This document shows, piece after piece, positions 1-64,000 of a stretch of DNA of 64,000 nucleotides (position 1 is the stretch's first letter; each line of letters opens with the position of its first letter). The stretch is from contig JAOUHJ010000007.1 in NCBI GenBank assembly GCA_029865225.1, positions 1 to 64,000 of the forward strand. The letters are read 5' to 3'. The notes below the pieces were generated by a model, which searched no databases, was not told the DNA's origin, and saw nothing but the letters and a program-made list of their open reading frames with translations. A program made the position numbers and the translations under genes. This DNA comes from Nitrospira sp. GTDB lineage: Bacteria; Nitrospirota; Nitrospiria; Nitrospirales; Nitrospiraceae.

Positions 1-2
1 TT

Positions 3-68
3 GGTGAGGTCACGGTTCTCCCCCTCCAGGAGTTCCTCAAGAACCTCTGGGATGAGGTCTATTCGTAA
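3..68 (+). CDS. C-terminal end of a gene entering from the left edge
   Basis: One forward frame is open from the window edge to a TAA and ends in a protein-like tail, LQEFLKNLWDEVYS. Only 21 codons are visible, so neither function nor reality can be settled. The product is unrecognised. The DNA that follows has no convincing forward gene until about 1.9 kb. Confidence 0.3.
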   Translation, partial: GEVTVLPLQEFLKNLWDEVYS

Positions 69-460
69 GGCAACAGTCTCTGTTGGGTGAGGAGCCTCGG
101 TTTCCATTCAGCTGAGGCACCGCGTCCGGAGACGCCGTGCCGCGTGGCGTCAGGCACCGTCGTCCCGCGCAACGCGGCCCGACCGTGCCGAGACAAGAGC
201 CGTCGATCATGGAGGGTGTGGCACACCCGTGGCAACCGCGCCACCGCGGACGGTGTCACGCTTGCAGCCGTTCGTAGCCACAGATTCGGAAGGTCTATTG
301 CGCCCCCGCCTGGGTGATGGGCGCAACACAATGTTGAGAAGTAGTCGGTGTGCGAGTCCGATGTTTGAGACCGTCATGGTCGGCTCGGCTCTTCGAGAGA
401 GATTGAGGGCAGAGTGAGGGACGCCATCACCAGGGCAAGGAACGGCGAGCGTAGCGTCAT
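59..460 (-). pseudogene. Possible remnant of a small exported protein with an in-frame stop
   Basis: On the reverse strand an ATG at 460 follows a strong ribosome binding site (AGGAGG, about 7 bases upstream) and opens a signal-peptide-like start, MTLRSPFLALVMASLTLPS. After 28 codons the frame hits TGA at 374-376. The same frame then stays open for about 104 more codons to a TAG at 59-61. The first part looks real; the second part is rich in Arg and Gly and may be chance. I read it as a truncated or decayed gene of unknown function. The alternative is a genuine 28-residue peptide. Bases 461-703 show nothing else. Confidence 0.25.
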
Positions 461-703
461 GCTGCAACTCCTCCTGTACGATGTAAAGCAACGCCTGTGG
501 CATGGCAGCATCGAGGCCGCATTCCGTGATTGGTATCTGTCGTTCCGACAGGCCGCAGCCTGCCCTTCGGGGTTGTGATGCACTGAATCGTCAGTGTCCG
601 TGAAGATATGAGAGGAGGGGAGAGTTCCCCCTCTCAGAAATGACAGGGAACGTCCGCTTCTTCTCTAGGAGAGTGATGACCTTTGCAAGACAACGCTCCG
701 TGA

Positions 704-1039
704 TCACGGCAGCGCGAGCATCAGATGTCCGATGCGAGCGGAGGCTGGCCGAACTTTGATTTCAATATCGTAGCCGAGCCGATTCAGGCACTCCATCAGC
801 TTGCGTTCGGACACATTGGAGAAGTCCCCACGCATCATGCTGGAGACCTTCGGTTGTGTGAGCCCCATCCGTGCGGCCGCGGCTTGCTGCGTCAGTCCTT
901 GTTGGCGAATCGCTCTCCGGATCTCGATCACCAGCCCGGCCTTGATTTTGAGCGTCTCGGCATCTGACAGATCCAAGTCTGCGAAGACATTACCAGACCC
1001 GCGATAGACCTCGATTCCTTCAATGACTCGTTTTTTCAT
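704..1039 (-). CDS. XRE-family antitoxin, HigA-like
   Basis: This 111-residue protein has a helix-turn-helix of the XRE type at about residues 45-85 (IRQQGLTQQAAAARMGLTQP then KVSSMMRGDFSNVS), matching the HigA/COG5606 antitoxins encoded after a phage Gp49-like toxin. In such pairs the antitoxin binds the toxin and represses the shared promoter. Its start lies inside the 3' end of the upstream toxin frame, overlapping by 20 bases, the usual layout for translational coupling. The reading frame is intact while the toxin frame is broken, so the antitoxin may now act alone. The family call rests on motif and arrangement; the cognate target was not tested. Confidence 0.8.
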   Translation of the reverse strand: MKKRVIEGIEVYRGSGNVFADLDLSDAETLKIKAGLVIEIRRAIRQQGLTQQAAAARMGLTQPKVSSMMRGDFSNVSERKLMECLNRLGYDIEIKVRPASARIGHLMLALP

Positions 1040-1397
1040 GTCGTCGCTCCTTGGCGAGCGCCTCAGCCACTTTCAGCCTGGCGCGGATGATGGCGAGATC
1101 CTCTTTCGGCGTGGCGATGCCATGCTTACTCTTTTATTGGAAACAATGGAGGACGAAGACCGCCTCCTTGAACTTCACGGTATACACCGCTCGATAGGTG
1201 CCGCTCCTGTCGTCTTCGACCACTTCAAGCACACCGGCGCTGCCCAATCCCTTGAGCACCTTCGCATCATCATGTTGATCACCAGCCTGCGCCAGCGATA
1301 ACGCGTACCCGAAGAATCGCCGAACGTCAGCTGGTAACGCCATCAAATCTTTATAGCTACTCCCAATCCATTCGAGCGGCCGTTCCTGACGCGGCAG
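1020..1397 (-). pseudogene. HigB-like (phage Gp49-type) toxin interrupted by an ochre stop
   Basis: The reverse frame encodes a RelE/HigB-type mRNA interferase. Recognisable parts are EWIGSSYKDLMALPADVRRF, GLGSAGVLEV, TYRAVYTVKF and the family tail KSKHGIATPKEDLAIIRARL. Between FVLHCFQ and the tail sits TAA at 1134-1136, where the family has a Lys-rich turn, so the C-terminal third is lost unless the stop is read through. The conserved N-terminus extends upstream of the first ATG (1343) to a CTG at 1397, where a start Met would be expected. An ATG-to-CTG change would be a second lesion, but a TTG at 1346 could serve as a shortened start. The frame continues past the stop to TGA at 1020, overlapping the antitoxin start. 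I infer an inactivated toxin; a sequencing error at 1134 is the alternative. Confidence 0.75.
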
Positions 1398-1402
1398 GGT
1401 GT

Positions 1403-1431
1403 AATTATGCCTGAACAGGTATAATTGTCAA
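1403..1431 (-). promoter_or_regulatory. Promoter with overlapping palindromic operator for the HigBA-like pair
   Basis: On the reverse strand there is a perfect -35 TTGACA (1431-1426), a 17-base spacer and ATAATT (1408-1403) as -10. A near-perfect palindrome, AATTATGCCTG-AA-CAGGTATAATT with one mismatched pair, covers 1403-1426, so a bound repressor would block the spacer and -10. This is the expected form of an autoregulated toxin-antitoxin promoter. Transcription would begin near 1396, almost on the first codon of the toxin frame, so the message may be leaderless. Confidence 0.7.
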
Positions 1432-1924
1432 ATACCCTTCACGGGATATTCCTCATTGGTCTCACAGGCCCGTTCGGCCCTCCAAGGCATTCAGCGACAA
1501 TCTGGATGGATGCGTCGTCGCCGTTAGCCGACAACCGCGTCAAACTCAAGACTGTCTCGAAGCCGACCCGTTGATCATCCTTCACCTCGACAAGCGGGTG
1601 AACTCTTGTCGGCGGTGAGCACAGGACCGTCTCGCCTCGTCCGCTGAATCTGCTCTGCGATGCCGTGCTGGTGATGAGCGGGGGCCAGCTTGTGATTTCT
1701 GGTCCGGTGCCTGTGCGCATCCGGCCGTCGCCCTGGCTTTTCGCCATCGGGCTGCGTCGATCATGCCCGCGCGCCGCGAACGATCGCGTCGTCTTCCACG
1801 GGCATTCCTCCGCATCGCGCCCGCCAGGTGACGGCGTCCTCTCTGTCTCCTTTGTCGTCGCTGTGTGGCCTCCACATCCTCGTGAGAGGCCAACACATCA
1901 ACTCTAACTCAAGGAGACAACACC
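1432..1924. other. Intergenic stretch with no convincing gene
   Basis: The best candidate here is a reverse frame from 1747 to 1439 (102 codons) whose last half reads like protein (VKDDQRVGFETVLSLTRLSA). It has no clear ribosome binding site and its first half is low in hydrophobic residues. Other open frames in the stretch are Arg-rich and look like GC-driven shadows. It may hold a decayed gene. The last bases before 1925 carry the binding site AAGGAG for the next gene. Confidence 0.35.
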
Positions 1925-2167
1925 ATGGCACCTCAAGACAAGAAACCCAAGCCGGTCACCACGCTTCGATGCAGCAGCATCAAAGCCAGCATCTGGATGA
2001 ATGAGGGCATGAACGGTCCGTTGTATAACGTGACCGTCGCTCGCTCGTACAAGGACCGAGATGGCGTCTGGAAGAATGTCGACTTCTTCGGTCTCGCGGA
2101 CCTGGACGCGCTCGTGGCGGTCACCCAACAGGCGAAACTCTGGGTCGCCGAGCGGTCGAGTCGCTGA
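1925..2167 (+). CDS. Small conserved protein typical of mobile elements
   Basis: An 80-residue soluble protein starting at ATG after AAGGAGACAACACC. Its pattern, a basic start, KPVTTLRCSSIKASIWMNEG, then YNVTVARSYKDRDGVWKNVD and a closing helix with LVAVTQQAKLWV, matches a family of small proteins often found in plasmid or integrative-element neighbourhoods; their beta-strand pattern resembles single-strand DNA-binding folds. Function is not known, and the DNA-binding suggestion is inference from pattern only. A strong hairpin follows nine bases after the stop, and a broken DUF6908-like gene comes next, which supports an element origin. Confidence 0.7.
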   Translation: MAPQDKKPKPVTTLRCSSIKASIWMNEGMNGPLYNVTVARSYKDRDGVWKNVDFFGLADLDALVAVTQQAKLWVAERSSR

Positions 2168-2175
2168 CCGTGACG

Positions 2176-2207
2176 GGAAGCCTCCGGCCTTCGCGCCGGG
2201 GGCTTCC
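2176..2207 (+). terminator. Strong GC hairpin between two accessory genes
   Basis: Two 13-base arms, GGAAGCCTCCGGC (2176-2188) and GCCGGGGGCTTCC (2195-2207), pair fully if one T-G wobble is allowed, around a 6-base loop. There is no T tract, so it is either a weak intrinsic terminator or an mRNA-stabilising stem. Confidence 0.55.
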
Positions 2208-2230
2208 TGCACCCAACAGAAAGGAACACG

Positions 2231-2659
2231 ATGATGAACTTGTATCAAGCCTTTGCGACGGATCTGACTCAATTACTCGGCCATGCACGTGCGGTGCGTA
2301 TCACGGTACCAAGCTACATGTCACTTTCGGTCGAGGACATCGGCATGAGTCCGGACGGGCACCGGTTGGTCTAGCTGTGCCAATACGGTGAACAGAACGG
2401 CGATCTCATGCGTGATCCCGATTTGGTGTTTCTGTTTCACAACATGCCCGACGGTGCGGCAGCCGAACCGGTGTCCTATCGGAACGACTATCTGGGGATC
2501 GTTCAGGACGTCTATCGGTATGACGAAGTTGGCAAACGCACCCATGTCCTGCCCTTGCTCAAACAGGACTTGCAGGAGTTTGCCCGGGCTTGGTTTGCCA
2601 CGCTCCGAGAGCAAGGCTTCTTTGCCCCCACGGCAGTTCGACACATCCTGTCCCTGTAA
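2231..2659 (+). pseudogene. DUF6908-like gene with an in-frame amber codon
   Basis: The frame starts at ATG ATG (2231) after AAGGAACACG and encodes MMNLYQAFATDLTQLLGHAR, then a conserved block around the stop: SPDGHRLV, TAG at 2372-2374 (codon 48), LCQYGEQNGDLMRDPDLVF. The family motif, a hydrophobic strand then HYYEQNGDLMxDP, runs straight through the stop, so the stop replaces a residue inside the domain. The frame then continues to TAA at 2659. A downstream ATG at 2408 could give an 83-residue fragment that lacks the N-terminal strands. DUF6908 proteins occur on plasmids and integrative elements and have no known activity. I infer decay. Confidence 0.65.
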
Positions 2660-2679
2660 GCTCGTCGAACGAGTGAGGC

Positions 2680-3492
2680 TTACTCCTTCGTGCCGAGAAA
2701 GAGAAAGCTGGTGGTCCGGGTATGGTTGAGGGCGGCACTGTAGAGCCGGTTGGTCGCGGCGTCGTAGAAGGCCACACCGGTGAGCGTCTCGGTTTCTTGG
2801 CGACAGGCGCCGCCTTTGATTGTGGCGCTGACATGAAACACATTTCCCTCTGCACGAGGAGACAAGGTGCCAGTCACGGTGCAGCCATCTGCTGTATAAC
2901 CGGACAGCGTCCCGGCTGCATCCACCGTCACGGTGACCGTGTGATTATCTGCACGGAGTCCAGTATAGGTCCCGGCCAGTAGATTCAGGTTCTGGGCCGA
3001 CTCAGCGTTCGCATCGTACGTACTCCTCACGCGTTCTGTCTCACCATTGAAATAGATGATTGTCAGGTGAAAACTCTCCTTCGGCACATAGGTGGCACTC
3101 ATCCTTCCCGCGCGAATGCTAGCGTCTTCCAGATGAAAATCTCTGGTGTTCGGGGACCCGAAGGAGCCAGAGTGCGAGGTGCCCGTGCCCTGAATCAGGC
3201 CAGCCAGGACGTGGGGATTGTCTCTAGCAGTATAGAAGAGCCAATATGAACCGTCCTCGAGGACCAGTCCAGTGACGGTACGACCTGTGGAAGTGGTGCC
3301 GGTCCAACGACCTTCCGCCGAGCTCGCCGTGGGCGGCAGTGACGACAAGTGGCGATCGCCATACCCGCCGCCACAGGCGACGGGAGCGAACCCACTATTA
3401 AAGCAGCTCGCAAAGCTGCCACAGGCTACGAGTCCACTCATTAAGCCGATGGCCAGCAGGCCTCGAAGAGTGCTCGTCCAATCCAGGCGCAT
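2680..3492 (-). CDS. Lipoprotein of unknown function
   Basis: A 270-residue protein with a lipoprotein signal peptide: positive start MRLDWTSTLRG, hydrophobic core, and lipobox GLVAC with Cys at about residue 24, followed by further Cys and Gly. The mature part is beta-rich and seems to hold two related units, one around GRWTGTTSTGRTVTGLVLED and one around GTYTGLRADNHTVTVTVDAA, each a strand pair ending in a G-T/S turn. The later Cys pair (DGCTVTG and GGACRQE) may form a disulfide. It is predicted to be membrane-anchored and to face the periplasm. No family is recognised. It is convergent with the left accessory genes and divergent from the regulator at 3898. Confidence 0.75.
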   Translation of the reverse strand: MRLDWTSTLRGLLAIGLMSGLVACGSFASCFNSGFAPVACGGGYGDRHLSSLPPTASSAEGRWTGTTSTGRTVTGLVLEDGSYWLFYTARDNPHVLAGLIQGTGTSHSGSFGSPNTRDFHLEDASIRAGRMSATYVPKESFHLTIIYFNGETERVRSTYDANAESAQNLNLLAGTYTGLRADNHTVTVTVDAAGTLSGYTADGCTVTGTLSPRAEGNVFHVSATIKGGACRQETETLTGVAFYDAATNRLYSAALNHTRTTSFLFLGTKE

Positions 3493-3897
3493 GAGTGGCT
3501 CTTCAACGTGACAACAAAACCCACAGGCTGTGCCCTGTATCTCAGGATAACAAGAAGTTCCTTCCCTTCATATGGGGGGAACCTCGACTTGCGAGAAACC
3601 AGACCAGTCCAGCTTGCCGCAGGCTCCTCCGACCAGCCGATCCCGGCCCATGTTTGGCATCTTCCGAGCAGCGTGAACGGTTCATCTAGGGTCTTGGATC
3701 CGTGTCGGCATAGGCATGCTGTAAGACCGATTTTAAGAGGTTGCTGGTTCTGCTGAGAGGTGGGCCCTCGAAACTGCTTGAGGTCGCTTCCTGGGGTCTT
3801 GCCCAAATAGTTGATATGACTTGCTTTGCTTCCCACAGATTATTATTCTAAGCCCGCGGATAAGTTCGTATTCCAAATGGAGTGAGATGGATTGAGT
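3493..3897. other. Divergent intergenic region before the first sigma-54 activator
   Basis: No gene is supported; a 131-codon reverse frame (3836-3441) overlaps the lipoprotein start and has no ribosome binding site. On the forward strand, TTGCTT, 17 bases, TATTCT (about 3812-3845) is a possible sigma-70 promoter for the activator, but the match is weak. GGAG at 3879-3882 is the only plausible ribosome binding site for the next gene. No sigma-54 or sigma-28 site was found here, so the top regulator appears to be expressed by housekeeping sigma factor. Confidence 0.4.
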
Positions 3898-5349
3898 ATG
3901 AGCCAAGTTCACGTGCTGGTTGTCGATGACGATCCTGCCTTGCGTGAGATTCTCCAGGAAACGCTCATGCGAGAAAGCTATAGCGTGTCCACGGCAGAGG
4001 ATGGGGCAGGCGCGGTCCAAGCGGTCAAAGAGACCGTGGTCCACATTGTGATCACGGACTTCCAGCTACCTGATATCGATGGACTCGAGGTCATTGACCG
4101 CCTTTCCAAGCTTGACGCCAAGATCATCCCTATCGTGATGACCGGATTCGGCACGATTGAAACAGCTGTCCGTGCCATGAAGTCCGGCGCGTTTGACTTT
4201 ATTACGAAGCCGTTTGACCTCGGAACCGTTGCAGCGGTTGTTCGGAGGGCCGCAGAATTTCATCGGCTTCGACAAGAAAACCATCTCTTGCGACGAGCAG
4301 TACGCGATCAATATCGATTGGAGCAATTGGTGGGGGTGAGCGAACCGATGCAACAGGTGTTGGAGTTCGTCCAAAAGGTGGCCGACAGCGACAGCACGGT
4401 CATGATCCAAGGCGAAAGCGGGACGGGCAAGGAGTTGGTTGCACGGATGCTCCACTTCAATAGCCAGAGGCGAGACCGTCCATTGGTGCCGGTGAATTGC
4501 GGCGCAATCCCTGAAAATCTCCTCGAATCAGAACTTTTTGGACACGAGAAGGGTGCCTTCACCGGTGCGACGCATGCGCGTATGGGTCGGTTTGAACTCG
4601 CTCATGGAGGCACGATTTTCCTGGATGAAATCGGCGAAATGAGTCTCCCCTTGCAAGTGAAGCTCCTTCGAGTCTTGCAAGAGCGGGAATTTGAACGGGT
4701 AGGTGGAAACCGGACGATTCATGTCGACGTACGTATTATTGCGGCGACGAATCAGGATTTAGAGGCAATGGTCGAAGAACGCCGTTTTCGGCAAGATTTG
4801 TTCTATCGACTCAATGTGATTCCCATTGTCATTCCACCACTTCGAGAACGCCGTACCGATATTCCGCTCCTGATCGATCACTTTCTGAACCGATTCAATC
4901 AGAGCAAGCGCACCGAGGTGGTCGGTCTTGACGATGAGGCGCTTCGACTCCTGACCGAATACGATTGGCCGGGAAACATTCGGGAGCTGGAAAATATGAT
5001 GGAACGGCTGGTCGTCCTGAAGAAGCAAGGAATCCTGGCCTCCGAAGACCTTCCGCAAAAGATCAGTCGGAGGTCCATGATCCCCGAGCTGAAAGAACAA
5101 TTCATACGACTGAGCGAGGATGGCATTCATCTCTCGAGAGAGGTCGAGCAGTACGAGAAACACCTCATCATGGAGGCCTTGAGGAAGGCCAACGGGGTCA
5201 CCTCCCGAGCGGCCCAACTCCTCCATCTCAATCGAACGACATTGGTTGAGAAGTTGAAGCGCAAGGGGGTTGATCCGCGATCACAGGTGGAAACCCTTCC
5301 GCTTTGGCCGCGCGCATCCAGTCAAAAGATTGACGACCTCACGACGTAG
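3898..5349 (+). CDS. NtrC-type sigma-54 activator with receiver domain
   Basis: A three-domain response regulator. The receiver domain (about 5-118) has the acidic pocket VVDDD, phospho-acceptor Asp54 in ITDFQLPDIDG, Thr in MTGFGT and Lys in TKPFD. The AAA+ domain has Walker A GESGTGKE, the sigma-54 contact loop GAFTGA, Walker B GGTIFLDEIGEM and the arginine-finger region RFRQDLFYRLN. A Fis-type helix-turn-helix lies near residues 415-450. It should bind upstream sites as a hexamer and drive open complex formation by sigma-54 polymerase. It precedes the sigma-54-promoted TPR-flrBC operon and is the best candidate for its activator (FlrA/FleQ role), although classical FlrA/FleQ proteins lack an intact receiver. 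A TTG at 3892 is an alternative start. Confidence 0.85.
   Translation: MSQVHVLVVDDDPALREILQETLMRESYSVSTAEDGAGAVQAVKETVVHIVITDFQLPDIDGLEVIDRLSKLDAKIIPIVMTGFGTIETAVRAMKSGAFDFITKPFDLGTVAAVVRRAAEFHRLRQENHLLRRAVRDQYRLEQLVGVSEPMQQVLEFVQKVADSDSTVMIQGESGTGKELVARMLHFNSQRRDRPLVPVNCGAIPENLLESELFGHEKGAFTGATHARMGRFELAHGGTIFLDEIGEMSLPLQVKLLRVLQEREFERVGGNRTIHVDVRIIAATNQDLEAMVEERRFRQDLFYRLNVIPIVIPPLRERRTDIPLLIDHFLNRFNQSKRTEVVGLDDEALRLLTEYDWPGNIRELENMMERLVVLKKQGILASEDLPQKISRRSMIPELKEQFIRLSEDGIHLSREVEQYEKHLIMEALRKANGVTSRAAQLLHLNRTTLVEKLKRKGVDPRSQVETLPLWPRASSQKIDDLTT
5321..5334. promoter_or_regulatory. FleQ-like box upstream of the TPR-flrBC promoter
   Basis: GTCAAAAGATTGAC is a GTCA-N6-TGAC palindrome that matches the published FleQ box (GTCAATAAATTGAC) at 12 of 14 positions. 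It lies inside the 3' end of the activator gene, about 105 bases upstream of the -24 element at 5439, a normal enhancer distance. A chance match is possible because the site is in coding DNA. Confidence 0.45.
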
Positions 5350-5437
5350 GCGACGCCGATCCTGACGGAATCCATCCCGTAACACGATCCTTCCTGAAAA
5401 GTATCCTGATTTCCTTGAACTTTTTTAACGCTGTCTA

Positions 5438-5453
5438 GGGCATGAGCCTTGCT
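5438..5453 (+). promoter_or_regulatory. Sigma-54 promoter of the TPR-flrB-flrC operon
   Basis: GGGCAT-GAGCC-TTGCT has GG at 5439-5440 and GC at 5451-5452, the required 10-base gap, and a TTGC -12 element. Transcription would start near 5464, so the first GTG (5468) would leave almost no leader; the GTG at 5483 may be the true start. Confidence 0.65.
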
Positions 5454-5467
5454 GATGCCTTATCGCC

Positions 5468-7648
5468 GTGTATCGATGTAACGTGCGATATGCTCAATTG
5501 ATAGGTTCGATTGCCGTCTGGATGGCATGCGTCCCGGTGGCGATCGGCGAGTCTACTCCTCCGTCTTCCTCCACCCTCACGAATACGCCACCGGTCGAAC
5601 GTCCGGCTACCATGCAAGCTCCGGCGTGGATTGAAAGGCTTGCGCAACCGCTGCCCGACGATGGACCGAGGGCGGAAGGCCAGTCCTCTGGGATTGATGG
5701 ACTCGCGTGGCAGGAAGGCCGATCCGCCTACAAGAAAGGAGCGTGGGGCGAGGCTCAACGCTTTTTTGAAAAGATCGTGCACGATCATCCTGAAAGCTCG
5801 CTGGTTCCCTCGGCGAAAGCATACTTGGTTGAGTTATCCCTTCGGGATGAGGCTATAACGCAGAACCGATCCGAGGCCATTCAAGAGTACAAGAAGCTTC
5901 TGCGCGACCATCCGCAGTCCTCCAACGCCAGGAGAGCGGAATGGCGGATCGCAGATTTGTACTTTGAGCAAGGGTGGTTTCAAGAAGCACAGGCATTTTA
6001 CGAGCAAGCCATGGCTCATTCCCTCCATCTTCCGTTCGACGGGAATCGGGCCTTGTTAGGGCTCGGTTATACGTTGATGGCCACGGGGAAATGGCGAGAT
6101 GCTGAGCACGCCTTTGCAAATCTGAGAAAGCGAAGTGAGAGTGATTCGTTGCTGCAGGGTGCCACGGTGGGATTGGCCCATGCGTTATTCAGGCAAAAAC
6201 GCCTTTCCGATGCACAGCCCATCTATGATCTGAGCTATCGACTTTGGCCTCATCTAGTCAAAGGCGATCCGGTCACGCTTCAGCGCTATGCCATTACGGA
6301 GGCGCACGCACACCATGACGTCTCCGCGCGAGACTTGATGCTCCTCTTCTACAATCTCTATCCACGCCATGAGTATGCGCCAAAAGCTTTGCTGCATGTG
6401 GCTGAAACCTTGCGAAGTGCCGGGCAGAGACCCCTGGCTGAGTTTGTGTATGCCTTGATCCCGTCGATTTATCCCCAGAGCCAGCTGGACTCAATGGTCA
6501 AGCTACGACTTGCCACGCTCCGGACTCAGAGTCGTGTATCGGACGACGGCAATATCCTCAGTCCGATCATCGGAGCCATGATTCACAACGTGACGGCTCC
6601 GATAGACACCACAGCTTCATATCGAGCGCTGCTGGAGGAGATCGCCCTTCGGGAGGCGGACTCTCCTACAGGAAGCGAAGCGCTGTTTTACCTCGGGGAA
6701 GAGTACGAGAAGAGAAATGAGCTCAACGAGGCCATCCGTACGTACAAGGAGGTGACCTTTCGCACTGCAAGGGGAAGTGAGTTATGGGCCACAAAAGCCG
6801 CAGCGCGGTTGTCAGCCCTCCTCATACCATGGATTGAGGCGGCGATTGCATCGCATGACGATTGGACGGTCGTGAGTTTGTATCACCGACATGGCGTCAT
6901 AGCCGAGCAACGGTACGCGCGGTCCCCAGTGTTGCTGGAGATTGCCGAATCCCACAAGCGTCTAGGGTTTACGGCCGAGGCCGTGCGGCTGTTTCAGCAA
7001 GTCTTGAAAGTGCAGAAAGATTCGGCACTGGTTGAACCTGCCTTGCTGGGGCTTGGAAAGCTCTACCTCGATCAACAGGATCCCGAGGCGGCCAGGAAAG
7101 TCCTGGAGCGATACCGGTTTCAATTTCCTCTCGGGCGATACGACGGAGAGGTCCTGCATCTTCTAATCAGCGCCGTACGACAACAGCGTGACCTGCAAAG
7201 CCTCCTTCATCTCTGCCGAACATGGCTTGTGCGCCATCCGGCGCATCGCGAGCGCCCCGCCATGTATGTGCAGCTGGCCAAGACGTTGGGTGAATTGGAA
7301 AAGCTCGGTGAATCCGCACTGGCGTATGAAGAAGCGTTCAAAGCCGGCGCGACACAGTCTGTCGCCACGCTGCTGTCCTACGCGGATACGTTGTCTCGGT
7401 TGAATCGACATGAGTCGGCGGTTGCAGCCTACCGATCGGTGTTGGAAAAGAAACCAACGGCTCAGCAAGCTGAATGGGCACACTTGCAAACGGCCAAGCA
7501 TTGGACGGCGCTCAAGCAATACGATCGAGCCACCATTGCACTGGCAGAGCTTGATGTCGCCGACGATCAGATGATCAACCGCGTTGCCGCATCCCTGAAA
7601 CTCAGTCTGCAAACGGCCCGCCTATCTCAGAAAGTGAAGGGGCTATGA
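5468..7648 (+). CDS. Secreted tetratricopeptide-repeat protein heading the flrBC operon
   Basis: About 726 residues. A signal peptide (QLIGSIAVWMACVPVAIGES) is followed by a Ser/Thr/Pro linker and then helical TPR pairs across the whole protein, for example ARRAEWRIADLYFEQGWFQE, ALFYLGEEYEKRNELNEAIR and LLGLGKLYLDQQDPEAARKV. It is predicted to be periplasmic and to act as a protein-binding scaffold; no enzyme motif is seen. Its stop overlaps the kinase start by four bases, so the two are translated together. The position suggests that it senses or transmits basal-body assembly state to the kinase, but that is inference. GTG at 5468 or 5483 could be the start; the latter fits the promoter better. 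Confidence 0.8.
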   Translation: MYRCNVRYAQLIGSIAVWMACVPVAIGESTPPSSSTLTNTPPVERPATMQAPAWIERLAQPLPDDGPRAEGQSSGIDGLAWQEGRSAYKKGAWGEAQRFFEKIVHDHPESSLVPSAKAYLVELSLRDEAITQNRSEAIQEYKKLLRDHPQSSNARRAEWRIADLYFEQGWFQEAQAFYEQAMAHSLHLPFDGNRALLGLGYTLMATGKWRDAEHAFANLRKRSESDSLLQGATVGLAHALFRQKRLSDAQPIYDLSYRLWPHLVKGDPVTLQRYAITEAHAHHDVSARDLMLLFYNLYPRHEYAPKALLHVAETLRSAGQRPLAEFVYALIPSIYPQSQLDSMVKLRLATLRTQSRVSDDGNILSPIIGAMIHNVTAPIDTTASYRALLEEIALREADSPTGSEALFYLGEEYEKRNELNEAIRTYKEVTFRTARGSELWATKAAARLSALLIPWIEAAIASHDDWTVVSLYHRHGVIAEQRYARSPVLLEIAESHKRLGFTAEAVRLFQQVLKVQKDSALVEPALLGLGKLYLDQQDPEAARKVLERYRFQFPLGRYDGEVLHLLISAVRQQRDLQSLLHLCRTWLVRHPAHRERPAMYVQLAKTLGELEKLGESALAYEEAFKAGATQSVATLLSYADTLSRLNRHESAVAAYRSVLEKKPTAQQAEWAHLQTAKHWTALKQYDRATIALAELDVADDQMINRVAASLKLSLQTARLSQKVKGL

Positions 7649-8946
7649 CGAAAGCCGCGACGGGGAAATTGGAAGAGCGAGCGCTCCTTCAAGCAGCCTT
7701 CAAGAGTTTTGACGAAGCAGCACAAACGTTACAGCAGTCTTATGACGCATTGACGGCACGTGTTGAGCAGATGGATGTTGAGTTGGCGCACAGTAACGAG
7801 GCGCTTCGCCGGCAACTCAGCGAAAACGAGGCCATGCGAGCGCATCTCAACGGCATTCTCGACTCATTGTCCACGGGCGTGTTGGTGGTCGATGATCGGG
7901 GGATGATTGTCCGCTGCAATCACGCCGCTGAGGCGATGCTCGGTACCGGCGCCCAGGAGTTGCGGGAGCGCGTGGTGTCGGAGGTCCTCGGGGAGCGAGG
8001 GGTGAGCGTGTGTGATCGGCCTCAACGATTCGGGCAGACCGTGATGTCAGTCAGCCAGGTGCCACTGCGCAATGGCTCCAGCGAAGGGTCCAGTCATCTC
8101 ATTCTGCTCCAAGATGTCACGCGCCTCTATCAGCTTGAAGAGCAGTTACAGCGCAAAGATCGATTGGCTGCCATGGGTGAGCTCATCGGTCGAATCGCAC
8201 ACGAAGTCAGAAATCCATTGGGGAGTGTCGAGTTGTTCTCATCGATGCTTCAACGGGATCTGCCCAAGGAGTCTACTGCTAAACGGTACGCTGAGCAGAT
8301 CTCACAAGCTGTCCAATCGATGGATCGACTCCTGGCTAATCTTCTCTTGTATACGAGGCCGACTCGTATGGCGAGCGGATGGCATCGTGCCGAACCCTTG
8401 ATTCATGATTCCATGAAGTTAGCTGCCCATGCGATCACCAAGGTGCCGGTAGAGGTTCGATTGGATCTGGACAAGGACATTCCCTTGCTCTGGTGTCACG
8501 AAGGGCAGTTGAAGCAGGTCATCGTCAATTTAGTCGTCAATGCTGTTCAGGCCATGCCCAACGGCGGTCGTTTGACGATCGGTCTGCACAAAGAATCTCC
8601 GCAGACCCTTGGCATCCCGGCCGTTCGACTGGCAGTCAGCGATAGCGGTGTCGGTATTGATCCGGAATTCCGATCACGTATGTTTGACCCGTTCTTTACG
8701 ACGAAGGATGACGGAACCGGTCTTGGACTTGCCATTGTCTATTCAATCGTGGAGGCGCACCAAGGACGGATCGATGTGGAAAGCATGATCAAGCACGGCT
8801 CGACCTTCGCCATCATCCTTCCGCATCCCTCGACGACGGTGACTCCTGGGAAGGATCAGACGTCGGAGAAAGTGCAGAACGAACTGAGTGACGGAGAGCC
8901 TGTGGGCCGTGGATTGGCGTTAACGGAGGACTGGCGACATGAATGA
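7645..8946 (+). CDS. flrB: PAS sensor histidine kinase, FlrB/FleS-like
   Basis: A 433-residue kinase with no membrane segment. It has an N-terminal coiled coil (about 10-75), a PAS domain (ILDSLSTGVLVVDDRGMIVR), a HisKA domain with phospho-His in GRIAHEVRNPLGSVELFSSM, and an ATPase domain with N box VNLVVNAVQAMPNGGR, G1 DSGVGIDPE, F box FDPFFTTKDDGT and G2 GTGLGLAI. It should phosphorylate the next gene product, the FlrC-like activator, which starts eight bases before this gene ends. A soluble PAS kinase next to a sigma-54 activator just upstream of flgB is the FlrBC/FleSR layout of class III flagellar control. The input signal is unknown; the TPR protein in the same operon is a candidate. 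Confidence 0.85.
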   Translation: MTKAATGKLEERALLQAAFKSFDEAAQTLQQSYDALTARVEQMDVELAHSNEALRRQLSENEAMRAHLNGILDSLSTGVLVVDDRGMIVRCNHAAEAMLGTGAQELRERVVSEVLGERGVSVCDRPQRFGQTVMSVSQVPLRNGSSEGSSHLILLQDVTRLYQLEEQLQRKDRLAAMGELIGRIAHEVRNPLGSVELFSSMLQRDLPKESTAKRYAEQISQAVQSMDRLLANLLLYTRPTRMASGWHRAEPLIHDSMKLAAHAITKVPVEVRLDLDKDIPLLWCHEGQLKQVIVNLVVNAVQAMPNGGRLTIGLHKESPQTLGIPAVRLAVSDSGVGIDPEFRSRMFDPFFTTKDDGTGLGLAIVYSIVEAHQGRIDVESMIKHGSTFAIILPHPSTTVTPGKDQTSEKVQNELSDGEPVGRGLALTEDWRHE

Positions 8947-10351
8947 ACGGGAGAAAAACGGCCCTCTCCTCGACAATGGCGAGGATAGCGAGCGAGTACT
9001 GATCGTTGATGATGATCCGTCGATGCGAACGGCGTTGCTGGAGACGGTGAAGCGACTAGGGTATTCAGCCCAAGCCGCGATTGATGGGAGCGATGCCTTG
9101 GAACGGCTTGTCCGGTTTCGTCCCTGGTTGGTGTTGACGGATCTTAGGATGCCACGGCTGAGCGGTCTCGACTTGATCAAGGAGATCAGGTCTCGATCGC
9201 CCCAAGTCACGATCGTCCTCATGACGGCCTATGGGACGATCGAAACCGCCGTGGAAGCCATGAAGCTTGGCGCGAGCGAATACTTGCTGAAACCGTTTTC
9301 GATGGATCTCCTGGAACGCACCATCGTGAGCCTGAAGGCAGGACGAGAAGAAGGGCTTCCCGCTGTTCCACTTGCTCAATCGACAGAAAGCCGAGCTATC
9401 TTAACCCAAGACCCTGGAATGGTCAGACTCTTGAGTACGATCGAGGGAGTCGCCGCGAGCCAGGCCACCGTGTTGATTCATGGGGAAAGTGGTACCGGGA
9501 AAGAGCTTCTGGCTCGGTTTATCCATGCCAGGAGCCCGCGAGCGCACCGCCCGTTTATCGCAGTCAATTGCGCGGCGTTGCCCGAGGGCTTGCTGGAAAG
9601 TGAACTGTTTGGGCACGAACGTGGGGCATTCACCGGCGCCTTGATCAGAAAGATCGGAAAATTCGAAATGGCTCATACAGGCACCCTGCTCCTGGATGAA
9701 ATCAGCGAGATGAATCTTCCCCTTCAAGCCAAATTGCTGCGGGTGCTCCAAGAGCGGGAGGTGGATCGGATCGGAGGGCGCGATCCGGTACCGGTCAACA
9801 TCAGAGTGGTCGCGACGACGAATCGGGCCTTGTATCGTGACGTCGAGCAAGGTCGCTTCCGAGAGGATCTCTATTATCGTCTGAACGTCTTTCCCATCAC
9901 GGTTCCGCCGCTTCGAGAACGCGCGATTGATATCCCTTTGCTCGCCAAACATTTTGTGGCTCAATCGGCCTCGAGGAATGGTCTCACCCCCTCGACTGTC
10001 TCGGAATCCGCGCTGGCGCATCTACAACGGTTGGCATGGAAGGGAAATGTGCGGGAATTAGAGAATGTGATGGAACGGGCGGTTCTGTTGGCGGGAGATG
10101 GACCGATTCTTCCCGAGCATTGTCCTTCGGAAATGCCTAGCGAACCATTGGGGTTGCCGCTTCGTTCTCAACAACCGACCAATGGATCATTGTGGGAGAT
10201 GGAGCGGGAGTTGATTTTTAAGACACTGGCACGTGTGAAGGATAATCGGACACATGCCGCGAAAGAATTGGGCATCAGCATCCGCACGTTGCGGAACAAG
10301 CTCCGGGAATATCGAGAAAGCGAACGGCCATTGTCTATTCCGTCACAGTAA
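8939..10351 (+). CDS. flrC: NtrC-type sigma-54 activator, FlrC/FleR-like
   Basis: A 470-residue response regulator. The receiver (about 18-135) has VDDDPS, acceptor Asp in [12 protein letters not shown], Thr in MTAYGT and Lys in LLKPFS. The AAA+ domain has [25 protein letters not shown] and [13 protein letters not shown] Fis-type helix-turn-helix ends the protein ([20 protein letters not shown]). It is translationally coupled to the kinase and is its likely substrate. Its expected targets are the sigma-54 promoters of flgB, fliL and flgF in this window; binding sites were not resolved for flgB and flgF. Confidence 0.85.
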
Positions 10352-10486
10352 GCGAGGAAAAGATTGCCGGTCGGCAGGTTTATGCCAGGCAGTTTTCCCA
10401 TCCAAGCCGAAAGGGAGTAGGGTGCATCGAAGAGAGCCTGGGGAGAGGTCAGACGTGCATTTCAATCTGAGCAGAAGTGACTGATG

Positions 10487-10502
10487 CGGCATTATGGTTG
10501 CA
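10487..10502 (+). promoter_or_regulatory. Sigma-54 promoter of the flgB operon
   Basis: CGGCAT-TATGG-TTGCA places GG at 10488-10489 and GC at 10500-10501 with exactly ten bases between. It lies 49 bases before the flgB start codon and would initiate near 10513. Confidence 0.75.
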
Positions 10503-10550
10503 AGGCGTTAGGGCGGGCCCGCTGCTGTGCGGGAGAAGGGACAAACCGTA

Positions 10551-10961
10551 ATGACCATCTTTGACAAAACCATGCGGTTGCTCGAACGGACGCTTGATCT
10601 TCGCAGTGCCCGGCAACGAGTGATTGCCTCGAATCTCGCCAACGAAGAAACGCCCGGCTATCGCGCGTCCGAACTGACGTTTATGGACCAATTACAGTCT
10701 GCACAGAAAGGGCGCCTCCCGATCGTAATGGCAGCGACTCAATCTCGGCATTTTGGGGTGCGTGGCCCGCAGGGAGTCCAAGCCGTGACAGGAAAGCTCA
10801 ACGAAGTGCCGGCAGGTGATCTCCCGCTTGACGCCAACTCTGTCAACCTGGAACTGGAGATGGCCAAGTTATCGGAGAACGCGATGCAGTACAACGCCGC
10901 TGCGACGATTTTGGCTGCCAAGTTTCGAGGGTTGCTGAGCGCTATTCGAGATGCACGATAA
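10551..10961 (+). CDS. flgB: Flagellar proximal rod protein FlgB
   Basis: A 136-residue rod subunit built into the periplasmic rod after export by the flagellar type III system. It has the conserved N-terminal pattern RQRVIASNLANEETPGYRAS and a C-terminal amphipathic helix, LELEMAKLSENAMQYNAAAT, which pack together as the rod core coiled coil. An in-frame GTG lies upstream at 10527, but the ATG at 10551 gives the family N-terminus MTIFDKTMRLLERTLDLR. It is the first gene of the sigma-54-driven operon running to the MotE-like gene. Confidence 0.95.
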   Translation: MTIFDKTMRLLERTLDLRSARQRVIASNLANEETPGYRASELTFMDQLQSAQKGRLPIVMAATQSRHFGVRGPQGVQAVTGKLNEVPAGDLPLDANSVNLELEMAKLSENAMQYNAAATILAAKFRGLLSAIRDAR

Positions 10962-11031
10962 CGACAACTTGTTTTAGGGTGGCTCTTTTGACGGTGGTTG
11001 CAGCTGATGATGTAGGCCTAGGAGGTGTTGT

Positions 11032-11481
11032 ATGGAGATGTCTGACAGTCTGGCAGTCTCGGTGTCCGGTTTGGATGCGCAACGACGGCGGCTCAATGTC
11101 ATCGCAAGTAATCTGGCGAACGCACAATCGACGAAAACGCCCAATGGCGGGCCCTATAAACGTCGAGATGTTGTCTTCCGCTCAACGACCGTTCCCAGCT
11201 CATTTCAGCGGGCCTTTCGTCAGGTCGCGGCCGGGTCCTCGTCTCATGCGCTTGAAGGGGTCTCCGTGGCAAGGGTCGTGGAAGATCCAAAACCGGGACA
11301 ACTGATTTATGACCCACATCATCCGGATGCCGATCCAAAAGGGTTTGTCCGTCTTCCCAACGTCAATGTTATGGAAGAGATGGTGAACATGATCGGCGCC
11401 TCGCGCGCCTACGAAGCCAATGTGCAAGCGATCAATGCGACACGCGCCATGTGGAACAAGGCGCTTGAGATCGGGAGGTAG
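11032..11481 (+). CDS. flgC: Flagellar proximal rod protein FlgC
   Basis: A 149-residue rod subunit. The N-terminal motif QRRRLNVIASNLANAQSTKT and the C-terminal NMIGASRAYEANVQAINATR are the paired rod/hook helices of this family. The ATG at 11032 follows a near-perfect ribosome binding site, AGGAGGT. The 70-base gap after flgB shows no promoter, so it should be co-transcribed. The product polymerises with FlgB and FlgF on the FliE/MS-ring platform. Confidence 0.95.
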   Translation: MEMSDSLAVSVSGLDAQRRRLNVIASNLANAQSTKTPNGGPYKRRDVVFRSTTVPSSFQRAFRQVAAGSSSHALEGVSVARVVEDPKPGQLIYDPHHPDADPKGFVRLPNVNVMEEMVNMIGASRAYEANVQAINATRAMWNKALEIGR

Positions 11482-11483
11482 CG

Positions 11484-11795
11484 ATGAGTCAGCTGCATGG
11501 TGTGACATCGGGTTTTGCTCCTATCGCTGATGTGGGGCAGTCAGGGGCGTCAGGAAGCGCAGGCGCCTCGGGAGCATCTGGGTTCTTGGACTCTCTCAAG
11601 TCGGCTATCGGCAAAGTGAATGAAGCTCAGATGGAAGCGGGGCAGGCTATCGACAACCTCATGACCGGTGAAACCCAGGACATTCACCGTACGATGGTCG
11701 CGTTGCAGCAGGCCGATGTGTCGTTTCAACTCATGATGCAAATCAGGAACAAACTGGTTACGGCGTATGAAGAAATTCAACGGATGCAAGTGTAA
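11484..11795 (+). CDS. fliE: Flagellar hook-basal body protein FliE
   Basis: A 103-residue protein that joins the MS ring (FliF) to the rod. A Gly/Ser/Ala-rich N-terminal third precedes the conserved helices, AIGKVNEAQMEAGQAIDNLM and the closing RTMVALQQADVSFQLMMQIR with NKLVTAYEEIQRM. It starts two bases after the flgC stop, which fits coupled translation. Confidence 0.93.
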   Translation: MSQLHGVTSGFAPIADVGQSGASGSAGASGASGFLDSLKSAIGKVNEAQMEAGQAIDNLMTGETQDIHRTMVALQQADVSFQLMMQIRNKLVTAYEEIQRMQV

Positions 11796-11829
11796 TACAC
11801 CACTGGGAATGCGGAGATGAAAGGCCGGT

Positions 11830-13395
11830 ATGCTGTCTAAGTTCACCATCAATCAGCGCATGATCATCCTTGTTGCCTTGGCGGGGTCTGTCGCTGGTCT
11901 TATTGCTCTAACCTTATGGACCCAGCAACCGGACATGCAGGTGCTGTTCACCAACCTCGGCAGTGAAGATGCGGCCGCCATCATCGATAAGCTCAAAGAA
12001 ACAAAGGTGCCGTATGAAACCACCGGCGGTGGATCAACCGTCCTCGTGCCGAGCGAACAGGTCCACGATTTGCGGCTCCAGCTTGCGACGCAAGGGCTTC
12101 CGCACGGAGGCGGGGTCGGATTTGAGATTTTTGATCGGACTTCGATCGGCATGTCGGAGTTCGTCCAAAAACTCAATTATCGTCGCGCGCTGCAGGGGGA
12201 GTTGGCGAGGACGATTGCACAGATGCCGGAGGTGGAACGAGCTCGGGTTCATTTAGCCATCCCTGAACGGCGGTTGTTTGCGAGCGAACAAGAGAAAGCG
12301 CGCGGATCCGTCATCCTGTCGCTGCGCAACGGACAACAGCTGAGTCAAGCACAAGTCCAAGGAGTCATTCACCTCGTCTCAAGCAGCGTGGAAGGTCTCC
12401 AGGCTCGGGATGTGACCGTCGTCGATGGGCATGGTCGCATGTTGTCGGCGACCATGACGGATGAGACGGCTGGTCTCAGCAACACGCAGCTCGATTATCA
12501 ACGTAGTATCGAAAAAGATGTGGAGACAAGGATTCAAACGATGTTGGAGCGGATTGTCGGTCCGAATAAGGCCGTCGTTCGTGTGTCCAGCGTCGTGGAT
12601 TTCCGTAAAGTCGAAACGACGGAAGAACGCTATGACCCGAACAGCCAGGTGGTACGAAGTGAACAGCGCGGGCAAGAAAAGGCTAATGGCACGAATGGCG
12701 TCGGTGGCGGTGTGCCGGGTGTTCAGTCGAACGTCCCGCCGGGTACGGACCAAGAGCCGGCACAAACCAGTTCAAACAGCAGCCAAACGAAAAATGAGAC
12801 CGTGAACTATGAAATTAGCCGGACGGTATCGAAAATTGTGGAGCCCGTCGGTGTCATCAAGCAATTATCGGTAGCCGTTCTTGTCGATGGGATCTATGAG
12901 CCGGTGAAAGCCGGTGAAGGAGAGGCAACGGACGCATCGGCCACGGCACGAAAGTACACACCACGGTCGGAAGAGGATTTGAAACGGATCGAAGACATCG
13001 TCAAGAAAGCGATGGGGTTTTCAGCTGAACGGCAGGATCAAGTGCAAGTCGTCAACGTGCAATTTGGGACGGGGCCGGATGAACCGCAAGGCATGGTGGC
13101 GGAGGCTGCGGCGGAAGCTCGTACAGCGTGGCTCCCTTATCTTCGGTATGGCGTCGGAATCCTTCTATTCGCGGTGATTTTCCTGTTCGTCGTTCGTCCG
13201 TTGCTGGCGATGTTAGGATCGACGACTGAGCAAATGCAGGCAGACACGTCGGCCTCCGCCCTTTCGGGCAGTACGGGAATCGGACAGGCCGCATTGGCCA
13301 ATACCCCGGACCATGCGCAGATCATCGATATGGCCAGAAAGAACCCGGACACGACGGCAGTGGTCGTGAAGCAGTGGCTCAAGAGTCCGACGTGA
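11830..13395 (+). CDS. fliF: Flagellar MS-ring protein FliF
   Basis: A 521-residue inner-membrane ring protein. The N-terminal membrane helix (about 10-30) precedes the ring-building motifs, including the YscJ/FliF-type block with FVQKLNYRRALQGELARTI and VERARVHLAIPERRLF. A Gly/Asn/Ser-rich linker lies near residues 290-325, and a second membrane helix, GVGILLFAVIFLFVV, precedes the cytoplasmic tail that docks FliG (IIDMARKNPDTTAVVVKQWL). The length is near the family norm. It forms the platform around the export gate. Confidence 0.95.
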   Translation: MLSKFTINQRMIILVALAGSVAGLIALTLWTQQPDMQVLFTNLGSEDAAAIIDKLKETKVPYETTGGGSTVLVPSEQVHDLRLQLATQGLPHGGGVGFEIFDRTSIGMSEFVQKLNYRRALQGELARTIAQMPEVERARVHLAIPERRLFASEQEKARGSVILSLRNGQQLSQAQVQGVIHLVSSSVEGLQARDVTVVDGHGRMLSATMTDETAGLSNTQLDYQRSIEKDVETRIQTMLERIVGPNKAVVRVSSVVDFRKVETTEERYDPNSQVVRSEQRGQEKANGTNGVGGGVPGVQSNVPPGTDQEPAQTSSNSSQTKNETVNYEISRTVSKIVEPVGVIKQLSVAVLVDGIYEPVKAGEGEATDASATARKYTPRSEEDLKRIEDIVKKAMGFSAERQDQVQVVNVQFGTGPDEPQGMVAEAAAEARTAWLPYLRYGVGILLFAVIFLFVVRPLLAMLGSTTEQMQADTSASALSGSTGIGQAALANTPDHAQIIDMARKNPDTTAVVVKQWLKSPT

Positions 13396-13402
13396 CGTAG
13401 AT

Positions 13403-14395
13403 ATGGCGAAGAATCTGACGGGGGAACAGAAAGCAGCCATTCTTCTTCGCGCCATCGGTGAGGAGGCGGCTGCCCAAGTCATGAAGCAACTTGATCCGAA
13501 GGAGATCAAGAAGCTCGGAGGGTTCATGAGCGAGACCGCACAGATCTCTCGAGACGAAGAGGAGGCGGTCATTTCAGATTTTCGGGCAGCGAGTGCGAGT
13601 GGGGGAGTACAGTTTCGGGGGAAAGAGTTCATCAAGACAGTGCTAACGAAAGCGCTCGGATCGGAGAAGGCGGCGCGCATTATTGAATCGATGACGCAGA
13701 AGAGTTATCCAGGCCTAGAAGCATTGAAATGGGTGGACGTGAAAACCCTCACGCAAATGCTGAAGGTCGAACATGCCCAAACTGTCGCGGTGGTACTCGC
13801 CCATTTAGAGAGCGAACAGGCCAGCCAAGTATTGGCTGCTCTGCCGAATGATATGCGAGGGGATGTGGCGCTTCGGCTGGCGACAATGGAGGAAGTGCCG
13901 CCGGACGTCTTGGAGGAACTGAGCGAGACCTTACAGGAAACGTTGGTGGCAGGGAAAGAGATGAGTTCGCACAGCGTCGGAGGTGCGGAGGTCATCGCCA
14001 ATATTTTGATGCGGATGGACAAGACCAACGAGGGCGGCATCATGACCAGAATTTCCGAAACAAGCCAGACCCTCGCCGACAATATCCGGGCGCTCATGTT
14101 CGTGTTCGATGATCTTGTGAAGGTCGATGACCGTGGGATGCAGGAGTTGATGAAGGAGATCAGTAAGGAAGATCTTCCGGTGGCTCTGCGCGGCGCCAAT
14201 CCGGACGTGAAAGAGAAATTCTTCAAGAATATGTCCAGTCGTGCCGCAGAAATGGTGAAGGACGATATGGAGGCGCGTGGACCGGTCAAGGTTTCGGATG
14301 TCGAGAAAGCACAACAGAATATTCTTAAGGTCTGTCGAAAACTGGAGGACGAGGGCCGCATTGTGATCGCTGGGGTGGGCGAGGAGATGCTGTAG
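13403..14395 (+). CDS. fliG: Flagellar motor switch protein FliG
   Basis: A 330-residue C-ring protein that binds FliF with its N-terminal domain and meets the stator with its C-terminal domain. Seen are the N-terminal GEQKAAILLRAIGEEAAAQV, the middle-domain VEHAQTVAVVLAHLESEQAS (the family EHPQ is EHAQ here) and the C-terminal charged torque helix around MQELMKEISKEDLPVALRGA. It overlaps the start of the next gene by one base. No truncation is seen. Confidence 0.95.
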   Translation: MAKNLTGEQKAAILLRAIGEEAAAQVMKQLDPKEIKKLGGFMSETAQISRDEEEAVISDFRAASASGGVQFRGKEFIKTVLTKALGSEKAARIIESMTQKSYPGLEALKWVDVKTLTQMLKVEHAQTVAVVLAHLESEQASQVLAALPNDMRGDVALRLATMEEVPPDVLEELSETLQETLVAGKEMSSHSVGGAEVIANILMRMDKTNEGGIMTRISETSQTLADNIRALMFVFDDLVKVDDRGMQELMKEISKEDLPVALRGANPDVKEKFFKNMSSRAAEMVKDDMEARGPVKVSDVEKAQQNILKVCRKLEDEGRIVIAGVGEEML

Positions 14396-15420
14396 TGAAT
14401 GGCGCGGCGATATCGGCGGGGATATTTCGCGAACATGAACTGAGTCGACTGCAGGGGACGATTCTCATCGTCGATGATGAGGAAAGGATTCGCCATCTCT
14501 TTCTCGAACTGCTCCGGCCGGAACGGGTGCCAGTGCGGGTCGCCGGTTCCGGGCAAGAAGCGATTGCGATGGTCAAGGAGATGCCTCCAGCTCTTTTGAT
14601 TGTGGATGTCCTGCTGCCCGATCAAGATGGGATTGCGGTTCTTGAGGAAGCTCAGAAAATTGATAATCGGATCATCGGCGTGGTGATGACGGGAGCAGCG
14701 ACGGTTGAACTGGCTGTGCGTGCGATGAAGGCCGGCGCGATCGACTTTTTGATCAAGCCGTTTCAGAACGAGATCATGCTGAGTACCGTGCGTCGCTTGC
14801 TGGAACTCCATCGGTTACGTGCCGAGAACACGGTCTTGAAACATGCTGCCGTCCAGTCTGGTGCGGTGCGGCTGCAAAGTCTGCCGTTTCAGACGTTCGG
14901 AGATGATGAAACGGCGGGGGAGGATGACGGCCAGTCTGAATACGAGCGTGGCGTAGCGGATGGCCAACGACGGGTCGAAGAAGAGCGTCGGCAAGATTTG
15001 GCTGTGCTGATCGACGCAGCGAGGAAGTTTGATGTTGCTCAATCCAAACTGCAGCGGACGTTCGAGGATGAGGTGATTGCCTTGTCGATTCAGATCGTCT
15101 CCAAAATTCTGCATGAGGCGGCCGAATCGAGCCGGGAGCAAATTGTCATCCAGGTGAAAGATGCACTCGGTGCGGTGGGAAAGTCGGATACCCTGGTGAT
15201 ACAGGTGCATCCACTCGATGCAGCCGCTATCGAATCGGCACGTACGGAGCTGACCAGGCAACCAGACACTGCGCTGAAGTTGGCGATCGAACCGGTGGCT
15301 TCGCTCCCACGGGGAAGTTGTCTGGTGCATACCAGCACACGATTAGCGGACGCGTCTCTCGACACGCAGTTGCTCCGCTTGGGTGATACCTTAAGGAACC
15401 GGGCATATCGTGAGTCTTAG
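14395..15420 (+). CDS. fliH: Receiver domain-FliH fusion: export ATPase regulator
   Basis: A 341-residue protein in the FliH position between FliG and FliI. Residues about 22-125 form an apparently complete receiver domain: acidic pair Asp27/Asp28, acceptor Asp71 in LIVDVLLPDQDG, Thr99 in MTGAAT and Lys121 in LIKPF. The linker after it (RRLLELHRLRAENTVLKHA) resembles the receiver-AAA linker of the activator at 3898. From about 180 onward it is FliH/SctL-like: a charged helix, ADGQRRVEEERRQDLAVLID, then the conserved VIALSIQIVSKILHEA and the C-terminal domain that binds the FliI N-terminus. FliH normally holds FliI as an inactive heterotrimer and brings it to the export gate. The fusion suggests phosphorylation control of export, which is inference. 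The GTG start follows GAGGAG inside fliG. Confidence 0.88.
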   Translation: MNGAAISAGIFREHELSRLQGTILIVDDEERIRHLFLELLRPERVPVRVAGSGQEAIAMVKEMPPALLIVDVLLPDQDGIAVLEEAQKIDNRIIGVVMTGAATVELAVRAMKAGAIDFLIKPFQNEIMLSTVRRLLELHRLRAENTVLKHAAVQSGAVRLQSLPFQTFGDDETAGEDDGQSEYERGVADGQRRVEEERRQDLAVLIDAARKFDVAQSKLQRTFEDEVIALSIQIVSKILHEAAESSREQIVIQVKDALGAVGKSDTLVIQVHPLDAAAIESARTELTRQPDTALKLAIEPVASLPRGSCLVHTSTRLADASLDTQLLRLGDTLRNRAYRES

Positions 15421-16717
15421 CAATCTGATCGAAGATGTCAGCCCAATTGAGGTGTCGGGGAAAGTGGCGCAAGCGGTCGGAATTGTCGTGGAAGGATATG
15501 GGCCGATGACGACGGTCGGAGAGCTGTGTCGGATTACTCGGGAAGTGGGGGATGGACCGATCCCTGCAGAGGTGGTGGGATTCCGTGGGGATCGCGTGTT
15601 ATTGATGCCACTCGGAGAGATGCAGGGCATTGGCCCGGGAAGTCGAATTACCATGACTGGCCAGGTGGCCAACCTGGCTGTCGGGCCGGGCCTGCTGGGG
15701 CGTGTGCTCGATGGTTGTGGGACTCCCATCGACGGCAAGGGCCTGCCAGCCGCGAACGCCAGATATCCGCTTCATGCCGATGCTCCGAATCCGTTGCTAC
15801 GAGCGCGCATCCAAGCTCCGCTTGATCTCGGCATTCGTGCGATCAACGGCTTTCTTACCTGTGGTCGGGGCCAAAAAATGGGGATCTTCTCTGGTTCCGG
15901 GGTCGGCAAGAGTGTGATGTTGGGAATGATCAGCCGCTACACAAGAGCGGATGTGAACGTCATTGCCTTGATTGGAGAGCGAGGCCGAGAGGTCAACGAA
16001 TTCTTGGAGCGCGATCTCGGTCCTGAGGCGCTGGCGCGCTCCGTGGTCGTGGTGGCTACCTCAGATCAGGCTCCGCTCATCCGACTCCGTGCCGCATTGG
16101 TGGCGACGACGATTGCTGAGTATTTCCGTGACGCCGGGAAACAGGTCTTGTTGTTGATGGATTCATTGACGCGATTGGCCTACAGTCAGAGAGAAGTCGG
16201 TCTTGCGATCGGAGAGCCTCCGACGACGAAAGGCTACACGCCCTCAGTGTTCGCCTTCTTGCCGAAACTCTTGGAACGTGTGGGGACGGGACCTGGTCCA
16301 GGCACCATAACCGGATTGTACACGGTGCTCGTCGATGGAGACGATCTGAATGATCCAATCGCCGATACCGTCCGGTCGATCTTAGACGGCCATATCGTCC
16401 TATCCCGTACGCTGGCGGCACGCAATCATTTTCCCGCCATCGATCTACTCCAAAGCACCAGTCGCGTCATGCGGGATATCGTCAGCCGATCACACTATGA
16501 TGCGGCCAGGCGTCTTCTGGAATTGGTCGCGCGGTATCGACATTCTGAGGACTTGGTTCTCCTGGGAGCCTACAAACCAGGGATGAACGCAGATCTTGAT
16601 CGTGCGGTTGATGCCCAGGACGCGATTAATGGGTATTTGCGCCAAGACATCGACCAGGGAGCAGGCTTTACATTGTCTGTGGAGCAACTCGAGGCACTGG
16701 TCAAGCAAAAGGCATGA
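15410..16717 (+). CDS. fliI: Flagellar export ATPase FliI
   Basis: A 435-residue F1-beta-like ATPase that energises unfolding and entry of flagellar export substrates. Walker A is GSGVGKS (about residue 163), Walker B sits in QVLLLMDSLTRLAYSQREVG, and the family signatures GERGREVNEF and GDDLNDPIADTVRSILDGHI are present. The GTG start lies 11 bases inside the end of the FliH fusion gene. This supports coupled synthesis of the partner subunits. Confidence 0.95.
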   Translation: MSLSNLIEDVSPIEVSGKVAQAVGIVVEGYGPMTTVGELCRITREVGDGPIPAEVVGFRGDRVLLMPLGEMQGIGPGSRITMTGQVANLAVGPGLLGRVLDGCGTPIDGKGLPAANARYPLHADAPNPLLRARIQAPLDLGIRAINGFLTCGRGQKMGIFSGSGVGKSVMLGMISRYTRADVNVIALIGERGREVNEFLERDLGPEALARSVVVVATSDQAPLIRLRAALVATTIAEYFRDAGKQVLLLMDSLTRLAYSQREVGLAIGEPPTTKGYTPSVFAFLPKLLERVGTGPGPGTITGLYTVLVDGDDLNDPIADTVRSILDGHIVLSRTLAARNHFPAIDLLQSTSRVMRDIVSRSHYDAARRLLELVARYRHSEDLVLLGAYKPGMNADLDRAVDAQDAINGYLRQDIDQGAGFTLSVEQLEALVKQKA

Positions 16718-17139
16718 GTCTCAACGCGTTACGAAAACTACACGAACAGCGGGTCGAAGCCCTTATGATGGAATTGGCCCAGATCGCTCAATCTCTTTCC
16801 CGCAACGAAGAACGGTATCGTCAGGTTGAAGCGGAGATGCAGGCGGATACCGAGCGGTATAGGCAAGACATGCAGCAAGGTCTCACCATAGAGGGTCTGT
16901 TGGAGTGGGAGGCTCGCTTGGGTTCACAAGAGGCGACCTTGCACCAGGTGCACCGTGACCTTGAGCACGCCGCCTTGTTGTGGAATCGTACCAACAGTCT
17001 CCTAGTCGAAGCGAGCCAGGAGTGTAAGGTGCTTGATCGTGTCCTCGAACGGCGCGAGGCAATCCATCGCGCTGATGTCGCCCGTCAAGAGCAGCAGACA
17101 ATGGATGAGGCGGCAAGCCGCCGCTGTTCGTCACGTTGA
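16714..17139 (+). CDS. fliJ: Flagellar export chaperone FliJ
   Basis: A 141-residue, almost wholly helical coiled-coil protein (LHEQRVEALMMELAQIAQSL through VLDRVLERREAIHRADVARQ), as expected of FliJ, the central stalk that links the FliI ring to FlhA and escorts chaperones. Sequence identity within this family is low, so the call relies on length, coiled coil and position directly after fliI, with a four-base overlap. Confidence 0.85.
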   Translation: MSLNALRKLHEQRVEALMMELAQIAQSLSRNEERYRQVEAEMQADTERYRQDMQQGLTIEGLLEWEARLGSQEATLHQVHRDLEHAALLWNRTNSLLVEASQECKVLDRVLERREAIHRADVARQEQQTMDEAASRRCSSR

Positions 17140-17150
17140 GGGTGTGGTTC

Positions 17151-17909
17151 ATGAACTCATCTTCTACCGTGCTCAAGGCAGAACGGGTTCGGTTCACCGG
17201 TATGAGACGTGATGACTCGACGGCAAGACCTCATCGGCGCTTCCTTCTCTTGAGATTGGTCGGTGGACTCATCGTATCCACCGTTCTCTTCTGGGTCATG
17301 GTGCAATTGGGGCAAGCCTCCCCTGAACCAAAATCCAAGGCATCGCCGGTATCACCGCCCTCTTCGACTCAGAATGTGGAGTCTCCTGTACCGCACGGAG
17401 AGCAGAACGAATCGGGTGATCAGAGTGATGCCAAGTTATTCGCGCCACCTACGAATCAAGGGCCGGCCATCGAGGTTCCGCGTGAAGTGCTGGAGATGCT
17501 GGAACAGCGTAAACGTGATCTGGATCGACGCGAAGAGGCGATTCGTCAAAACGAAGAACGGCTCATGATCGTTCGTATACAGATCGAGGAGCTGTTGGAG
17601 CAGAACGAAGCGTTGGAAAAGAAGATTCAGAGCACGCAGGAGAAAAAGGAAGACCGTCTTTCGGCTCAGCAGACCAAGGCGCAAGGCGAGAAAGAACGTC
17701 AGGCACAGGAAGAACGGACGCGGCTGGCGAAAATGTACGAATCCATGCCGTCGGAGGATGCAGCGGCTCGACTTGAGCATATGCCGGATCGGAAGGCGAT
17801 TGAAATCCTTCGGCTGGTCAAATCGAAAACTGCAGGGTTGATTCTTTCCCAGGTCAAAGCGGATCGAGCCGCGAAGCTCACCGAACAGTTGTTAGCACAA
17901 GTGCCATAG
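17151..17909 (+). CDS. MotE-like membrane protein with MgtE N-type domain
   Basis: About 252 residues from the ATG at 17151. There is one membrane helix near the N-terminus (LLRLVGGLIVSTVLFWVMVQ), a Pro/Ser-rich periplasmic linker, a long coiled coil (LEMLEQRKRDLDRREEAIRQ onward) and a C-terminal MgtE N-type helical repeat (LAKMYESMPSEDAAARLEHM, KAIEILRLVKSKTAGLILSQ). This is the MotE architecture: proteins of this kind encoded after fliJ help MotA/MotB or the rotor assemble. The frame is open further upstream to a TTG at 17136. It ends the flgB operon; the usual next gene, fliK, lies 15 kb away beyond the insertion. Confidence 0.8.
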   Translation: MNSSSTVLKAERVRFTGMRRDDSTARPHRRFLLLRLVGGLIVSTVLFWVMVQLGQASPEPKSKASPVSPPSSTQNVESPVPHGEQNESGDQSDAKLFAPPTNQGPAIEVPREVLEMLEQRKRDLDRREEAIRQNEERLMIVRIQIEELLEQNEALEKKIQSTQEKKEDRLSAQQTKAQGEKERQAQEERTRLAKMYESMPSEDAAARLEHMPDRKAIEILRLVKSKTAGLILSQVKADRAAKLTEQLLAQVP

Positions 17910-18068
17910 CACAGTCTCTTCAGACCTTCCTACAGATCCCTATCCATCGGCTTGTTTTACGACAAGACGGTGTCATCCTCCCGAATGTGGACAACTGAGC
18001 GTCATTCAGCCTGCGGTCGCTCCTAGCGATGGCCGGCTAGGGTGGAGGACTCACGTCGTCTCACTGTC

Positions 18069-18098
18069 TTGTATCTTCTACGAGAGGTAGATTATACT
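18069..18098 (+). promoter_or_regulatory. Possible sigma-70 promoter before the secreted protein gene
   Basis: TTGTAT (18069-18074) and TATACT (18093-18098) are separated by 18 bases, a reasonable housekeeping promoter 55 bases before the next start codon. No sigma-54 or sigma-28 site is present between 17910 and 18152, so this gene is probably outside the flagellar regulon. Confidence 0.35.
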
Positions 18099-18152
18099 AC
18101 GTAGGTCTTTCAGTCGCTGTCCCGGATTCATAGCTCTGGAAAGGGGTGTCTC

Positions 18153-18761
18153 ATGCATAAGGGTCGAGTGTCGCCCGTCCGTTCTCCGCACCTATTGCTA
18201 GGTGTGGCAGCCTGTCATGTCTTCGCCTTGGTTGTTGGGATAGGAGCCATTTCTCGCCCTGCACTAGCAGGACCACCTGTCCCGTTTAGTGCGAGTGGCA
18301 CCATTTTGACGATTGATGTGGGCGATGTTCGCTCGGCCGGGCAGAGTGGACGATTCATCGTGAGGGATCGACAGATTACCGGGACCCTTACCGGATCGAT
18401 TGGAGGAACGGCTGGTGTCCCGTTTGTCATCACCTATGATTCTAACGTGCCGCTTGCCACACAGTCTGGGCGCATTCATGCTCGGTTGATTGCGGGCGTC
18501 TATGAAGCGAATATGACGATGGCCTCCAATGCAGGACCGACACCGGTCGAGTGTGAGACTCCGGATGGTGCGACGTGCATTGCGACGGGAGCTGGAAACT
18601 TCGTTCCAGGGCTTCTATTGAACGGGCGGATGAATTTTCTCAGTGGGGCGAAAGGTCAGGGCACGGTCAATGGGTGGCTGATTCCGATCCTTGACGAACA
18701 AGGGCATATCGTCAGTATTGCAGCCAGTCTTTTGAGTCTCAGTGGCCGGTGGACTCCATGA
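18153..18761 (+). CDS. Secreted protein of unknown function
   Basis: A 202-residue protein with a signal peptide: basic start MHKGRVSPVRSPH, hydrophobic core, and a likely cut after ALA in RPALAGPPVPF. The mature part is beta-rich with a run of short strands (GTILTIDVGDV, GRFIVRDRQITGTLTGSIGG), two Cys near residues 130-140 that could pair, and a Gly-rich end. No family is recognised. It begins the non-flagellar segment after the MotE-like gene and has its own ribosome binding site, GGAAAGGGG. Confidence 0.75.
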   Translation: MHKGRVSPVRSPHLLLGVAACHVFALVVGIGAISRPALAGPPVPFSASGTILTIDVGDVRSAGQSGRFIVRDRQITGTLTGSIGGTAGVPFVITYDSNVPLATQSGRIHARLIAGVYEANMTMASNAGPTPVECETPDGATCIATGAGNFVPGLLLNGRMNFLSGAKGQGTVNGWLIPILDEQGHIVSIAASLLSLSGRWTP

Positions 18762-18764
18762 ACG

Positions 18765-18782
18765 CCAGGCATGCAGGCCTGG
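18765..18782 (+). terminator. Small hairpin after the secreted protein gene
   Basis: CCAGGC (18765-18770) pairs with GCCTGG (18777-18782) three bases after the stop codon. There is no T tract, so it is a weak candidate terminator. Confidence 0.35.
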
Positions 18783-19832
18783 AAGTTCCGCTATACCGAG
18801 ATCGGCTTCCCACAGGTAGAGACAACTTCCTCTGAATCGGCGAGCGAGTTTCTTTGAGGGGATCAGCTCGCTTCCACTTAGGGATATAACACATCCCGAT
18901 CTGTTGATGGTTCTGTCCGAAGGCCACGTGCGTCAGGCTAACGCATGTGGGGGAAAAGTCCCCAGCCACAAGAAACCGATCCACAATCCCAGCTAGTAAC
19001 TTCACCAGTCAGCCGACACCCTCCCTTTACTAAAGCATAAGGCCGTTCAGCTCTGCTGAATAGTGAACACGGCGCTCATCTGTCGCATAAATCCGCATTT
19101 GCCGACGTCGCGAGAGTCACAACTGTTCACTTCCTTCGACACAGTGCATTCTGCTCCTAGAAATCTTCCTAGGTTGAGGTATTTTGCATCATTCCAGCGA
19201 GCTCTGAGCAGGCCATCTGACGTGCCGGGATGAAGTCCTGTGATCTTCAGGGGTCATACGTAGATACGGCTACGACACGTACGCGCGTGATTCTGTGGAG
19301 AAAGGCCGTCAGCGCCCGGTGACACAGCGAAGACGCTAATAACATCATGCGCAAGTGGTAGATCTGCTGGAACAAGATTCGCAAGAGGCTGGAGTGAAAG
19401 TCGAGGAAGTCAAGTGCACGATGGAAAACGAGTGAGGACCACTGAGCTGGCGAGGGGCGGGATGTATGGTTATGTTCCGGATATGAATGAAATGGTTACT
19501 GGTTTCTCCAGCTCGCTGAAACCCAAGAAGAAGCTGTGCTCGTCAATCTTGGAGTGAGCAAACATATGGACTAACGTGAAGCCAAGGCGCCTTTTGGTTG
19601 TTTCTTGGGAAGAGCCGCAGCAACGCACCTCAAGCACTCATATGTTAACGCAAGTTCTGACCATGCCTTTCACAGTATTTTCGAGCAGGATTGGGCAGCG
19701 GTACTTTAGAGCCGAAAGGTTGGGCGACCGAGCCCCATAGGAGGGAAACGTTCCATCTATTACATTATCACCTTATTCTCACCAGAGACATGTGTTGACT
19801 TTTGATAAAGGCCCTATTCATGGGAGGCGATC
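18783..19832. other. Non-coding stretch of about 1 kb
   Basis: No gene of convincing length is present on either strand. Several short hairpins occur, including CACGTGCGT pairing with ACGCATGTG near 18922-18946 and GGGG pairing with CCCC just after it. A short open tail, LLEQDSQEAGVKVEEVKC, ends at TGA at 19432-19434 and may be the end of a lost gene. The segment also contains the first copy of a diverged 94 bp repeat. The ribosome binding site of the next gene is GGGAGGCG near 19822. Nothing else is recognised. Confidence 0.5.
19490..19583 (+). repeat. Diverged 94 bp direct repeat, copy A
   Basis: This segment aligns without gaps to 22734-22827; I count 64 identical bases of 94 by eye. Read in one frame it encodes GYWFLQLAETQEEAVLVNLG followed by VSKHMD and TAA. 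Copy B encodes a related peptide with its stop at the same offset. It is probably a coding relic, but the parent gene is unknown. Confidence 0.6.
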
Positions 19833-22556
19833 ATGGGAAGGCTCCCCGAACTGCAACTTAGGCATACTGCGCTCAGAATCGCTGAGCACCTGCTCGACCG
19901 ATACAAGCTGGGGCGGTTTCTCGAATTATACCCTCTTCCTCCAAGCGGCCTCGCTATTGTGGATTTCCAGCCCTGGCAAGGTTATGCGGGCACGCTTATG
20001 GTAATCGGTGGCAGCGGTTTTGCTGAAGAGCGTCACGGCAACTACGTGGAGGTGGGAGGCAAGCCAGCCCGAGTTATCGAAGCTGAGCCTAACCGCCTGA
20101 CTGTCATCACACATCACCAGACACGCAACGGGCCAGTCAAGGTTACCGTCGACGGGGTGACGGCTACGGGGCCGCGAGATTTCGACGTGCTACCCTGGCC
20201 TGAGCCCGATGCCGGCGATGACGGCCCACCTTACTCGTACGCTGGTGCCGGCTCGGGTGGTGCACCAGCAGCGGGCACCGTGCCTCCGACCGGAACCGCA
20301 CGCATTCTTGTTGTGGTCTGCAATCCGACAGACCTTGTTCCGCCCAACCCTGCCAACATACGGCAGGATGTGGTGGACACATTCGCAGACGTAACCACGT
20401 TCTACGACCAAGCGAGCTACGGGCAGCTTAACGTTCAGGTTGATGTCACGAACTTCGTTACGCTTCTGAACAACACTGACTACTACCACCGTGCCAACGG
20501 CGCTACTGGTTATCCAAACATTGACAGTGCCGTTCTCGACCAACTGATAGCCGAATGTGCGCAGGGCGCTGTGGATCAAGGCTTCAACCTGAATAACTAC
20601 TCGGTGATGACAGCATCAGTCTACCTGCCAGGATTCACCGTACGGGCCTGGGGCGGATGGAGCCAAAGCAACTTCGCCTACGACAACGGGGCTGGGGTTT
20701 CAATCAACATCACGACCACCAATCCGCTGGGATTGATCGCTCAGCGGCACGATGCGGACTGGGGACGCGCCGCCCATGAGTTCGGCCACAATCTGGTCGA
20801 TGGCGGACTGGCATTTGGAGAGGACGTGTACAGTAGCGATCTGATCGACCCGACCGAAGCGACGGTGCACAACTTTGAGATGATGGGCAACCATGATTCC
20901 CATCCGCTGTTTTCTGCCTTCTACATGCACCAACTCGGCTGGTACAACGCCGCGAACATCGTCGACCTGGTTTGGGACCGTAATCCGTTCTCGCAGGAAT
21001 ACGACATCGTCGCCCACGGCCTGACACAGGACGCCTTGGCAACTCGTTACCACTTGATTCGCATCAAGGTGAGTGAGGGGCTCTATTACTTCGTGGAGGT
21101 CCGCCAGCGGCCAGATCCTGCCGCTGCCACACCGCAGATCTTCGACGAGAACATCTTGTTACCGATGGGTGGTGCCCCCGACGGTGGGGTCTTGGTGACC
21201 AAGGTGATCACCGGTGAACTGAACAACAACCACCAGACCCGGCTCATCACGCTATTGCAGGAGCAGACGAGAGTGATGGTTACCGGAGAGGAAGCCGTCG
21301 ATCCGTTGCGCACGCTGAGGATCGCCGTCGTCAACGACCACGTCCAGGCGAGGCCGCGCGTTTGCCGTGTGCGTATCGAATGGGCCCAGGTGATTGGAGA
21401 TACGCCAGGTGGGGACTTCGACCTGCGCATCGAGCCATGGGGCCCAGGCTGGGAGACCACGGACATTTGGATTGACCGTAATCCGTTTGGTACCTATGAC
21501 AACACCGATGCTGCCGGTAACCCTGTCGGCAATGGGGACGCACCACGCCCCCTAGAGATCAACCGCTTCGAAGCGCGCATCCGCAACGACGGCTCGGCGG
21601 CTGCGAACAACGTTAAGGTTACGCACTACGCGGTGGAGCCGCCCGGCGTGGGCGACAACGGCAATTGGGCGCCGCTCGCCACCTATTCTGTTGCGGCAAT
21701 TCCGGCGAACGGTTCGGTTACCCGCCAGGTGAACTGGGTACCAATTGTTGGGGAACATACGTGCCTGAAAGTCGCGATCTCACCGCAACTCGGTGAGGTA
21801 ACCACCGGCAATAACTCCGCGCAGGAGAACGTCTTCACGTTCCAGCCCGCGGCGGGGTCGGTGCCCGAGCCGGTGGTGATGACTGTCGCGGTGCGCAACC
21901 CGCTCAGGGAGCGCTCGTTGGTGATGATCTCGCTGCAGGGTGTACCTTATGGCTACTACGTGTACTTCCCGCATCGCTGGTTATGGCTCGATGGCCTGGC
22001 CGAGCGCAAGCTTGACTTGCTCGTCATTCCGCTGATCGACATTCAGGAAATGAAGCGTCGCAAAGCCGATATCCGACTGTTCGGCCGCGTGCCGCGCGTC
22101 TATTCGCAGAAGCTGGACATGACGGGCTACCCAGGTTCATGGTTTGCGCCAATCGGCGGCATTTTGGCGAATGTCACGCCGAAGCACCGGTCTGATGTCA
22201 AGCTTGATGATAAGGTACGCCCGGAAAAGGAAAACGTCGTTTGGATCTTCGGCGTCGTATCGCCGCACATCAAGGCCCAGCAGCTTCGCATCGACATGAC
22301 ACGGCCAGACGGCTCGGTCGTAATCGCTCATACAAACACCGACGAAAATGGTCGCTTCAGCGTTGTATTCGAACTGGCGCAGAAAAGCAGGAAACCAAGC
22401 GCGGCTCAGCGTAAGGGCGCTATGTACGCGTTCCAAGCGCACATCATCAATGCCATGGAGCTTGCACCGGCGGATTCGAACATCGTCTGGTACAGGCTTG
22501 GTGATCGCGTCAAGGAGCAGCTAACGAGCGATGACCGCTGTGATGACGAGGGGTAG
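19833..22556 (+). CDS. M6-like zinc metalloprotease without signal peptide
   Basis: A 907-residue protein. Residues about 38-115 form an IPT/TIG-like fold (SGLAIVDFQPWQGYAGTLMV, GGKPARVIEAEPNRLTVIT). A Gly/Ala/Pro linker leads to a metalloprotease domain (about 155-400) with the zinc motif HEFGH at residues 315-319 and the M6/immune-inhibitor-A-type block FEMMGNHDSHPLFSAFYMHQ. The C-terminal half holds beta domains, one resembling a CARDB adhesion fold (FEARIRNDGSAAANNVKVTH). M6 enzymes are normally secreted, yet this start, MGRLPELQLRHTALRIAEHL, is an amphipathic helix and no signal peptide is visible. The ribosome binding site GGGAGGCG fixes the ATG. Codons end in G or C more often than in the flagellar genes, which hints at transfer. 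Confidence 0.75.
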   Translation: MGRLPELQLRHTALRIAEHLLDRYKLGRFLELYPLPPSGLAIVDFQPWQGYAGTLMVIGGSGFAEERHGNYVEVGGKPARVIEAEPNRLTVITHHQTRNGPVKVTVDGVTATGPRDFDVLPWPEPDAGDDGPPYSYAGAGSGGAPAAGTVPPTGTARILVVVCNPTDLVPPNPANIRQDVVDTFADVTTFYDQASYGQLNVQVDVTNFVTLLNNTDYYHRANGATGYPNIDSAVLDQLIAECAQGAVDQGFNLNNYSVMTASVYLPGFTVRAWGGWSQSNFAYDNGAGVSINITTTNPLGLIAQRHDADWGRAAHEFGHNLVDGGLAFGEDVYSSDLIDPTEATVHNFEMMGNHDSHPLFSAFYMHQLGWYNAANIVDLVWDRNPFSQEYDIVAHGLTQDALATRYHLIRIKVSEGLYYFVEVRQRPDPAAATPQIFDENILLPMGGAPDGGVLVTKVITGELNNNHQTRLITLLQEQTRVMVTGEEAVDPLRTLRIAVVNDHVQARPRVCRVRIEWAQVIGDTPGGDFDLRIEPWGPGWETTDIWIDRNPFGTYDNTDAAGNPVGNGDAPRPLEINRFEARIRNDGSAAANNVKVTHYAVEPPGVGDNGNWAPLATYSVAAIPANGSVTRQVNWVPIVGEHTCLKVAISPQLGEVTTGNNSAQENVFTFQPAAGSVPEPVVMTVAVRNPLRERSLVMISLQGVPYGYYVYFPHRWLWLDGLAERKLDLLVIPLIDIQEMKRRKADIRLFGRVPRVYSQKLDMTGYPGSWFAPIGGILANVTPKHRSDVKLDDKVRPEKENVVWIFGVVSPHIKAQQLRIDMTRPDGSVVIAHTNTDENGRFSVVFELAQKSRKPSAAQRKGAMYAFQAHIINAMELAPADSNIVWYRLGDRVKEQLTSDDRCDDEG

Positions 22557-23047
22557 CCCTCGGAGCGGAATTCACCGTAGTTCTTGAAGTAGTTATCTTG
22601 GATTACGCATCACGAGTGGAGCACTGGGAGTATATCTTGTTCTGTGTATGTATGGCCAAATGGACGTCGGTGATCGACTGCTGTCTGAGGCGCAATTGAA
22701 GAGGTCAGATTCTATTGTTTTGCCTCGGAGGGGAAATGGTTCTTGGTTTCTTCCGCTCGCTGAAAAGAAAGAACGGGAAACTCTTACGAATCTGGGAGCG
22801 AGTAGACACCTGTGTTAAGGCGAAGCCTAGTCATTCTCATCGCAGTAATTTCAGGGAATAAGGGGCAGAAGCTTGTCTTGCGTATTACCAGACTTTGAAG
22901 CTGCGGATCTACTGCAGATAACAGGGCTCGACTCCAGTTTGTCTTCTCCTACTTCCTGCGCATCCTGTCCTTCGCCCCCTTGGAGTAGGGAAACAGAAGA
23001 TTTTTCCGAAGCCTGCTGGTGAACCAAACTGAAAGGGAGATAGAGAT
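22557..23047. other. Intergenic stretch with a 56-codon open frame
   Basis: An open frame from ATG 22648 to TAA 22818 encodes a 56-residue peptide that ends in the repeat-copy-B sequence (GSWFLPLAEKKERETLTNLG). It has no clear ribosome binding site and is probably the tail of a lost gene. The following 200 bases hold no gene; GGGAGATAGAG at about 23035 is the ribosome binding site of the next gene. Confidence 0.4.
22734..22827 (+). repeat. Diverged 94 bp direct repeat, copy B
   Basis: Gap-free partner of 19490-19583, in the same orientation. The two copies bracket the metalloprotease gene, and each lies roughly 220-250 bases before the next start codon (19833 and 23048). Conserved codons and stop position suggest paralogous protein ends rather than a structural DNA element. 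Confidence 0.6.
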
Positions 23048-25960
23048 ATGTCGGCAAATGAAGAGTCAGCCCTGGTTCTTACCATTCAAACAGCCCTTAC
23101 CGGCAAAGGGCAAGATGCACTTGGAAATCGAAACGCACTGGCGCTGACCGAGCAATTGCTAGCCTTCGCGCGCGCTACGGTGACGGTCGCACAAGGCGCT
23201 ATCCGTGTCGAGGGTTACGAGGCCACCGGCGACCGTCTCGTTAGCTATGAACTGGAAGTTGCGACCGGCTCCTGGCGTCGGGGCCAATTTGTTGACCACA
23301 AGGCTGGCACCGTCCACGCCTTGCGCGTACCCACCCGTAAGGCCGCTCCGACCAGCTGGGTGCTGCCCCAAGAGGAAACCCAAGAACTGTGCATCTACCT
23401 GAACAACGGCACGCTGCTGCGGGCTAGCGTCCCGCTCGGCCTCAGGCTCAGTATGCTGGAGGCACGCACTTTCTGGGGCGATCTCTTCTGGTTGCAGCCC
23501 GAAGACGATGATGCGGCTTACTGGGAACAGTTGGCGAGCTTCGGTCTGCCACAGCAAGTCAGTCTGGAAGCTGGGGAGACGGGGGCAACACTTGTCGAGA
23601 TTGCCATCATCGAGGCAAAACGCGGGGCACCCGGCGTGTTGGACGTGGAAGGCTACCGCATGGTCGGCCTGACGCCACTGCATGGTGAGGCCCGCAACAA
23701 GGTGCCCGAGCCCGGTGTCTGGACCTACGCCCTCGGGGCCGGTTCCGGCGAACACATAGGCTGGATCATCGCTCCCAGCATCATAAAAGAGGTGCAGCAA
23801 CTGGCAAACGAGATCGCCAAGACTTGCGGCGAATTCGATCAGTACGATAGCCAGGGCGGCCTTATCCTTGATTGGTACGATCGCGCCGCCAAGAAGCTGG
23901 GCACGAGCAAGCTGAACGCCTTCACCCGGGTGCGGGAATTGTTAAAGTCGGCCATCGCTCTGCACATCCTTCCCAGTGCTGTCAACAAGGGTGAGATACC
24001 ACCCGAGATGGACGCTATGTACGGGCAATGGCTGAAGAACATCTTCGCTGACAAGAAAGTGGAGGCGAACCAGCGCTGGTGCACGTTCCTCAACGGCCTG
24101 GAGCAACCGCCACCGGAGTTCGGCGGCACACAACCCACGGCCGTCGATCACAAGAAATACCGGCAGAAGATCCTACTTGAGCTCGTGGACGATGTGCTCC
24201 AGGAACGGTTCGCTGGCCCCGTCGTTGACCGGCAAAAGCCCTACAATTACTCGTGCTGGGCATTTGATTTTGATGCGCGCGGCTTCAAGATGAAGCTGCA
24301 GCCTGGCAGCAACGTCCTCAAGACACTGGATGTCACGGCTCAGGGACTGCGCCTGGACGTCGCTATCGAGCGCGTCACCGTTGACTTTGAGTACGAAACA
24401 CAACCGTCGGGCAGCGTAGGTAACGTGGCTTTGTGCTTTTTTACCTTTGGCGCCGCTAACATTGTGGAAATCCAGTCCGGCAACGCGACTGTCGTCGCCA
24501 AAGATGTCCTCCTATCGCTTGAGCTGGTGCCCACCCAGGTGGGCAAGCAGATCAAGCTAGAGGCCAAGTTGGGCTCAAGCAGCCACGCTAACATCAGCTA
24601 CGGTTTCCACGGCTCCAACATCTTCACCCTGGGCATGACGGAGGTCCTTAGCGCTATCTTCACTCTGGCAAATGCATTTGAAGGAGATTTGCTCGACGAG
24701 GTTGGCGAGAGTGTGGAGGGTTTTATCGCAGATCTTGACCTGCGCTTCCCGGACTTGTTCAACTTCGAGGATGCGCCCGCTCCCGCTCTAGATACAGCAG
24801 TGGTCGTCTCCAATCCGGGGAAAGCCCAACTCATCGGGGCGCGCATTACCTTACCCGCTGACCGGGCTCCAACGCCGCTGCCTGCTCTCACGCTGCCTAC
24901 CTGTGCCGGCGACTTTGCCATAACGCTGGCCACCGACTATCTGAACGGCGTGGCCGCCTATCGCCTGTCGCAATTCAAGAAGACGGCAAAGGCGCTCCAC
25001 TTTGACTGGCGGCAACACCTGAGTGGGGAAAGTCTACCGAACGTAACTTTGCCCGGTGGTTACAACCCGCCCGCGGAAGGGGGCAAGTATCCCACCGATT
25101 ATGAAGAGACCGACGAGGAATGGACGGTTGGCACTCCTGTCTTGAAGCTGGCAAGCCCGTCGGCGCTGCCGGGCCTGAGTGATGCCGTTGGCACGATTCA
25201 CATCCCGATTACCTACCGCCTGACGCGCACTCACTACGCGTGGGGCGGGATTGTGCGCCGCCCTGAGGTAGCCCCGGAATGGTGGTGGATGGGGCTGAAA
25301 GGGCCACTGGGGCCGGAACTGGTGAGCCGGGGTGATCTCCTCATCGACCTTGATCACATAATGACCGCTCGCTATGGCATGTACCGGCAGGCAGACGGGC
25401 AGATCGTATCCCCCGTGCCTCCGGATCTGACAGGGGGCGTCGCGCCGCGTATAAATCCATCGCTAGGCTGGCATGCGGTGGATGTGGGCGGCGTCATCGT
25501 GGAATGGTATCCGTATGCCGTTTCCACGGATGAGCACATCAACGTGCAACTGGAGGCCACGCTGCCAGCACATTTGAACCTGGCGCAGTCGCTCTCCTTC
25601 CTGCCGACACTGGACCTGACCTACGGCACGCTGCAAGTGATGCTGAAGAAGGCGACATATTCCGCCAGCTTCCCTGACCTGCAGAACCCGCCCAGTCTGT
25701 TCCCCCAGCTCGTACAGACCTACCTGCAACCATTTGCCGCCCTCCATCCGTTCCAGAAGACGTTCCAGCATCCCTACGCAAACGCTTGGCTGCTATGCAA
25801 TGACGTCTACGTGTCGTTCGCATCGAATGAGACACCGGTGCTGTTCGTTTTCACAGTGGACACCATGCTCAACGCAGCCGATTCGCAGAAGCTGCATATC
25901 GAGCGTGACGGAGCCAGACTGCAAGTAACGTTTCGCTTCCTGGAGTCTCTCGTGGTTTAG
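23048..25960 (+). CDS. Large protein of unknown family
   Basis: A 970-residue protein that I do not recognise. It has no signal peptide (MSANEESALVLTIQTALTGK) and no membrane segment. The N-terminal 230 residues alternate strands with a WxxP-like pattern. Residues about 250-400 are helical (IIKEVQQLANEIAKTCGEFD, FTRVRELLKSAIALHILPSA). The rest is beta-rich, with repeated hydrophobic strands and many Trp and Pro (AWGGIVRRPEVAPEWWWMGL). No catalytic motif stands out. The gene follows the metalloprotease in the same orientation with similar codon use and its own ribosome binding site, GGGAGATAGAG. The pair may be inherited together, but a functional link is only inference. Confidence 0.7.
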   Translation: MSANEESALVLTIQTALTGKGQDALGNRNALALTEQLLAFARATVTVAQGAIRVEGYEATGDRLVSYELEVATGSWRRGQFVDHKAGTVHALRVPTRKAAPTSWVLPQEETQELCIYLNNGTLLRASVPLGLRLSMLEARTFWGDLFWLQPEDDDAAYWEQLASFGLPQQVSLEAGETGATLVEIAIIEAKRGAPGVLDVEGYRMVGLTPLHGEARNKVPEPGVWTYALGAGSGEHIGWIIAPSIIKEVQQLANEIAKTCGEFDQYDSQGGLILDWYDRAAKKLGTSKLNAFTRVRELLKSAIALHILPSAVNKGEIPPEMDAMYGQWLKNIFADKKVEANQRWCTFLNGLEQPPPEFGGTQPTAVDHKKYRQKILLELVDDVLQERFAGPVVDRQKPYNYSCWAFDFDARGFKMKLQPGSNVLKTLDVTAQGLRLDVAIERVTVDFEYETQPSGSVGNVALCFFTFGAANIVEIQSGNATVVAKDVLLSLELVPTQVGKQIKLEAKLGSSSHANISYGFHGSNIFTLGMTEVLSAIFTLANAFEGDLLDEVGESVEGFIADLDLRFPDLFNFEDAPAPALDTAVVVSNPGKAQLIGARITLPADRAPTPLPALTLPTCAGDFAITLATDYLNGVAAYRLSQFKKTAKALHFDWRQHLSGESLPNVTLPGGYNPPAEGGKYPTDYEETDEEWTVGTPVLKLASPSALPGLSDAVGTIHIPITYRLTRTHYAWGGIVRRPEVAPEWWWMGLKGPLGPELVSRGDLLIDLDHIMTARYGMYRQADGQIVSPVPPDLTGGVAPRINPSLGWHAVDVGGVIVEWYPYAVSTDEHINVQLEATLPAHLNLAQSLSFLPTLDLTYGTLQVMLKKATYSASFPDLQNPPSLFPQLVQTYLQPFAALHPFQKTFQHPYANAWLLCNDVYVSFASNETPVLFVFTVDTMLNAADSQKLHIERDGARLQVTFRFLESLVV

Positions 25961-26205
25961 ATGAAATGGGAAAACTGAATTAGGGTCACCTATGAAAATG
26001 GCTGTCTAGGGGGAGCCTGCTCAACAATTTGGGGTTTAACATGCGTATTGACTGAGAAAGTCCGGAAGTTGAGGGCGGAGAACAATTTCTTTGACAGCAG
26101 GCTGCCAGCCAACTTAAGGCTAGTTGAATGGGGAAACTAGGGGATGACCGAATGAGGTAGACCTCCCCAGAAATTGCACTCTTACCATTTATTGTTGAGG
26201 AAACC

Positions 26206-28113
26206 ATGGCCGACAAGCGGATCAAAGACATCGATTTCCAAGCACTGACCACCAGCCGCACCTATCACCCATCGCCGAGCGCTTGGGAGGATCAGGTGCT
26301 CTATTTCATGATGGTGGACCGCTTCTCGGACGGTCGAGAAAACCGGTATCGCGACAATAACAACCAGCTTGTGACGACCGGAACCACGCCAATTTTTCAA
26401 GGAACGGATAACGGCAATGCCATCAAGACCCCGAACGATGCTGCCAAATGGAGACAAGCCGGCACCACCTGGGTGGGAGGAACCCTGAAGGGGCTCGAAA
26501 GCAAGCTTGGGTATCTGAAGCGGCTTGGGGTGACCGCGATTTGGGTGAGTCCTATTTTCAAACAAGTCCGGATCCGCAACACGTATCATGGCTATGGGAC
26601 ACAGGACTTTCTCGATGTCGATCCACAGTTTGGAACGCGAGACGATCTAAAGAGCATGGTGGCTATGGCGCATCGTCTCGGCCTCTATGTGATTCTCGAC
26701 ATCATCTTGAACCATAGTGGCGACGTCTTTTCCTATGATCCGGACCGCTACTGGACTGAAGATCCGACGACCCATACGTGGTATCTAGACCCGCGTTGGG
26801 ATGGCCACCATTACCTGGTTCGAGGATACCGCGACGGTACTGGCTCTCCATCGTTACCGTTCGCTCCGGTTGATCTGGCACACCATCCGGCCGTGTGGCC
26901 GGATGGCGCCGTCTGGCCCGTTGAGCTGCAAGACTCTTCCACGTTTACGCAGAAGGGCCGGATTAGTAACTGGGACTACGACCCCGAATTCATCGAGGGC
27001 GACTTCTCTGATCTCAAGGACATCCACCTTGGTGAAGCCCCAACTGATGCGTCAGGCAAAGACAGAATTGAACGGTACCAACCATCAGCGGCTCTGAATG
27101 CGCTGTGCGATATCTATAAGTTCTGGATCGCCTTTGCTGATCTCGATGGCTTTCGAGTGGATACTGTCAAACACATGGATCTCGGCGCGATGCGTTATTT
27201 CACCGCAGTGATCCACGAGTTTACCCAGCGTTTGGGCAAGGAGAACTTTTATCTGATTGGCGAGATCACGGGGGGAAGGAAGCGAGCCTTTGAAACGCTC
27301 GAAGAGACGGGCATGGATGCCGCGCTGGGAATCGATGATATTCCAGACAAACTTGAGTATCTCGTCAAAGGGAAGCGGAATCCAAGAGAATATTTCGATC
27401 TGTTCCGGAATTCGCTCCTCGTCCAGAAGGACTCGCATGTCTGGTTTAAGAATAAGGTGGTTACGGTTTTTGACGATCACGATCAAGTCCGTAAGGGCTC
27501 GTCCAAGGCACGGTTCTGTGCCGGAGATTCTGGTGACAAGGTGGTACTCAATGTGCTCGGGCTCAATGCGCTGACGCTTGGCATTCCCTGTATTTACTAT
27601 GGCTCAGAACAAAGCTTCGATGGTGAAGGAGGCGATGATCGGTATATCCGGGAGGCGATGTTCGGAGGAGCGTTCGGCGCCTTTCGAAGCCGCGATCGCC
27701 ATTTCTTCAACGAAGAGTACACGGTGTATCGAGAACTTCAAAAGGTTCTCGCGCTTCGAGCGCAGAAACTCGCGCTCCGGCGGGGGCGACAGTATTTGCG
27801 GCAAATCTCAGACGACGGAATGCAGTTTGGGTACCCGGCTATGATCGGGTCCAACATCCATTCGATCGTCCCGTGGTCCCGCATTTTCGACAACCGCGAG
27901 ATACTCGTTGCGTTCAATACCGATCGTGACAAGCCAAGGACGGCCTGGACCATAGTGGATCGCTACCTCCATCGCAAGGGCGATCACCTCACGTGCATTT
28001 ATTCGACCGATCCGGCTCAACTCGGCGGGGAACTCACAGCGGAGACGCTCAATGATGATACGCGAGCAGTGCGGCTGACGGTCCCGGCTGCCGGATTCGT
28101 CATCTATGAATAG
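26206..28113 (+). CDS. GH13 alpha-amylase-family glycosidase, cytoplasmic
   Basis: A 635-residue GH13 enzyme. The TIM-barrel motifs are all present: region I YVILDIILNHSGDV, region II DGFRVDTVKHMD with nucleophile Asp319, region III YLIGEI with acid/base Glu353, and region IV VFDDHDQV with transition-state Asp426. It should hydrolyse or transfer alpha-glucosidic bonds in starch, glycogen or maltodextrin-like substrates. No signal peptide is seen (MADKRIKDIDFQALTTSRTY), so it should act in the cytoplasm. Region IV reads FDDHD where FVDNHD is usual. A beta-sandwich C-terminal domain closes the protein. It lies in the inserted segment and has no flagellar role that I can infer; glycogen turnover is possible. 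Confidence 0.85.
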   Translation: MADKRIKDIDFQALTTSRTYHPSPSAWEDQVLYFMMVDRFSDGRENRYRDNNNQLVTTGTTPIFQGTDNGNAIKTPNDAAKWRQAGTTWVGGTLKGLESKLGYLKRLGVTAIWVSPIFKQVRIRNTYHGYGTQDFLDVDPQFGTRDDLKSMVAMAHRLGLYVILDIILNHSGDVFSYDPDRYWTEDPTTHTWYLDPRWDGHHYLVRGYRDGTGSPSLPFAPVDLAHHPAVWPDGAVWPVELQDSSTFTQKGRISNWDYDPEFIEGDFSDLKDIHLGEAPTDASGKDRIERYQPSAALNALCDIYKFWIAFADLDGFRVDTVKHMDLGAMRYFTAVIHEFTQRLGKENFYLIGEITGGRKRAFETLEETGMDAALGIDDIPDKLEYLVKGKRNPREYFDLFRNSLLVQKDSHVWFKNKVVTVFDDHDQVRKGSSKARFCAGDSGDKVVLNVLGLNALTLGIPCIYYGSEQSFDGEGGDDRYIREAMFGGAFGAFRSRDRHFFNEEYTVYRELQKVLALRAQKLALRRGRQYLRQISDDGMQFGYPAMIGSNIHSIVPWSRIFDNREILVAFNTDRDKPRTAWTIVDRYLHRKGDHLTCIYSTDPAQLGGELTAETLNDDTRAVRLTVPAAGFVIYE

Positions 28114-28469
28114 CTGTGCCCTCGATCATCTTGTGCTGGTGACACGGAAGAGATGGGAGGGACGGAGCCGCCCCGGGCTTTGACTTTGCCATTTGATCGT
28201 CTCTGCTCCGCGGTAAATTAGGGCCTAGGCGCTGCCTGCGACTGGCAGGTATGTTGCTGTGGCTTGACCCTTCGGTCATGCGCTCCACCCACGGCTCTCG
28301 GTTCTCAGGGTAAAGCGGGGCGAAGGGGTCCGACACCCGGCACCTACGGCCTCTGGATATGTTCGTGAACAGTGCTGGCCGATGGCGCGTGCCTCTTTCC
28401 TGAACGACGAATTTGATTCCCGATCCGAGTCCAGGGACTAACCGGACGGGGTAAATAGGAGCAGGAACC
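28114..28469. other. Intergenic stretch without a gene
   Basis: No supported gene. CTGCC near 28232 pairs with GGCAG near 28244 as a short stem. A reverse frame of 130 codons covers most of the stretch, but it overlaps the start of the next gene and has no ribosome binding site. AGGAGCAGG before 28470 is the ribosome binding site of the next gene. Confidence 0.4.
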
Positions 28470-29237
28470 ATGTTCTCTGAATCACCAGACATGCCGACGG
28501 GGCAAGGGACGAAGAGCGATAGGGCAAAAGGAACACCAAGTCTCCTCCCTACTTTTACCGTCGCGCTCCTTGTGGTTCTTGCCGTACTCGGTGTGTACTG
28601 GGTGTTGTATCAGCACGAGGCGGCGATAAAGCAAAGATATTTAATGGAGCGTAATTTTCGGTATCTCGCGGGACGGGGCGAAAATCTCGGTCAGGTAATC
28701 GCTAGGTATGAAAAGATGTTTCAGTCAATCCTTCATGGGCAATCTCCCAGTAAGGAACAGGTTCTTGAATGTGACCCTGGCTTGCAACCTAAGACTGGGA
28801 CTGCTGAGAAGCCTGGAACTATGGAGAAACAGCTTGGGAAGGAGTTCTGCAAACTGTCCCATATAAAGAGGGTTATGCTCAAGAAAGAGCAAACAGATGT
28901 CCCAACCTTTCAGGCTAGTTTTATCGGAAGCGAAGTACAGCTGGATTATCGTTACGATTCCCGGGATGACAGTCAGTCATGGCTTATAACGGCACAAGTT
29001 GATCTCAAAGGGATCATGAAACCCCTACCGGTGGAGCCGATCTTCGGAGACCTCCTCTTAACCGATTCGCAAGGCAATGTGGTTCATCAACGGCGAGTCG
29101 CACATCATACCCCCGAATACCGCTTTGCGAACCTTGCTACCCTGCTCAAGGAGGCCCAGCGCAGGGCGACAAGGATCGTGAGCCCATTGTCCCGCCCATC
29201 TTCGAGCCGTTTTCCAAAGGCGACACGGAGTATTTGA
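28470..29237 (+). CDS. N-terminal part of a frameshifted membrane receptor
   Basis: A 255-codon frame with one N-terminal membrane helix (LLPTFTVALLVVLAVLGVYW), then an extracytoplasmic part (RNFRYLAGRGENLGQVIARY onward) with strand-rich sequence up to about residue 225 (FGDLLLTDSQGNVVHQRRVA). After about residue 228 the sequence turns Arg/Ser-rich and ends at 29237, while the next frame is already open and protein-like (DREPIVPPIFEPF, FSKGDTEYLIFG). A one-base deletion near 29140-29180 would join the two frames into a single protein of about 1,190 residues. As it stands the frame gives a truncated product. Start ATG follows AGGAGCAGG. Confidence 0.65.
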   Translation: MFSESPDMPTGQGTKSDRAKGTPSLLPTFTVALLVVLAVLGVYWVLYQHEAAIKQRYLMERNFRYLAGRGENLGQVIARYEKMFQSILHGQSPSKEQVLECDPGLQPKTGTAEKPGTMEKQLGKEFCKLSHIKRVMLKKEQTDVPTFQASFIGSEVQLDYRYDSRDDSQSWLITAQVDLKGIMKPLPVEPIFGDLLLTDSQGNVVHQRRVAHHTPEYRFANLATLLKEAQRRATRIVSPLSRPSSSRFPKATRSI

Positions 29238-32017
29238 TATTTGGTCAAGCCGTTCGCTGGCCGTTTGGGCAAGCAACCGCGCAGAAAGACCAAGCAGAGA
29301 AGGAATCATTCGATTTTCTGGTTGTCGGAATAGTACCCTCCCACGACTTCTACGTCCAAGCCAAGACAATTCCGACGTCTTATTTACTCGTCACCATCTC
29401 CCTGATCTTGGTGGGAGCGTTGAGTCTGCCGTATCTCAAGCTGCAATCCATGAGATCGACTGATGCACTCTCACAGGGCGACGTGTTCGCACTGCTGTAT
29501 TGCCCAGTGCTCTGGGTCGGGGCGGTCACCTTCTTAGTGGTCATCCTTGCCACTTTCCTGTCCGCGAGGACTAAGTTTGATGAAAGGCTCAAGGAGGCTG
29601 CCACTAAGATCCATGACAATTTCGTGCGTGATGTGGAGGATGCGAAGGAACAGCTCAATAAAATTGATCAGTGGTGTAAAGAAACATATGTCAAGAACGG
29701 CAAGTTAAAAGGAGCGCCACTCTGGTCGGAAGAGCTGACGATAGACCGCTATGATAACGCCCGGAATAAGTATGAGCTCAAGCTCAGAAATACTGTCGAA
29801 TCTAATGGAAAAATGTACCTGCTATTCTACGATCTGTCCAAGGTCCTGTGGGTGGACGAAAAAGGAGAGAAGCGTGTGGATTGGTCGTGGAAACGCTCAG
29901 AGAGACAACTGCGTCTTGATGACCGAGAATATGTTAAGCGGATTCGAAGCGGGGCGCAGTTTTGGGTTGAGTCGATCTATTCGTGGACCACGGGGGAGAA
30001 CTTTGCCATGGTCTCAACGAAAAGCCGTGTTTCCCAAATTGGGGGGCCATGGGTCGCTGCCTTGCAAGGGAAACTGCCTTCCGTAATGGAAACTGTCGTA
30101 CTGCCCGGTATGGGGTTCGCCGTGATCGATCAAGAGGGGAAAGTACAGTTTCATTCAGATTCTCATCGGAATCTGCGCGAGAACTTCTTTGCCGAAACCG
30201 ATCACAACGAGCAATTGCGGGCTGCTGTCTGGACGGGCAAATCGGAACCTTTCTCCGGCCAGTATTGGGGAAAAGATCGTAGGTTCTACGTGATGCCGGT
30301 CAAATGGGGAGGTTGCACGAATCCTGGCGCTAATACTGGTAAAGCGTGTCTACAGAGCGGAAAGGGAATTCAGGTGGCTAAAGATCCTCCGAAATGGTCG
30401 CTCGTGGTTTATTTGGATCAGGATGTCCTCGAGGCCCCTCTCCTTGAGGCGGGGTTTTTTGCCGTGACGCTGTTCGTACTTTATGCCTTGCTGATTCTCG
30501 GCGTTGGGTTCTTCTGGTTGCTTATCAATCGGTTGCTTAAGGGGGAACACAGGGGCCTAATTTGGCCTGACCCTAAGCAGTCTCGCACGTATGCGTTGGT
30601 CTTCATTCTAAACGTCGTTCTCCTGGTGCTGTACGGGGCCACAACGTTCTACTTAGTGCCCATGTTAGGAGTCTCGGATCCAGTGCTTCTTATAACTTTG
30701 TCCGGAATCTTTCTCCTTCCAGTCGTCCAGATCGTTATGATCTACTATCTAGCTAGGCCCACGAAGTTTAGTATGTGGTTCCCCAAGCGTCTCGTTCCAA
30801 ACCATCGCTCTGGCTATCTCCTGATGTTGGTGAGCTCTCTCCTCCTGTTTGCCATGTTGCCCGCGTTCCACTTTTTCACGATGGCCTATAATGAGGAGGT
30901 GAGATTGTACGCGGAATTCTCACAGTATGACCATGAGAAGGACTTGGAGGAGGGAAGGCAACGACTGAGGGACTTTTACTCGCAAAAGGGAGAATCCAAA
31001 TCAAAGGAGCCCACCGACGTAGAAGAGAATGGTTTCGTCGACAAGCTCTTAGAACACCGGGACAGCAAACTTGAGGGGCTCCCTGTTACCACCTTTCTGT
31101 TCTCTCCCGCACAGCAACCCATACTGTCCAACTTTTTACCCGTGTATGCCACCGTTCGACGCCTGTTCAGTTTTCAGTTTGGAACCGAAACAGGGAGATT
31201 CTTAGAGAAAAGGACTGACCCAAAGGATTTGAAGAATCCAGAAAACTTGCCTCCCGCTGTCCCATACGACCTCTACCTCTATGAGGGCTTGATAGTTTTG
31301 GGACTACTCCCCTGCGTACGCTGGTGGAAGTTAGTCCGCCGGCCCGATCTGAATTCGGACAGTCAAGAAGCAACTGTTCCTAAGGACATATCAATCCGCC
31401 TATTCGTATTAGTGGGGCTATCAATCTGTCTATCCGTAGTACTCATATGGCCTGCAATAGGATTTCTACTCATGAGCGCTCTCATATTCGCATGTGTTTC
31501 CTACGGCCTCCCGAGTATGGTTGCTGGGCAAGTATTCTTTCTCTGGGAGCCGCGTCAAGATAGAGTCTCGCCAGGCGATGTCCAAGGCCAGTGGGGCGAA
31601 TGCTCGCGGAGTGAGAAATTGGTGTTGCATCACCTTGCAGATGACCGTTTTTTGACAGGGAAAAGCGAGGGGCTAGTAGGCTTGGAGAGTAAAGGGCTCG
31701 TCCGACTTAAGCCCAACCCGCAACTGGTCAAGGACGGCAAGGATGATCGTGCCTTCATCAAGGAAATGTTTAAGAAAGAGACGAGTCTGCTGCAGAGCCT
31801 CGAAGAGGAAGAGCCCGTAAAGTTAGGGGAGCAAGCCATCTGGGCAATGAAAGTCGGGCTCCTCGGTCTGGCCGGCTTCATCCTCTATACTCAAGAGGAG
31901 TTCCGGCCAGCCGTCTTAGCAGCCTTGGCTCCCGCGTTGCCAACGCTGTTGAGATTACCTCTCGGACTAGATCCATCCAAGCTTCTGGAGATACTGACCC
32001 TGAGGAAGAAAGGGTAG
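29234..32017 (+). CDS. C-terminal part of the same receptor: Cache-like domain and membrane helices
   Basis: A 927-codon frame whose true upstream sequence seems to lie in the preceding gene; the apparent TTG start at 29234 has no ribosome binding site. A membrane helix (SYLLVTISLILVGALSLPYL) and a second one lead to a periplasmic domain of Cache type (VVLPGMGFAVIDQEGKVQFH, then YWGKDRRFYVMPVKWGG). Several more helices follow (FFAVTLFVLYALLILGVGFF; LVFILNVVLLVLYGATTFYL; YLLMLVSSLLLFAMLPAFHF). The C-terminal region has further helices and a charged cytoplasmic part. No kinase, cyclase or methyl-accepting domain is seen, so the output is unknown. GC content is lower than in the neighbours. It may be a nonfunctional remnant or a restartable fragment. 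Confidence 0.6.
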   Translation: MIFGQAVRWPFGQATAQKDQAEKESFDFLVVGIVPSHDFYVQAKTIPTSYLLVTISLILVGALSLPYLKLQSMRSTDALSQGDVFALLYCPVLWVGAVTFLVVILATFLSARTKFDERLKEAATKIHDNFVRDVEDAKEQLNKIDQWCKETYVKNGKLKGAPLWSEELTIDRYDNARNKYELKLRNTVESNGKMYLLFYDLSKVLWVDEKGEKRVDWSWKRSERQLRLDDREYVKRIRSGAQFWVESIYSWTTGENFAMVSTKSRVSQIGGPWVAALQGKLPSVMETVVLPGMGFAVIDQEGKVQFHSDSHRNLRENFFAETDHNEQLRAAVWTGKSEPFSGQYWGKDRRFYVMPVKWGGCTNPGANTGKACLQSGKGIQVAKDPPKWSLVVYLDQDVLEAPLLEAGFFAVTLFVLYALLILGVGFFWLLINRLLKGEHRGLIWPDPKQSRTYALVFILNVVLLVLYGATTFYLVPMLGVSDPVLLITLSGIFLLPVVQIVMIYYLARPTKFSMWFPKRLVPNHRSGYLLMLVSSLLLFAMLPAFHFFTMAYNEEVRLYAEFSQYDHEKDLEEGRQRLRDFYSQKGESKSKEPTDVEENGFVDKLLEHRDSKLEGLPVTTFLFSPAQQPILSNFLPVYATVRRLFSFQFGTETGRFLEKRTDPKDLKNPENLPPAVPYDLYLYEGLIVLGLLPCVRWWKLVRRPDLNSDSQEATVPKDISIRLFVLVGLSICLSVVLIWPAIGFLLMSALIFACVSYGLPSMVAGQVFFLWEPRQDRVSPGDVQGQWGECSRSEKLVLHHLADDRFLTGKSEGLVGLESKGLVRLKPNPQLVKDGKDDRAFIKEMFKKETSLLQSLEEEEPVKLGEQAIWAMKVGLLGLAGFILYTQEEFRPAVLAALAPALPTLLRLPLGLDPSKLLEILTLRKKG

Positions 32018-32234
32018 GATGAGGATGCAATGTTCTTCACCGCCCTCTCGTAGTGAGTCTGACCAAGGCCTTCTGCGATAGTCGCGATGCTTCGTTCAAT
32101 AGACGTGTTGATGGCGCTTCATCGCAGTGGACTATGGCTTGTAGGCGTTCCAAAGGTCTTCGTGACTGCCATCAGGATGTCCTTCTATATGTGGAACTCT
32201 TGACCGGGTTGCATCCAAGGATTACAGTGATCCC

Positions 32235-32627
32235 ATGTTGCGAACTGTGGTAGCAGCCATCTTCTTGATGTGCATGGTCGCTCCGGTGTGGGCGAGTGAG
32301 CCGGAATCATTCGACCCTGATCAACCCTTCGAGCAGGCGCTGAATATGAATCTCTTGCGTTCGCTGTTCGATCAAGCGCTTGATCGGCTGGAAGATCATG
32401 TGGAAATTTCCGGCAATCTCAACCCCAATGAAGCGAATGGTGATGAGGGGAAGCATCTGCGGTTCAAGTTCTATCCAGAAGGGAAGTCAAAGTCCGACGA
32501 GCATTTCGCCGCCGAAGGTTGGTTCCACTCTTCTCCCGAATCCGGCCAGCACGATTGGCATTTCAAGTTCAAACGGCCGGAGGATCGCCGACAGAAATCG
32601 CCTCCGCAGTTGAAAGCACCTCTGTAG
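32235..32627 (+). CDS. Small exported protein of unknown function
   Basis: A 130-residue protein with a clear signal peptide, MLRTVVAAIFLMCMVAPVWA, cut before SEPESFDPD. The mature part is acidic and charged, with a helix (ALNMNLLRSLFDQALDRLED) and several Lys/Phe-rich strands (HLRFKFYPEGKSK, HDWHFKFKRPED). The spacing of aromatic and basic residues suggests a beta structure. No family is recognised and the ribosome binding site is weak. It ends 190 bases before fliK, in the same direction, and may belong to the inserted segment or to the hook operon. Confidence 0.6.
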   Translation: MLRTVVAAIFLMCMVAPVWASEPESFDPDQPFEQALNMNLLRSLFDQALDRLEDHVEISGNLNPNEANGDEGKHLRFKFYPEGKSKSDEHFAAEGWFHSSPESGQHDWHFKFKRPEDRRQKSPPQLKAPL

Positions 32628-32765
32628 TCCAGGAAAAGACAAGCCGTCATTCGGGTGCAGGAAACTTTTGCCCACCACCTAATCAAGTTTTCCGTTCTCC
32701 TGAGAACGTCGTTGGCCTCATCATTGTAAAAGCCGAGATATCAAAGGCTTTCCGATCAACCTGTG

Positions 32766-32781
32766 TGGCATAGGGATTGTA
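32766..32781 (+). promoter_or_regulatory. Near-consensus sigma-54 site before fliK
   Basis: TGGCAT-AGGGA-TTGTA has GG at 32767-32768 and the right spacing, but GT instead of GC at 32779-32780. It lies 37 bases before the fliK start. As the hook genes should be sigma-54-driven and no better site is present, it is a candidate, but a mismatch in the invariant GC is a serious weakness. Confidence 0.35.
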
Positions 32782-32817
32782 TTCCTCAGTGCCGGATTAT
32801 CACGAGGACCAACGTAC

Positions 32818-34320
32818 GTGGCAACTTTTGCTCCAGACATACTTTCTGCTCTCTCCGGGGCGCCCGGCGATAGTGGCGCGCGAAATGTCCGGGAAACTTC
32901 ACTCAACTCGACTGGCAGTCGGAGAGGCTTTTCATCGGTTCTTCGGTCAGTTCGGGGTGAGGTGGGGCGAGCCACGATTCGCGAAGCGGAGGACGCTCGG
33001 CCAGTAAACCAGACCGATGATGGGTCTCGTACCAAGGAGAGGAAAGGGATCAAGGGTAACACTCAACCAGCGAGGTCTTCTGTCTCCTCCCAGAAAACGG
33101 AGGGAACGGGAACAAGTAGGAATGACGATGAGCTTGCGGGCGAGACAAGGACAGACCCTGAATCTGCACCTCGTCAAACTGAGGCTGGGTCTGGATCCCA
33201 GGACCAAGGGGCTATTCCGATATCGAGTCTGATTTCTGTTCCAGCCCAGCCTCAGGTTGTTGACCAGGCAGAAGTTCAGAACGAGACAGAACAGCATGTG
33301 ATTGGCGACGAAGCTGGTTTGGACACGAGCTCACAGCACCCGTTGATCTCGCACGAGTCGATCGACCCCTTGAGGGCAACTCCTGAGGCCATCGGAGGCC
33401 GCTCCTCTCTGACGAATGCGGATGCTGCATCACCGCCACCTGTCTCCAAAGACTCAATTCCCGGTTCACCTCTTTCTCCTCAGGATCCGAACATTCCTCT
33501 ACAAGTTGTTCAGGCTCATATCGGGAAGACATCGTTGGACGGGAAAGTTCTTGTTGCCAACGACGAGGCACCGAAGCACGAGGGAGGGCTAGTCGATCAT
33601 TCCGTTTCCAGTCAGGCAGCCCAGCATATGCACGCTCTTGGCGATTATGATGCTCTCGGCGCACGCACGGAGCAGTCTTTTTCTCATGGGCGACAGTTCG
33701 GCAACGAGGGGTCTGAGCAGTTCGATGAGCTGTGGTCGGGTCACAACGGGCGACAGATGGAGGATGGTGAACCAAAGATCCATCAACCGTTTGTTGTTGA
33801 TCACACGATCGCAAATGGATCCGTAGCGGAATCGGCAGTACCTGGAGCGCCTCGCCATGGAATGTCTACTAATGGAACTCCCGCAGCGACATCGTTTGGC
33901 CCTCATGTGACGCCCGGGTTACATGCGGAGGATGCGACTCAATCGGCTGGGGTTTCGGTGATGCGTTCCGTGGTCGTCAACGTGGCTCAGCCAGACCTGG
34001 GACAGGTGAACATCCGCGTTGCGATGACCAATGATGTGGTCCATACTCATTTCTCTTCCGACAGACTCGAAGTCGGACAGTTCATTGTCAACGGTCAGGA
34101 TCGACTTCAGGCGGCCTTGCAAGCGAGCGGATTAGATATGGGACAATTCCGTGTTGACATCGATCGCCAAGGTGCCGGTCGTTCATTCCAGCAGGGTTCG
34201 TCTCAGGAACAAGGACAACCCTGGAACCAGGGTTCGCCTGAAATGAAACAGGATACTCAGCAAGAGAAGCAAGATGGAACACGAAGATCAAGTCACGGTC
34301 TGTTGAGTTTGGTGGCCTAG
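32818..34320 (+). CDS. fliK: Flagellar hook-length control protein FliK
   Basis: A 500-residue, Ser/Gln/Pro-rich and mostly disordered protein, as expected for the molecular ruler that measures hook length and switches export specificity through FlhB. The only folded part is the C-terminal hook domain: VVNVAQPDLGQVNIRVAMTN, then FIVNGQDRLQAALQASGLDM and GQFRVDIDRQGAGRSFQQ. Family identity in the rest is low. The start is a GTG at 32818. The position directly before flgD and flgE is the normal one. Confidence 0.88.
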   Translation: MATFAPDILSALSGAPGDSGARNVRETSLNSTGSRRGFSSVLRSVRGEVGRATIREAEDARPVNQTDDGSRTKERKGIKGNTQPARSSVSSQKTEGTGTSRNDDELAGETRTDPESAPRQTEAGSGSQDQGAIPISSLISVPAQPQVVDQAEVQNETEQHVIGDEAGLDTSSQHPLISHESIDPLRATPEAIGGRSSLTNADAASPPPVSKDSIPGSPLSPQDPNIPLQVVQAHIGKTSLDGKVLVANDEAPKHEGGLVDHSVSSQAAQHMHALGDYDALGARTEQSFSHGRQFGNEGSEQFDELWSGHNGRQMEDGEPKIHQPFVVDHTIANGSVAESAVPGAPRHGMSTNGTPAATSFGPHVTPGLHAEDATQSAGVSVMRSVVVNVAQPDLGQVNIRVAMTNDVVHTHFSSDRLEVGQFIVNGQDRLQAALQASGLDMGQFRVDIDRQGAGRSFQQGSSQEQGQPWNQGSPEMKQDTQQEKQDGTRRSSHGLLSLVA

Positions 34321-34339
34321 CCGAGAGGGGGTAATCGAC

Positions 34340-34993
34340 ATGATTGATGTTTCAGCGTTGAGCTCCGCAGCACCTGCATCGACGCCGGAAAGAACCGGAC
34401 CTCAGGAGTTGGGCCAGGATGATTTCCTTAAGCTACTTGTCACACAACTCAAGAACCAAGACCCGTTGAAGCCGACCGACAACACCGAATTCGTCTCACA
34501 ACTCGCTCAGTTCAGCCAGCTCGAACAGAGCGCCAAGCAGGCTCAGCTCCTTCAGCAGAGTCTCGATGCCCAAACGGCGTCTCTACAGTTCACGCTGCTT
34601 CCCATGATTGGTCGAACGGTCACTATTGGGCAGCCGGTGGTTCAACTTGGAGATGGCCCCGCGGCCTTCGGCTATACACTGGACAAGAATGCCCAGCAAG
34701 TTCTCGTGAGCATTCAGGACCATCAGGGACAGATTGTCCGGAGCCTGGAGTACCGTGATCAACTCGCAGGCGTCCATGCGGCTGAATGGGATGGTAAGGA
34801 CCAAGACGGCATCGCGATGCCGAAAGGGCTCTACCGGTATGTCATTTCAGCGCTTGATGTTGAAGGGAAGGCGGTCCCAGTGGAAGGGCGTGCCTCGCTC
34901 ATCGTTTCCGGAGTCCGTATGGAAGAAGGACAAGCCAAGCTGCTTGTCGGTGATCTAGCCATTGATCCATCTGCGATCGTCGAACTGCGATAA
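34340..34993 (+). CDS. flgD: Flagellar hook-capping protein FlgD
   Basis: A 217-residue hook scaffold. The N-terminal block DDFLKLLVTQLKNQDPLKPT with DNTEFVSQLAQFSQLEQ is diagnostic. The C-terminal half has the FLG/Tudor-like and Ig-like domains (VHAAEWDGKDQDGIAMPKGL). It caps the growing hook and orders FlgE subunits. It starts 20 bases after fliK. Confidence 0.95.
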   Translation: MIDVSALSSAAPASTPERTGPQELGQDDFLKLLVTQLKNQDPLKPTDNTEFVSQLAQFSQLEQSAKQAQLLQQSLDAQTASLQFTLLPMIGRTVTIGQPVVQLGDGPAAFGYTLDKNAQQVLVSIQDHQGQIVRSLEYRDQLAGVHAAEWDGKDQDGIAMPKGLYRYVISALDVEGKAVPVEGRASLIVSGVRMEEGQAKLLVGDLAIDPSAIVELR

Positions 34994-35013
34994 ACAAGAG
35001 GAGGGTTCTACCG

Positions 35014-36372
35014 ATGGGGATACTGTCGTCGCTATTTACGGGCGTCAGCGGGCTCAACGCGAATGGGAATGCGTTATCGGTCATAGGGAACAATATCGCC
35101 AACCTGAGTACGATCGGGTTCAAATCCAGCCGTTCCGTGTTCGCTGATCTGATCAGTTCTTCACTCGGAGGAGCGGGCGGGGCGATTCAGACGGGTCTGG
35201 GTGTGTCACTCAACGGAGTGCAGGGAAACTTCAGTCAGGGGTCCCTCAGCACGACGAGCAATGCACTGGATTTGGCGATCGACGGTAATGGCTTCTTTGT
35301 CCTCCGCGATACGAGCGGGGCGCCGTTCTATTCACGGGCAGGACAATTTCATCTGGATGCTCAGAGCCGCATCGTCGACCCAAGCGGATTCTTCCTACAA
35401 GGCTATCAAGTCAATGCCAGCGGTCTGATCACGGCCAGCATCGGAGGGGTTACGTTACCCACCACGACTGCACCGCCAAATTCCACCACGACCGTCGATA
35501 TCGGGGCCAATCTCAATTCACAATCGACGACGAGCACCTTCTCACTCGTGGATCCCAATGGGACATCTCAGTTTTCGACGTCGTTCACCGTCTATGATTC
35601 CCTTGGCAATAGTCATCTCCTCACCACCTACTTTTCAAAGACTGCGGCGAACACGTGGGACTATAACATCGTCGGCAGTACGAATGAGGTTGTTACGGCC
35701 AATTACGATGTGTCCAATATCAATGCCTCGCTTGGACTCGTGCGCTTGGCTTCCGGAACCTTGACGTTTGCAACAAGCGGCGCACTCGATACCGAGAGCG
35801 TCATCACCAGTTACGACAGCGGTACCCCAGCGGGGACTGCAGGAGCCATAGTAGGACAAGCACAAATCGATTTTGTCGGTGCGACCACCGATCAGCTGAT
35901 TACTTTTGATTTTGGCACCAGCGTGACAACGGACGGTGGTGCGGGAGTCGACCTCACTACACAGTTCGGCGCGCCATCGGGGTTAGTCCAGCAGACTCAA
36001 AACGGTTTCGGTGCCGGAGCGCTCCAGGCATTTTCAGTGGAGACTGACGGGGTAATTAACGGAAGGTTCTCCAACGGGCAGGTTCGTCCGTTGGCTCAAT
36101 TGGCTCTCGCACGCTTCCCGGATCCATTGGGACTTGTTCGAACCGGTAAGAACACCTTCGCCGAGTCAGGCATATCCGGGCAACCGTTGGTCAGTCCCGC
36201 GACGTCTGCGGGCCTTGGGCGAATCCTTTCCAGCACGCTTGAGCTGTCGAATGTGGACCTTGGTGAAAGTTTTATCGAGATGATTGCAGCGCAGAGAGGG
36301 TTTCAGGCGAATTCGAGAGTGATCACGACTTCGGATGATATTCTCCAAGAATTGGTCAATCTGAAACGATAA
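35014..36372 (+). CDS. flgE: Flagellar hook protein FlgE
   Basis: A 452-residue hook subunit. It has the N-terminal helix SLFTGVSGLNANGNALSVIG with NNIANLSTIGFKSSRSVF, a long Thr/Ser-rich surface region, and the C-terminal LSNVDLGESFIEMIAAQRGF with QANSRVITTSDDILQELVNL. The ribosome binding site is GAGGAGGG. A strong hairpin follows, so the fliK-flgD-flgE unit ends here. Confidence 0.95.
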   Translation: MGILSSLFTGVSGLNANGNALSVIGNNIANLSTIGFKSSRSVFADLISSSLGGAGGAIQTGLGVSLNGVQGNFSQGSLSTTSNALDLAIDGNGFFVLRDTSGAPFYSRAGQFHLDAQSRIVDPSGFFLQGYQVNASGLITASIGGVTLPTTTAPPNSTTTVDIGANLNSQSTTSTFSLVDPNGTSQFSTSFTVYDSLGNSHLLTTYFSKTAANTWDYNIVGSTNEVVTANYDVSNINASLGLVRLASGTLTFATSGALDTESVITSYDSGTPAGTAGAIVGQAQIDFVGATTDQLITFDFGTSVTTDGGAGVDLTTQFGAPSGLVQQTQNGFGAGALQAFSVETDGVINGRFSNGQVRPLAQLALARFPDPLGLVRTGKNTFAESGISGQPLVSPATSAGLGRILSSTLELSNVDLGESFIEMIAAQRGFQANSRVITTSDDILQELVNLKR

Positions 36373-36380
36373 GTGCTAGA

Positions 36381-36418
36381 GGCTTGGCCTGGGGTGAGCA
36401 CGTGACCTAGGCCAAGCC
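36381..36418 (+). terminator. Hairpin after flgE
   Basis: GGCTTGGCCT (36381-36390) and AGGCCAAGCC (36409-36418) form a perfect ten-base stem with an 18-base loop, eight bases after the flgE stop. No T tract follows. Confidence 0.6.
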
Positions 36419-36467
36419 CACTCCGTCTCCCTCGTTCCCCCTCCGACCGTAGCACCCGCCCAGCCCC

Positions 36468-36503
36468 GTCAGTTTATTGACGCCGTCAACGGATTACTTG
36501 ACG
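36468..36503. promoter_or_regulatory. FleQ-like boxes upstream of the fliL promoter
   Basis: GTCAGTTTATTGAC (36468-36481) read on the other strand is GTCAATAAACTGAC, 13 of 14 positions of the FleQ box. A second perfect palindrome, TTGACGCCGTCAA, overlaps it at 36477-36489, and a further TTGACG half-site lies at 36498-36503. The group sits about 105-140 bases upstream of the -24 element, as expected of a sigma-54 enhancer. Confidence 0.6.
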
Positions 36504-36604
36504 AGAAGTGAAGGAATTACCTTGCGCGTTTGGGGATTCCTCCGTAACTGCGCGTTGGCTGTACTGATTGCTGATCATCACAGTGATGGCCTAGTTCCAC
36601 ATAA

Positions 36605-36620
36605 TGGCATATGCATTGCA
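36605..36620 (+). promoter_or_regulatory. Sigma-54 promoter of the fliL-fliA operon
   Basis: TGGCAT-ATGCA-TTGCA has GG at 36606-36607 and GC at 36618-36619 with the required ten-base gap and a full TTGCA. Transcription should start near 36631, 30 bases before fliL. Confidence 0.85.
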
Positions 36621-36660
36621 ATCTCCCTCAGCTGGCCAACGAGTCATGTGAGGAGGAGTT

Positions 36661-37206
36661 ATGGCAGATGCTGCCGCAGCAGACGAAAAATCCTCAGTAG
36701 CGGTCCCCGCTCCTGCGTTTCCGATCAAATTACTCATAATCGTATCAGTGGTCGCACTTTTGTTTGGTGTCGGAGGGGCTGTGGTAGCTGTCAAGTTATT
36801 GGGCGGATCGGACAAAGGTTCGGAAAATTCAGAAGAGCATAAAAGCGAGGCGGCGGCGAAGTCCGACTCTCACAGCGGGGGAAAGCAAGGTCAGGCGGCC
36901 GCACCAGGCGCCATGTTCGACTTAGATCCCTTTATCGTGAACCTCGCGGATACGCCGGACGTTCGTTACTTGAAGATTACGATTAAACTTGAAGTGGAGA
37001 ATGAGGCCGTGTCCACGGACTTGTCTGCGCGAGTCCCTCAAGTCCGTGATGCCGTGCTGGTTTTGCTCAGTAGTAAGGATGTGAATGCCGTCCGGACGAC
37101 ACAAGGGAAATTCCAACTGCGTGACGAAATTACGCAGCGCATCAATAGCCTCCTCCCGAAACCCGGTGTCCGTTCCGCATACTTTACGGACTTCGTCGTT
37201 CAATAA
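36661..37206 (+). CDS. fliL: Flagellar basal body protein FliL
   Basis: A 181-residue single-pass inner-membrane protein. The membrane helix (LLIIVSVVALLFGVGGAVVA) is followed by a charged linker and the periplasmic domain with FDLDPFIVNLADTPDVRYLK and the C-terminal KPGVRSAYFTDFVVQ. FliL binds the stator near the rotor and supports its activity. ATG follows GAGGAGGAGTT. It is the first gene of a long operon running to fliA. Confidence 0.93.
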   Translation: MADAAAADEKSSVAVPAPAFPIKLLIIVSVVALLFGVGGAVVAVKLLGGSDKGSENSEEHKSEAAAKSDSHSGGKQGQAAAPGAMFDLDPFIVNLADTPDVRYLKITIKLEVENEAVSTDLSARVPQVRDAVLVLLSSKDVNAVRTTQGKFQLRDEITQRINSLLPKPGVRSAYFTDFVVQ

Positions 37207-37217
37207 CAGTCGACATT

Positions 37218-38192
37218 ATGGATAAAATTCTCTCGCAAGAAGAGATCGATGCGCTCTTGAAAGGGGTCGTCTCCGGAGAAGTCGATACGGCTCCCAAGGA
37301 AAACCAGCCAGCCAAAAAAAGAGTCTCCCAATACGATTTATTCAACCAAGAGCGGATCATTCGAGGTCGAATGCCCGGCATGGAGATGATCAACGATCGC
37401 TTCATTCGGCGTCAGTCCGTGGTCTGGACCAATATGTTCCGTGAGGCGATTGACTTCGCCGTCGTCGGAACGCAGGCGATCAAATTCGGTGAGTTTCTCA
37501 AGAAGATACCGATGCCGTCGTCCTTGAACGTGTTTCACATGCAACCGTTGCGGGGCAGCGCCCTCTTCGTGATGGACGCGTTCCTCGTGTATTTGATCGT
37601 GGACTATTTCTTTGGTGGGAAAGGTCAGACGCATGTGAAACCCGAAGGACGGGACTTCACGCCCGTCCAGCTGAGGGTCATCAAAAAATTGCTGCTTCAA
37701 GCGCTTGTCGATCTGGAAAGGGCTTGGCATGCCGTTGTGCCGGTGAAAGTGGAGTATTTGCGTTCTGAAAGCAATCCTCAGTTTGCGATGGTGGTCACCT
37801 CCTCTGAGGTTGTCGTGGTTGTGACGCTGCAGGTCGTGCTGGGAGAAACTGCACGGGAACTGTACATCGTCTATCCATATGCGATGCTCGAGCCCATCAA
37901 GGAGAAACTCTACTCCGGGTTGGTGTCAGATCAAGTGGATCAGGGCGGAGACTGGAGCCAGCGATTCCGCGAACGACTGCAAGAATGCTCACTCCCAATC
38001 GCCGTACGACTTGGATCAGCCACGGTGACGGTGAAGGATGTCATGAACTTCTCCAAGGGAGACGTGATCCTCCTTGATCAACGCCCAGGTGATCCACTTG
38101 ATTGCTATATCGAAGGCTATCAGAAGTTTCAAGGCAGTCCCGGAATCTATAAAGGCAATCATGCCTGTCGTGTGACCAAAGTGATGAACTAA
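37218..38192 (+). CDS. fliM: Flagellar motor switch protein FliM
   Basis: A 324-residue C-ring protein. The N-terminal peptide ILSQEEIDALLKGVVSG is the CheY-P binding site in this family. The middle domain carries the GGKG-like segment (FFGGKGQTHVKPEGRDFTPV) that contacts FliG. The C-terminal SpoA domain (CSLPIAVRLGSATVTVKDVM, GDVILLDQRPGDPLD) pairs with FliN. All parts are complete. Confidence 0.95.
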   Translation: MDKILSQEEIDALLKGVVSGEVDTAPKENQPAKKRVSQYDLFNQERIIRGRMPGMEMINDRFIRRQSVVWTNMFREAIDFAVVGTQAIKFGEFLKKIPMPSSLNVFHMQPLRGSALFVMDAFLVYLIVDYFFGGKGQTHVKPEGRDFTPVQLRVIKKLLLQALVDLERAWHAVVPVKVEYLRSESNPQFAMVVTSSEVVVVVTLQVVLGETARELYIVYPYAMLEPIKEKLYSGLVSDQVDQGGDWSQRFRERLQECSLPIAVRLGSATVTVKDVMNFSKGDVILLDQRPGDPLDCYIEGYQKFQGSPGIYKGNHACRVTKVMN

Positions 38193-38217
38193 TCCTCAGA
38201 CAACGAAGAGAGCAATT

Positions 38218-38586
38218 ATGGCTGAATCAGAATCTGCGATGCGCGCCGATCTTCAAGATGAAGGAAGGGCTTCTCCTCAGCCCGCTACGTTTCCGCCAGT
38301 TCAAGGCGGAGAAGTAGGAGGCACGCCGAAGAATATGGATTTTCTACTCGATATTCCCATGAGCGTCGCCGTGTATGTCGGGTCTACCAAAATGGCGATC
38401 CGCGATCTGTTGCAACTGGCCCAAGGCTCAGTCATCGAGCTGGACAAATTGGCCGGAGAACCGATGGAGGTGATGGTCAATAACAAGCTAGTGGCTCGAG
38501 GCGAGGTCGTCGTTGTGAATGAAAAATTCGGCATTCGACTGACGGATGTGGTCAGCGCGGCGGAGCGCGTGCAGCAGCTTCGCTGA
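38218..38586 (+). CDS. fliN: Flagellar motor switch protein FliN
   Basis: A 122-residue protein with a disordered N-terminal third and one SpoA domain: LLDIPMSVAVYVGSTKMAIR, LLQLAQGSVIELDKLAGEPM and VVNEKFGIRLTDVV. It forms the base of the C ring with the FliM C-terminus and binds FliH, here the receiver-FliH fusion. The order fliM-fliN is standard. Confidence 0.95.
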   Translation: MAESESAMRADLQDEGRASPQPATFPPVQGGEVGGTPKNMDFLLDIPMSVAVYVGSTKMAIRDLLQLAQGSVIELDKLAGEPMEVMVNNKLVARGEVVVVNEKFGIRLTDVVSAAERVQQLR

Positions 38587-38604
38587 GCGGCCGGAGGAGA
38601 GCTT

Positions 38605-39012
38605 GTGATCGATCTGTGGGAAAGCCTGTTCCGTACCGCCTCCGCCTTGGCGATTGTGTTGGTATTGATCGGAATTGTGACGGTTGTCTTCCGACGAATC
38701 ATGGGAAATCGATGGGGAGCGGTCGGAGGGCGTCCACTCGTTCAAGTGTTGGCCACAGGATATGTGGCTCCGCGTAAGACGATATCGCTGGTGTCAGTCG
38801 CCGGCGAGTATCTGATCGTTGGGACGACGGCAACCGATCTTGTCCCTCTGGGACGTATCAACGATTCAAGTCACGTGACAGAATTGCTGGCACAGACCGC
38901 GGACACGTCGTCCACGCAAACCTCGTCCATTCCGGATTCGGTCTTTTCGTCATGGCTTCGGCGTCGTGATCTCGTCACTGCCTCTAGCGAGAAGGACGTT
39001 CATGGACCATAG
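38605..39012 (+). CDS. fliO: Flagellar export protein FliO
   Basis: A 135-residue membrane protein with an N-terminal helix ([20 protein letters not shown]) and a short cytoplasmic beta domain ([40 protein letters not shown]), as in FliO/FliZ. It assists assembly of FliP. The GTG start follows GGAGGAGA. Its end overlaps the fliP start. Confidence 0.85.
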
Positions 39013-39769
39013 TCTCAAGAAGGGATACATGATCATCTGGGTGAGCGGCCTCTGTGCGACAGCGCTCTTCCTGATGTCGGCATCTGAGGTGATGGCGAGT
39101 GGTCCGTCTCTCAGTCTCGATTTCGGACCAGACGGTCCCAAACAAACCGCCGTCGTCATCCAGATCCTAATCCTTCTCACGGTGCTGTCCCTGGCGCCGG
39201 CCCTCTTCATCATGGTGACCTCGTTCACGCGGATCGTCATTGTGCTGTCATTCCTGCGTCAGGCGCTTGGAACTCAGGCGGTTCCTCCCAATCAAGTCTT
39301 GTTGTCATTGGCCCTATTCTTAACGATGTTCATCATGGCGCCGGTTGGTCAGGCTGTGTACAGCAGTGCCTTGCAACCGCTCATGGCAGAGCAAATCTCG
39401 TATGAAGAGGCCTGGGAGAAAGGAAGTGCGCCGATTCGCGGATTCATGCTGCGTCAGGTCAGAGACAAGGATTTGGAACTGTTCATCACGTTGAGTCAAA
39501 TTCCCAAGCCGGAACGAGTGGAAGATGTCCCGACTCACGCGATTATTCCTGCGTTCATTCTCAGTGAGCTGAGGATCGCATTCCAAATTGGTTTTTTGAT
39601 CTATATCCCGTTTTTGATCGTCGATATGGTCGTCGCGAGCATTCTCATGTCGATGGGAATGATGCTTCTGCCGCCAGTGGTGATCTCACTTCCGTTCAAG
39701 TTGATTCTCTTTGTCTTAGCCGACGGGTGGTATTTGGTTGTGGGGTCGATGGTGAGAAGCTTTCAGTGA
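39002..39769 (+). CDS. fliP: Flagellar export gate protein FliP
   Basis: About 255 residues from the ATG at 39002, which gives a signal-peptide start, [20 protein letters not shown]. The conserved family blocks are present: [20 protein letters not shown], then [20 protein letters not shown] and the Pro-rich loop, and near the end the [20 protein letters not shown] segment. FliP pentamers form the export gate with FliQ and FliR. GAGAAGGA is its ribosome binding site, inside fliO. Confidence 0.95.
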
Positions 39770-39866
39770 AGCATGGATAGTGTAGCGTGATACGTGAAGC
39801 GCCGTGCTCCGGTCGGTTGGAGAACGTTTCACGAACCACAAGATACGAGCAACGAGGGAACACGCC

Positions 39867-40136
39867 ATGACGCCAGAAATGGTGACTGAATTGGGTAGGC
39901 AGGCACTTGAAACCACGCTGTTGGTGTCGTCTCCGATCCTTGGGCTGAGTCTGGTTATCGGACTGGCCATCAGTGCCTTGCAGGCCATGACGCAGTTGAA
40001 TGAAGCCACGCTGACCTTTGTGCCGAAGGTGTTGGCGCTCTTTGGGGCATTGCTCTTATTTCTGCCGTGGATGCTGAGCGTGATGACCACGTATATGTCG
40101 AATCTGCTCATGAATATTCCGAACTACGTGCATTAG
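39867..40136 (+). CDS. fliQ: Flagellar export gate protein FliQ
   Basis: An 89-residue protein of two membrane helices: LETTLLVSSPILGLSLVIGL and VLALFGALLLFLPWMLSVMT, with the loop motif QAMTQLNEATLTFVPK between them. The ATG at 39867 follows GAGGGAA; an open frame upstream is not conserved. The 97-base gap after fliP holds no promoter that I can see. Confidence 0.95.
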   Translation: MTPEMVTELGRQALETTLLVSSPILGLSLVIGLAISALQAMTQLNEATLTFVPKVLALFGALLLFLPWMLSVMTTYMSNLLMNIPNYVH

Positions 40137-40145
40137 TGACACACG

Positions 40146-40934
40146 ATGGCTTTCGTGCAGCCGATTCACATACTGCTTCCGGAATTCCAGGCCTTCCTGG
40201 TCCTCATTTCCCGCATCGGCGGACTGCTGGCTGCAGTCCCCGTCTTGAGCGGACGCGCGGTTCCACTGAAGGTCAAAGTCGCGCTGATTCTGAGTTTGGG
40301 ACTGTTGCTCGCTCCGATGCTCCATCTCCCGAGCATGCCGTATGACCCACTGGCTCTCGCAGCCGGGCTGGTGAGCGAAATGACAATCGGTCTGGCGATT
40401 GGGTTGGCGGTTCGGCTGCTTTTCAGTGCACTTGAGGTTGCGGGTGAACTGATCGGTATTCAAATGGGGTTTGGTGTCGTTCAGCTGTTTGATCCGGCCA
40501 CGGCAGCCCAGACTCCCATCATCGCACGATTCTTTTCCTTGTTGGCATCGCTCGTGTTTCTGTCGATGAATGGCCATATGTTTCTCGTGGCGACCATTCT
40601 TTCAAGTTATGAGGCTATTCCGGCGTTCGGGGCGTCTCTTCCGGGGAGCGTGGCGGATGATGTCTTGAGGTTGTCTCAGAACATGTTTTTGCTCGGGTTG
40701 AAATTAGCTGCGCCGGTGCTCGTCGTAATTTTTGTGATCAATATTCTGTTAGCCATGCTGGGACGGGCGGTCAGTCAAATCAACGTGTTCGTCTTGAGTT
40801 TTCCTGTGACGATTGCCGGAGGGTTGGCCGTCTTGGCGCTCTCCATGCCGTTTACGGTTGGGCTCTTGGCACGGGAGCTGGAGCAACTGCAATTCACCAT
40901 CCAGGGGCTTCTGAAAGCATTGGGACATGGCTGA
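40146..40934 (+). CDS. fliR: Flagellar export gate protein FliR
   Basis: A 262-residue protein with about six membrane helices and the family motifs RIGGLLAAVPVLSGRAVPLK and ELIGIQMGFGVVQLFDPA. It completes the FliPQR gate. The stop overlaps the flhB start by eight bases, matching the FliR-FlhB fusion seen in some lineages; here they remain separate. Confidence 0.94.
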   Translation: MAFVQPIHILLPEFQAFLVLISRIGGLLAAVPVLSGRAVPLKVKVALILSLGLLLAPMLHLPSMPYDPLALAAGLVSEMTIGLAIGLAVRLLFSALEVAGELIGIQMGFGVVQLFDPATAAQTPIIARFFSLLASLVFLSMNGHMFLVATILSSYEAIPAFGASLPGSVADDVLRLSQNMFLLGLKLAAPVLVVIFVINILLAMLGRAVSQINVFVLSFPVTIAGGLAVLALSMPFTVGLLARELEQLQFTIQGLLKALGHG

Positions 40935-42003
40935 AGACAAGTCCAATAAGACAGAGCCCGCGACTCCGAAACGAAAGGAGGAGGCGCGTCGAAAAGGGCA
41001 GGTCGCGATCAGTCGCGACGTGTCGACGGCGGCCATTCTCTTAGGGGGGATTGGGTTGTTGGCGGCGATGTTGCCGGTCGGCCTACAGCGAATGACGGAG
41101 ATGACGAGGCAAGGGCTCACGCTTTCGTTCCCAGCCGAATTCTACGAAGGAATGTCCATCGAGCAAGTCTACACGGTTGTCATCCAAGCCGGGCTCACGG
41201 TCTTTGTGTTGAGTCTTCCGATCGTCGTCGGAGTGTTTGTGGTCGGAAGTGCCGCCTCCCTCTTGCAGACTGGCCTGTTATGGAAATCAAACGGGCTGCA
41301 GCCGGAATTCTCCCGCATCAATCCGATCAAAGGGCTTTCCAAGCTGGCCTCGTTCCGGTCCGTGATGGAATTGATTAAGGGTCTGTTCAAGATTGCGATC
41401 GTCACGGGGGTCGGTCTCTGGGTCGTCCGGCACGACATCTTACGAATACCTGAACTGATCGAATTTGATATGGGATCGGTCTTACAGACGACCGGTTGGT
41501 TGTCACTGAAAGTCGGATTGGCCGTTGCCGGGGCTATCGCGGGGCTGGCCGTGCTCGATTATTTTTATCAGCGTTATGAGTGGGAACGAGACCTTCGCAT
41601 GTCGAAAGAAGAAATCAAGGAAGAGCACAAGTCCACAGAGGGCGATCCCTTAATTAAAAGTCGAGTACGGACCGTTCAGCGAGAGTTGACGAAGAAGCGC
41701 ATGATGGCTGCGGTCAAGACGGCGGACGTTGTGATTACCAACCCAACACATCTAGCTGTCGCCCTGAAATACGACACGGCGAAGATGGCGGCCCCGGTTG
41801 TTGTGGCGAAAGGAGCAGGCCTGATCGCCGAGAAGATTCGCGAGCTGGCACGGCATCATGGGGTGCCGGTCGTGGAAAACAAGTTCGTGGCGAGAACGAT
41901 CTTTAAACTCGTCGAGATCGGAAATGAAATTCCGAATGATCTCTACCGTGCCGTGGCTGAAATTCTGGCCTTCGTGTACCGCGCCAGAGGCGTGGCACCA
42001 TAA
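40927..42003 (+). CDS. flhB: Flagellar export switch protein FlhB
   Basis: A 358-residue protein with a charged N-terminus (KTEPATPKRKEEARRKGQVA), four membrane helices, and the cytoplasmic autocleavage site NPTH in TADVVITNPTHLAVALKYD. Cleavage between Asn and Pro allows FliK to switch export from hook to filament substrates. The frame is complete. Confidence 0.95.
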   Translation: MAEDKSNKTEPATPKRKEEARRKGQVAISRDVSTAAILLGGIGLLAAMLPVGLQRMTEMTRQGLTLSFPAEFYEGMSIEQVYTVVIQAGLTVFVLSLPIVVGVFVVGSAASLLQTGLLWKSNGLQPEFSRINPIKGLSKLASFRSVMELIKGLFKIAIVTGVGLWVVRHDILRIPELIEFDMGSVLQTTGWLSLKVGLAVAGAIAGLAVLDYFYQRYEWERDLRMSKEEIKEEHKSTEGDPLIKSRVRTVQRELTKKRMMAAVKTADVVITNPTHLAVALKYDTAKMAAPVVVAKGAGLIAEKIRELARHHGVPVVENKFVARTIFKLVEIGNEIPNDLYRAVAEILAFVYRARGVAP

Positions 42004-42026
42004 GCATTGGATAGACTCATATAGGC

Positions 42027-44123
42027 ATGGCAACAGCAACAGAACCCATAAGCGGGAATCAGCTCCTGAAACACCCGGACATTCTGATGTCCGTTGGAGT
42101 GGTAGCCATTATCATGGTGATGCTGCTGCCGCTACCGCGTTTCATGCTGGATCTGCTGCTGAGTTTTGATATTACGCTCTCGGTCATCATTCTGCTCGTG
42201 GGGCTCCAGGTACGGAGACCGATCGAGTTTTCCGTATTTCCCTCCATCCTCCTCATAATCACGTTGTTCCGGTTGTCCCTCAACATCGCTTCGACCCGAC
42301 TGATTCTGTTGCATGGCAATGAGGGGGCTGGAGCGGCAGGCGAGGTTATTCGGGCATTCGGAAATTTCATCGTGGGGGGAAATTATACGGTCGGCTTGGT
42401 CGTGTTCACCATTCTCGTCATCATCAATTTTGTCGTTGTGACAAAGGGGGCGGGACGGGTGGCTGAAGTGGCGGCTCGCTTCACATTGGACGCGATGCCT
42501 GGGAAACAGATGAGCATTGACGCGGATCTCAATGCCGGTCTGATCAATGAAACTGAAGCACGCCGCCGTAGGCGAGAGATCACGGAAGAGGCTGACTTTT
42601 ACGGTGCGATGGACGGTGCCAGCAAGTTTGTGCGAGGGGATGCGATCGCGGCTGTGATTATCATTTTGGTTAACATTCTCGGTGGCTTGGCGATCGGTAT
42701 TTTGCAGCAGGGAATGAGTCCTGGGTTGGCAGCGCAAACCTATACGGTGCTGACCGTCGGTGAGGGATTAGTCGCGCAGATTCCCGCTCTGATCGTCTCA
42801 ACGGCGGCCGGTATTGTCGTGACGCGTGCCGCTTCGGAAACAGATCTGGGTGGAGAGATGGCTCGCCAGCTGTTGATGTCCTCCAAAGCGGTGGGCGTTG
42901 CAGCCGGGATTCTCCTGACGCTCGGACTCGTGCCGGGCCTTCCACATGTGGCGTTTCTCGTATTGGGTGGTGCGGTCGCGTGGATCGCCTACCATCTTCA
43001 CCAGCAAGAACAGGTCCAGGCGACGCCGACACCGGCTCCCGTCACGGCCAAGGTGGAAGAGGGCGTCACCCGCGTGACGCCGCTCGACCTCATGGAAGTT
43101 CAGGTCGGGTATGGACTGATCGGACTCGTTGAGGGCACGCAAGGAACTGCATTGCTGGATCGGATTAAGGCGCTCCGGCGGCAGTTTGCTGAATCGATGG
43201 GCTTTGTAGTACCCCCGATTCACATTCGTGACAACCTCCAGCTCCGCCCGAATGAGTATGCCATTATTTTGAAGGGGGTGGAGGTCGCCAAAGCGGATGT
43301 CATGCCTGGTCATCTCTTGGCGATCGATCCCGGAACCGGGCAGCGAGGGTTGGTGAAGGGGATTGAGACTAAAGAACCCGCATTCGGCCTGCCAGCGCTG
43401 TGGGTTCCTGATGATGCTCGTGAGCAGGCTCAGATTGCCGGCTATACGGTCGTTGATGCCAGTTCCGCCATTGCGACGCATCTTTCTGAGTTGATCAAAC
43501 GCCATGGACATGAATTGCTGGGAAGACAAGAAGTTCAAACGTTGTTGGATGAGGTCGGCAAAGCGCACCCCAAGCTGGTGGAGGAACTCATCCCGACCCT
43601 GTTGCCGCTTGGGACGGTTGTGCGCGTTCTCGGCAATCTCCTCAAAGAAGGGATCCCCATCCGAGACCTCCGATCCATTTTGGAGGCCATCTCAGACCAG
43701 GCGACGAACATCAAGGACGCGGATATCCTCACGGAGTACGCGCGGCAATCGCTTGCCAGAACCATCACCAAACAATATCAGGCGCCGGACGGAACACTTC
43801 AGGTCATTACGTTGGACCCACGGCTTGATCGATCATTGGCGGACCAAGTCGCAGCACTCCCGCCTGGTGCCGTGTTGAACCTCGATCCGACGCTCTCACA
43901 CAAACTTCTGAGCAATCTGAAGCAAGCGGCTGAACGAGTTGCCGCTCGAGGGCAGCAACCGATTGTCCTATGCTCGCAAGTTGTGCGCCGCCACCTTCGG
44001 CGGCTCAGCGATCGTCTGCTGCATTCCGTGCCTGTCATGGGTTTGAACGAAGTCGATTCGTTCGTTCGTTTGCAATCCCTCGATACCGTTCGAATCGATC
44101 TGGAATTGGCACAGCCGTCCTAG
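42027..44123 (+). CDS. flhA: Flagellar export protein FlhA
   Basis: A 698-residue protein with eight membrane helices in the first 330 residues, the conserved FHIPEP-type loop (VVVTKGAGRVAEVAARFTLD, AMPGKQMSIDADLNAGLIN), and a large cytoplasmic domain that forms the nonameric ring. That ring docks chaperone-substrate complexes (HELLGRQEVQTLLDEVGKAH; LVEELIPTLLPLGTVVRVL). It couples proton flow to export. Confidence 0.95.
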   Translation: MATATEPISGNQLLKHPDILMSVGVVAIIMVMLLPLPRFMLDLLLSFDITLSVIILLVGLQVRRPIEFSVFPSILLIITLFRLSLNIASTRLILLHGNEGAGAAGEVIRAFGNFIVGGNYTVGLVVFTILVIINFVVVTKGAGRVAEVAARFTLDAMPGKQMSIDADLNAGLINETEARRRRREITEEADFYGAMDGASKFVRGDAIAAVIIILVNILGGLAIGILQQGMSPGLAAQTYTVLTVGEGLVAQIPALIVSTAAGIVVTRAASETDLGGEMARQLLMSSKAVGVAAGILLTLGLVPGLPHVAFLVLGGAVAWIAYHLHQQEQVQATPTPAPVTAKVEEGVTRVTPLDLMEVQVGYGLIGLVEGTQGTALLDRIKALRRQFAESMGFVVPPIHIRDNLQLRPNEYAIILKGVEVAKADVMPGHLLAIDPGTGQRGLVKGIETKEPAFGLPALWVPDDAREQAQIAGYTVVDASSAIATHLSELIKRHGHELLGRQEVQTLLDEVGKAHPKLVEELIPTLLPLGTVVRVLGNLLKEGIPIRDLRSILEAISDQATNIKDADILTEYARQSLARTITKQYQAPDGTLQVITLDPRLDRSLADQVAALPPGAVLNLDPTLSHKLLSNLKQAAERVAARGQQPIVLCSQVVRRHLRRLSDRLLHSVPVMGLNEVDSFVRLQSLDTVRIDLELAQPS

Positions 44124-44131
44124 GATAAGCG

Positions 44132-45478
44132 ATGAAGATCAAGATATTTCATGCCGTGACGATGCAGGATGCCATGCGGGCCATCAAGGAGGAGCTTGGG
44201 CCGGATGCCATCATCTTGTCGTCGAAAGAGGTGCGTGAGGGGGGACGGCTGTTGCGGGTATTCAATCGGCCGGTGTTGGAAATTATGGCGGCTGCTGAAC
44301 AAGAGGTACAAGAGCTCACCCAGCCGAACGAGAGCCGTCAAGTCGGCGATCGCCCAACGGCTCCCATCGCTTCTCAACCGCCTTCGTCGGTCGCGTTGCA
44401 GACCTTTCAGCAAACGCTGCAAACCATTCTACAGCCGAATCAGGACAAGGGCACTCCATGCGGAAATCAGCCGGTTCCTCCGTCGAGACCGACGCGCGTT
44501 CAGAGAAGGCGACAACGTCAACATCATGTGCGCGTGGCCGTGGCTGAACTCACCAGATTGTTACAGGATCTCTCGCCTGACACAATCCACACGGCTGGTC
44601 ATCCCGTATCACCCCTCCTTGTTGCCATGCGCCGTCCGCTCCTGGCGCGCGGGCTTCAATCATCAACCGTTGAATTCCTTGTGAATGAGGTCCACGCGAC
44701 ACTCCTGCCTGAAGAAGCCTCCGACGAGGAGTCGGTGCGATGCGCTCTCCACCGGGCCATTGCAGAGCGCATCCCTACCAGCGGTCCCCTGTCGGCTGAT
44801 CAGCGGCACCCCACGATCAGTCTTTTTCTTGGACCAAGTGGAGCCGGGAAAACCTCCGCTGTGGCGAAGCTGGCGGCCTATTATCGCTCGGAGCAACGGA
44901 AATCCGTCGCCTTGATCACATTTGATACCTTTCGTGACACGTCGGTGGAACAGTTGCGGCGGTATGCCAAGCTCGTGGGAGTGCCGTTCGCCTGTGCCCT
45001 GTCGGCACGTCAGGTCTCTGAAGGATTGCGTCGCCAGACCCGGTGTGATGTTGTGCTGATCGACATGCCTGGGATCGGACCGGACGATCTCACCTTAGCC
45101 AAAGAGCTGGCCCGTCTGTTACCCGAAGACACGGTCACGACCCATGTTGTTCTTCCAGCTTTTACCGGGGTACAGGAAGCTCGTCGTATCACTGCGCGCT
45201 TCGGCAACCTCCCACGTCCGCGTCTTCTGTTTACGAAATTGGATGAGACTGAATCCCTCGGCATGATCTTCGAAGTGTCGCAGCAAGTCGGTATTCCTCT
45301 TTCCTATTGGAGTGTTGGGCGACGAGTGCCCGGGGATCTTGAAGTCGCTTCATCGGAACGCCTGGCAACGCTCCTCACGGCGCAGGACGGTGCCGACTTT
45401 CCGGTGGTCAGGTGTCAATCGGTTCGAGCGTCGGTCGGCACTCCTGCCATGACAGGAGTCGGAACTCACCGCGGATAA
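44132..45478 (+). CDS. flhF: SRP-like GTPase FlhF with altered G2 and G3 motifs
   Basis: A 448-residue protein that sets flagellar site and number. The N-terminal basic segment is followed by a linker and the NG GTPase domain. G1 is LGPSGAGKTSAVAKLAA and G4 is FTKLDETESLGMI, both as in the family. The G2 region reads DTFRDTSVEQLRRYAKLVGV, where DTYRIGAVEQL is usual, and G3 reads LIDMPGIGPDD, where DTAGR is usual. The catalytic loop may therefore be changed. It starts nine bases after flhA and is followed by flhG, the normal pair. Confidence 0.93.
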   Translation: MKIKIFHAVTMQDAMRAIKEELGPDAIILSSKEVREGGRLLRVFNRPVLEIMAAAEQEVQELTQPNESRQVGDRPTAPIASQPPSSVALQTFQQTLQTILQPNQDKGTPCGNQPVPPSRPTRVQRRRQRQHHVRVAVAELTRLLQDLSPDTIHTAGHPVSPLLVAMRRPLLARGLQSSTVEFLVNEVHATLLPEEASDEESVRCALHRAIAERIPTSGPLSADQRHPTISLFLGPSGAGKTSAVAKLAAYYRSEQRKSVALITFDTFRDTSVEQLRRYAKLVGVPFACALSARQVSEGLRRQTRCDVVLIDMPGIGPDDLTLAKELARLLPEDTVTTHVVLPAFTGVQEARRITARFGNLPRPRLLFTKLDETESLGMIFEVSQQVGIPLSYWSVGRRVPGDLEVASSERLATLLTAQDGADFPVVRCQSVRASVGTPAMTGVGTHRG

Positions 45479-45496
45479 CTGGCTGGAGGTCACACA

Positions 45497-46366
45497 ATGC
45501 AATTCAGAATGCGAAGGCCCACCCTTGTATCGGAAGATGCGGACGCTGTAGGTGAGTCGCCAACACGAGTCATCGCGGTCACCAGCGGAAAAGGTGGGGT
45601 TGGAAAAACCAACGTCGTGGCGAATCTCGCAGTTTCGCTCTCCAGGATGGGAAAGAAAGTCCTCATCCTGGATGCCGATCTGAGCCTTGGGAATCTTGAT
45701 GTCCTCCTTGGACTGGTTCCACGGCATACCATCGAAGACGTGCTTGTCGGCTCGCATACCTTAGCTGAGATCATGCTACAAGGTCCGGCGGGCATCCATG
45801 TGCTGCCAGCCAGCTCGGGTGTCACACGCCTGACATCACTGACGGAAGCGCAACAGCTGATGATTCAAGAGCAGCTGGCCGATCTAGCTGCGGAGATGGA
45901 CGTACTGTTGATCGACACTGGTGCCGGGATATCACCGACTGTCACGTTTTTCGCCTCGTCAGCAGACGAGACGATGGTCATTATCTCACCGGAGCCTACC
46001 TCCCTGACCGATGCCTATGCTCTGATCAAAGTCTTGGCTCGCCAATATCGCGAGCGCCGATTCAAGGTGCTCGTCAATCAGGCCAAGAGTCCGCGGGAAG
46101 CCTCTGAAGTGTTTGGGAAGCTTGATGTAGCGGTCGATCGGTTTCTGCATGTGGCCGTCGAATTGGTAGGAACAATTCCTGACGACGACTACGTCCACAT
46201 GGCCGTGATGCAGCAGAAGGCGGTCGCCGACATGTTTCCCGAGGCACCGGCTGCCCAGGCCTTCAAACGGCTTGCCCAACAGGTGACTCAGTGGCCGAAA
46301 CCCGGCCTTCCCAAGAGCTCCGTGCAACTTGTGTGGCAACGAACAGCGACGCATGTAGGCAACTGA
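45497..46366 (+). CDS. flhG: MinD-like ATPase FlhG (FleN)
   Basis: A 289-residue P-loop ATPase with the deviant Walker A SGKGGVGKTN, switch I LDADLSLGNLDVLLGL and switch II VLLIDTGAGIS, and a C-terminal membrane-targeting region. It limits flagellar number by acting on FlhF and often on the master activator. The short N-terminus before Walker A lacks the DQAxxLR helix that stimulates FlhF in some species. Confidence 0.93.
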   Translation: MQFRMRRPTLVSEDADAVGESPTRVIAVTSGKGGVGKTNVVANLAVSLSRMGKKVLILDADLSLGNLDVLLGLVPRHTIEDVLVGSHTLAEIMLQGPAGIHVLPASSGVTRLTSLTEAQQLMIQEQLADLAAEMDVLLIDTGAGISPTVTFFASSADETMVIISPEPTSLTDAYALIKVLARQYRERRFKVLVNQAKSPREASEVFGKLDVAVDRFLHVAVELVGTIPDDDYVHMAVMQQKAVADMFPEAPAAQAFKRLAQQVTQWPKPGLPKSSVQLVWQRTATHVGN

Positions 46367-46389
46367 GAGGACGCTTCAACGGAACACCC

Positions 46390-47139
46390 ATGAGAAAGAC
46401 AGCCGTATCACAGAATCCCAAATCATTCCTAGCGCAGGGAGCGAGACGGGAAGAGCTCATCAAAGAGTTTGCGCATGTGATTCGTGCGATGGCCCATCGG
46501 CTGGCCTTTCGACTTCCGGCTTATCTGGATGCCGAGGATTTGATTTCGGTCGGCACCATCGGGTTAATGGATGCCATGGATAAGTACGACCCCACCCGCG
46601 AGGCAAAATTCAAGACGTATGCGGAGTTTCGCATTCGTGGAGCCATGCTGGATGAGATCCGGTCGATGGATTGGATTCCACGATCTGTTCACGAGCGCAT
46701 TGGCCTTCTCCAAAAAACGCATGTCACCCTCATGAGCCGGCTAGGTCGTCCTCCGCATGATGAGGAGGTGGCCGTGGAGTTGAAGATGTCGATGGAAGAA
46801 CTGGATGATTTCATCACGCGCGCCAGAGGTGCCGTCATGATCAGTGTCGATGACTTGAGTCTGCATGAGCCGGATGGGCATAAGGTCGTCAAGATGCTGG
46901 CTGATACCCATACGCCCGATCCGCTTTCTTCCTTGGTCAACGAACGAGAACGTGAAGTGATCGCCACGGCTATTCGGCAGCTCCCGGAAAAGGAGAGGCT
47001 GGTGCTCACGCTGTACTACTATGAAGAGCTCACCATGAAGGAAATTGGGGAGTTGATGAAAGTGACGGAATCACGCGTCTGTCAGGTTCATACCAAGGCC
47101 ATCATCCGCCTCAAGGCTCACCTGCAGGCGGAAAGGTAA
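46390..47139 (+). CDS. fliA: Flagellar sigma factor FliA (sigma-28)
   Basis: A 249-residue sigma factor. Region 2 (YLDAEDLISVGTIGLMDAMD, then FKTYAEFRIRGAMLDEIRSM) and region 4 (LPEKERLVLTLYYYEELTMK, EIGELMKVTESRVCQVHTKA) are complete. The ATG at 46390 gives MRKTAVSQNP; the frame opens further upstream inside flhG, which is not needed. It should direct the four TCAAG-N15-(G/A)CCGATA sites in this window and is held inactive by FlgM until hook completion. Confidence 0.95.
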   Translation: MRKTAVSQNPKSFLAQGARREELIKEFAHVIRAMAHRLAFRLPAYLDAEDLISVGTIGLMDAMDKYDPTREAKFKTYAEFRIRGAMLDEIRSMDWIPRSVHERIGLLQKTHVTLMSRLGRPPHDEEVAVELKMSMEELDDFITRARGAVMISVDDLSLHEPDGHKVVKMLADTHTPDPLSSLVNEREREVIATAIRQLPEKERLVLTLYYYEELTMKEIGELMKVTESRVCQVHTKAIIRLKAHLQAER

Positions 47140-47381
47140 TGGTGGCGTTCCCTGTTACGCATGGTTGGTCATCCGAGGGCACCATTGGCCTCTTCCCCTC
47201 GTGAACTTCGTGATACCCGCCGGTCTGGCTAGGAATAATTTTCACCATACCAGGAAGAATCGGACCTAGATTCATAGTGGGGTGGGCACTGTCCGGCTCG
47301 GTCGTCGTCTCCAATCGTGAATTCTCGCCTGAATTCAGTAGGTCCTAACTTCACAAGAGAGAAGATTTGCAAAGATACTCC

Positions 47382-47397
47382 TGGCACGATGGTTGCT
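47382..47397 (+). promoter_or_regulatory. Sigma-54 promoter of the flgF operon
   Basis: TGGCAC-GATGG-TTGCT is a full consensus match, with GG at 47383-47384 and GC at 47395-47396. It should start near 47408, 24 bases before the flgF ATG. Confidence 0.88.
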
Positions 47398-47431
47398 GTT
47401 ACTCTTTGGAAGCCACTATGGAGTTGAGTAC

Positions 47432-48202
47432 ATGAATCGAGGCATCTACCCAATTTTGTCCGGAGCGTTGGCCCACGAGCGTCGGATGCAAGTGTTTGCC
47501 AACAACATGGCGAATGTGAACACGGCTGGGTTCAAACAGGATGAGCAGGCGTTCAAAGCGATATTTCCGCGGTACAGTGCGGTGATGCCGACTGGTGGTC
47601 GGACGGTAAGCTTAGCTCAACAGATCATGGCCAGGCCCTTTGGACCAACCGAACGTGCATTTGTCGCACCCCACCAGATCAAGACGACCTTTGAAGCGGG
47701 ACGGGTTCGATTGACCGGCAATCCGCTGGATATCGCCATTCAAGGCCGCGGGTTTTTGGAGGTTCAGACGCCTCAGGGGCCTCGGTACACCAGGAACGGT
47801 ATGCTATCTCTCGATTCTGATCGGCGGCTTGTCACCGGGTTGGGTTTTCCGGTAATGGGCACGAAGGGCGAAATCAAGATTCCACCGGGGAAGCTGGACA
47901 TTTCAGCTCAGGGAGAGATCAGGGTCGACGAAAAGCCTGTGGCAAAGATTAAAGTCATGGAATTTTCGGATGAGGAGATGCCGACGAAGTCATCGGACGG
48001 GCTCTTCTTTTCAGAAAACGGTACGGAAAGCAAGAATCCACAGATTCAGGTCGGTCACATCGAAGAGTCAAACGTGAACTCGATCGGCGAGATGGTGAAG
48101 ATGATTCAGGGCATGCGAAGTTACGAATCAACGCAAAAACTGATTCAGACGCTTGACCGGATGGCTGAAATTGCCATTCAGGATGTCGGACGAGTGCTAT
48201 GA
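47432..48202 (+). CDS. flgF: Flagellar rod protein FlgF
   Basis: A 256-residue rod subunit. The N-terminus (MNRGIYPILSGALAHERRMQ, VFANNMANVNTAGFKQDEQA), a central beta domain and the C-terminal EESNVNSIGEMVKMIQGMRS are the family marks. The ATG at 47432 follows GGAG and lies just downstream of the sigma-54 promoter; the longer frame would start inside the promoter itself. Confidence 0.9.
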   Translation: MNRGIYPILSGALAHERRMQVFANNMANVNTAGFKQDEQAFKAIFPRYSAVMPTGGRTVSLAQQIMARPFGPTERAFVAPHQIKTTFEAGRVRLTGNPLDIAIQGRGFLEVQTPQGPRYTRNGMLSLDSDRRLVTGLGFPVMGTKGEIKIPPGKLDISAQGEIRVDEKPVAKIKVMEFSDEEMPTKSSDGLFFSENGTESKNPQIQVGHIEESNVNSIGEMVKMIQGMRSYESTQKLIQTLDRMAEIAIQDVGRVL

Positions 48203-48293
48203 GCAATACGTTGAACAGGTGGAGTTCCTCAGCCGTTGAGGAATATGCCGTTCTGATGATCAGTTGCCATCAGGGTTGGTCTGGAGGGAAACC

Positions 48294-49085
48294 ATGATTC
48301 GTGCCATGTGGACAGCCGCAACCGGAATGACGGCTCAACAGATCAACGTCGATACGATTGCGCATAACCTTGCGAACGTCAATACCAATTCCTTTAAAAG
48401 GAGTCGCGCAGAATTCGCAGACCTCCTGTACCAGATTCAACGGCTGCCCGGTACGAATGCATCTAATGTCGGTGTCTTCCCAGTGGGTATCCAGGTTGGA
48501 GCCGGAGTACGACCGACGACCGTGGCGAAGGAATGGATCCAAGGGAATATGCGCCAAACAAACAATGAATTGGATCTCGCGATCGATGGGACGGGGTTTT
48601 TCCAGGTATCCCGTCCAGACGGGACCATCATGTACACGCGCAACGGCTCCTTCAAGCGAGACAACGTCGGCAATCTTGTTACCGGCGATGGTGATCTTCT
48701 CAATCCCGTTATTACTATTCCTTCCGGTGCGCTCAAGGTGGATATTGGTCAGGATGGAACCGTTTCAGTTCTGCTTCCTGGAGTCACTCAAGCTTCGCAA
48801 GTGGGACAAATTCAGCTCACACGATTCGACAATCCATCGGGTTTAGTTGCCATGGGGAGCAATCTATTTATTGATAGTTTTGCTTCAGGACCGCCGACAC
48901 AGGGGACGGGCGGGTTTACCACCGGATTTGGGACGATCCAGCAAGGGTTCCTGGAAAGTTCAAACGTGAATCTGGCCGAAGAAATGGTCAACATGATCAT
49001 CGCTCAGCGTAGTTATGAGATCAATTCCAAGACGATTCAGGCATCTGATGAAATGATGGCTATCGCCAATAATCTCAGACGGTAA
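48294..49085 (+). CDS. flgG: Flagellar distal rod protein FlgG
   Basis: A 263-residue distal rod subunit starting MIRAMWTAATGMTAQQINVD at ATG 48294 behind GGAGGG. The conserved block IAHNLANVNTNSFKRSRAEF and the C-terminal SSNVNLAEEMVNMIIAQRSY with EINSKTIQASDEMMAIA match FlgG closely. It joins the hook to the proximal rod. The 91-base gap after flgF has no promoter. Confidence 0.95.
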   Translation: MIRAMWTAATGMTAQQINVDTIAHNLANVNTNSFKRSRAEFADLLYQIQRLPGTNASNVGVFPVGIQVGAGVRPTTVAKEWIQGNMRQTNNELDLAIDGTGFFQVSRPDGTIMYTRNGSFKRDNVGNLVTGDGDLLNPVITIPSGALKVDIGQDGTVSVLLPGVTQASQVGQIQLTRFDNPSGLVAMGSNLFIDSFASGPPTQGTGGFTTGFGTIQQGFLESSNVNLAEEMVNMIIAQRSYEINSKTIQASDEMMAIANNLRR

Positions 49086-49095
49086 GGAGTAGCTT

Positions 49096-49893
49096 GTGAC
49101 TAGGTTCGTTATTGTGATCCTGTTCCAACTCATCGTGGTCGTTGGGGCTGAGGCGATGGTGATGGGTGGGACCCAGGGAGATGTCCGAGCAACTGCCATG
49201 AAAAATAAACCAGCGATTCATACGAAGAGCACAACTGGTGCGGAACGCAAGGGCACAAATGAAGTGACCGTCGAGTTACTGACTGTGGTGATCCAGCGGT
49301 ACCTTGAAATGGAGTGGAAGCAGAAGGTGGCAACGGTCTCCGTCACGGTTCTGGAACCTGCTGAGTCGGTCGGCCTTCCTGGCGACTCAGCCGACCTACA
49401 TGTGATTCCCAGCCCTACTGAAGAGGGTCCTGGACGGCGCATGTTTCGGGTGGCGGTCACGAATGGCAAATCTCAAAAGACCATTCAAGTGGTCGCGGAT
49501 GTCACGGCGATGATCGATGCGATTGTCCCCAGTCGATTTCTGAAGGCCAATGAACCGATCGACGTTGAGGATATTAAGACTGTACGGATGCGTGTTCATC
49601 AAGTAAATCATCCCTTTATGACGAATGAAAGTGAAGTCATCGGGATGAGTGCCGCTCGGCCTCTTCCACCGGATGTTCCATTGCGCTCTGCGTTCATCAG
49701 ACCTCCTCTGGCCGTGCAAAAGGGCGATCGGGTCCTCATTGAGGTGCAGCGTGGGGGGTTGTCGATCAGAACCTATGGCATTACAAAATCGAGCGGACGG
49801 GTCGGCCAAACCATTACGGTTGCGAATCTAGATTCCGGCAGAGAACTGACAGCCAAGGTAGTCGGCCCTAGCCTAGTTCAGGTGGAGTTTTAA
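49096..49893 (+). CDS. flgA: P-ring assembly protein FlgA
   Basis: A 265-residue periplasmic chaperone for FlgI. A signal peptide (VIVILFQLIVVVGAEAM) is followed by the N-terminal domain and the SAF/FlgA domain with VVADVTAMIDAIVPSRFLKA, DVPLRSAFIRPPLAVQKGDR and the C-terminal GRVGQTITVANLDSGRELTA. The GTG start follows AAGGAG. Confidence 0.92.
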   Translation: MTRFVIVILFQLIVVVGAEAMVMGGTQGDVRATAMKNKPAIHTKSTTGAERKGTNEVTVELLTVVIQRYLEMEWKQKVATVSVTVLEPAESVGLPGDSADLHVIPSPTEEGPGRRMFRVAVTNGKSQKTIQVVADVTAMIDAIVPSRFLKANEPIDVEDIKTVRMRVHQVNHPFMTNESEVIGMSAARPLPPDVPLRSAFIRPPLAVQKGDRVLIEVQRGGLSIRTYGITKSSGRVGQTITVANLDSGRELTAKVVGPSLVQVEF

Positions 49894-49897
49894 CCGA

Positions 49898-50683
49898 ATG
49901 TCTAAGGGATTCGTGAGGTCAGAACAACGTGTTACGTGGTCGGAGGCGAGGGCGCACAAGAAAGAACTGCTCATACCTGAGAGCGGAATCTGGTTTTCTT
50001 ACCACTCATCGATTAGCTGTCTTTGCGCAGCCCTTCTCGTTCTAGGTTGGGGATGTTCGAGCCCTCCGGATGTCTCGAGCAAGGTCGTTGTAGCTCCTCT
50101 GCCTCCACCGAAGACTGTGGGGTCCCTGTGGCAGGAAGAGAACGGAAGAGCCTATCTCTATGAAGATCTTCGTGCCATGCGCATTGGTGACATTCTCACT
50201 GTGAAGATCGTTGAAAATCACAAGGGATCAAAATCAGCCGATACGGCAGCACAACGCGAATCGACGATTCAAAATAGCCTGATCGGCAGCGGCATGGGCT
50301 ACATCGGAATCCCTGGCATACGATTTAGCGATGAAACGCGTCGAGGCTTTGGGATTAATGCCAACGCGAACAGCAAGTTCGGCGGAAAGGGTTCCACGAG
50401 TCGGGCTGGGACGCTGACCGGAACCATTTCGGCGATCGTGACAGAGGTGCTGCCGAACGGTGATCTTCGTATTGAAGGCCGGAGAGAGGTCAGTGTGAAC
50501 AGTGAAAAGCAACTGATGAGTATCGGCGGAATCGTTCGTCGAGTAGATGTTGATACCAAGAATACGGTGCTCTCCTCCGCCATTGCCGATGCCAAGATCG
50601 AATATTCCGGGCTTGGTGTTCTCGATGATGTCCAACGACCAGGATGGTTTGTTCGCATCCTTGATTGGATCTATCCATTTTGA
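49898..50683 (+). CDS. flgH: Flagellar L-ring lipoprotein FlgH
   Basis: A 261-residue outer-membrane ring lipoprotein with lipobox LGWGC (Cys53), then the conserved GSLWQEENGRAYLYEDLRAM, IGDILTVKIVENHKGSKSAD and the closing VRRVDVDTKNTVLSSAIADA. The part before the lipobox is about 30 residues longer than a normal lipoprotein signal, and no later start codon is available in frame. The long n-region may be real or an artefact of start choice. Confidence 0.92.
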   Translation: MSKGFVRSEQRVTWSEARAHKKELLIPESGIWFSYHSSISCLCAALLVLGWGCSSPPDVSSKVVVAPLPPPKTVGSLWQEENGRAYLYEDLRAMRIGDILTVKIVENHKGSKSADTAAQRESTIQNSLIGSGMGYIGIPGIRFSDETRRGFGINANANSKFGGKGSTSRAGTLTGTISAIVTEVLPNGDLRIEGRREVSVNSEKQLMSIGGIVRRVDVDTKNTVLSSAIADAKIEYSGLGVLDDVQRPGWFVRILDWIYPF

Positions 50684-50696
50684 TGAAGGGGGGGCA

Positions 50697-50966
50697 ATGC
50701 CGGCTCCAGTGAGGTGGAAAGCGGGGAGAAGCAGTATGCCAACGCGGCATCTGCTCAATCTCGATTCTCTGCAGATGATGGTGCAAAGTGGGGTGGTGCG
50801 GCGGGCTGATTCCAGTCCACCCGGGGTGAGCATGACCCAGTTCCATGTGATAGAGAATGTTGATCGGAACCCCATCACGGATGTGGCCGCTGAGCAGGGA
50901 TGCCTGTCGCGCATCGTCCTGGGACGAAGGTCGCAATCACTGTTCGTTAAACGCCCAAAGATATGA
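50697..50966 (+). CDS. Small conserved-looking protein between FlgH and FlgI
   Basis: An 89-residue frame starts at ATG 50697 after GAAGGGGGGGC and ends in a TGA that overlaps the flgI ATG in an ATGA junction (50963-50966). It fills the only sizeable gap in this compact operon. The product has a basic start (MPAPVRWKAGRSSM), a helix LLNLDSLQMMVQSG and a closing strand-helix region (TQFHVIENVDRNPITDVAAE). No signal peptide or membrane helix is seen. The strong ribosome binding site and the coupled stop argue that it is real. Function is unknown; position suggests a role in ring assembly or in controlling flgI translation. Confidence 0.6.
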   Translation: MPAPVRWKAGRSSMPTRHLLNLDSLQMMVQSGVVRRADSSPPGVSMTQFHVIENVDRNPITDVAAEQGCLSRIVLGRRSQSLFVKRPKI

Positions 50967-52120
50967 TAGGTCCGTCATCTATGCATTCACGCTTCTTGCT
51001 CTTGATCGGTATGGTGGTGCTCACGGGGACACTCGTCTCTCCCTTCCCGGCCGATGCCGTGCGGATCAAAGATATTGGGGTGATCGAGGGAGTGCGCGAG
51101 AACCAGTTGATTGGCTATGGGTTAGTGGTCGGACTCGACAGTACCGGAGACCGAGTCATCGGAGGCCAATTCACGATCCAAGCGATGATGTCCATGTTGA
51201 ACAAGATGGGAGTCAATCTTGTGATTGACCCGATCCAATTGCTGACGAGGAATATTGCGTCGGTCATGGTGACCGCCAAGCTTCCCCCGTTCTCAAAGGC
51301 CGGTATGACGCTGGACGCAGTCGTGTCGTCCATGGCAAATGCGAAGAGTCTACAAGGCGGTACGCTCTTGTTGACGCCGTTAAAGGCTGCGAATCAGCAA
51401 GTGTTTGCCGTGGCGCAGGGGCCGGTGTCCATCGGTGGATTTCTCGGAGGAACGGGCGGGGCAGGCGGCGCCACAGTGGCCAAGAATCACCAAGCAGCCG
51501 GAGTAGTTCCTGGCGGAGCCATTATTGAAAAAGAGCTGCCTGTGAACATCGATTCGTGGGAAACGGTTTCCGTGCTTCTGCGGCGGCCTGATTTCACGAC
51601 GGCGATTAGGACTGCCGAAGCGATCGAAGGTGCCTTCGGGAAGGGCAGCGCGTCGGCGATCAATGCCGGATCTATCAGCGCGACGATTCCGCAGGCCTTC
51701 CAAGGGCGTGTCGTCGAGTACATCGCCTCAATTGAGGGGCTGGATGTGGCCGTCGATGCCGTGGCCAAGGTCGTCGTGAATGAACGGACCGGAACCGTCG
51801 TGTTAGGGGAGCATGTGCGGATTTCGACCTGTGCCATTTCACATGGCAATCTGACAATTTCGGTCAAGAATACGTTGAACGTATCTCAACCGTCGGCCCC
51901 GCTCATTGGTTCTGCAGCCGGTCAAACAACCGTCACTCCAGATGTTCAGACTGAAATCAAGGAGCAGGAATCGCGTCTTATTGTCGTGGATGAAACGGTG
52001 ACCTTAGGCGAAGTTGTACAGGCGTTGAATGCCGTGGGCGTGACCCCTCGTGATCTTGTGGCCATCCTCTCGGCATTGCGGGCGTCCGGATCTCTTCAGG
52101 CCAATCTTGAGATAATTTAG
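50963..52120 (+). CDS. flgI: Flagellar P-ring protein FlgI
   Basis: A 385-residue periplasmic ring protein with a signal peptide (FLLLIGMVVLTGTLVSPFPA) and the family opening RIKDIGVIEGVRENQLIGYG with LVVGLDSTGD. The Gly-rich QGPVSIGGFLGGTGGAGGAT and C-terminal AVGVTPRDLVAILSALRASG are typical. FlgA assembles it around the rod. An alternative ATG lies six codons further in. Confidence 0.95.
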   Translation: MIGPSSMHSRFLLLIGMVVLTGTLVSPFPADAVRIKDIGVIEGVRENQLIGYGLVVGLDSTGDRVIGGQFTIQAMMSMLNKMGVNLVIDPIQLLTRNIASVMVTAKLPPFSKAGMTLDAVVSSMANAKSLQGGTLLLTPLKAANQQVFAVAQGPVSIGGFLGGTGGAGGATVAKNHQAAGVVPGGAIIEKELPVNIDSWETVSVLLRRPDFTTAIRTAEAIEGAFGKGSASAINAGSISATIPQAFQGRVVEYIASIEGLDVAVDAVAKVVVNERTGTVVLGEHVRISTCAISHGNLTISVKNTLNVSQPSAPLIGSAAGQTTVTPDVQTEIKEQESRLIVVDETVTLGEVVQALNAVGVTPRDLVAILSALRASGSLQANLEII

Positions 52121-52128
52121 GTCACTGC

Positions 52129-52533
52129 ATGACTCATCCCGTCAAACAGACATCCATGGATGGTTCGCAATGGGTCTCCTCACCGGTATCAGTCTATGGA
52201 GGTTATGATTTTGGCATCCAACCCGGTCGTCTTGACAGTCGGCTGAACTCCATGAAATTGCAAGGTGCTGTCGAGAGTCGTGAACAGGTGGTTCAGGCTG
52301 GCCAGGAGTTCGAAGCCTATTTTATCTCGTATTTACTGAAGGTTATGAGAGAAACGGTGCCGGAAGGTGCCCTTGCGAACAAACAAGGAGCCTATTTCTA
52401 CTCGTTCTATGATGAGGAAATCGGGAGACGGGCGGCCGAATCTGGCGGTATTGGGATTGCCAGAATGGTACAGGAATATGCAGATAAACATTTTTCGTCA
52501 TCTCCTGTGAAAGACTCAAGTTCTGGTGGGTAG
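52129..52533 (+). CDS. flgJ: Rod-binding protein, FlgJ N-terminal type
   Basis: A 134-residue protein made only of the rod-cap domain: QAGQEFEAYFISYLLKVMRE and then a helix with FYDEEIGRRAAESGGIGIAR. The C-terminal muramidase domain found in enterobacterial FlgJ is absent, as in many other phyla, so peptidoglycan must be opened by another enzyme not in this window. It ends the flgF operon. Confidence 0.88.
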   Translation: MTHPVKQTSMDGSQWVSSPVSVYGGYDFGIQPGRLDSRLNSMKLQGAVESREQVVQAGQEFEAYFISYLLKVMRETVPEGALANKQGAYFYSFYDEEIGRRAAESGGIGIARMVQEYADKHFSSSPVKDSSSGG

Positions 52534-52543
52534 GAACCGATAG
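52516..52543 (+). promoter_or_regulatory. Sigma-28 promoter before flgM
   Basis: TCAAGTTC (52516-52523), 12 bases, ACCGATAG (52536-52543), overlapping the end of flgJ. It shares element and spacing with three other sites in this window. The -10 differs from the consensus GCCGATAA at the first and last base. Confidence 0.6.
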
Positions 52544-52620
52544 AGTGTACGACCGGAGTAAAGGTCGTGATGAGGCTAGGCCGGTAACATGGCCCCGGAG
52601 ACACAAGAAGGAGTGAGGTT

Positions 52621-52926
52621 ATGCAGATTTCAGGTCATGGGAAAGTCGATCATCTAGCAAAGGTGTTGCTGGGGGTTCACGAGGCTGAAAGCTCAGGATC
52701 CCGACAAGCAACGGCTCGTACGCAAGCAGGAAAGGATGAAGTTCAGATTTCTGCTCAAGCGAAGGAGCTTCAGCGAATTCGCGAACTGGCCAGTCAGCCA
52801 GACCCGGAGCGGGCTGAACGAGTGGAGAGCATCAGGCGCTCTCTCGATGCCGGCACCTACGATGTCAGTGGCCGTGCCGTCGGTGACGCCCTTGTGAAAC
52901 AGGTGCTGACCGACGCGATTCTCTAA
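52621..52926 (+). CDS. flgM: Anti-sigma-28 factor FlgM
   Basis: A 101-residue protein, disordered at the start and with the sigma-binding helices at the end (ERVESIRRSLDAGTYDVSGR, AVGDALVKQVLTDAIL). It binds FliA until the hook is finished and is then exported. The ribosome binding site is AAGGAGTGAGG. It begins the flgM-flgN-flgK-flgL unit. Confidence 0.92.
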   Translation: MQISGHGKVDHLAKVLLGVHEAESSGSRQATARTQAGKDEVQISAQAKELQRIRELASQPDPERAERVESIRRSLDAGTYDVSGRAVGDALVKQVLTDAIL

Positions 52927-52940
52927 ACTGATTCCGTTTC

Positions 52941-53510
52941 GTGCTCGTGCGACAGCAACGGACGGACTTCCGTTCTGGCCTATGGATGGGCAGGTTGTCG
53001 ATCGTGACAGACTCACGCCTTCTCGAACAGGTACTCCATCTCCTTACTCGTGAATCTGCCCAATGTGACCTTCTGGCACACAACATTCTCCAAGAGCGTG
53101 GTGCCATTAAGCGCATGGCACTTCACGAATTTATCGCGATCAATCAGACTAGGATTTCGATCCTCGAGCGCTTGAGCGGGTTGAAGGAAGAGTTTGACGG
53201 GTTGGTGCGAGATCTCTCCGCTACTCATGGCCTACCGGAAACGGGTCGAACCTTACCGGACATTCTGCAAAGCATAAAGAGTTCACAGGCTCTCGCCGGC
53301 TTGGAACTGTATGAACGACTCGCCGATCGAGTTCGAGCCGTCCAACGGGATATTACAGTCAACCAGCTGCTCGTTAAGAATATTCAATCGTTTATCGTAC
53401 GGGCTTTAGAAGCTCATCGTCAGACTACACCAGAAAGTGATGTCTATTCGAAGTCAGGTGGTCGGAGTTCCAGCGGCACGCCTGCGACGTTGATCAGGTG
53501 TAAGGGGTGA
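52941..53510 (+). CDS. flgN: FlgN-type export chaperone for FlgK and FlgL
   Basis: A helical protein of up to 189 residues in the FlgN position. The helices LLEQVLHLLTRESAQCDLLA, ALHEFIAINQTRISILERLS and the late ITVNQLLVKNIQSFIVRALE match the FlgN pattern of a long antiparallel bundle. GTG 52941 is the first start; ATG 52986 (MGRLSIVTDS) gives a more typical N-terminus and may be correct. Family identity is low, so the call rests on fold and position before flgK. Confidence 0.78.
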   Translation: MLVRQQRTDFRSGLWMGRLSIVTDSRLLEQVLHLLTRESAQCDLLAHNILQERGAIKRMALHEFIAINQTRISILERLSGLKEEFDGLVRDLSATHGLPETGRTLPDILQSIKSSQALAGLELYERLADRVRAVQRDITVNQLLVKNIQSFIVRALEAHRQTTPESDVYSKSGGRSSSGTPATLIRCKG

Positions 53511-53516
53511 TGATCG

Positions 53517-55541
53517 ATGGGAATTAGCGGACTGCTTGACGTTGCGAAGACCGCTCTCTTCACCGCCCAACAAGCGTTGACCGTGACCGGTCATAACATC
53601 GGTAACGTGAACACTCCAGGCTTCTCCCGGCAAGAGGTCATCCTGACTGAGCAGCGCCCGGCTGATGGGAGTCCAGGGCAGGTTGGGACCGGTGTGAAGA
53701 TTGCTGAAATTCGACGAGCCGTGGATACCTTCCTGAACCGGGAGTTAATCCAATCTCATGAAGATCTGGGCCAGTTCACTGTGGCGCGCGATGAACTGAG
53801 CCGGTTGGAGAGTCTCTTTGGGGATGCACGAGGACAGGGCTTGTCGGGGAAATTGAACGAGTTCTTCAAGGCACTGCAGGACGCGACCACCACACCGTCT
53901 CAGGTCGCTCCGCGTTCCGTGGTCCTTTCACGAGCCTCGACCTTGTCGAGCGCATTCCAACAGCTCAATGGGGATTTGGTCGAGACCCGTCGGGCCATTG
54001 ATGTGCAAATCGGTGTCACAGTCGGCGAGATCAATAGCTTGACGAGCAAGATTGCCCAATATAATACTCAGATTAAATCTGCTGAAGTCAGCGGTCAGAA
54101 TGCCAATGATCTCCGCGATCAGCGAGACTTGGCGATCAACGAGCTTGCCACACGAGTCGAGGTGCTCACCCTCGAACGTCCGGACGGCACGGTTTCACTA
54201 TTCACCGCTCGTGGGCTTGTCTTAGTGGACCAGGAGACAACTCGCAACCTCGTCGGAGTTGAATCACTGGACAATCACGGCCTGCTGGATATCGGATACG
54301 ATATCGGAGGGCCTCAACCGTATGTGATCAGCGATCTGATAGGAACTGGGAAGTTGCGTGGACTCCTAGATGTCCGGGATCAGACGATTCCCTCCGTCCA
54401 ACAAGGCGTTGACGCCCTGGCTGGCTCGCTCCTGACCGAGGTGAACCGCATTCACCGAGTGGGGTATGGTCTCGATGGGTCGACAGGGCAAGATCTCTTT
54501 GGTGGGCTGTCGGTCACAACCAAGGCGCCTGCTACGAATGTGGGGTCTGCTTCGATCGCCAATGGAACAGTGACTGCGCCGAGCCTTCTGACCTTCCATG
54601 ACTATGAAATTCAATTCACGGGACCGAGTGGATACGCGATCATCGACGCAACAACGGGTACCGGGATCAGGGGAAACTATACCGGAACCGTGCTGACACC
54701 TCCCACGGTTGACGTCCCCGTCAATATTGTGACCGGAGTGAACGACACACTGGTCGTATCGATCGATGGTACGACGTCAGGAACGATCACGCTCAACGGC
54801 ACCGGGTCACCGGGGTTGGCCTATACCTCTGGCGAGGCTCTCGCCGAGGAGGTCCAAAGTCAGATCAATGCGGACTCTACACTGGTCGCAGCCGGCCGTC
54901 AGGTCACGGTATTGTTTGATCGTACGACCAATCGACTGGTCTTACAGTCGAATTCCACCGGAGGAGGGAGTTCGGTAGACGTGACAGGCGGAACCGCAAG
55001 GGCCACGCTTGGATTATCGGGTGGGGTCAGTACTGCGGCGTCCGGCACGTATAGTGGACCTCAGACGTTTCATCTGGACGGGATTGCGGTGACGGTTTCG
55101 GGGGCTCCGGCTGCCAACGATGTCTTACGGGTGAACTCCCGCGAGAACGCGGCGAGAGACCTGGCCGTGACGTTGTCCGATCCGGCGAAAGTTGCGTTGT
55201 CTTCAACCCGGGCCGGTGTTCCGGGAAACAATCAAAATGGGTTGGATCTAGTCGCACTGCAGTCCAAGGCGCTCACCGGCCTCGATAACGCGACGCTCTT
55301 CGACGCGTATCGTAAGACCGCGACAGATCTTGGCGTGTCCTCTCAGGTGGCTGGTCAGCGTCTTGAGACGGAAGAGATCCGCCATGAACAGCTTCAGAAT
55401 TTTCGAGCCCAAGTGTCCGGTGTCTCGCTTGATGAAGAACTTGTCAATCTCCTCAAGTTCCAGCGAGCGTTTGAAGCGGCTTCGCGCATGATCGTCGCGG
55501 CCGATGAAATGATGTCGACCTTGATTTCGCTCAAGCGGTAG
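53517..55541 (+). CDS. flgK: Hook-filament junction protein FlgK
   Basis: A 674-residue hook-associated protein. The N-terminus (GLLDVAKTALFTAQQALTVT, GHNIGNVNTPGFSRQEVILT) and C-terminus (VSLDEELVNLLKFQRAFEAA) are standard. A central insertion (about 340-540) has repeated beta units, such as TFHDYEIQFTGPSGYAIIDA and a hook IN-like motif, NDTLVVSIDGTTSGTITLNG with QINADSTLVAAGRQV, which also occur in the following flgL product. Confidence 0.95.
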   Translation: MGISGLLDVAKTALFTAQQALTVTGHNIGNVNTPGFSRQEVILTEQRPADGSPGQVGTGVKIAEIRRAVDTFLNRELIQSHEDLGQFTVARDELSRLESLFGDARGQGLSGKLNEFFKALQDATTTPSQVAPRSVVLSRASTLSSAFQQLNGDLVETRRAIDVQIGVTVGEINSLTSKIAQYNTQIKSAEVSGQNANDLRDQRDLAINELATRVEVLTLERPDGTVSLFTARGLVLVDQETTRNLVGVESLDNHGLLDIGYDIGGPQPYVISDLIGTGKLRGLLDVRDQTIPSVQQGVDALAGSLLTEVNRIHRVGYGLDGSTGQDLFGGLSVTTKAPATNVGSASIANGTVTAPSLLTFHDYEIQFTGPSGYAIIDATTGTGIRGNYTGTVLTPPTVDVPVNIVTGVNDTLVVSIDGTTSGTITLNGTGSPGLAYTSGEALAEEVQSQINADSTLVAAGRQVTVLFDRTTNRLVLQSNSTGGGSSVDVTGGTARATLGLSGGVSTAASGTYSGPQTFHLDGIAVTVSGAPAANDVLRVNSRENAARDLAVTLSDPAKVALSSTRAGVPGNNQNGLDLVALQSKALTGLDNATLFDAYRKTATDLGVSSQVAGQRLETEEIRHEQLQNFRAQVSGVSLDEELVNLLKFQRAFEAASRMIVAADEMMSTLISLKR

Positions 55542-55556
55542 GCAGAGGAGCACACC

Positions 55557-57326
55557 ATGCGTGTCACAGAGCAACAGGTGTTTGGATTCCTAGTGAACAG
55601 CTACCAACGGGCTCGATCTCGCGCGCTGCGATTACAAGAACATCTCGCGACCGGTAAACAGGTCTTACAACCTTCCGACGATCCTGGTCGCTTTCATCGG
55701 ATCGTCGGGGAACACATCACGCTGACAAGACTGGAGCAACGTCTCCGCAACATTTCCACGGCGACGACGCGAGTTGAACTGGCCGATACATCCCTTCAAG
55801 GGACCACCGCTACCTTATCCCGTATCAGGCAGTTGGCGGTTCAGTATGCATCTGATACGAACGGTGCGGCAGAACGAACGGCTGGTGCGCATGAAGTGCG
55901 TGCCCTCTTGCAACATCTGCTTCAGCTGGGCAATGCGGAGTTCGATGAGAATCAACCGGTGTTTGGAGGCACGAGCCGCCATGGCTTCGCCGCGGGTCTC
56001 GTGGTCTCGACACCGATTACCCTGACGAACACGGTCGCCGATACGTTAACCGTGAGAATTGACGGCGTGACATCCGGTCTGATCGATTTAACGAACGGCA
56101 CCGAGACGCTCAGTGGTCCAGAGCTAGCCGCACGGGTACAGAGCCGGATTAATACTGATTCAACATTACTTGCAGTAGGGAAAAGCGTGTCGGTGACGTA
56201 TGAGAACGGTCGCCTTGTGATTGCATCAAATTCCGAGGGGCCGAACGCTACTGCCGAAGTGGTGGGAGGGTCCGCACGGAGCCTGCTCGGATTCAACGGA
56301 GGAAGCGCCGGCGATGGTGCTTCGACATTCGTCCCCACGGTCGTCACACATGTCGCCTCGACCAATGTCGGAGGAGCCACAATCTCTCAGGGACAGGTGC
56401 GTGATCCGAGCGTCAGGTCGTTCGACAACCATCTCATTCGGTTCACGGGACCGGCGAGCTTCGATGTCCTGAATACATCCGCACCGGTTGCGGTGACGGC
56501 GAACGCAGCTAATGCGGGACGGGTTGGTGTCATCGATGCCGGGGTCATCGATCATCAGCGTGTGACCCTCGATTCCTACGAGATTCAATTCACGTCTTCG
56601 TCGCAGTATTCTGTCGTGAACACGACGACCGGGTCTACTCTGTCGACAGGGAACTCCTATGTATCCGGAGGCGCCATCGAATTTGATGGGTTGCGCGTCG
56701 TCCTTGCGCACGAGCAAGCGGGAGCGCCGGTTACCGGAGATCGATTTGCCGTGACGCTTGTCCCCAAGACGGTGCTGAGCGGACAGACCTATGTCTCAGG
56801 AGCCGCGATAACATTTGACGGCATTCAGTTCGCGATCAGTGACGGAACAGCATCTCCGGCCGCAGGGGATCTCTTTCATGTCGTCAGCCAGAGCCGATAT
56901 GCGGGAGATTCCAGTATTCATGAAATTGAAGTGGCCGACGGAGAGGTCATCTCAACAAGCGTACCTGGCCATGAAGTCTTTAGCGGTCCGAATGTCAATG
57001 TGTTTGAGGCGGTGCAACATCTGCTTGCCGCCCTGCGAGGAAACTTCAGGGCCGGCGTCGAGGAGAGCTTGGGAGACTTAGATCATGCACTGAGTCAGGT
57101 ATCGGCAGCTCAGGCCGAAGTGGGCGCGATCGCGAATCGCTTGGAAGCCACCTCCTCGGCATTGGATGACGCCAGAGTTCTGGCCACTAACACGCTGTCC
57201 TCGTTCGAAGATATCGATTTGGCACGAACCATCTCCGATCTCACGCTGCAAGAATACGCGATTCAAGCTGCGGGCGAGACGCTCGGTCGGATCTTCGACA
57301 ATTCCCTCCTGAAACATCTCCGGTAG
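55557..57326 (+). CDS. flgL: Hook-filament junction protein FlgL with large insertion
   Basis: A 589-residue FlgL, much longer than the usual 300-320 residues. The ends are normal: [40 protein letters not shown], and at the C-terminus [20 protein letters not shown] with [19 protein letters not shown]. The insertion (about 145-480) carries a hook IN-like unit ([40 protein letters not shown]), two units like those in FlgK ([20 protein letters not shown]), and a tandem pair of [11 protein letters not shown] and [11 protein letters not shown]. It probably adds surface domains at the junction. Confidence 0.93.
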
Positions 57327-57334
57327 GATCGTTC

Positions 57335-57362
57335 TCAAGTTTGTACCGTGGAGAGCCGATAA
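57335..57362 (+). promoter_or_regulatory. Sigma-28 promoter of csrA-fliW
   Basis: TCAAGTTT (57335-57342), 12 bases, GCCGATAA (57355-57362): the best match in the window to the flagellar sigma-28 consensus. Transcription should start near 57369, 29 bases before csrA. Confidence 0.85.
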
Positions 57363-57397
57363 TTCCATGTCACCTTGTGTCGCCATGGAAGGCTGTC

Positions 57398-57643
57398 ATG
57401 CTTGTACTGACCCGTCGACGTGGAGAGAGTGTCACAATCGGCCCCGATATCCGTGTGGTCGTGCTGGGGATGAAGAGCGGGCAAGTTCGTCTCGGAATCG
57501 AAGCACCATCGGCTGTCGCCGTACATCGGGAAGAGGTTTATACGAGAATCCAAGAAGAGAACCGGTTGGCCGCTAAAACACAGGCTGTGCCGCTCGAGGC
57601 GTTGCGTAGCTTGGCTCCTGTGAATCGGCGTGTGGTCTCGTGA
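57398..57643 (+). CDS. csrA: Carbon storage regulator CsrA
   Basis: An 81-residue RNA-binding protein with the family start [20 protein letters not shown] and the binding segment [20 protein letters not shown]. It has about 20 residues more at the C-terminus than short enterobacterial CsrA, as in FliW-regulated relatives. It blocks translation by binding GGA in leaders. The ribosome binding site GGAAGG contains a GGA and lies in one arm of a dyad (TTCCATG and CATGGAA), a possible self-regulation site. Confidence 0.95.
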
Positions 57644-57647
57644 GGCT

Positions 57648-58136
57648 ATGTCCGTGAACTGCACATCGACTCGATTTGGGTCCTTTGAAGTTTCCGACGA
57701 AAGCGTCGTCACATTTCCTTCTGGGCTACTTGGGTTCCCCGAGCAGCAACGATACGTGATCCTTGATCATGATACCGAGGCTCCCTTCAAGTGGCTTCAA
57801 TCAATTGAAGAGCCTGATCTTGCCTTTGTCCTGATGGATCCCGCCACATTCCATCCTGATTACCACGTTGAAGTGCCTGCCGATGCCCTGATGGAGATCA
57901 AAGGAGGGGAGCGCGAGGATCTCACCTTGGTCGTGATTTTGACCATTCCTTCGGATGACCCAAGCCGAATCACTGCCAATCTTCGCGGGCCACTGCTCAT
58001 GAGCCACAAGAGCAAGCTTGGGAAACAATTAGTGCTCTCGGAGGAGTTTCCTACCAGACATCCGTTGTTCCCGACTGCGTCTCCCTCTCGCGGCGTATCT
58101 ACGGATGTGCAACCCGCCACAGAATGTCCTGCGTGA
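57648..58136 (+). CDS. fliW: Flagellar assembly factor and CsrA antagonist FliW
   Basis: A 162-residue protein with the family blocks FPSGLLGFPEQQRYVILDHD, PFKWLQSIEEPDLAFVLMDP and ITANLRGPLLMSHKSKLGKQ. FliW binds flagellin and CsrA in turn: free FliW inhibits CsrA until flagellin accumulates. The gene starts four bases after csrA, so both are made together from the sigma-28 promoter. Confidence 0.94.
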   Translation: MSVNCTSTRFGSFEVSDESVVTFPSGLLGFPEQQRYVILDHDTEAPFKWLQSIEEPDLAFVLMDPATFHPDYHVEVPADALMEIKGGEREDLTLVVILTIPSDDPSRITANLRGPLLMSHKSKLGKQLVLSEEFPTRHPLFPTASPSRGVSTDVQPATECPA

Positions 58137-58173
58137 GTCGTCACAAGGGGAATGAGGTTGGACACAAGTTGGT

Positions 58174-61059
58174 TTACGCGGCCGCCTCACGGATAGGCTG
58201 ATAGCCTCGTCGGTAGGATTCCAACACGCGGACGAGTCGAGCGACTTCGAGCTCGAGTTGTGCATAAACGGGTGGCGCATCGTGAAGCGCGCTGAGCCGA
58301 CCGACGGCCTCCAGACGACTAGCCGTGAGTCCGACTTCAGAAGCACACAGATTACCGGCGGTTCCTTTGAATGTATGCGCCGCTCGTTCGACCGCTGATG
58401 AATCGGCCTCGGCCAGCGCCGTTCTGATTTCGGCCAGCATCGTCTGATGACGATCAAGGAACAGGCAAATAAGCTGAGCGAATAAGTCGTTGTCACTCCC
58501 GATATTTTGGTACATCCTGGCGGGGTCAAAGACGCCTCGTGTCGGGTCGGTCGTCGCCTGTGTTGGTGGGCTTGTCTCGGAAGCGGTACTGCTAGGCGGT
58601 AGGATGGCCCACCGTGCAAGAGCAGCACGAAGTTCTTCCAACTTGATCGGTTTGGAAAGGTAATCGTCCATTCCGGCGGCCAAACAACGCTCCCGATCTC
58701 CCTGCATGGCATTGGCGGTTACGGCAATGATCGGGATATGCGGCATGGATGACGAAGGCTCATTCGATTCGGCATCGTCTCCTGCTGGCGTTGTGGAAGA
58801 TGCGGCTGCGGCTTCACGCTCGCGAATGTTCTTGGTCGTTTCGAACCCGTCCATGATGGGCATCTGACAATCCATCAAAATGGCGATGTAGTCACCCTTC
58901 TTCAAGGCAGTCAACGCTTCCTGTCCGTTGTCGACGACGTCAGGTTGATAGCCTAGCTTCTCAACCATGCGAACGGCGAGTTTCTGATTGACGATATTGT
59001 CTTCTACCACGAGCACGTGTCGGTGCCGGATGTTTTCGGCGACCGTATGCCTGGTGACGAGTTGGGGGACCGTTGAGAGCGTCCGAGGCTCTTTTGGTTT
59101 GTGGGTTTCGGCGAGGCCGAGGACGGTTCGCAAACAGTCTCGTAACTCATCATGACGAACGGGTTTCGGTAGGTACCCCATGGCGCCCGCCAGACGGGCC
59201 TCTTCTGCGTGGCCGCGTTGGAGCAGCGAAGTCATCACGACAAGACGAATCCCAGCTCCTTCCGGATGGTACTGGATTTCTCGAGCAAGCTGGAGCCCAT
59301 CCTTCCCTGGCATCACGAAATCTAAGATGGCGAGGTCGTAGGGTGTACCACACTGCGTGGCTTCGGAGATTCGACGCAAGGCCGATTCAGCGTCTTGTGC
59401 GAGGTCGTCCACCATCCCCCAGCCGGAGACCAAGTGATGAAGGATGAGACGGTTCGATTCGTTATCATCGACGATTAAGACATGTTTTCCGGCAAGATCT
59501 CCCATCGGAAGAATCGCACGTGGTGAGTCAGCTTGTTTGAGGAGACGTGCCGTACACCAGAAGGTGCTTCCTCGCCCTTCCGTGCTGCGCACACCGATCG
59601 TCCCTCCCATTAGTTCTACGAGTTGCTTCGAAATCGAAAGGCCAAGCCCGGTGCCGCCAAACTTTCTCGTTGTTGAACTATCGGCCTGCACGAATGGACG
59701 AAAGAGTTTGGCTTGAGTAGTCGGGCTGATGCCGATACCGCTGTCGGTGACTTCAAACCGAATGACAGCCGACTCGGGGAGGTCCTCTTCGAGATAGGCC
59801 TGCAGGGTCACTTCTCCCTTGTCGGTAAATTTCACGGCATTTGCCACAAGATTGGTCAGGATCTGACGCAATCGTCCGGGATCACCTTTGAGTCCGGTCG
59901 GGACCGCGGCGTGGACGAGTCCGGTCAGCTCAAGTCCTTTCGTTTCAGCGCGTTCAGCAAACTGGGCGAGCACCTGCTCGACCGTCGTGCGCAGGTTGAA
60001 GTCAAGGCACTCCAGTTCCAGTTTGCCGGCCTCAATTTTGCTGCATTCCAGCACGTCATTGATTAACTGCAGCAACGCTTCGCCGCATTGGCGTATGGTT
60101 TCGGCGTAGGACTGCTGCTCCGGCGTCAATGCGGTTTCCATGAGCAGACTTGTCATGCCGATCACGCCGTTCATCGGCGTTCTTAATTCATGGCTGACCG
60201 TTGCCAGGAACGCCGACTTGACCCGTGCGGACTCCTTTGCTTCCTCCAGTGCCTTGTCGAGACGTTGATTGCTCTGAAGCAGTTGGTCTGCAGATAATTT
60301 GAGCGCCTGTTCAGTCTTGCGGATGTTCGTCATATCCGTGGCATAGCCACGAACCACCCCATGTTGAGGAAGAGGACAGAAGGTCCATGAAAAGCTCGCG
60401 TCAGGAAGGAGGACTTCCTCGTTGTGGAGCGGTCGACCGGTCTTGAGACATTGCTTCACAATGTCTTGTAGGCGGTTTGGCGCGACGTTTGGAAATCCAT
60501 CAAGGCTGTAGCCGAATCGAGAGAGGAGCGCGATCATCGCAGGATTCGCATACAACAGACTGGAGTAGCGATCCAGTTCAATGAGGGGTGAGGGGCTCTC
60601 CTCTGCGATCGCGGCCAAGCGATCACGGTCCTGCTCCAATCCCACCTCATGGGACAGGTCTCGAATGGTGATGAGCAGAACCCTCGTGCCATTGAGTTCA
60701 GTTCGAACGCAGGTCCATTCTACAGGGGTGCTCATCGTGGTGCTGCTCATGAGAAGCTGTTGTGTTGCGGAGATAGGAAGGCTCGTTTTCAACGTGGTCT
60801 TCAGTTGAGCTGACAGGCGCGCTTTGCTGGAGTGGGTGAGTTTCGCCCAAAGACCTGGAAAGAATAATCCCTGACCGGAGCTGGATCCAACCCCGAGTAA
60901 TCTGATCCCCTCTCGATTAATCCCTTGAACAGTGAGAGCGTGATCAAGAATGAGAGTGGCAAACGGAAGCCCGTCAAGAAGTTCCATCGCCACGGGGACG
61001 ACCGGTTGAGCGGATACCTTTGGAACCCGGTGTCGTCGTTTGCGTTGCGGTCTGTTCAT
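58174..61059 (-). CDS. Hybrid sensor kinase with two receivers and an HPt domain
   Basis: About 961 residues. Two PAS-like regions (LLDGLPFATLILDHALTVQG; then SPLIELDRYSSLLYANPAMI) precede HisKA with phospho-His in FLATVSHELRTPMNGVIGMT and an ATPase domain (VANAVKFTDKGEV, DSGIGISP, GGTGLGLSIS). Then come a receiver domain (VDDNESNR, AILDFVMPGKDG), a second receiver (VVEDNIVNQK, LMDCQMPIMDG) and an HPt domain with His in AAHTFKGTAGNL. It has no membrane helix, so the signal is internal. It is a BarA/TorS-like phosphorelay, and its end receiver is unknown. Its ATG overlaps the stop of the HD-GYP gene by one base. Confidence 0.88.
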   Translation of the reverse strand: MNRPQRKRRHRVPKVSAQPVVPVAMELLDGLPFATLILDHALTVQGINREGIRLLGVGSSSGQGLFFPGLWAKLTHSSKARLSAQLKTTLKTSLPISATQQLLMSSTTMSTPVEWTCVRTELNGTRVLLITIRDLSHEVGLEQDRDRLAAIAEESPSPLIELDRYSSLLYANPAMIALLSRFGYSLDGFPNVAPNRLQDIVKQCLKTGRPLHNEEVLLPDASFSWTFCPLPQHGVVRGYATDMTNIRKTEQALKLSADQLLQSNQRLDKALEEAKESARVKSAFLATVSHELRTPMNGVIGMTSLLMETALTPEQQSYAETIRQCGEALLQLINDVLECSKIEAGKLELECLDFNLRTTVEQVLAQFAERAETKGLELTGLVHAAVPTGLKGDPGRLRQILTNLVANAVKFTDKGEVTLQAYLEEDLPESAVIRFEVTDSGIGISPTTQAKLFRPFVQADSSTTRKFGGTGLGLSISKQLVELMGGTIGVRSTEGRGSTFWCTARLLKQADSPRAILPMGDLAGKHVLIVDDNESNRLILHHLVSGWGMVDDLAQDAESALRRISEATQCGTPYDLAILDFVMPGKDGLQLAREIQYHPEGAGIRLVVMTSLLQRGHAEEARLAGAMGYLPKPVRHDELRDCLRTVLGLAETHKPKEPRTLSTVPQLVTRHTVAENIRHRHVLVVEDNIVNQKLAVRMVEKLGYQPDVVDNGQEALTALKKGDYIAILMDCQMPIMDGFETTKNIREREAAAASSTTPAGDDAESNEPSSSMPHIPIIAVTANAMQGDRERCLAAGMDDYLSKPIKLEELRAALARWAILPPSSTASETSPPTQATTDPTRGVFDPARMYQNIGSDNDLFAQLICLFLDRHQTMLAEIRTALAEADSSAVERAAHTFKGTAGNLCASEVGLTASRLEAVGRLSALHDAPPVYAQLELEVARLVRVLESYRRGYQPIREAAA

Positions 61060-62309
61060 CACGCGGCTCTCGGCAAGATTGGGTCCAGATGTATGGCGAC
61101 ATTGACACGTTCATGAATCGGGTCGAGCACACGCAGGACGGTTCGTACGGTATGGTCGGACGACGGTGCCGCGAGATCGATCTCAAGCGGCGTGGCGTAG
61201 GAGCCGCCTTGTGGATCCGTTGTCACTTTGACAAGAGGCTTGAGGCGCTGCTGCGGATTGACGCCGACCACAACGGCTTGTTCACCGGTATTGAGTTTGA
61301 GCAGACTTCCAACCGGGTAGACCCCGATGCTGCGAATCATGGTCTCCACTAAGGGTTTTGGGAACTGCCCCCGCTCGCCTGCGAGAAAGAGTTGCCGAAC
61401 GGCATCGTGCGGGATCAGCGCCGGGCGTGTTCCCCGCCGAGTGACCATCGCGTCGTACACGTCAACAATCCCGACAATCTGGGCCAGAGGGGAGATCTTG
61501 TCGTTCCCGAGAGCGGCGGGAAAACCGGTCCCATCGGTACGCTCATGATGTTCCAGTACAATGCGAAGGACGTCCTCGTGCATCCCAGGGTGTTCGGAAA
61601 GGAGCGTCACACCAAGCTTACAATGCTGTTCGAGTAGGGTCTTGTCTTGGCCGGAACATTCGTCTCGTTTTCGAACGAGATTACGAGGGAGACGGACATA
61701 GCCTGCGTCGTGGAGCAGGGCGCCCATGCCGACTAATTCCTGCTGTGGTTGCTCCAGGCCGCTTTCAATGGCAACGATGAGAGAGAGGACGCAGGTATCC
61801 AATGCATGACCTGTCAGGGACCGATCGAATTGTTTGATTTTCTGGATGGCAACCTGCGTGGCGATCGCCACCCGGTCATTGAGGACATGATCTAAGACGT
61901 TCGACACGATGGCTTTTGTGGCTTCAGGAGTAGGAGGCACTCCACGCTCAAGGTCATCAAAGATGCGCTCCACCGCTTCTTTGGCCTGCGCATAAATCAC
62001 CACTGCAGGTTGGCATCCAAGTACAGGCTCGGTGGCCCGCTCGACCTGTGCTTCTTGGGGAGGAGGGACAGTTGGCCCTGCCGGTTGGTCGTTCACGGAG
62101 GAGGGGGTGGTCGTTAAAGGAAGATCAGCTCCTTTACTGGTATCGATGGTCACCATCCGTATCCCATATTGCTTCATGATCTCAATGGTCTGTAAGTCGT
62201 TGACCATTCGCTTATGGAAGAGGAATGGTGTCCGATACCATGGAACATCCACGTCAACCAGATACATGCCGGGAACGAGTTGCTCGATCGCGATTTGCTT
62301 GGTCGCCAT
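61059..62309 (-). CDS. HD-GYP domain c-di-GMP phosphodiesterase
   Basis: About 416 residues from ATG 62309, which follows GGAG and lies downstream of the sigma-28 promoter. The N-terminal DUF3391-like domain (AIEQLVPGMYLVDVDVPWYR) precedes the HD-GYP domain with HD in ALLHDAGYVRLPRNLVRK and the signature HHERTDGTGFP, where Tyr of GYP is Phe. It should hydrolyse c-di-GMP. The hybrid kinase gene follows with a one-base overlap, so the two are expressed together. Confidence 0.88.
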   Translation of the reverse strand: MATKQIAIEQLVPGMYLVDVDVPWYRTPFLFHKRMVNDLQTIEIMKQYGIRMVTIDTSKGADLPLTTTPSSVNDQPAGPTVPPPQEAQVERATEPVLGCQPAVVIYAQAKEAVERIFDDLERGVPPTPEATKAIVSNVLDHVLNDRVAIATQVAIQKIKQFDRSLTGHALDTCVLSLIVAIESGLEQPQQELVGMGALLHDAGYVRLPRNLVRKRDECSGQDKTLLEQHCKLGVTLLSEHPGMHEDVLRIVLEHHERTDGTGFPAALGNDKISPLAQIVGIVDVYDAMVTRRGTRPALIPHDAVRQLFLAGERGQFPKPLVETMIRSIGVYPVGSLLKLNTGEQAVVVGVNPQQRLKPLVKVTTDPQGGSYATPLEIDLAAPSSDHTVRTVLRVLDPIHERVNVAIHLDPILPRAA

Positions 62310-62376
62310 AACGACTATGCTCCAGGTCTGAAGAATTGCCGGTCGGACATGCCGACGGAAGACAGATCTGAGGGTC

Positions 62377-62404
62377 ATATCGGCGAACTCCGCGTTGAAC
62401 TTGA
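62377..62404 (-). promoter_or_regulatory. Sigma-28 promoter of the HD-GYP-kinase operon
   Basis: On the reverse strand: TCAAGTTC (62404-62397), 12 bases, GCCGATAT (62384-62377). The start would be near 62370, giving a leader of about 60 bases before ATG 62309. Confidence 0.75.
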
Positions 62405-62473
62405 TGATTGCGGTCGAGGCCTGCTGCATTCGGTGTCAGCGAGGCAGGTATGCCGGATACTGTCCGTTTGTCC

Positions 62474-62501
62474 TCAAGGCGAAGCGATGAGTTGCCGATA
62501 A
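62474..62501 (+). promoter_or_regulatory. Sigma-28 promoter of the PilZ gene
   Basis: TCAAGGCG (62474-62481), 12 bases, GCCGATAA (62494-62501). The -10 is perfect and the spacing equals that of the other sites. Start near 62508; the leader is about 39 bases. Confidence 0.78.
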
Positions 62502-62546
62502 GGTTCATCAGCGATGGTTCGTGTCAGCTGACAGACCTGAGGAGTC

Positions 62547-63278
62547 ATGGGCATGAATGAAATGATCGTGTCAGTTCCTCCCGCAGTGTCGTTTCTCTCG
62601 GTTGGGCTGCCGCTGAAAATATCCCTGACTATGGATCAGCAGAAGGTCATGTACGGTTCAACACTCCTCGGATGGAAAGATCACGCCTGGCTGATCTGTG
62701 AATGGCCGCTGCAGCTCGGCCACGACCAACCGATCAGTGGCGACACGCCGTGCACGGTCAGCTACCTGCATGAGGGTAAATTGGTTGGATATCGCAGCGA
62801 GATACGCGATGTCCTCAATGCGCCGGTGCCGTTGCTCTTCCTCGCCTATCCGAAAACCGTCGAAGAGATGCACATGCGCAAGCATGTGCGGGTACCATCG
62901 AATGAGCCGATCTTACTCATGCGAACCGATCAGGGGCATCCATCCGAATCTACAGTGCCGACCAGCGATTATTTTGGTGGTTTACTGAAAGATCTCAGCG
63001 AGGAAGGGTGTAGTGTCGCGTTGGTCACACGACCAGGTTGGCTCGGTCCCGGCAGTACGGTCCGTTTGGAGTTCGAGCTGCCTGGATTGGGACACGTTAC
63101 GAACCTCACCGGAATCGTAAAGAACTCCGACAGGCGCCATGGCAGCGAGATGATCGGCATCGAGTTCTGCTTCAACGAGCTTGAGTACATCGAATATCGA
63201 GGGTGGGGCGGCTCCGTCCGAAACGCCATCGGGCAATGCGTCTTTCAGAAGGTCAGCGCCTCGTTCCTTCTCCCGTAA
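62547..63278 (+). CDS. PilZ-domain protein (YcgR-like)
   Basis: A 243-residue protein with an N-terminal YcgR-like domain (LKISLTMDQQKVMYGSTLLG) and a C-terminal PilZ domain. The c-di-GMP motifs are MRKHVRVPSNEPI (RxxxR form) and DLSEEGCSVALV (DxSxxG form). It should bind c-di-GMP and may act as a motor brake, as YcgR does. ATG 62547 follows GAGGAG. It is divergent from the HD-GYP gene, both behind sigma-28-type promoters. Confidence 0.88.
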   Translation: MGMNEMIVSVPPAVSFLSVGLPLKISLTMDQQKVMYGSTLLGWKDHAWLICEWPLQLGHDQPISGDTPCTVSYLHEGKLVGYRSEIRDVLNAPVPLLFLAYPKTVEEMHMRKHVRVPSNEPILLMRTDQGHPSESTVPTSDYFGGLLKDLSEEGCSVALVTRPGWLGPGSTVRLEFELPGLGHVTNLTGIVKNSDRRHGSEMIGIEFCFNELEYIEYRGWGGSVRNAIGQCVFQKVSASFLLP

Positions 63279-63472
63279 TCAGACTCGCCGTAGTCACCAC
63301 TGAAGCCATTTATTCCGCAACGATCGGCAAATTCTGCCGAATTAATCGTCGACTAACAATGAGGAGTAAGGCTCTTGGCGTAACAATTCGCCCGTGCCGA
63401 TGGCACATATCTTGAAGTACCGCTTTTCAAGCATGACTAGTGGGTCGTGCTGGTGATGATGGAGTGAACATC

Positions 63473-64000
63473 ATGGATGGCCCAGGTACTACGCAGCGCG
63501 AGTTGAATCCTCGGTGGTGTCTTGCCTACGACACGATCGACCGCAACGATATCGATCGCCTGATCCAGTGGCTTCGCACGTATCCACGTTTAACGAAGGG
63601 GGCCGTTACGCGTGACTTTGAGTCGCGTTGGTCAAATTGGATGGCTCGTTCGCACTCCATTTTCTGTAACTCCGGATCGTCGGCCAACCTCTTGATGTAC
63701 TACGCGCTGCTCGTCTCCGGACGTTTGCGGAACAAGAAGGTTATCGTTCCCAGTGTTGGCTGGATCACTTCGATTGCACCGGCGATTCAATTTGGATTTG
63801 AGCCCATTATGTGTGAAGCAGATCCTGAGACCTTCGGCTTGGACCTGAACCATCTTGAAGACCTCCTGAAGCAGTATCAGGCTCAAACCGTCATGTTAGT
63901 GCAAGTGTTGGGAGTTCCTCACAAGATGCGAGAGCTGCTGGCACTGAAAGAGCGATACGAGTTTGTGCTGATGGAAGACGCATGTGCGGCGATTGGCGCC
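63473..64000 (+). CDS. DegT/DnrJ/EryC1-family aminotransferase, N-terminal part
   Basis: The first 176 codons of a PLP-dependent sugar aminotransferase; the gene runs off the window. The substrate and PLP region FCNSGSSANLLMYYALLVSG, the VIVPSVGWITSIAPAIQFGF core and LMEDACAAIGA match the DegT family (nucleotide-sugar C3 or C4 amination). The catalytic Lys lies beyond the edge. ATG follows GGAG. Such genes beside flagellar clusters often serve flagellin or surface-glycan synthesis; that role is inference. Confidence 0.85.
   Translation, partial: MDGPGTTQRELNPRWCLAYDTIDRNDIDRLIQWLRTYPRLTKGAVTRDFESRWSNWMARSHSIFCNSGSSANLLMYYALLVSGRLRNKKVIVPSVGWITSIAPAIQFGFEPIMCEADPETFGLDLNHLEDLLKQYQAQTVMLVQVLGVPHKMRELLALKERYEFVLMEDACAAIGA

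Follow-up and report, generated by a model that had tools for sequence, protein, structure and literature searches.

A response-regulator receiver domain fused to the flagellar protein FliH in one family of Nitrospirota

The window analysed here, a stretch of 64,000 nucleotides from a Nitrospira sp. contig (JAOUHJ010000007.1), carries a flagellar cluster in which the gene between fliG and fliI joins a response-regulator receiver to FliH; we call its product REC-FliH (Table 1). The reading frame contains zero internal stops, its start overlaps the fliG stop in the letters TAGTG, and its 3' end overlaps the start of fliI by 11 bases. Pfam placed Response_reg at residues 23-132 (79.3 bits, E 3.1e-22, cut-off 30.2) and FliH at residues 204-328 (53.8 bits, E 2.4e-14, cut-off 24.1). 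A sequence-only reading of this DNA had claimed such a fusion, which is borne out by the two domains lying above their cut-offs in one frame, and each of the residues it had named (Asp27, Asp28, Asp71, Thr99, and Lys121) was found at the claimed position. REC-FliH reached the Pfam family level and remained below the NCBIfam equivalog cut-off for FliH (55.9 bits, E 4.4e-15, against 180 for PRK05687.2-1). The whole genome holds a single PF02108 match, which is REC-FliH, and 85 matches to PF00072, the receiver of REC-FliH among them, and Pfam matched neither a sigma-54 AAA+ domain nor a Fis-type helix-turn-helix in REC-FliH. The protein is the sole FliH of the genome, yet it is built like a response regulator.

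Table 1. Features of the REC-FliH locus, with positions counted from the first nucleotide of the window.
Feature	Position	Strand	Basis or remark
NtrC-type sigma-54 activator N1	3892..5349	+	Most likely source lineage of receiver and linker
FlrB/FleS-like PAS histidine kinase	7645..8946	+	Candidate kinase only
FlrC/FleR-like response regulator	8939..10351	+	Pfam, tree; receiver not the source
fliG, upstream neighbour	13403..14395	+	ORF list, Pfam
REC-FliH gene	14395..15420	+	341 aa, one intact ORF, GTG start
Receiver domain (PF00072)	14461..14790	+	Pfam, conserved residues, AlphaFold2 five-strand receiver fold at high confidence
Asp71 codon	14605-14607	+	In receiver of REC-FliH
Lys121 codon	14755-14757	+	In receiver of REC-FliH
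Linker, residues 133-170	14791..14904	+	Receiver helix 5 extended, LRxEN motif, then a stretch like the N-terminus of plain FliH
FliH domain (PF02108)	15004..15378	+	Pfam
fliI, export ATPase, downstream neighbour	15410..16717	+	ORF list, Pfam

The regulatory genes at 7645-8946 and 8939-10351 are taken to be FlrB/FleS-like and FlrC/FleR-like, respectively, from their place and domains. Elsewhere in the window, a 962-aa protein on the minus strand (58174-61062) has receiver-like stretches at 59131-59481, 58813-59016, and 58618-58743, and a 907-aa protein on the plus strand (19833-22556), beside flagellar genes, gave weak TIG and CARDB matches.

A PF02108 search in a sample of 395 genomes of the phylum returned a match in 218, and 87 of these FliH-bearing genomes fall in the same family as the window (f1 in an automatic grouping). 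Regions were fetched for 80 of the 87, the window included, and 77 of them proved fused, as did all seven of the remaining loci, so that 84 of the 87 sampled family genomes with FliH carry the fusion. By profile search, receiver and FliH share one frame at 87 loci, all in the window's family, which correspond to these 84 genomes plus the second copies L001, L014, and L024 (our locus numbers). Outside the family, 131 genomes of the phylum sample bear FliH; sequences were read for 67 of them (72 loci, each with a FliH frame), and none has a receiver in that frame. The other 64 were judged by frame length alone, and their frames measure at most 306 aa, except for G041, which has a 780-aa frame whose PF02108 match lies under the cut-off; fused frames have at least 338 aa, although a short fusion might still fit into about 250-306 aa, and nine of the 64 reach 250 aa.

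The comparison was extended to other phyla, where 14 of the 15 genomes reached via loci carry FliH. Phylum samples gave FliH in 143 of 174 genomes for the phylum of a Deltaproteobacteria bacterium (L278), with frames picked among the matches listed, in 135 of 200 for that of a Nitrosomonas, and in 68 of 119 for that of a Planctomycetota record. From the other-phylum lists, 64 FliH frames of at least 320 aa were picked by eye and 60 were read (G617, G741, G693, and G735 being omitted); a FliH frame was recovered at all 60 loci and a receiver frame at none. Besides, at least 116 loci were located by the FliI motif in named genomes, and none of the 83 with a FliH frame among those listed was fused. 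Within what was sampled, namely the phylum and parts of three other phyla, the fusion is restricted to one family; the search for N-terminal receivers that the sequence-only reading had proposed for this phylum and others located them, within these samples, in that family alone.

Plain FliH occurs in three of the 87 family genomes, two in genus g3 and a third in g6 (L062, L073, and L060, from G060, G218, and G143), which indicates that the receiver is dispensable for some family members and makes the g3 and g6 genomes a natural comparison for the role of the fusion. A FlrC-type gene lies upstream of plain fliH in all three, and N1 is present in the two for which more upstream sequence was fetched (L208 and L207).

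The phosphorylation site, which the sequence-only reading had described as complete in the window's protein, is retained across the 77 aligned fused sequences apart from losses of Asp28. Asp71 and Lys121 are present in all of them, residue 99 is Thr in 75 and Ser in two, and residue 27 is Asp in 75 and Glu in two. Residue 28 is Asp in 66 sequences, the window included (14476-14478), Ala in nine, His in one, and Gly in one, and 10 of these 11 losses fall in genus g1. Ten of the 111 receiver columns are invariant, those of Asp71 and Lys121 included, and Phe occupies residue 118, presumably the switch aromatic by CheY numbering, in 69 of the 77. Over 12 pairs, dN/dS ranged from 0.026 to 0.201 in the receiver and from 0.069 to 0.328 in the FliH part, with the receiver value lower in 11 pairs, synonymous change being near saturation for some pairs and one linker value being uncomputable.

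The ancestry of the receiver was addressed with a tree of 95 rows (25 fused receivers, 21 of N1, 18 of FlrC position, and 31 other receivers of the window's own genome, taken from the best-scoring loci out of the 85 matches) and 113 columns, which the tree program flagged as few for that number of rows; the N1 rows were picked by place and by the letters following the receiver. In this tree, fused and N1 receivers join at 100/100, away from FlrC and from the 31 own-genome receivers. FlrC can be ruled out as the source, because a separate clade (100/96) unites 17 of the 18 rows of FlrC position, the outgroup row of L122 lying elsewhere. The helical linker of N1, with the letters HRLRQENHLLRRAV, is retained in REC-FliH as HRLRAENTVLKHAAV, HRLRxEN being common to both. 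Given this linker and the 100/100 grouping, the activator lineage of N1, about 10 kb upstream, is the most likely source from which both parts were copied. This agrees with the sequence-only reading, which had suspected capture from the NtrC-type activator (placed at 3898, here 3892) and had noticed the likeness of the two linkers. Among the upstream stretches fetched, moreover, all 18 from family genomes and both from f2 genomes still contain N1, indicating that the receiver was copied and not moved.

Since the fused receivers form a single clade (support 90/72, found in 86% of bootstrap trees), one origin is the simplest reading. This clade is nested in N1, beside the N1 receivers of g4 and g7 (98/69), a position that may result from long-branch attraction. 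The N1 proteins of g4, g7, g11, and g14 have no LRxEN linker motif; those of g4 and g7 in the upstream regions L200, L201, L202, and L204 are the ones whose receivers group with the fused ones, an association for which gene conversion or long branches are candidate explanations. A tree of FliG and FliI together (53 rows) gives no clear branching at the base of the family and needs two changes of the REC label, and 10% of its bootstrap trees need one; one gain with or without one loss (in g3 and g6) is therefore compatible with it. A FleQ homologue and FleSR are noted as flagellar regulators of Nitrospira ND1 and N. defluvii in the available part of one source (PMC5767232), and N1 may be that FleQ homologue.

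Behind the receiver, Arg142 of the linker is conserved in 77 of 77 fused proteins. The linker is followed by VLK....V....L.DF or a variant of it (17 fused rows, compared by eye and without a statistic), and this stretch aligns with the V-I/L-K....V..F/Y.L.E that opens many plain FliH proteins (19 rows, by eye). From this alignment with the N-terminus of plain FliH, it seems that almost the entire FliH follows the receiver, which would then sit at the end used for docking. In 35 of the 84 fused genes, the linker contains a start codon preceded by a loosely Shine-Dalgarno-like sequence, at positions that are not conserved, which gives a weak hint of an internal start yielding a FliH-only product. 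The commonest such codon is a GTG at residues 146-148 (homologous to 14830-14838 of the window), with 21 occurrences among the 84 genes; plain FliH would start there, and the window has GTC at residue 147.

Structure prediction with AlphaFold2 gave a complete receiver fold and the FliH C-terminal domain, each of good quality in a separate model. With an alignment of 13 receiver rows, the ten-residue blocks from 21 to 140 reached a pLDDT of 93-98, representing a complete receiver, and helix 5 and the linker were predicted as one helix (125-154, last block 72), the FliH half being poor. With 45 rows, mostly of FliH, a long helix spanning residues 179-245 was predicted together with the C-terminal domain of FliH, with blocks 181-340 at 89 or above; quality was poor in the linker and in the latter half of the receiver (residues 115-136 and 154-171 below 50, where the alignment was poor). 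The pTM values were 0.51 and 0.50, neither model being good throughout. In a Foldseek search of the PDB with the model from 45 rows, the best 50 rows were mostly receivers, including NtrC1 and NtrX, and contained no FliH chain; the FliH half alone had no PDB sequence match at E up to 10.

Known proteins suggest how the two parts could work together. According to the accessible text of one study, helix 5 and the linker of unphosphorylated NtrC1 form one long helix in a dimeric protein, and phosphorylation disrupts the receiver interface and the dimer (PMC4878744). For Salmonella, the available portion of another describes FliH as a coiled-coil dimer held by residues 101-140, with FliI bound by its C-terminal domains and FliN and FlhA bound by its extreme N-terminus (PMC9114704). 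Our preferred reading, put forward tentatively and with confidence a little short of even, is that phosphorylation of REC-FliH controls the docking of FliH2-FliI through receiver pairing and the linker helix. A kinase would phosphorylate Asp71 and thereby alter the pairing of the two receivers on the FliH dimer, as in NtrC1; the linker helix would relay the change to the N-terminal docking segment, which would set FliH2-FliI on the C-ring (FliN) and the export gate (FlhA). Phosphorylation might make the export ATPase arrive either faster or more slowly, and export would be coupled to whatever signal drives the expression of flagellar genes. Because the receiver sits at the end that docks on FliN and FlhA, docking control seems likelier than control of the pairing of FliH with FliI, which the sequence-only reading had suggested. 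Points against docking control are the support of only 90/72 for the fused clade, the missing LRxEN in the N1 proteins of four genera, the loss of Asp28 in 11 of 77 fused proteins, the occurrence of plain FliH in three genomes of the family, and the absence from fused FliH of the Trp that f2 FliH has in the stretch after the linker (6/6), whose likeness to the N-terminus of plain FliH was judged by eye.

The kinase in question has a near candidate in the FlrB-like protein, the sole histidine kinase encoded by those genes from N1 to fliH that were searched. We take helix alpha-1 of the receiver to be the face that contacts the kinase, with contact positions assumed from general knowledge. At residue 32, the fused receivers have Ile in 20 of 25 rows, Val in three, Ala in one, and Met in one, against Met in 15 of 15 FlrC rows; residue 35 is Leu in 23 of 25 fused receivers against Ala in 15 of 15 FlrC; and residue 39 is Leu in 16 of 25 fused receivers, Thr in 10 of 19 N1, and Thr in eight and Ser in seven FlrC. 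The differences at residues 32 and 35 lean mildly, though not decisively, against the kinase of FlrC.

These observations bear on a different function, raised in part by the sequence-only reading, in which REC-FliH would act as a phosphate sink or sensor, competing with N1 or FlrC for a flagellar kinase so that free or docked FliH feeds the state of assembly to transcription. We regard it as unlikely. The ancestry that the receiver shares with N1, still encoded in the same cluster, would suit such competition, as would the presence of one kinase gene among those searched; helix alpha-1 of the fused receivers is unlike FlrC at residues 32 and 35, however, and unlike most N1 and all FlrC at residue 39, and a conserved helical link into FliH would be superfluous for a sink, yet the linker has been kept. 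Finding a kinase close to FliH would be unsurprising, given that the export gate protein FlhA of H. pylori binds FlgS, a kinase; that binding alone, however, gave no FlgR phosphorylation in vitro, as far as the accessible part of the source goes (PMC6978683).

An alternative that appears improbable to a similar degree is that the receiver serves as a docking module, binding FliN, FliM, or FlhA in the manner of phosphorylated CheY on the switch and replacing the N-terminal aromatic residue of FliH. In Salmonella FliH, Trp7 and Trp10 interact with FliN and FlhA, in the available portion of the source (PMC9114704). By eye, 13 of 19 plain FliH have an aromatic residue just ahead of V-I/L-K, against none of 17 fused proteins at the aligned column. 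However, the aromatic is missing from six of the 19 plain rows too and is therefore not a universal mark of FliH, 38 of 77 fused proteins have Tyr at residue 139, one column earlier, and the lineage of the receiver is NtrC-type.

Receivers can work without phosphorylation, and the loss of Asp28 in 11 fused proteins could be read as a sign that this receiver is structural only, a dimer clamp or spacer whose phosphorylation is unused; this is very unlikely, considering that Asp71, Lys121, and Thr or Ser at residue 99 are each kept in 77 of 77 sequences while 101 of 111 receiver columns vary. An assembly error or frameshift joining two genes, which the sequence-only reading had named as grounds for rejecting the fusion together with homologs whose two parts are always separate, is practically out of the question, since the identical single-frame fusion recurs in 84 of 87 family genomes and dN/dS is far under 1 in receiver and FliH parts alike.

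Control of flagellar export is usually explained by FliK/FlhB switching and by chaperones. REC-FliH has in common with FliH, the peripheral stalk of the FliI ATPase, the C-terminal domain, the coiled middle, the place between fliG and fliI, and the single copy, and differs by its N-terminal receiver, which no FliH read outside the family has. With NtrC-type activators (N1, the nearest by the tree, and NtrC1, NtrX, and LuxO in the PDB) it shares the receiver and LRxEN helical linker, carrying FliH in place of the AAA+ and DNA-binding domains. The FlrC/FleR-like activator likewise has a receiver encoded in the same flagellar cluster, but that receiver belongs to its own clade and is not followed by an LRxEN linker. 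In cyclic di-GMP control of FliI, a signal also acts directly on the export ATPase complex, but there a small molecule binds FliI, whereas here a receiver sits on FliH (Trampari et al., 2015, PMC4591828, as given in the accessible text). No published description of a receiver on FliH was found in the open-licence literature, a search that could miss work under other names or in subscription journals; the words "receiver" and "fusion" are absent from the available part of a paper on FliH sequences (PMC2674601), and that of another mentions FliH and the REC domain separately (PMC5706428).

Altogether, the flagellar export machine of these bacteria may be under the direct influence of a signalling kinase. 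The fuller reading, of a two-component system on the export ATPase in which activator and FliH stator carry sister receivers addressed by the same kinase, so that one signal would serve expression and export in most of the family, is in our view possible and rather doubtful. Through a conserved receiver within FliH, phosphorylation would have direct control of the export ATPase.

What the first reader, a model, noticed from the sequence alone, without database searches (positions are those of the whole stretch)
19833..28113. Metalloprotease, giant unknown protein and GH13 enzyme, all without signal peptides
An M6-like protease with TIG and CARDB-like domains is normally extracellular, yet none of the three proteins has a visible export signal. 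They may leave by another route, act inside the cell, be released by lysis, or have lost their leaders. The 970-residue protein belongs to no family I can name.
Basis: partly seen in the sequence, partly recalled or inferred. Interest (0 to 1): 0.6.

Follow-up and report, generated by a model that had tools for sequence, protein, structure and literature searches.

The report
Leaderless protease, orphan, amylase island
Three neighbouring genes sit in foreign DNA inserted among this bacterium's flagellar genes; the protease belongs to a branch found in many phyla that has no export signal, the amylase-type enzyme is probably an ordinary internal enzyme, and the giant protein has no relative that could be found.

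Summary
Observation confirmed: the three genes are there, with good ribosome sites, and in-frame stops 5-15 codons upstream exclude hidden leaders. Their joint meaning is not supported. The 907-aa protein is an M6-type metallopeptidase by predicted fold (InhA2, Z 16), with N-terminal TIG, intact HExxH and CARDB/Ig-like domains. It belongs to a well supported branch of TIG-headed homologs from Bacteria and Archaea of at least seven phyla. All 11 branch members with a readable N-terminus lack a signal peptide, while more distant relatives have one. Leaderlessness is thus an old trait of the branch, not a local loss. The GH13 enzyme is leaderless in all homologs seen and looks cytosolic. The 970-aa protein is a true orphan (no family; no relative in about 500 genomes, 22 protease carriers among them), so the pair does not recur. 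All three are cargo of a 13.4-kb insertion between flagellar-cluster genes that are 0.15-1 kb apart in relatives. The genome has no eCIS marker. Best reading: a cytoplasmic or lysis-released leaderless protease, working like protealysin (a protealysin-emfourin pair lies near one homolog), beside unrelated passengers. Substrate and route out are not shown.

The parts
18765..32190 (.). Approximate extent of the DNA inserted between the flagellar-cluster genes aa202 (18153-18761) and aa130 (32235-32627); carries protease, orphan, GH13, aa255 and aa927
   Evidence: In G032 the two flanking genes are about 150 bp apart, in G024 about 1 kb; none of the five genes is found there
19822..19827 (+). GGGAGG ribosome site, 5 nt before the protease start codon
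   Evidence: sequence
19833..22556 (+). Leaderless TIG-M6-CARDB metalloprotease, 907 aa
19941..20198 (+). IPT/TIG domain (residues 37-122)
   Evidence: Pfam; structure match 4hw6, Z 15.3, 1.7 A over 85 residues
20289..21389 (+). M6-type peptidase core (residues 153-519)
   Evidence: Match to the immune inhibitor A2 zymogen 4yu5, Z 16.4, 3.9 A over 311 residues
20775..20789 (+). HEFGH zinc motif (H315, E316, H319); D331 and Y333 downstream are also invariant in A3
21393..21848 (+). CARDB domain (residues 521-672)
   Evidence: Pfam; 3idu Z 11.0, 3.4 A over 108 residues
22182..22499 (+). C-terminal Ig-like domain (residues about 784-889)
   Evidence: predicted strands and middling structure matches, Z about 9
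23048..25960 (+). Orphan 970-aa protein, leaderless, no known family
26206..28113 (+). Leaderless GH13 (alpha-amylase family) enzyme, 635 aa
   Evidence: Pfam E 9e-42; homologs at 64% and 55% in the order, also leaderless
19489..19586 (+). Copy 1 of a 100-bp repeat upstream of the protease, probably the decayed 3' end of a gene
   Evidence: 70% identical to copy 2
22733..22830 (+). Copy 2 of the same repeat, upstream of the orphan
28470..29237 (+). aa255: protein with one N-terminal membrane helix, passenger of the insertion
29234..32017 (+). aa927: hydrophobic, probably multi-pass membrane protein of no known family, passenger of the insertion

Best explanation
The three genes are passengers of a 13.4-kb insertion in a flagellar gene cluster (shown by synteny). 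The protease is a zinc metallopeptidase of the M6 fold (by model and motif) from an old, TIG-headed branch whose members carry no Sec signal (shown by homologs) and which has spread as a single gene between distant phyla (strongly suggested). Most likely it is made and held in the cytoplasm and acts there, or on outside proteins and neighbours after lysis or in vesicles, much as the leaderless M4 protease protealysin does; TIG, CARDB and Ig-like domains would bind substrate or cell surfaces (inferred). The GH13 enzyme is an ordinary cytosolic enzyme of glycogen or maltodextrin metabolism (inferred). The 970-aa protein is an orphan acquired in the same insertion, perhaps with the protease, since the two share the highest GC3 (0.70 and 0.71) of the genes compared; its role cannot be read from sequence.
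For: No hidden leader is possible. Fold match to immune inhibitor A2 with Z 16.4; HExxH intact in all 22 homologs compared. Tree: 12 TIG-branch proteins form one branch with support 98/97; all 11 with a readable N-terminus are leaderless, over at least seven phyla plus an Ensifer plasmid; seven Sec-type relatives form the opposite branch, 100/100. Nucleotide similarity between window and the two closest homologs stops at the gene's ends, so it moved without neighbours. Insertion shown by synteny with relatives. eCIS marker absent. One homolog (L029) lies about 1.1 kb beyond a protealysin-like M4 gene with its propeptide and emfourin, and about 2.3 kb beyond a C1 peptidase; a second locus (L035) has the same C1 peptidase, 72% identical, 8.7 kb away. 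Protealysin is intracellular, not secreted into the medium, cleaves FtsZ and RecA, and is held in check by emfourin (PMC9505478). GH13 homologs all leaderless with the usual catalytic motifs. GC3 values.
Against: TIG, CARDB and Ig-like modules are usually on exported proteins, and the protease's amino-acid make-up is compatible with either place. No substrate, activity or location is known for any member. The protealysin parallel rests on one locus and on analogy; this genome has no papain-like C1 gene, no inhibitor gene is seen next to the protease here, and other protease genes were not sought. A haloarchaeal leaderless relative (L040) falls outside the main branch, with weak support.
Confidence: 0.55

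Rival explanations
1. The protease leaves the cell by a dedicated leader-independent route (contractile injection, type I, type VI, the flagellar export gate beside which it now lies, or an undescribed one) and acts outside or in other cells.
For: The modules are typical of outside proteins; three of eleven N-terminal extensions are strongly amphipathic helices (L032, L033, L038) and the model shows two short N-terminal helices; 4 of 22 carrier genomes hold an eCIS marker.
Against: No eCIS marker in this genome; carriers include Actinobacteria and Archaea, so no one machine among the known ones fits the whole branch; the N-terminal extensions are not alike and one homolog starts two residues before the TIG domain; the window protein's own extension is not more amphipathic than shuffles; homologs elsewhere are not next to recognised flagellar genes.
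Confidence: 0.15
2. The proteins are released by cell lysis and do their work only outside, as shared goods or weapons.
For: Explains outside-type modules without a leader, in Gram-positive, Gram-negative and archaeal carriers alike; vesicle delivery is reported for grimelysin, a relative of protealysin (cited in PMC9505478).
Against: No lysis gene or prophage gene was recognised among the genes of the insertion; no viral relative of the protease was found.
Confidence: 0.21
3. Protease, 970-aa protein and GH13 enzyme form one functional system.
For: Same strand, adjacent, one insertion; protease and orphan share high GC3 and a repeated remnant upstream.
Against: Spacers of 491 and 245 bp; no recurrence of the orphan with the protease in 22 carriers; GH13 homologs lie elsewhere; no GH13 relative in the flanks of the protease homologs.
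Confidence: 0.07
4. The leaders were lost locally or the start codons are misread.
For: A distant Nitrospira relative (L003, also held as L039) has a lipoprotein-like leader.
Against: In-frame stops close upstream; the whole TIG-headed branch is leaderless.
Confidence: 0.02

Closest known systems
Immune inhibitor A2 (M6 peptidase, PDB 4yu5/4yu6)
   Same: Peptidase core fold over 311 residues (Z 16.4) and the HExxH motif
   Different: InhA-type enzymes are exported (established knowledge); here TIG-headed and leaderless, 18% identity over the aligned core, an inserted loop between HExxH and the invariant aspartate, CARDB and Ig-like C-terminus
Protealysin (M4, leaderless, with emfourin inhibitor)
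   Same: Leaderless metalloprotease of a family otherwise largely exported; a relative lies about 1.1 kb from one homolog (L029)
   Different: M4 not M6; has a propeptide and an inhibitor partner, neither of which was recognised beside the window's protease
IPT/TIG domain-containing protein of Ensifer adhaerens plasmid p1 (WP_223730995.1)
   Same: Same architecture and leaderless, 31% identity
   Different: Has a long insert with propeller-like repeats (judged by eye) before the peptidase core
GH13 alpha-amylase family
   Same: Catalytic domain and the usual Asp/Glu/Asp motifs
   Different: Divergent from PDB members; scores far below every NCBIfam equivalog cut-off; leaderless family about 630 aa long

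Membership tests
M6 metallopeptidase | HExxH zinc motif | tested here: met
   HEFGH at residues 315-319; intact in all 22 homologs
M6 metallopeptidase | M6 peptidase fold | tested here: met
   4yu5 Z 16.4, 3.9 A over 311 residues, on a model of mean pLDDT 68
M6 metallopeptidase | Profile score over the curated cut-off | tested here: not met
   TIGR03296 35.7 bits against 110.8; PF05547 13.0 against 22; so 'M6-type by fold', not a curated member
M6 metallopeptidase | Proteolytic activity | not testable with these tools
   needs an assay
Protealysin-like leaderless proteases (as analogy) | M4 fold with PLN propeptide | tested here: not met
   window protein matches M6, not M4; no PLN propeptide hit
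Protealysin-like leaderless proteases (as analogy) | No signal peptide | tested here: met
eCIS effector | Genome encodes an eCIS particle | tested here: not met
   PF14065 absent in G000 (completeness 99.98) although present in 13 of 59 relatives
GH13 | Catalytic domain with Asp nucleophile, Glu acid/base, Asp stabiliser | tested here: met
   PF00128 E 9e-42; DGFRVD, GEITGG and FDDHD motifs in the window protein and its homologs
TULIP / P47-like (for the 970-aa protein) | Sequence match to known TULIP families | tested here: inconclusive
   no Pfam hit at E up to 10, whole or in pieces; model unusable, pLDDT 32

The most novel reading that the evidence does not exclude
The TIG-headed, leaderless M6-type proteases are a widely traded class of cytoplasmically made effector proteases, kin in life style to protealysin-emfourin and to leaderless papain-like peptidases with which they sometimes share an island, and the 970-aa orphan is a partner of unseen fold.
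Probability: 0.2. Interest if true: 0.6.

Novelty: new variant of a known kind. Interest (0 to 1): 0.38.

Why it matters
Many enzymes are filed as secreted because of their domains. A branch that carries such domains, keeps its zinc site over at least seven phyla and lacks an export signal in every member that could be read shows that this inference can fail, and gives a defined set of proteins on which to ask how, and whether, leaderless bacterial proteases leave the cell.

Tried and rejected
Hidden upstream starts: excluded by stops. eCIS cargo: no eCIS marker in this genome. Flagellar export because of the location: not favoured, as homologs elsewhere are not beside recognised flagellar genes and occur in archaea. 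A common amphipathic N-terminal helix as export signal: significant against shuffles in only 3 of 11, not in the window protein. Viral origin: no relatives of protease or orphan in viral contigs, none of the orphan in phage records or plasmids. TULIP/P47-like fold for the orphan, suggested by eye: no sequence support and the single-sequence model is useless (pLDDT 32), so no fold search was made with it. Recurrence of the trio: none. Papain-like C1 companion in this genome: absent. Papers on TIG-headed leaderless metalloproteases: none found. A first own-genome search with PF05547 rang nowhere, controls included, and says nothing.

Full report
Check of the observation. The three genes are present as described. 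For each, the nearest in-frame stop upstream lies 6 to 16 codons before the annotated start, with no alternative start in between, and a ribosome site precedes it. None has a strongly hydrophobic N-terminal segment.

Genome and setting. The window is contig C164 of a 4.12-Mb, 99.98% complete genome; by its kin it is a Nitrospira-like bacterium (a homolog first found in same-genus genome G013 is the same sequence as one on a named Nitrospira record; inference). Upstream lie fliF, fliG, a fused receiver-FliH, fliI and, by position and weak or no profile match, fliJ and a MotE-like gene; downstream fliK, flgD, flgE, fliL, fliM and fliP. In relatives the genes here called aa202 and aa130 are close neighbours: about 150 bp apart in G032, and about 1 kb in G024, where two short frames reading like a VapBC pair lie between. 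In the window 13.4 kb separate them. G012 and G018 have quite different DNA upstream of aa130. The protease, orphan, GH13 and two membrane-protein genes are thus insertion cargo. No integrase, transposase or tRNA was recognised in it. GC3 is 0.70 and 0.71 for protease and orphan, 0.63 for GH13, 0.53 and 0.59 for the two membrane-protein genes, against 0.59-0.66 for the other genes compared except aa202 (0.53), so the insertion may have been built in steps.

The protease. Profile scores for M6 are under the curated cut-offs, but a model built on ten homologs (pLDDT 68) matches the immune inhibitor A2 zymogen over residues 153-519 (Z 16.4, 3.9 A over 311 residues, 18% identity), TIG over 37-122 (Z 15) and CARDB over 521-672 (Z 11) (the Foldseek list agrees). 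HExxH is intact in all 22 homologs compared, and D331 and Y333 are invariant in the leaderless set. Homologs were found by one scan of 84,980 species genomes and in plasmids. A maximum-likelihood tree of 22 sequences places 12 TIG-branch proteins on one branch (98/97) and seven Sec-type relatives on another (100/100); the label needs two changes on the tree, the exception being the haloarchaeal L040, leaderless but outside the branch, whose long branch makes its place unsure. The leaderless branch holds records labelled Sigynarchaeota, Methylomirabilota, Planctomycetota, Methanoregula, Actinomycetota, Chitinophaga, Rokubacteria and Ensifer. The N-terminus of the Nocardioides member is not readable because of masked bases. 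Signal peptides of the exported relatives and their absence in the branch were judged from sequence and hydropathy, not by a dedicated predictor. Several records are metagenome bins whose labels may be wrong, but Ensifer (complete plasmid), Herbiconiux and Nocardioides are named strains. DNA similarity between the window and the two closest relatives (81-85% protein identity at best segment) begins 9 bp before the start codon in L029 and ends within the gene's last codons, with no shared flanks. The closest one (L029) carries a stop codon in frame after codon 631 and may be a broken copy.

Company of the homologs. L029 has, upstream of the M6-type gene, a leaderless papain-like C1 peptidase, a protealysin-like M4 peptidase with its propeptide, and emfourin. 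L035 has the same C1 peptidase, 72% identical, 8.7 kb away. Protealysin is an intracellular protease that is not secreted into the medium, cleaves FtsZ and RecA, and is inhibited by emfourin (PMC9505478). This is the best available model for how an outside-type protease without a leader can function, but it is an analogy. Apart from this C1 pair, the portion of the cross-locus comparison that was printed showed no recurring neighbour gene that was followed up, and that printout was cut.

The GH13 enzyme. Homologs at 64% and 55% identity in the same order, and more distant ones in the genus and on Nostoc plasmids, start without leaders and lie among unrelated genes. The catalytic motifs are present. 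A cytosolic role in glycogen or maltodextrin use is the plain reading (inference).

The 970-aa protein. No family, no solved relative, no relative in 59 relatives, 395 genomes of the phylum, 95 of the phylum of the closest carrier, 22 protease carriers, plasmids, phages, viral contigs or a motif scan of genome contigs. The motif scans find only close relatives. The lone-sequence model is not usable. A likeness to tubular lipid-binding proteins was a guess by eye without support.

Routes out. An eCIS marker is absent from this genome although 13 of 59 relatives have it. Type I, type VI and other systems were not searched; for the branch as a whole no single known machine fits carriers as different as Actinobacteria and archaea (established knowledge and inference). 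N-terminal extensions vary from 2 to about 56 residues and only three are significantly amphipathic.

Verdict. The finding is real but ordinary in part. The new piece is the leaderless TIG-headed M6-type branch. The orphan remains unexplained.

Noticed in passing
window 14395-15420: FliH-type gene with a receiver (CheY-like) domain fused at its N-terminus (PF00072 and PF02108); the fusion aligns over nearly its whole length in G006 and G032.
   Followed up: partly
window 28470-32017: aa255 and aa927 overlap by 4 bp; both are of no known family. They may be one membrane sensor gene split by a frame change, or a translationally coupled pair.
   Followed up: no
window 19489-19586 and 22733-22830: 100-bp repeat, 70% identical, found nowhere else in the genome; its reading frames end alike (NG-WFL-LAE...NLG-S-H, then stop), so it looks like the decayed 3' ends of two related genes, one upstream of the protease and one upstream of the orphan.
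   Followed up: partly
L029 4221-10211: Island of leaderless-type peptidases on a Methylomirabilis MAG contig: papain-like C1, protealysin-like M4 with emfourin, then the TIG-M6 gene, which has a stop codon in frame after codon 631.
   Followed up: partly
L072 (G024) between aa202 and aa130: Two short frames that read like a VapBC toxin-antitoxin pair lie at the place of the window's insertion, so the site takes different cargo in different species.
   Followed up: no
L067 240-1976 (G018): 578-aa protein without an evident leader beginning MVTTNKLDF, in the other DNA found upstream of aa130 in that species; no convincing Pfam family.
   Followed up: no
L028: A contig labelled Sigynarchaeota carries an 81% identical protease; such close likeness to a Nitrospira-like gene may mean recent transfer or a mis-binned contig.
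   Followed up: no
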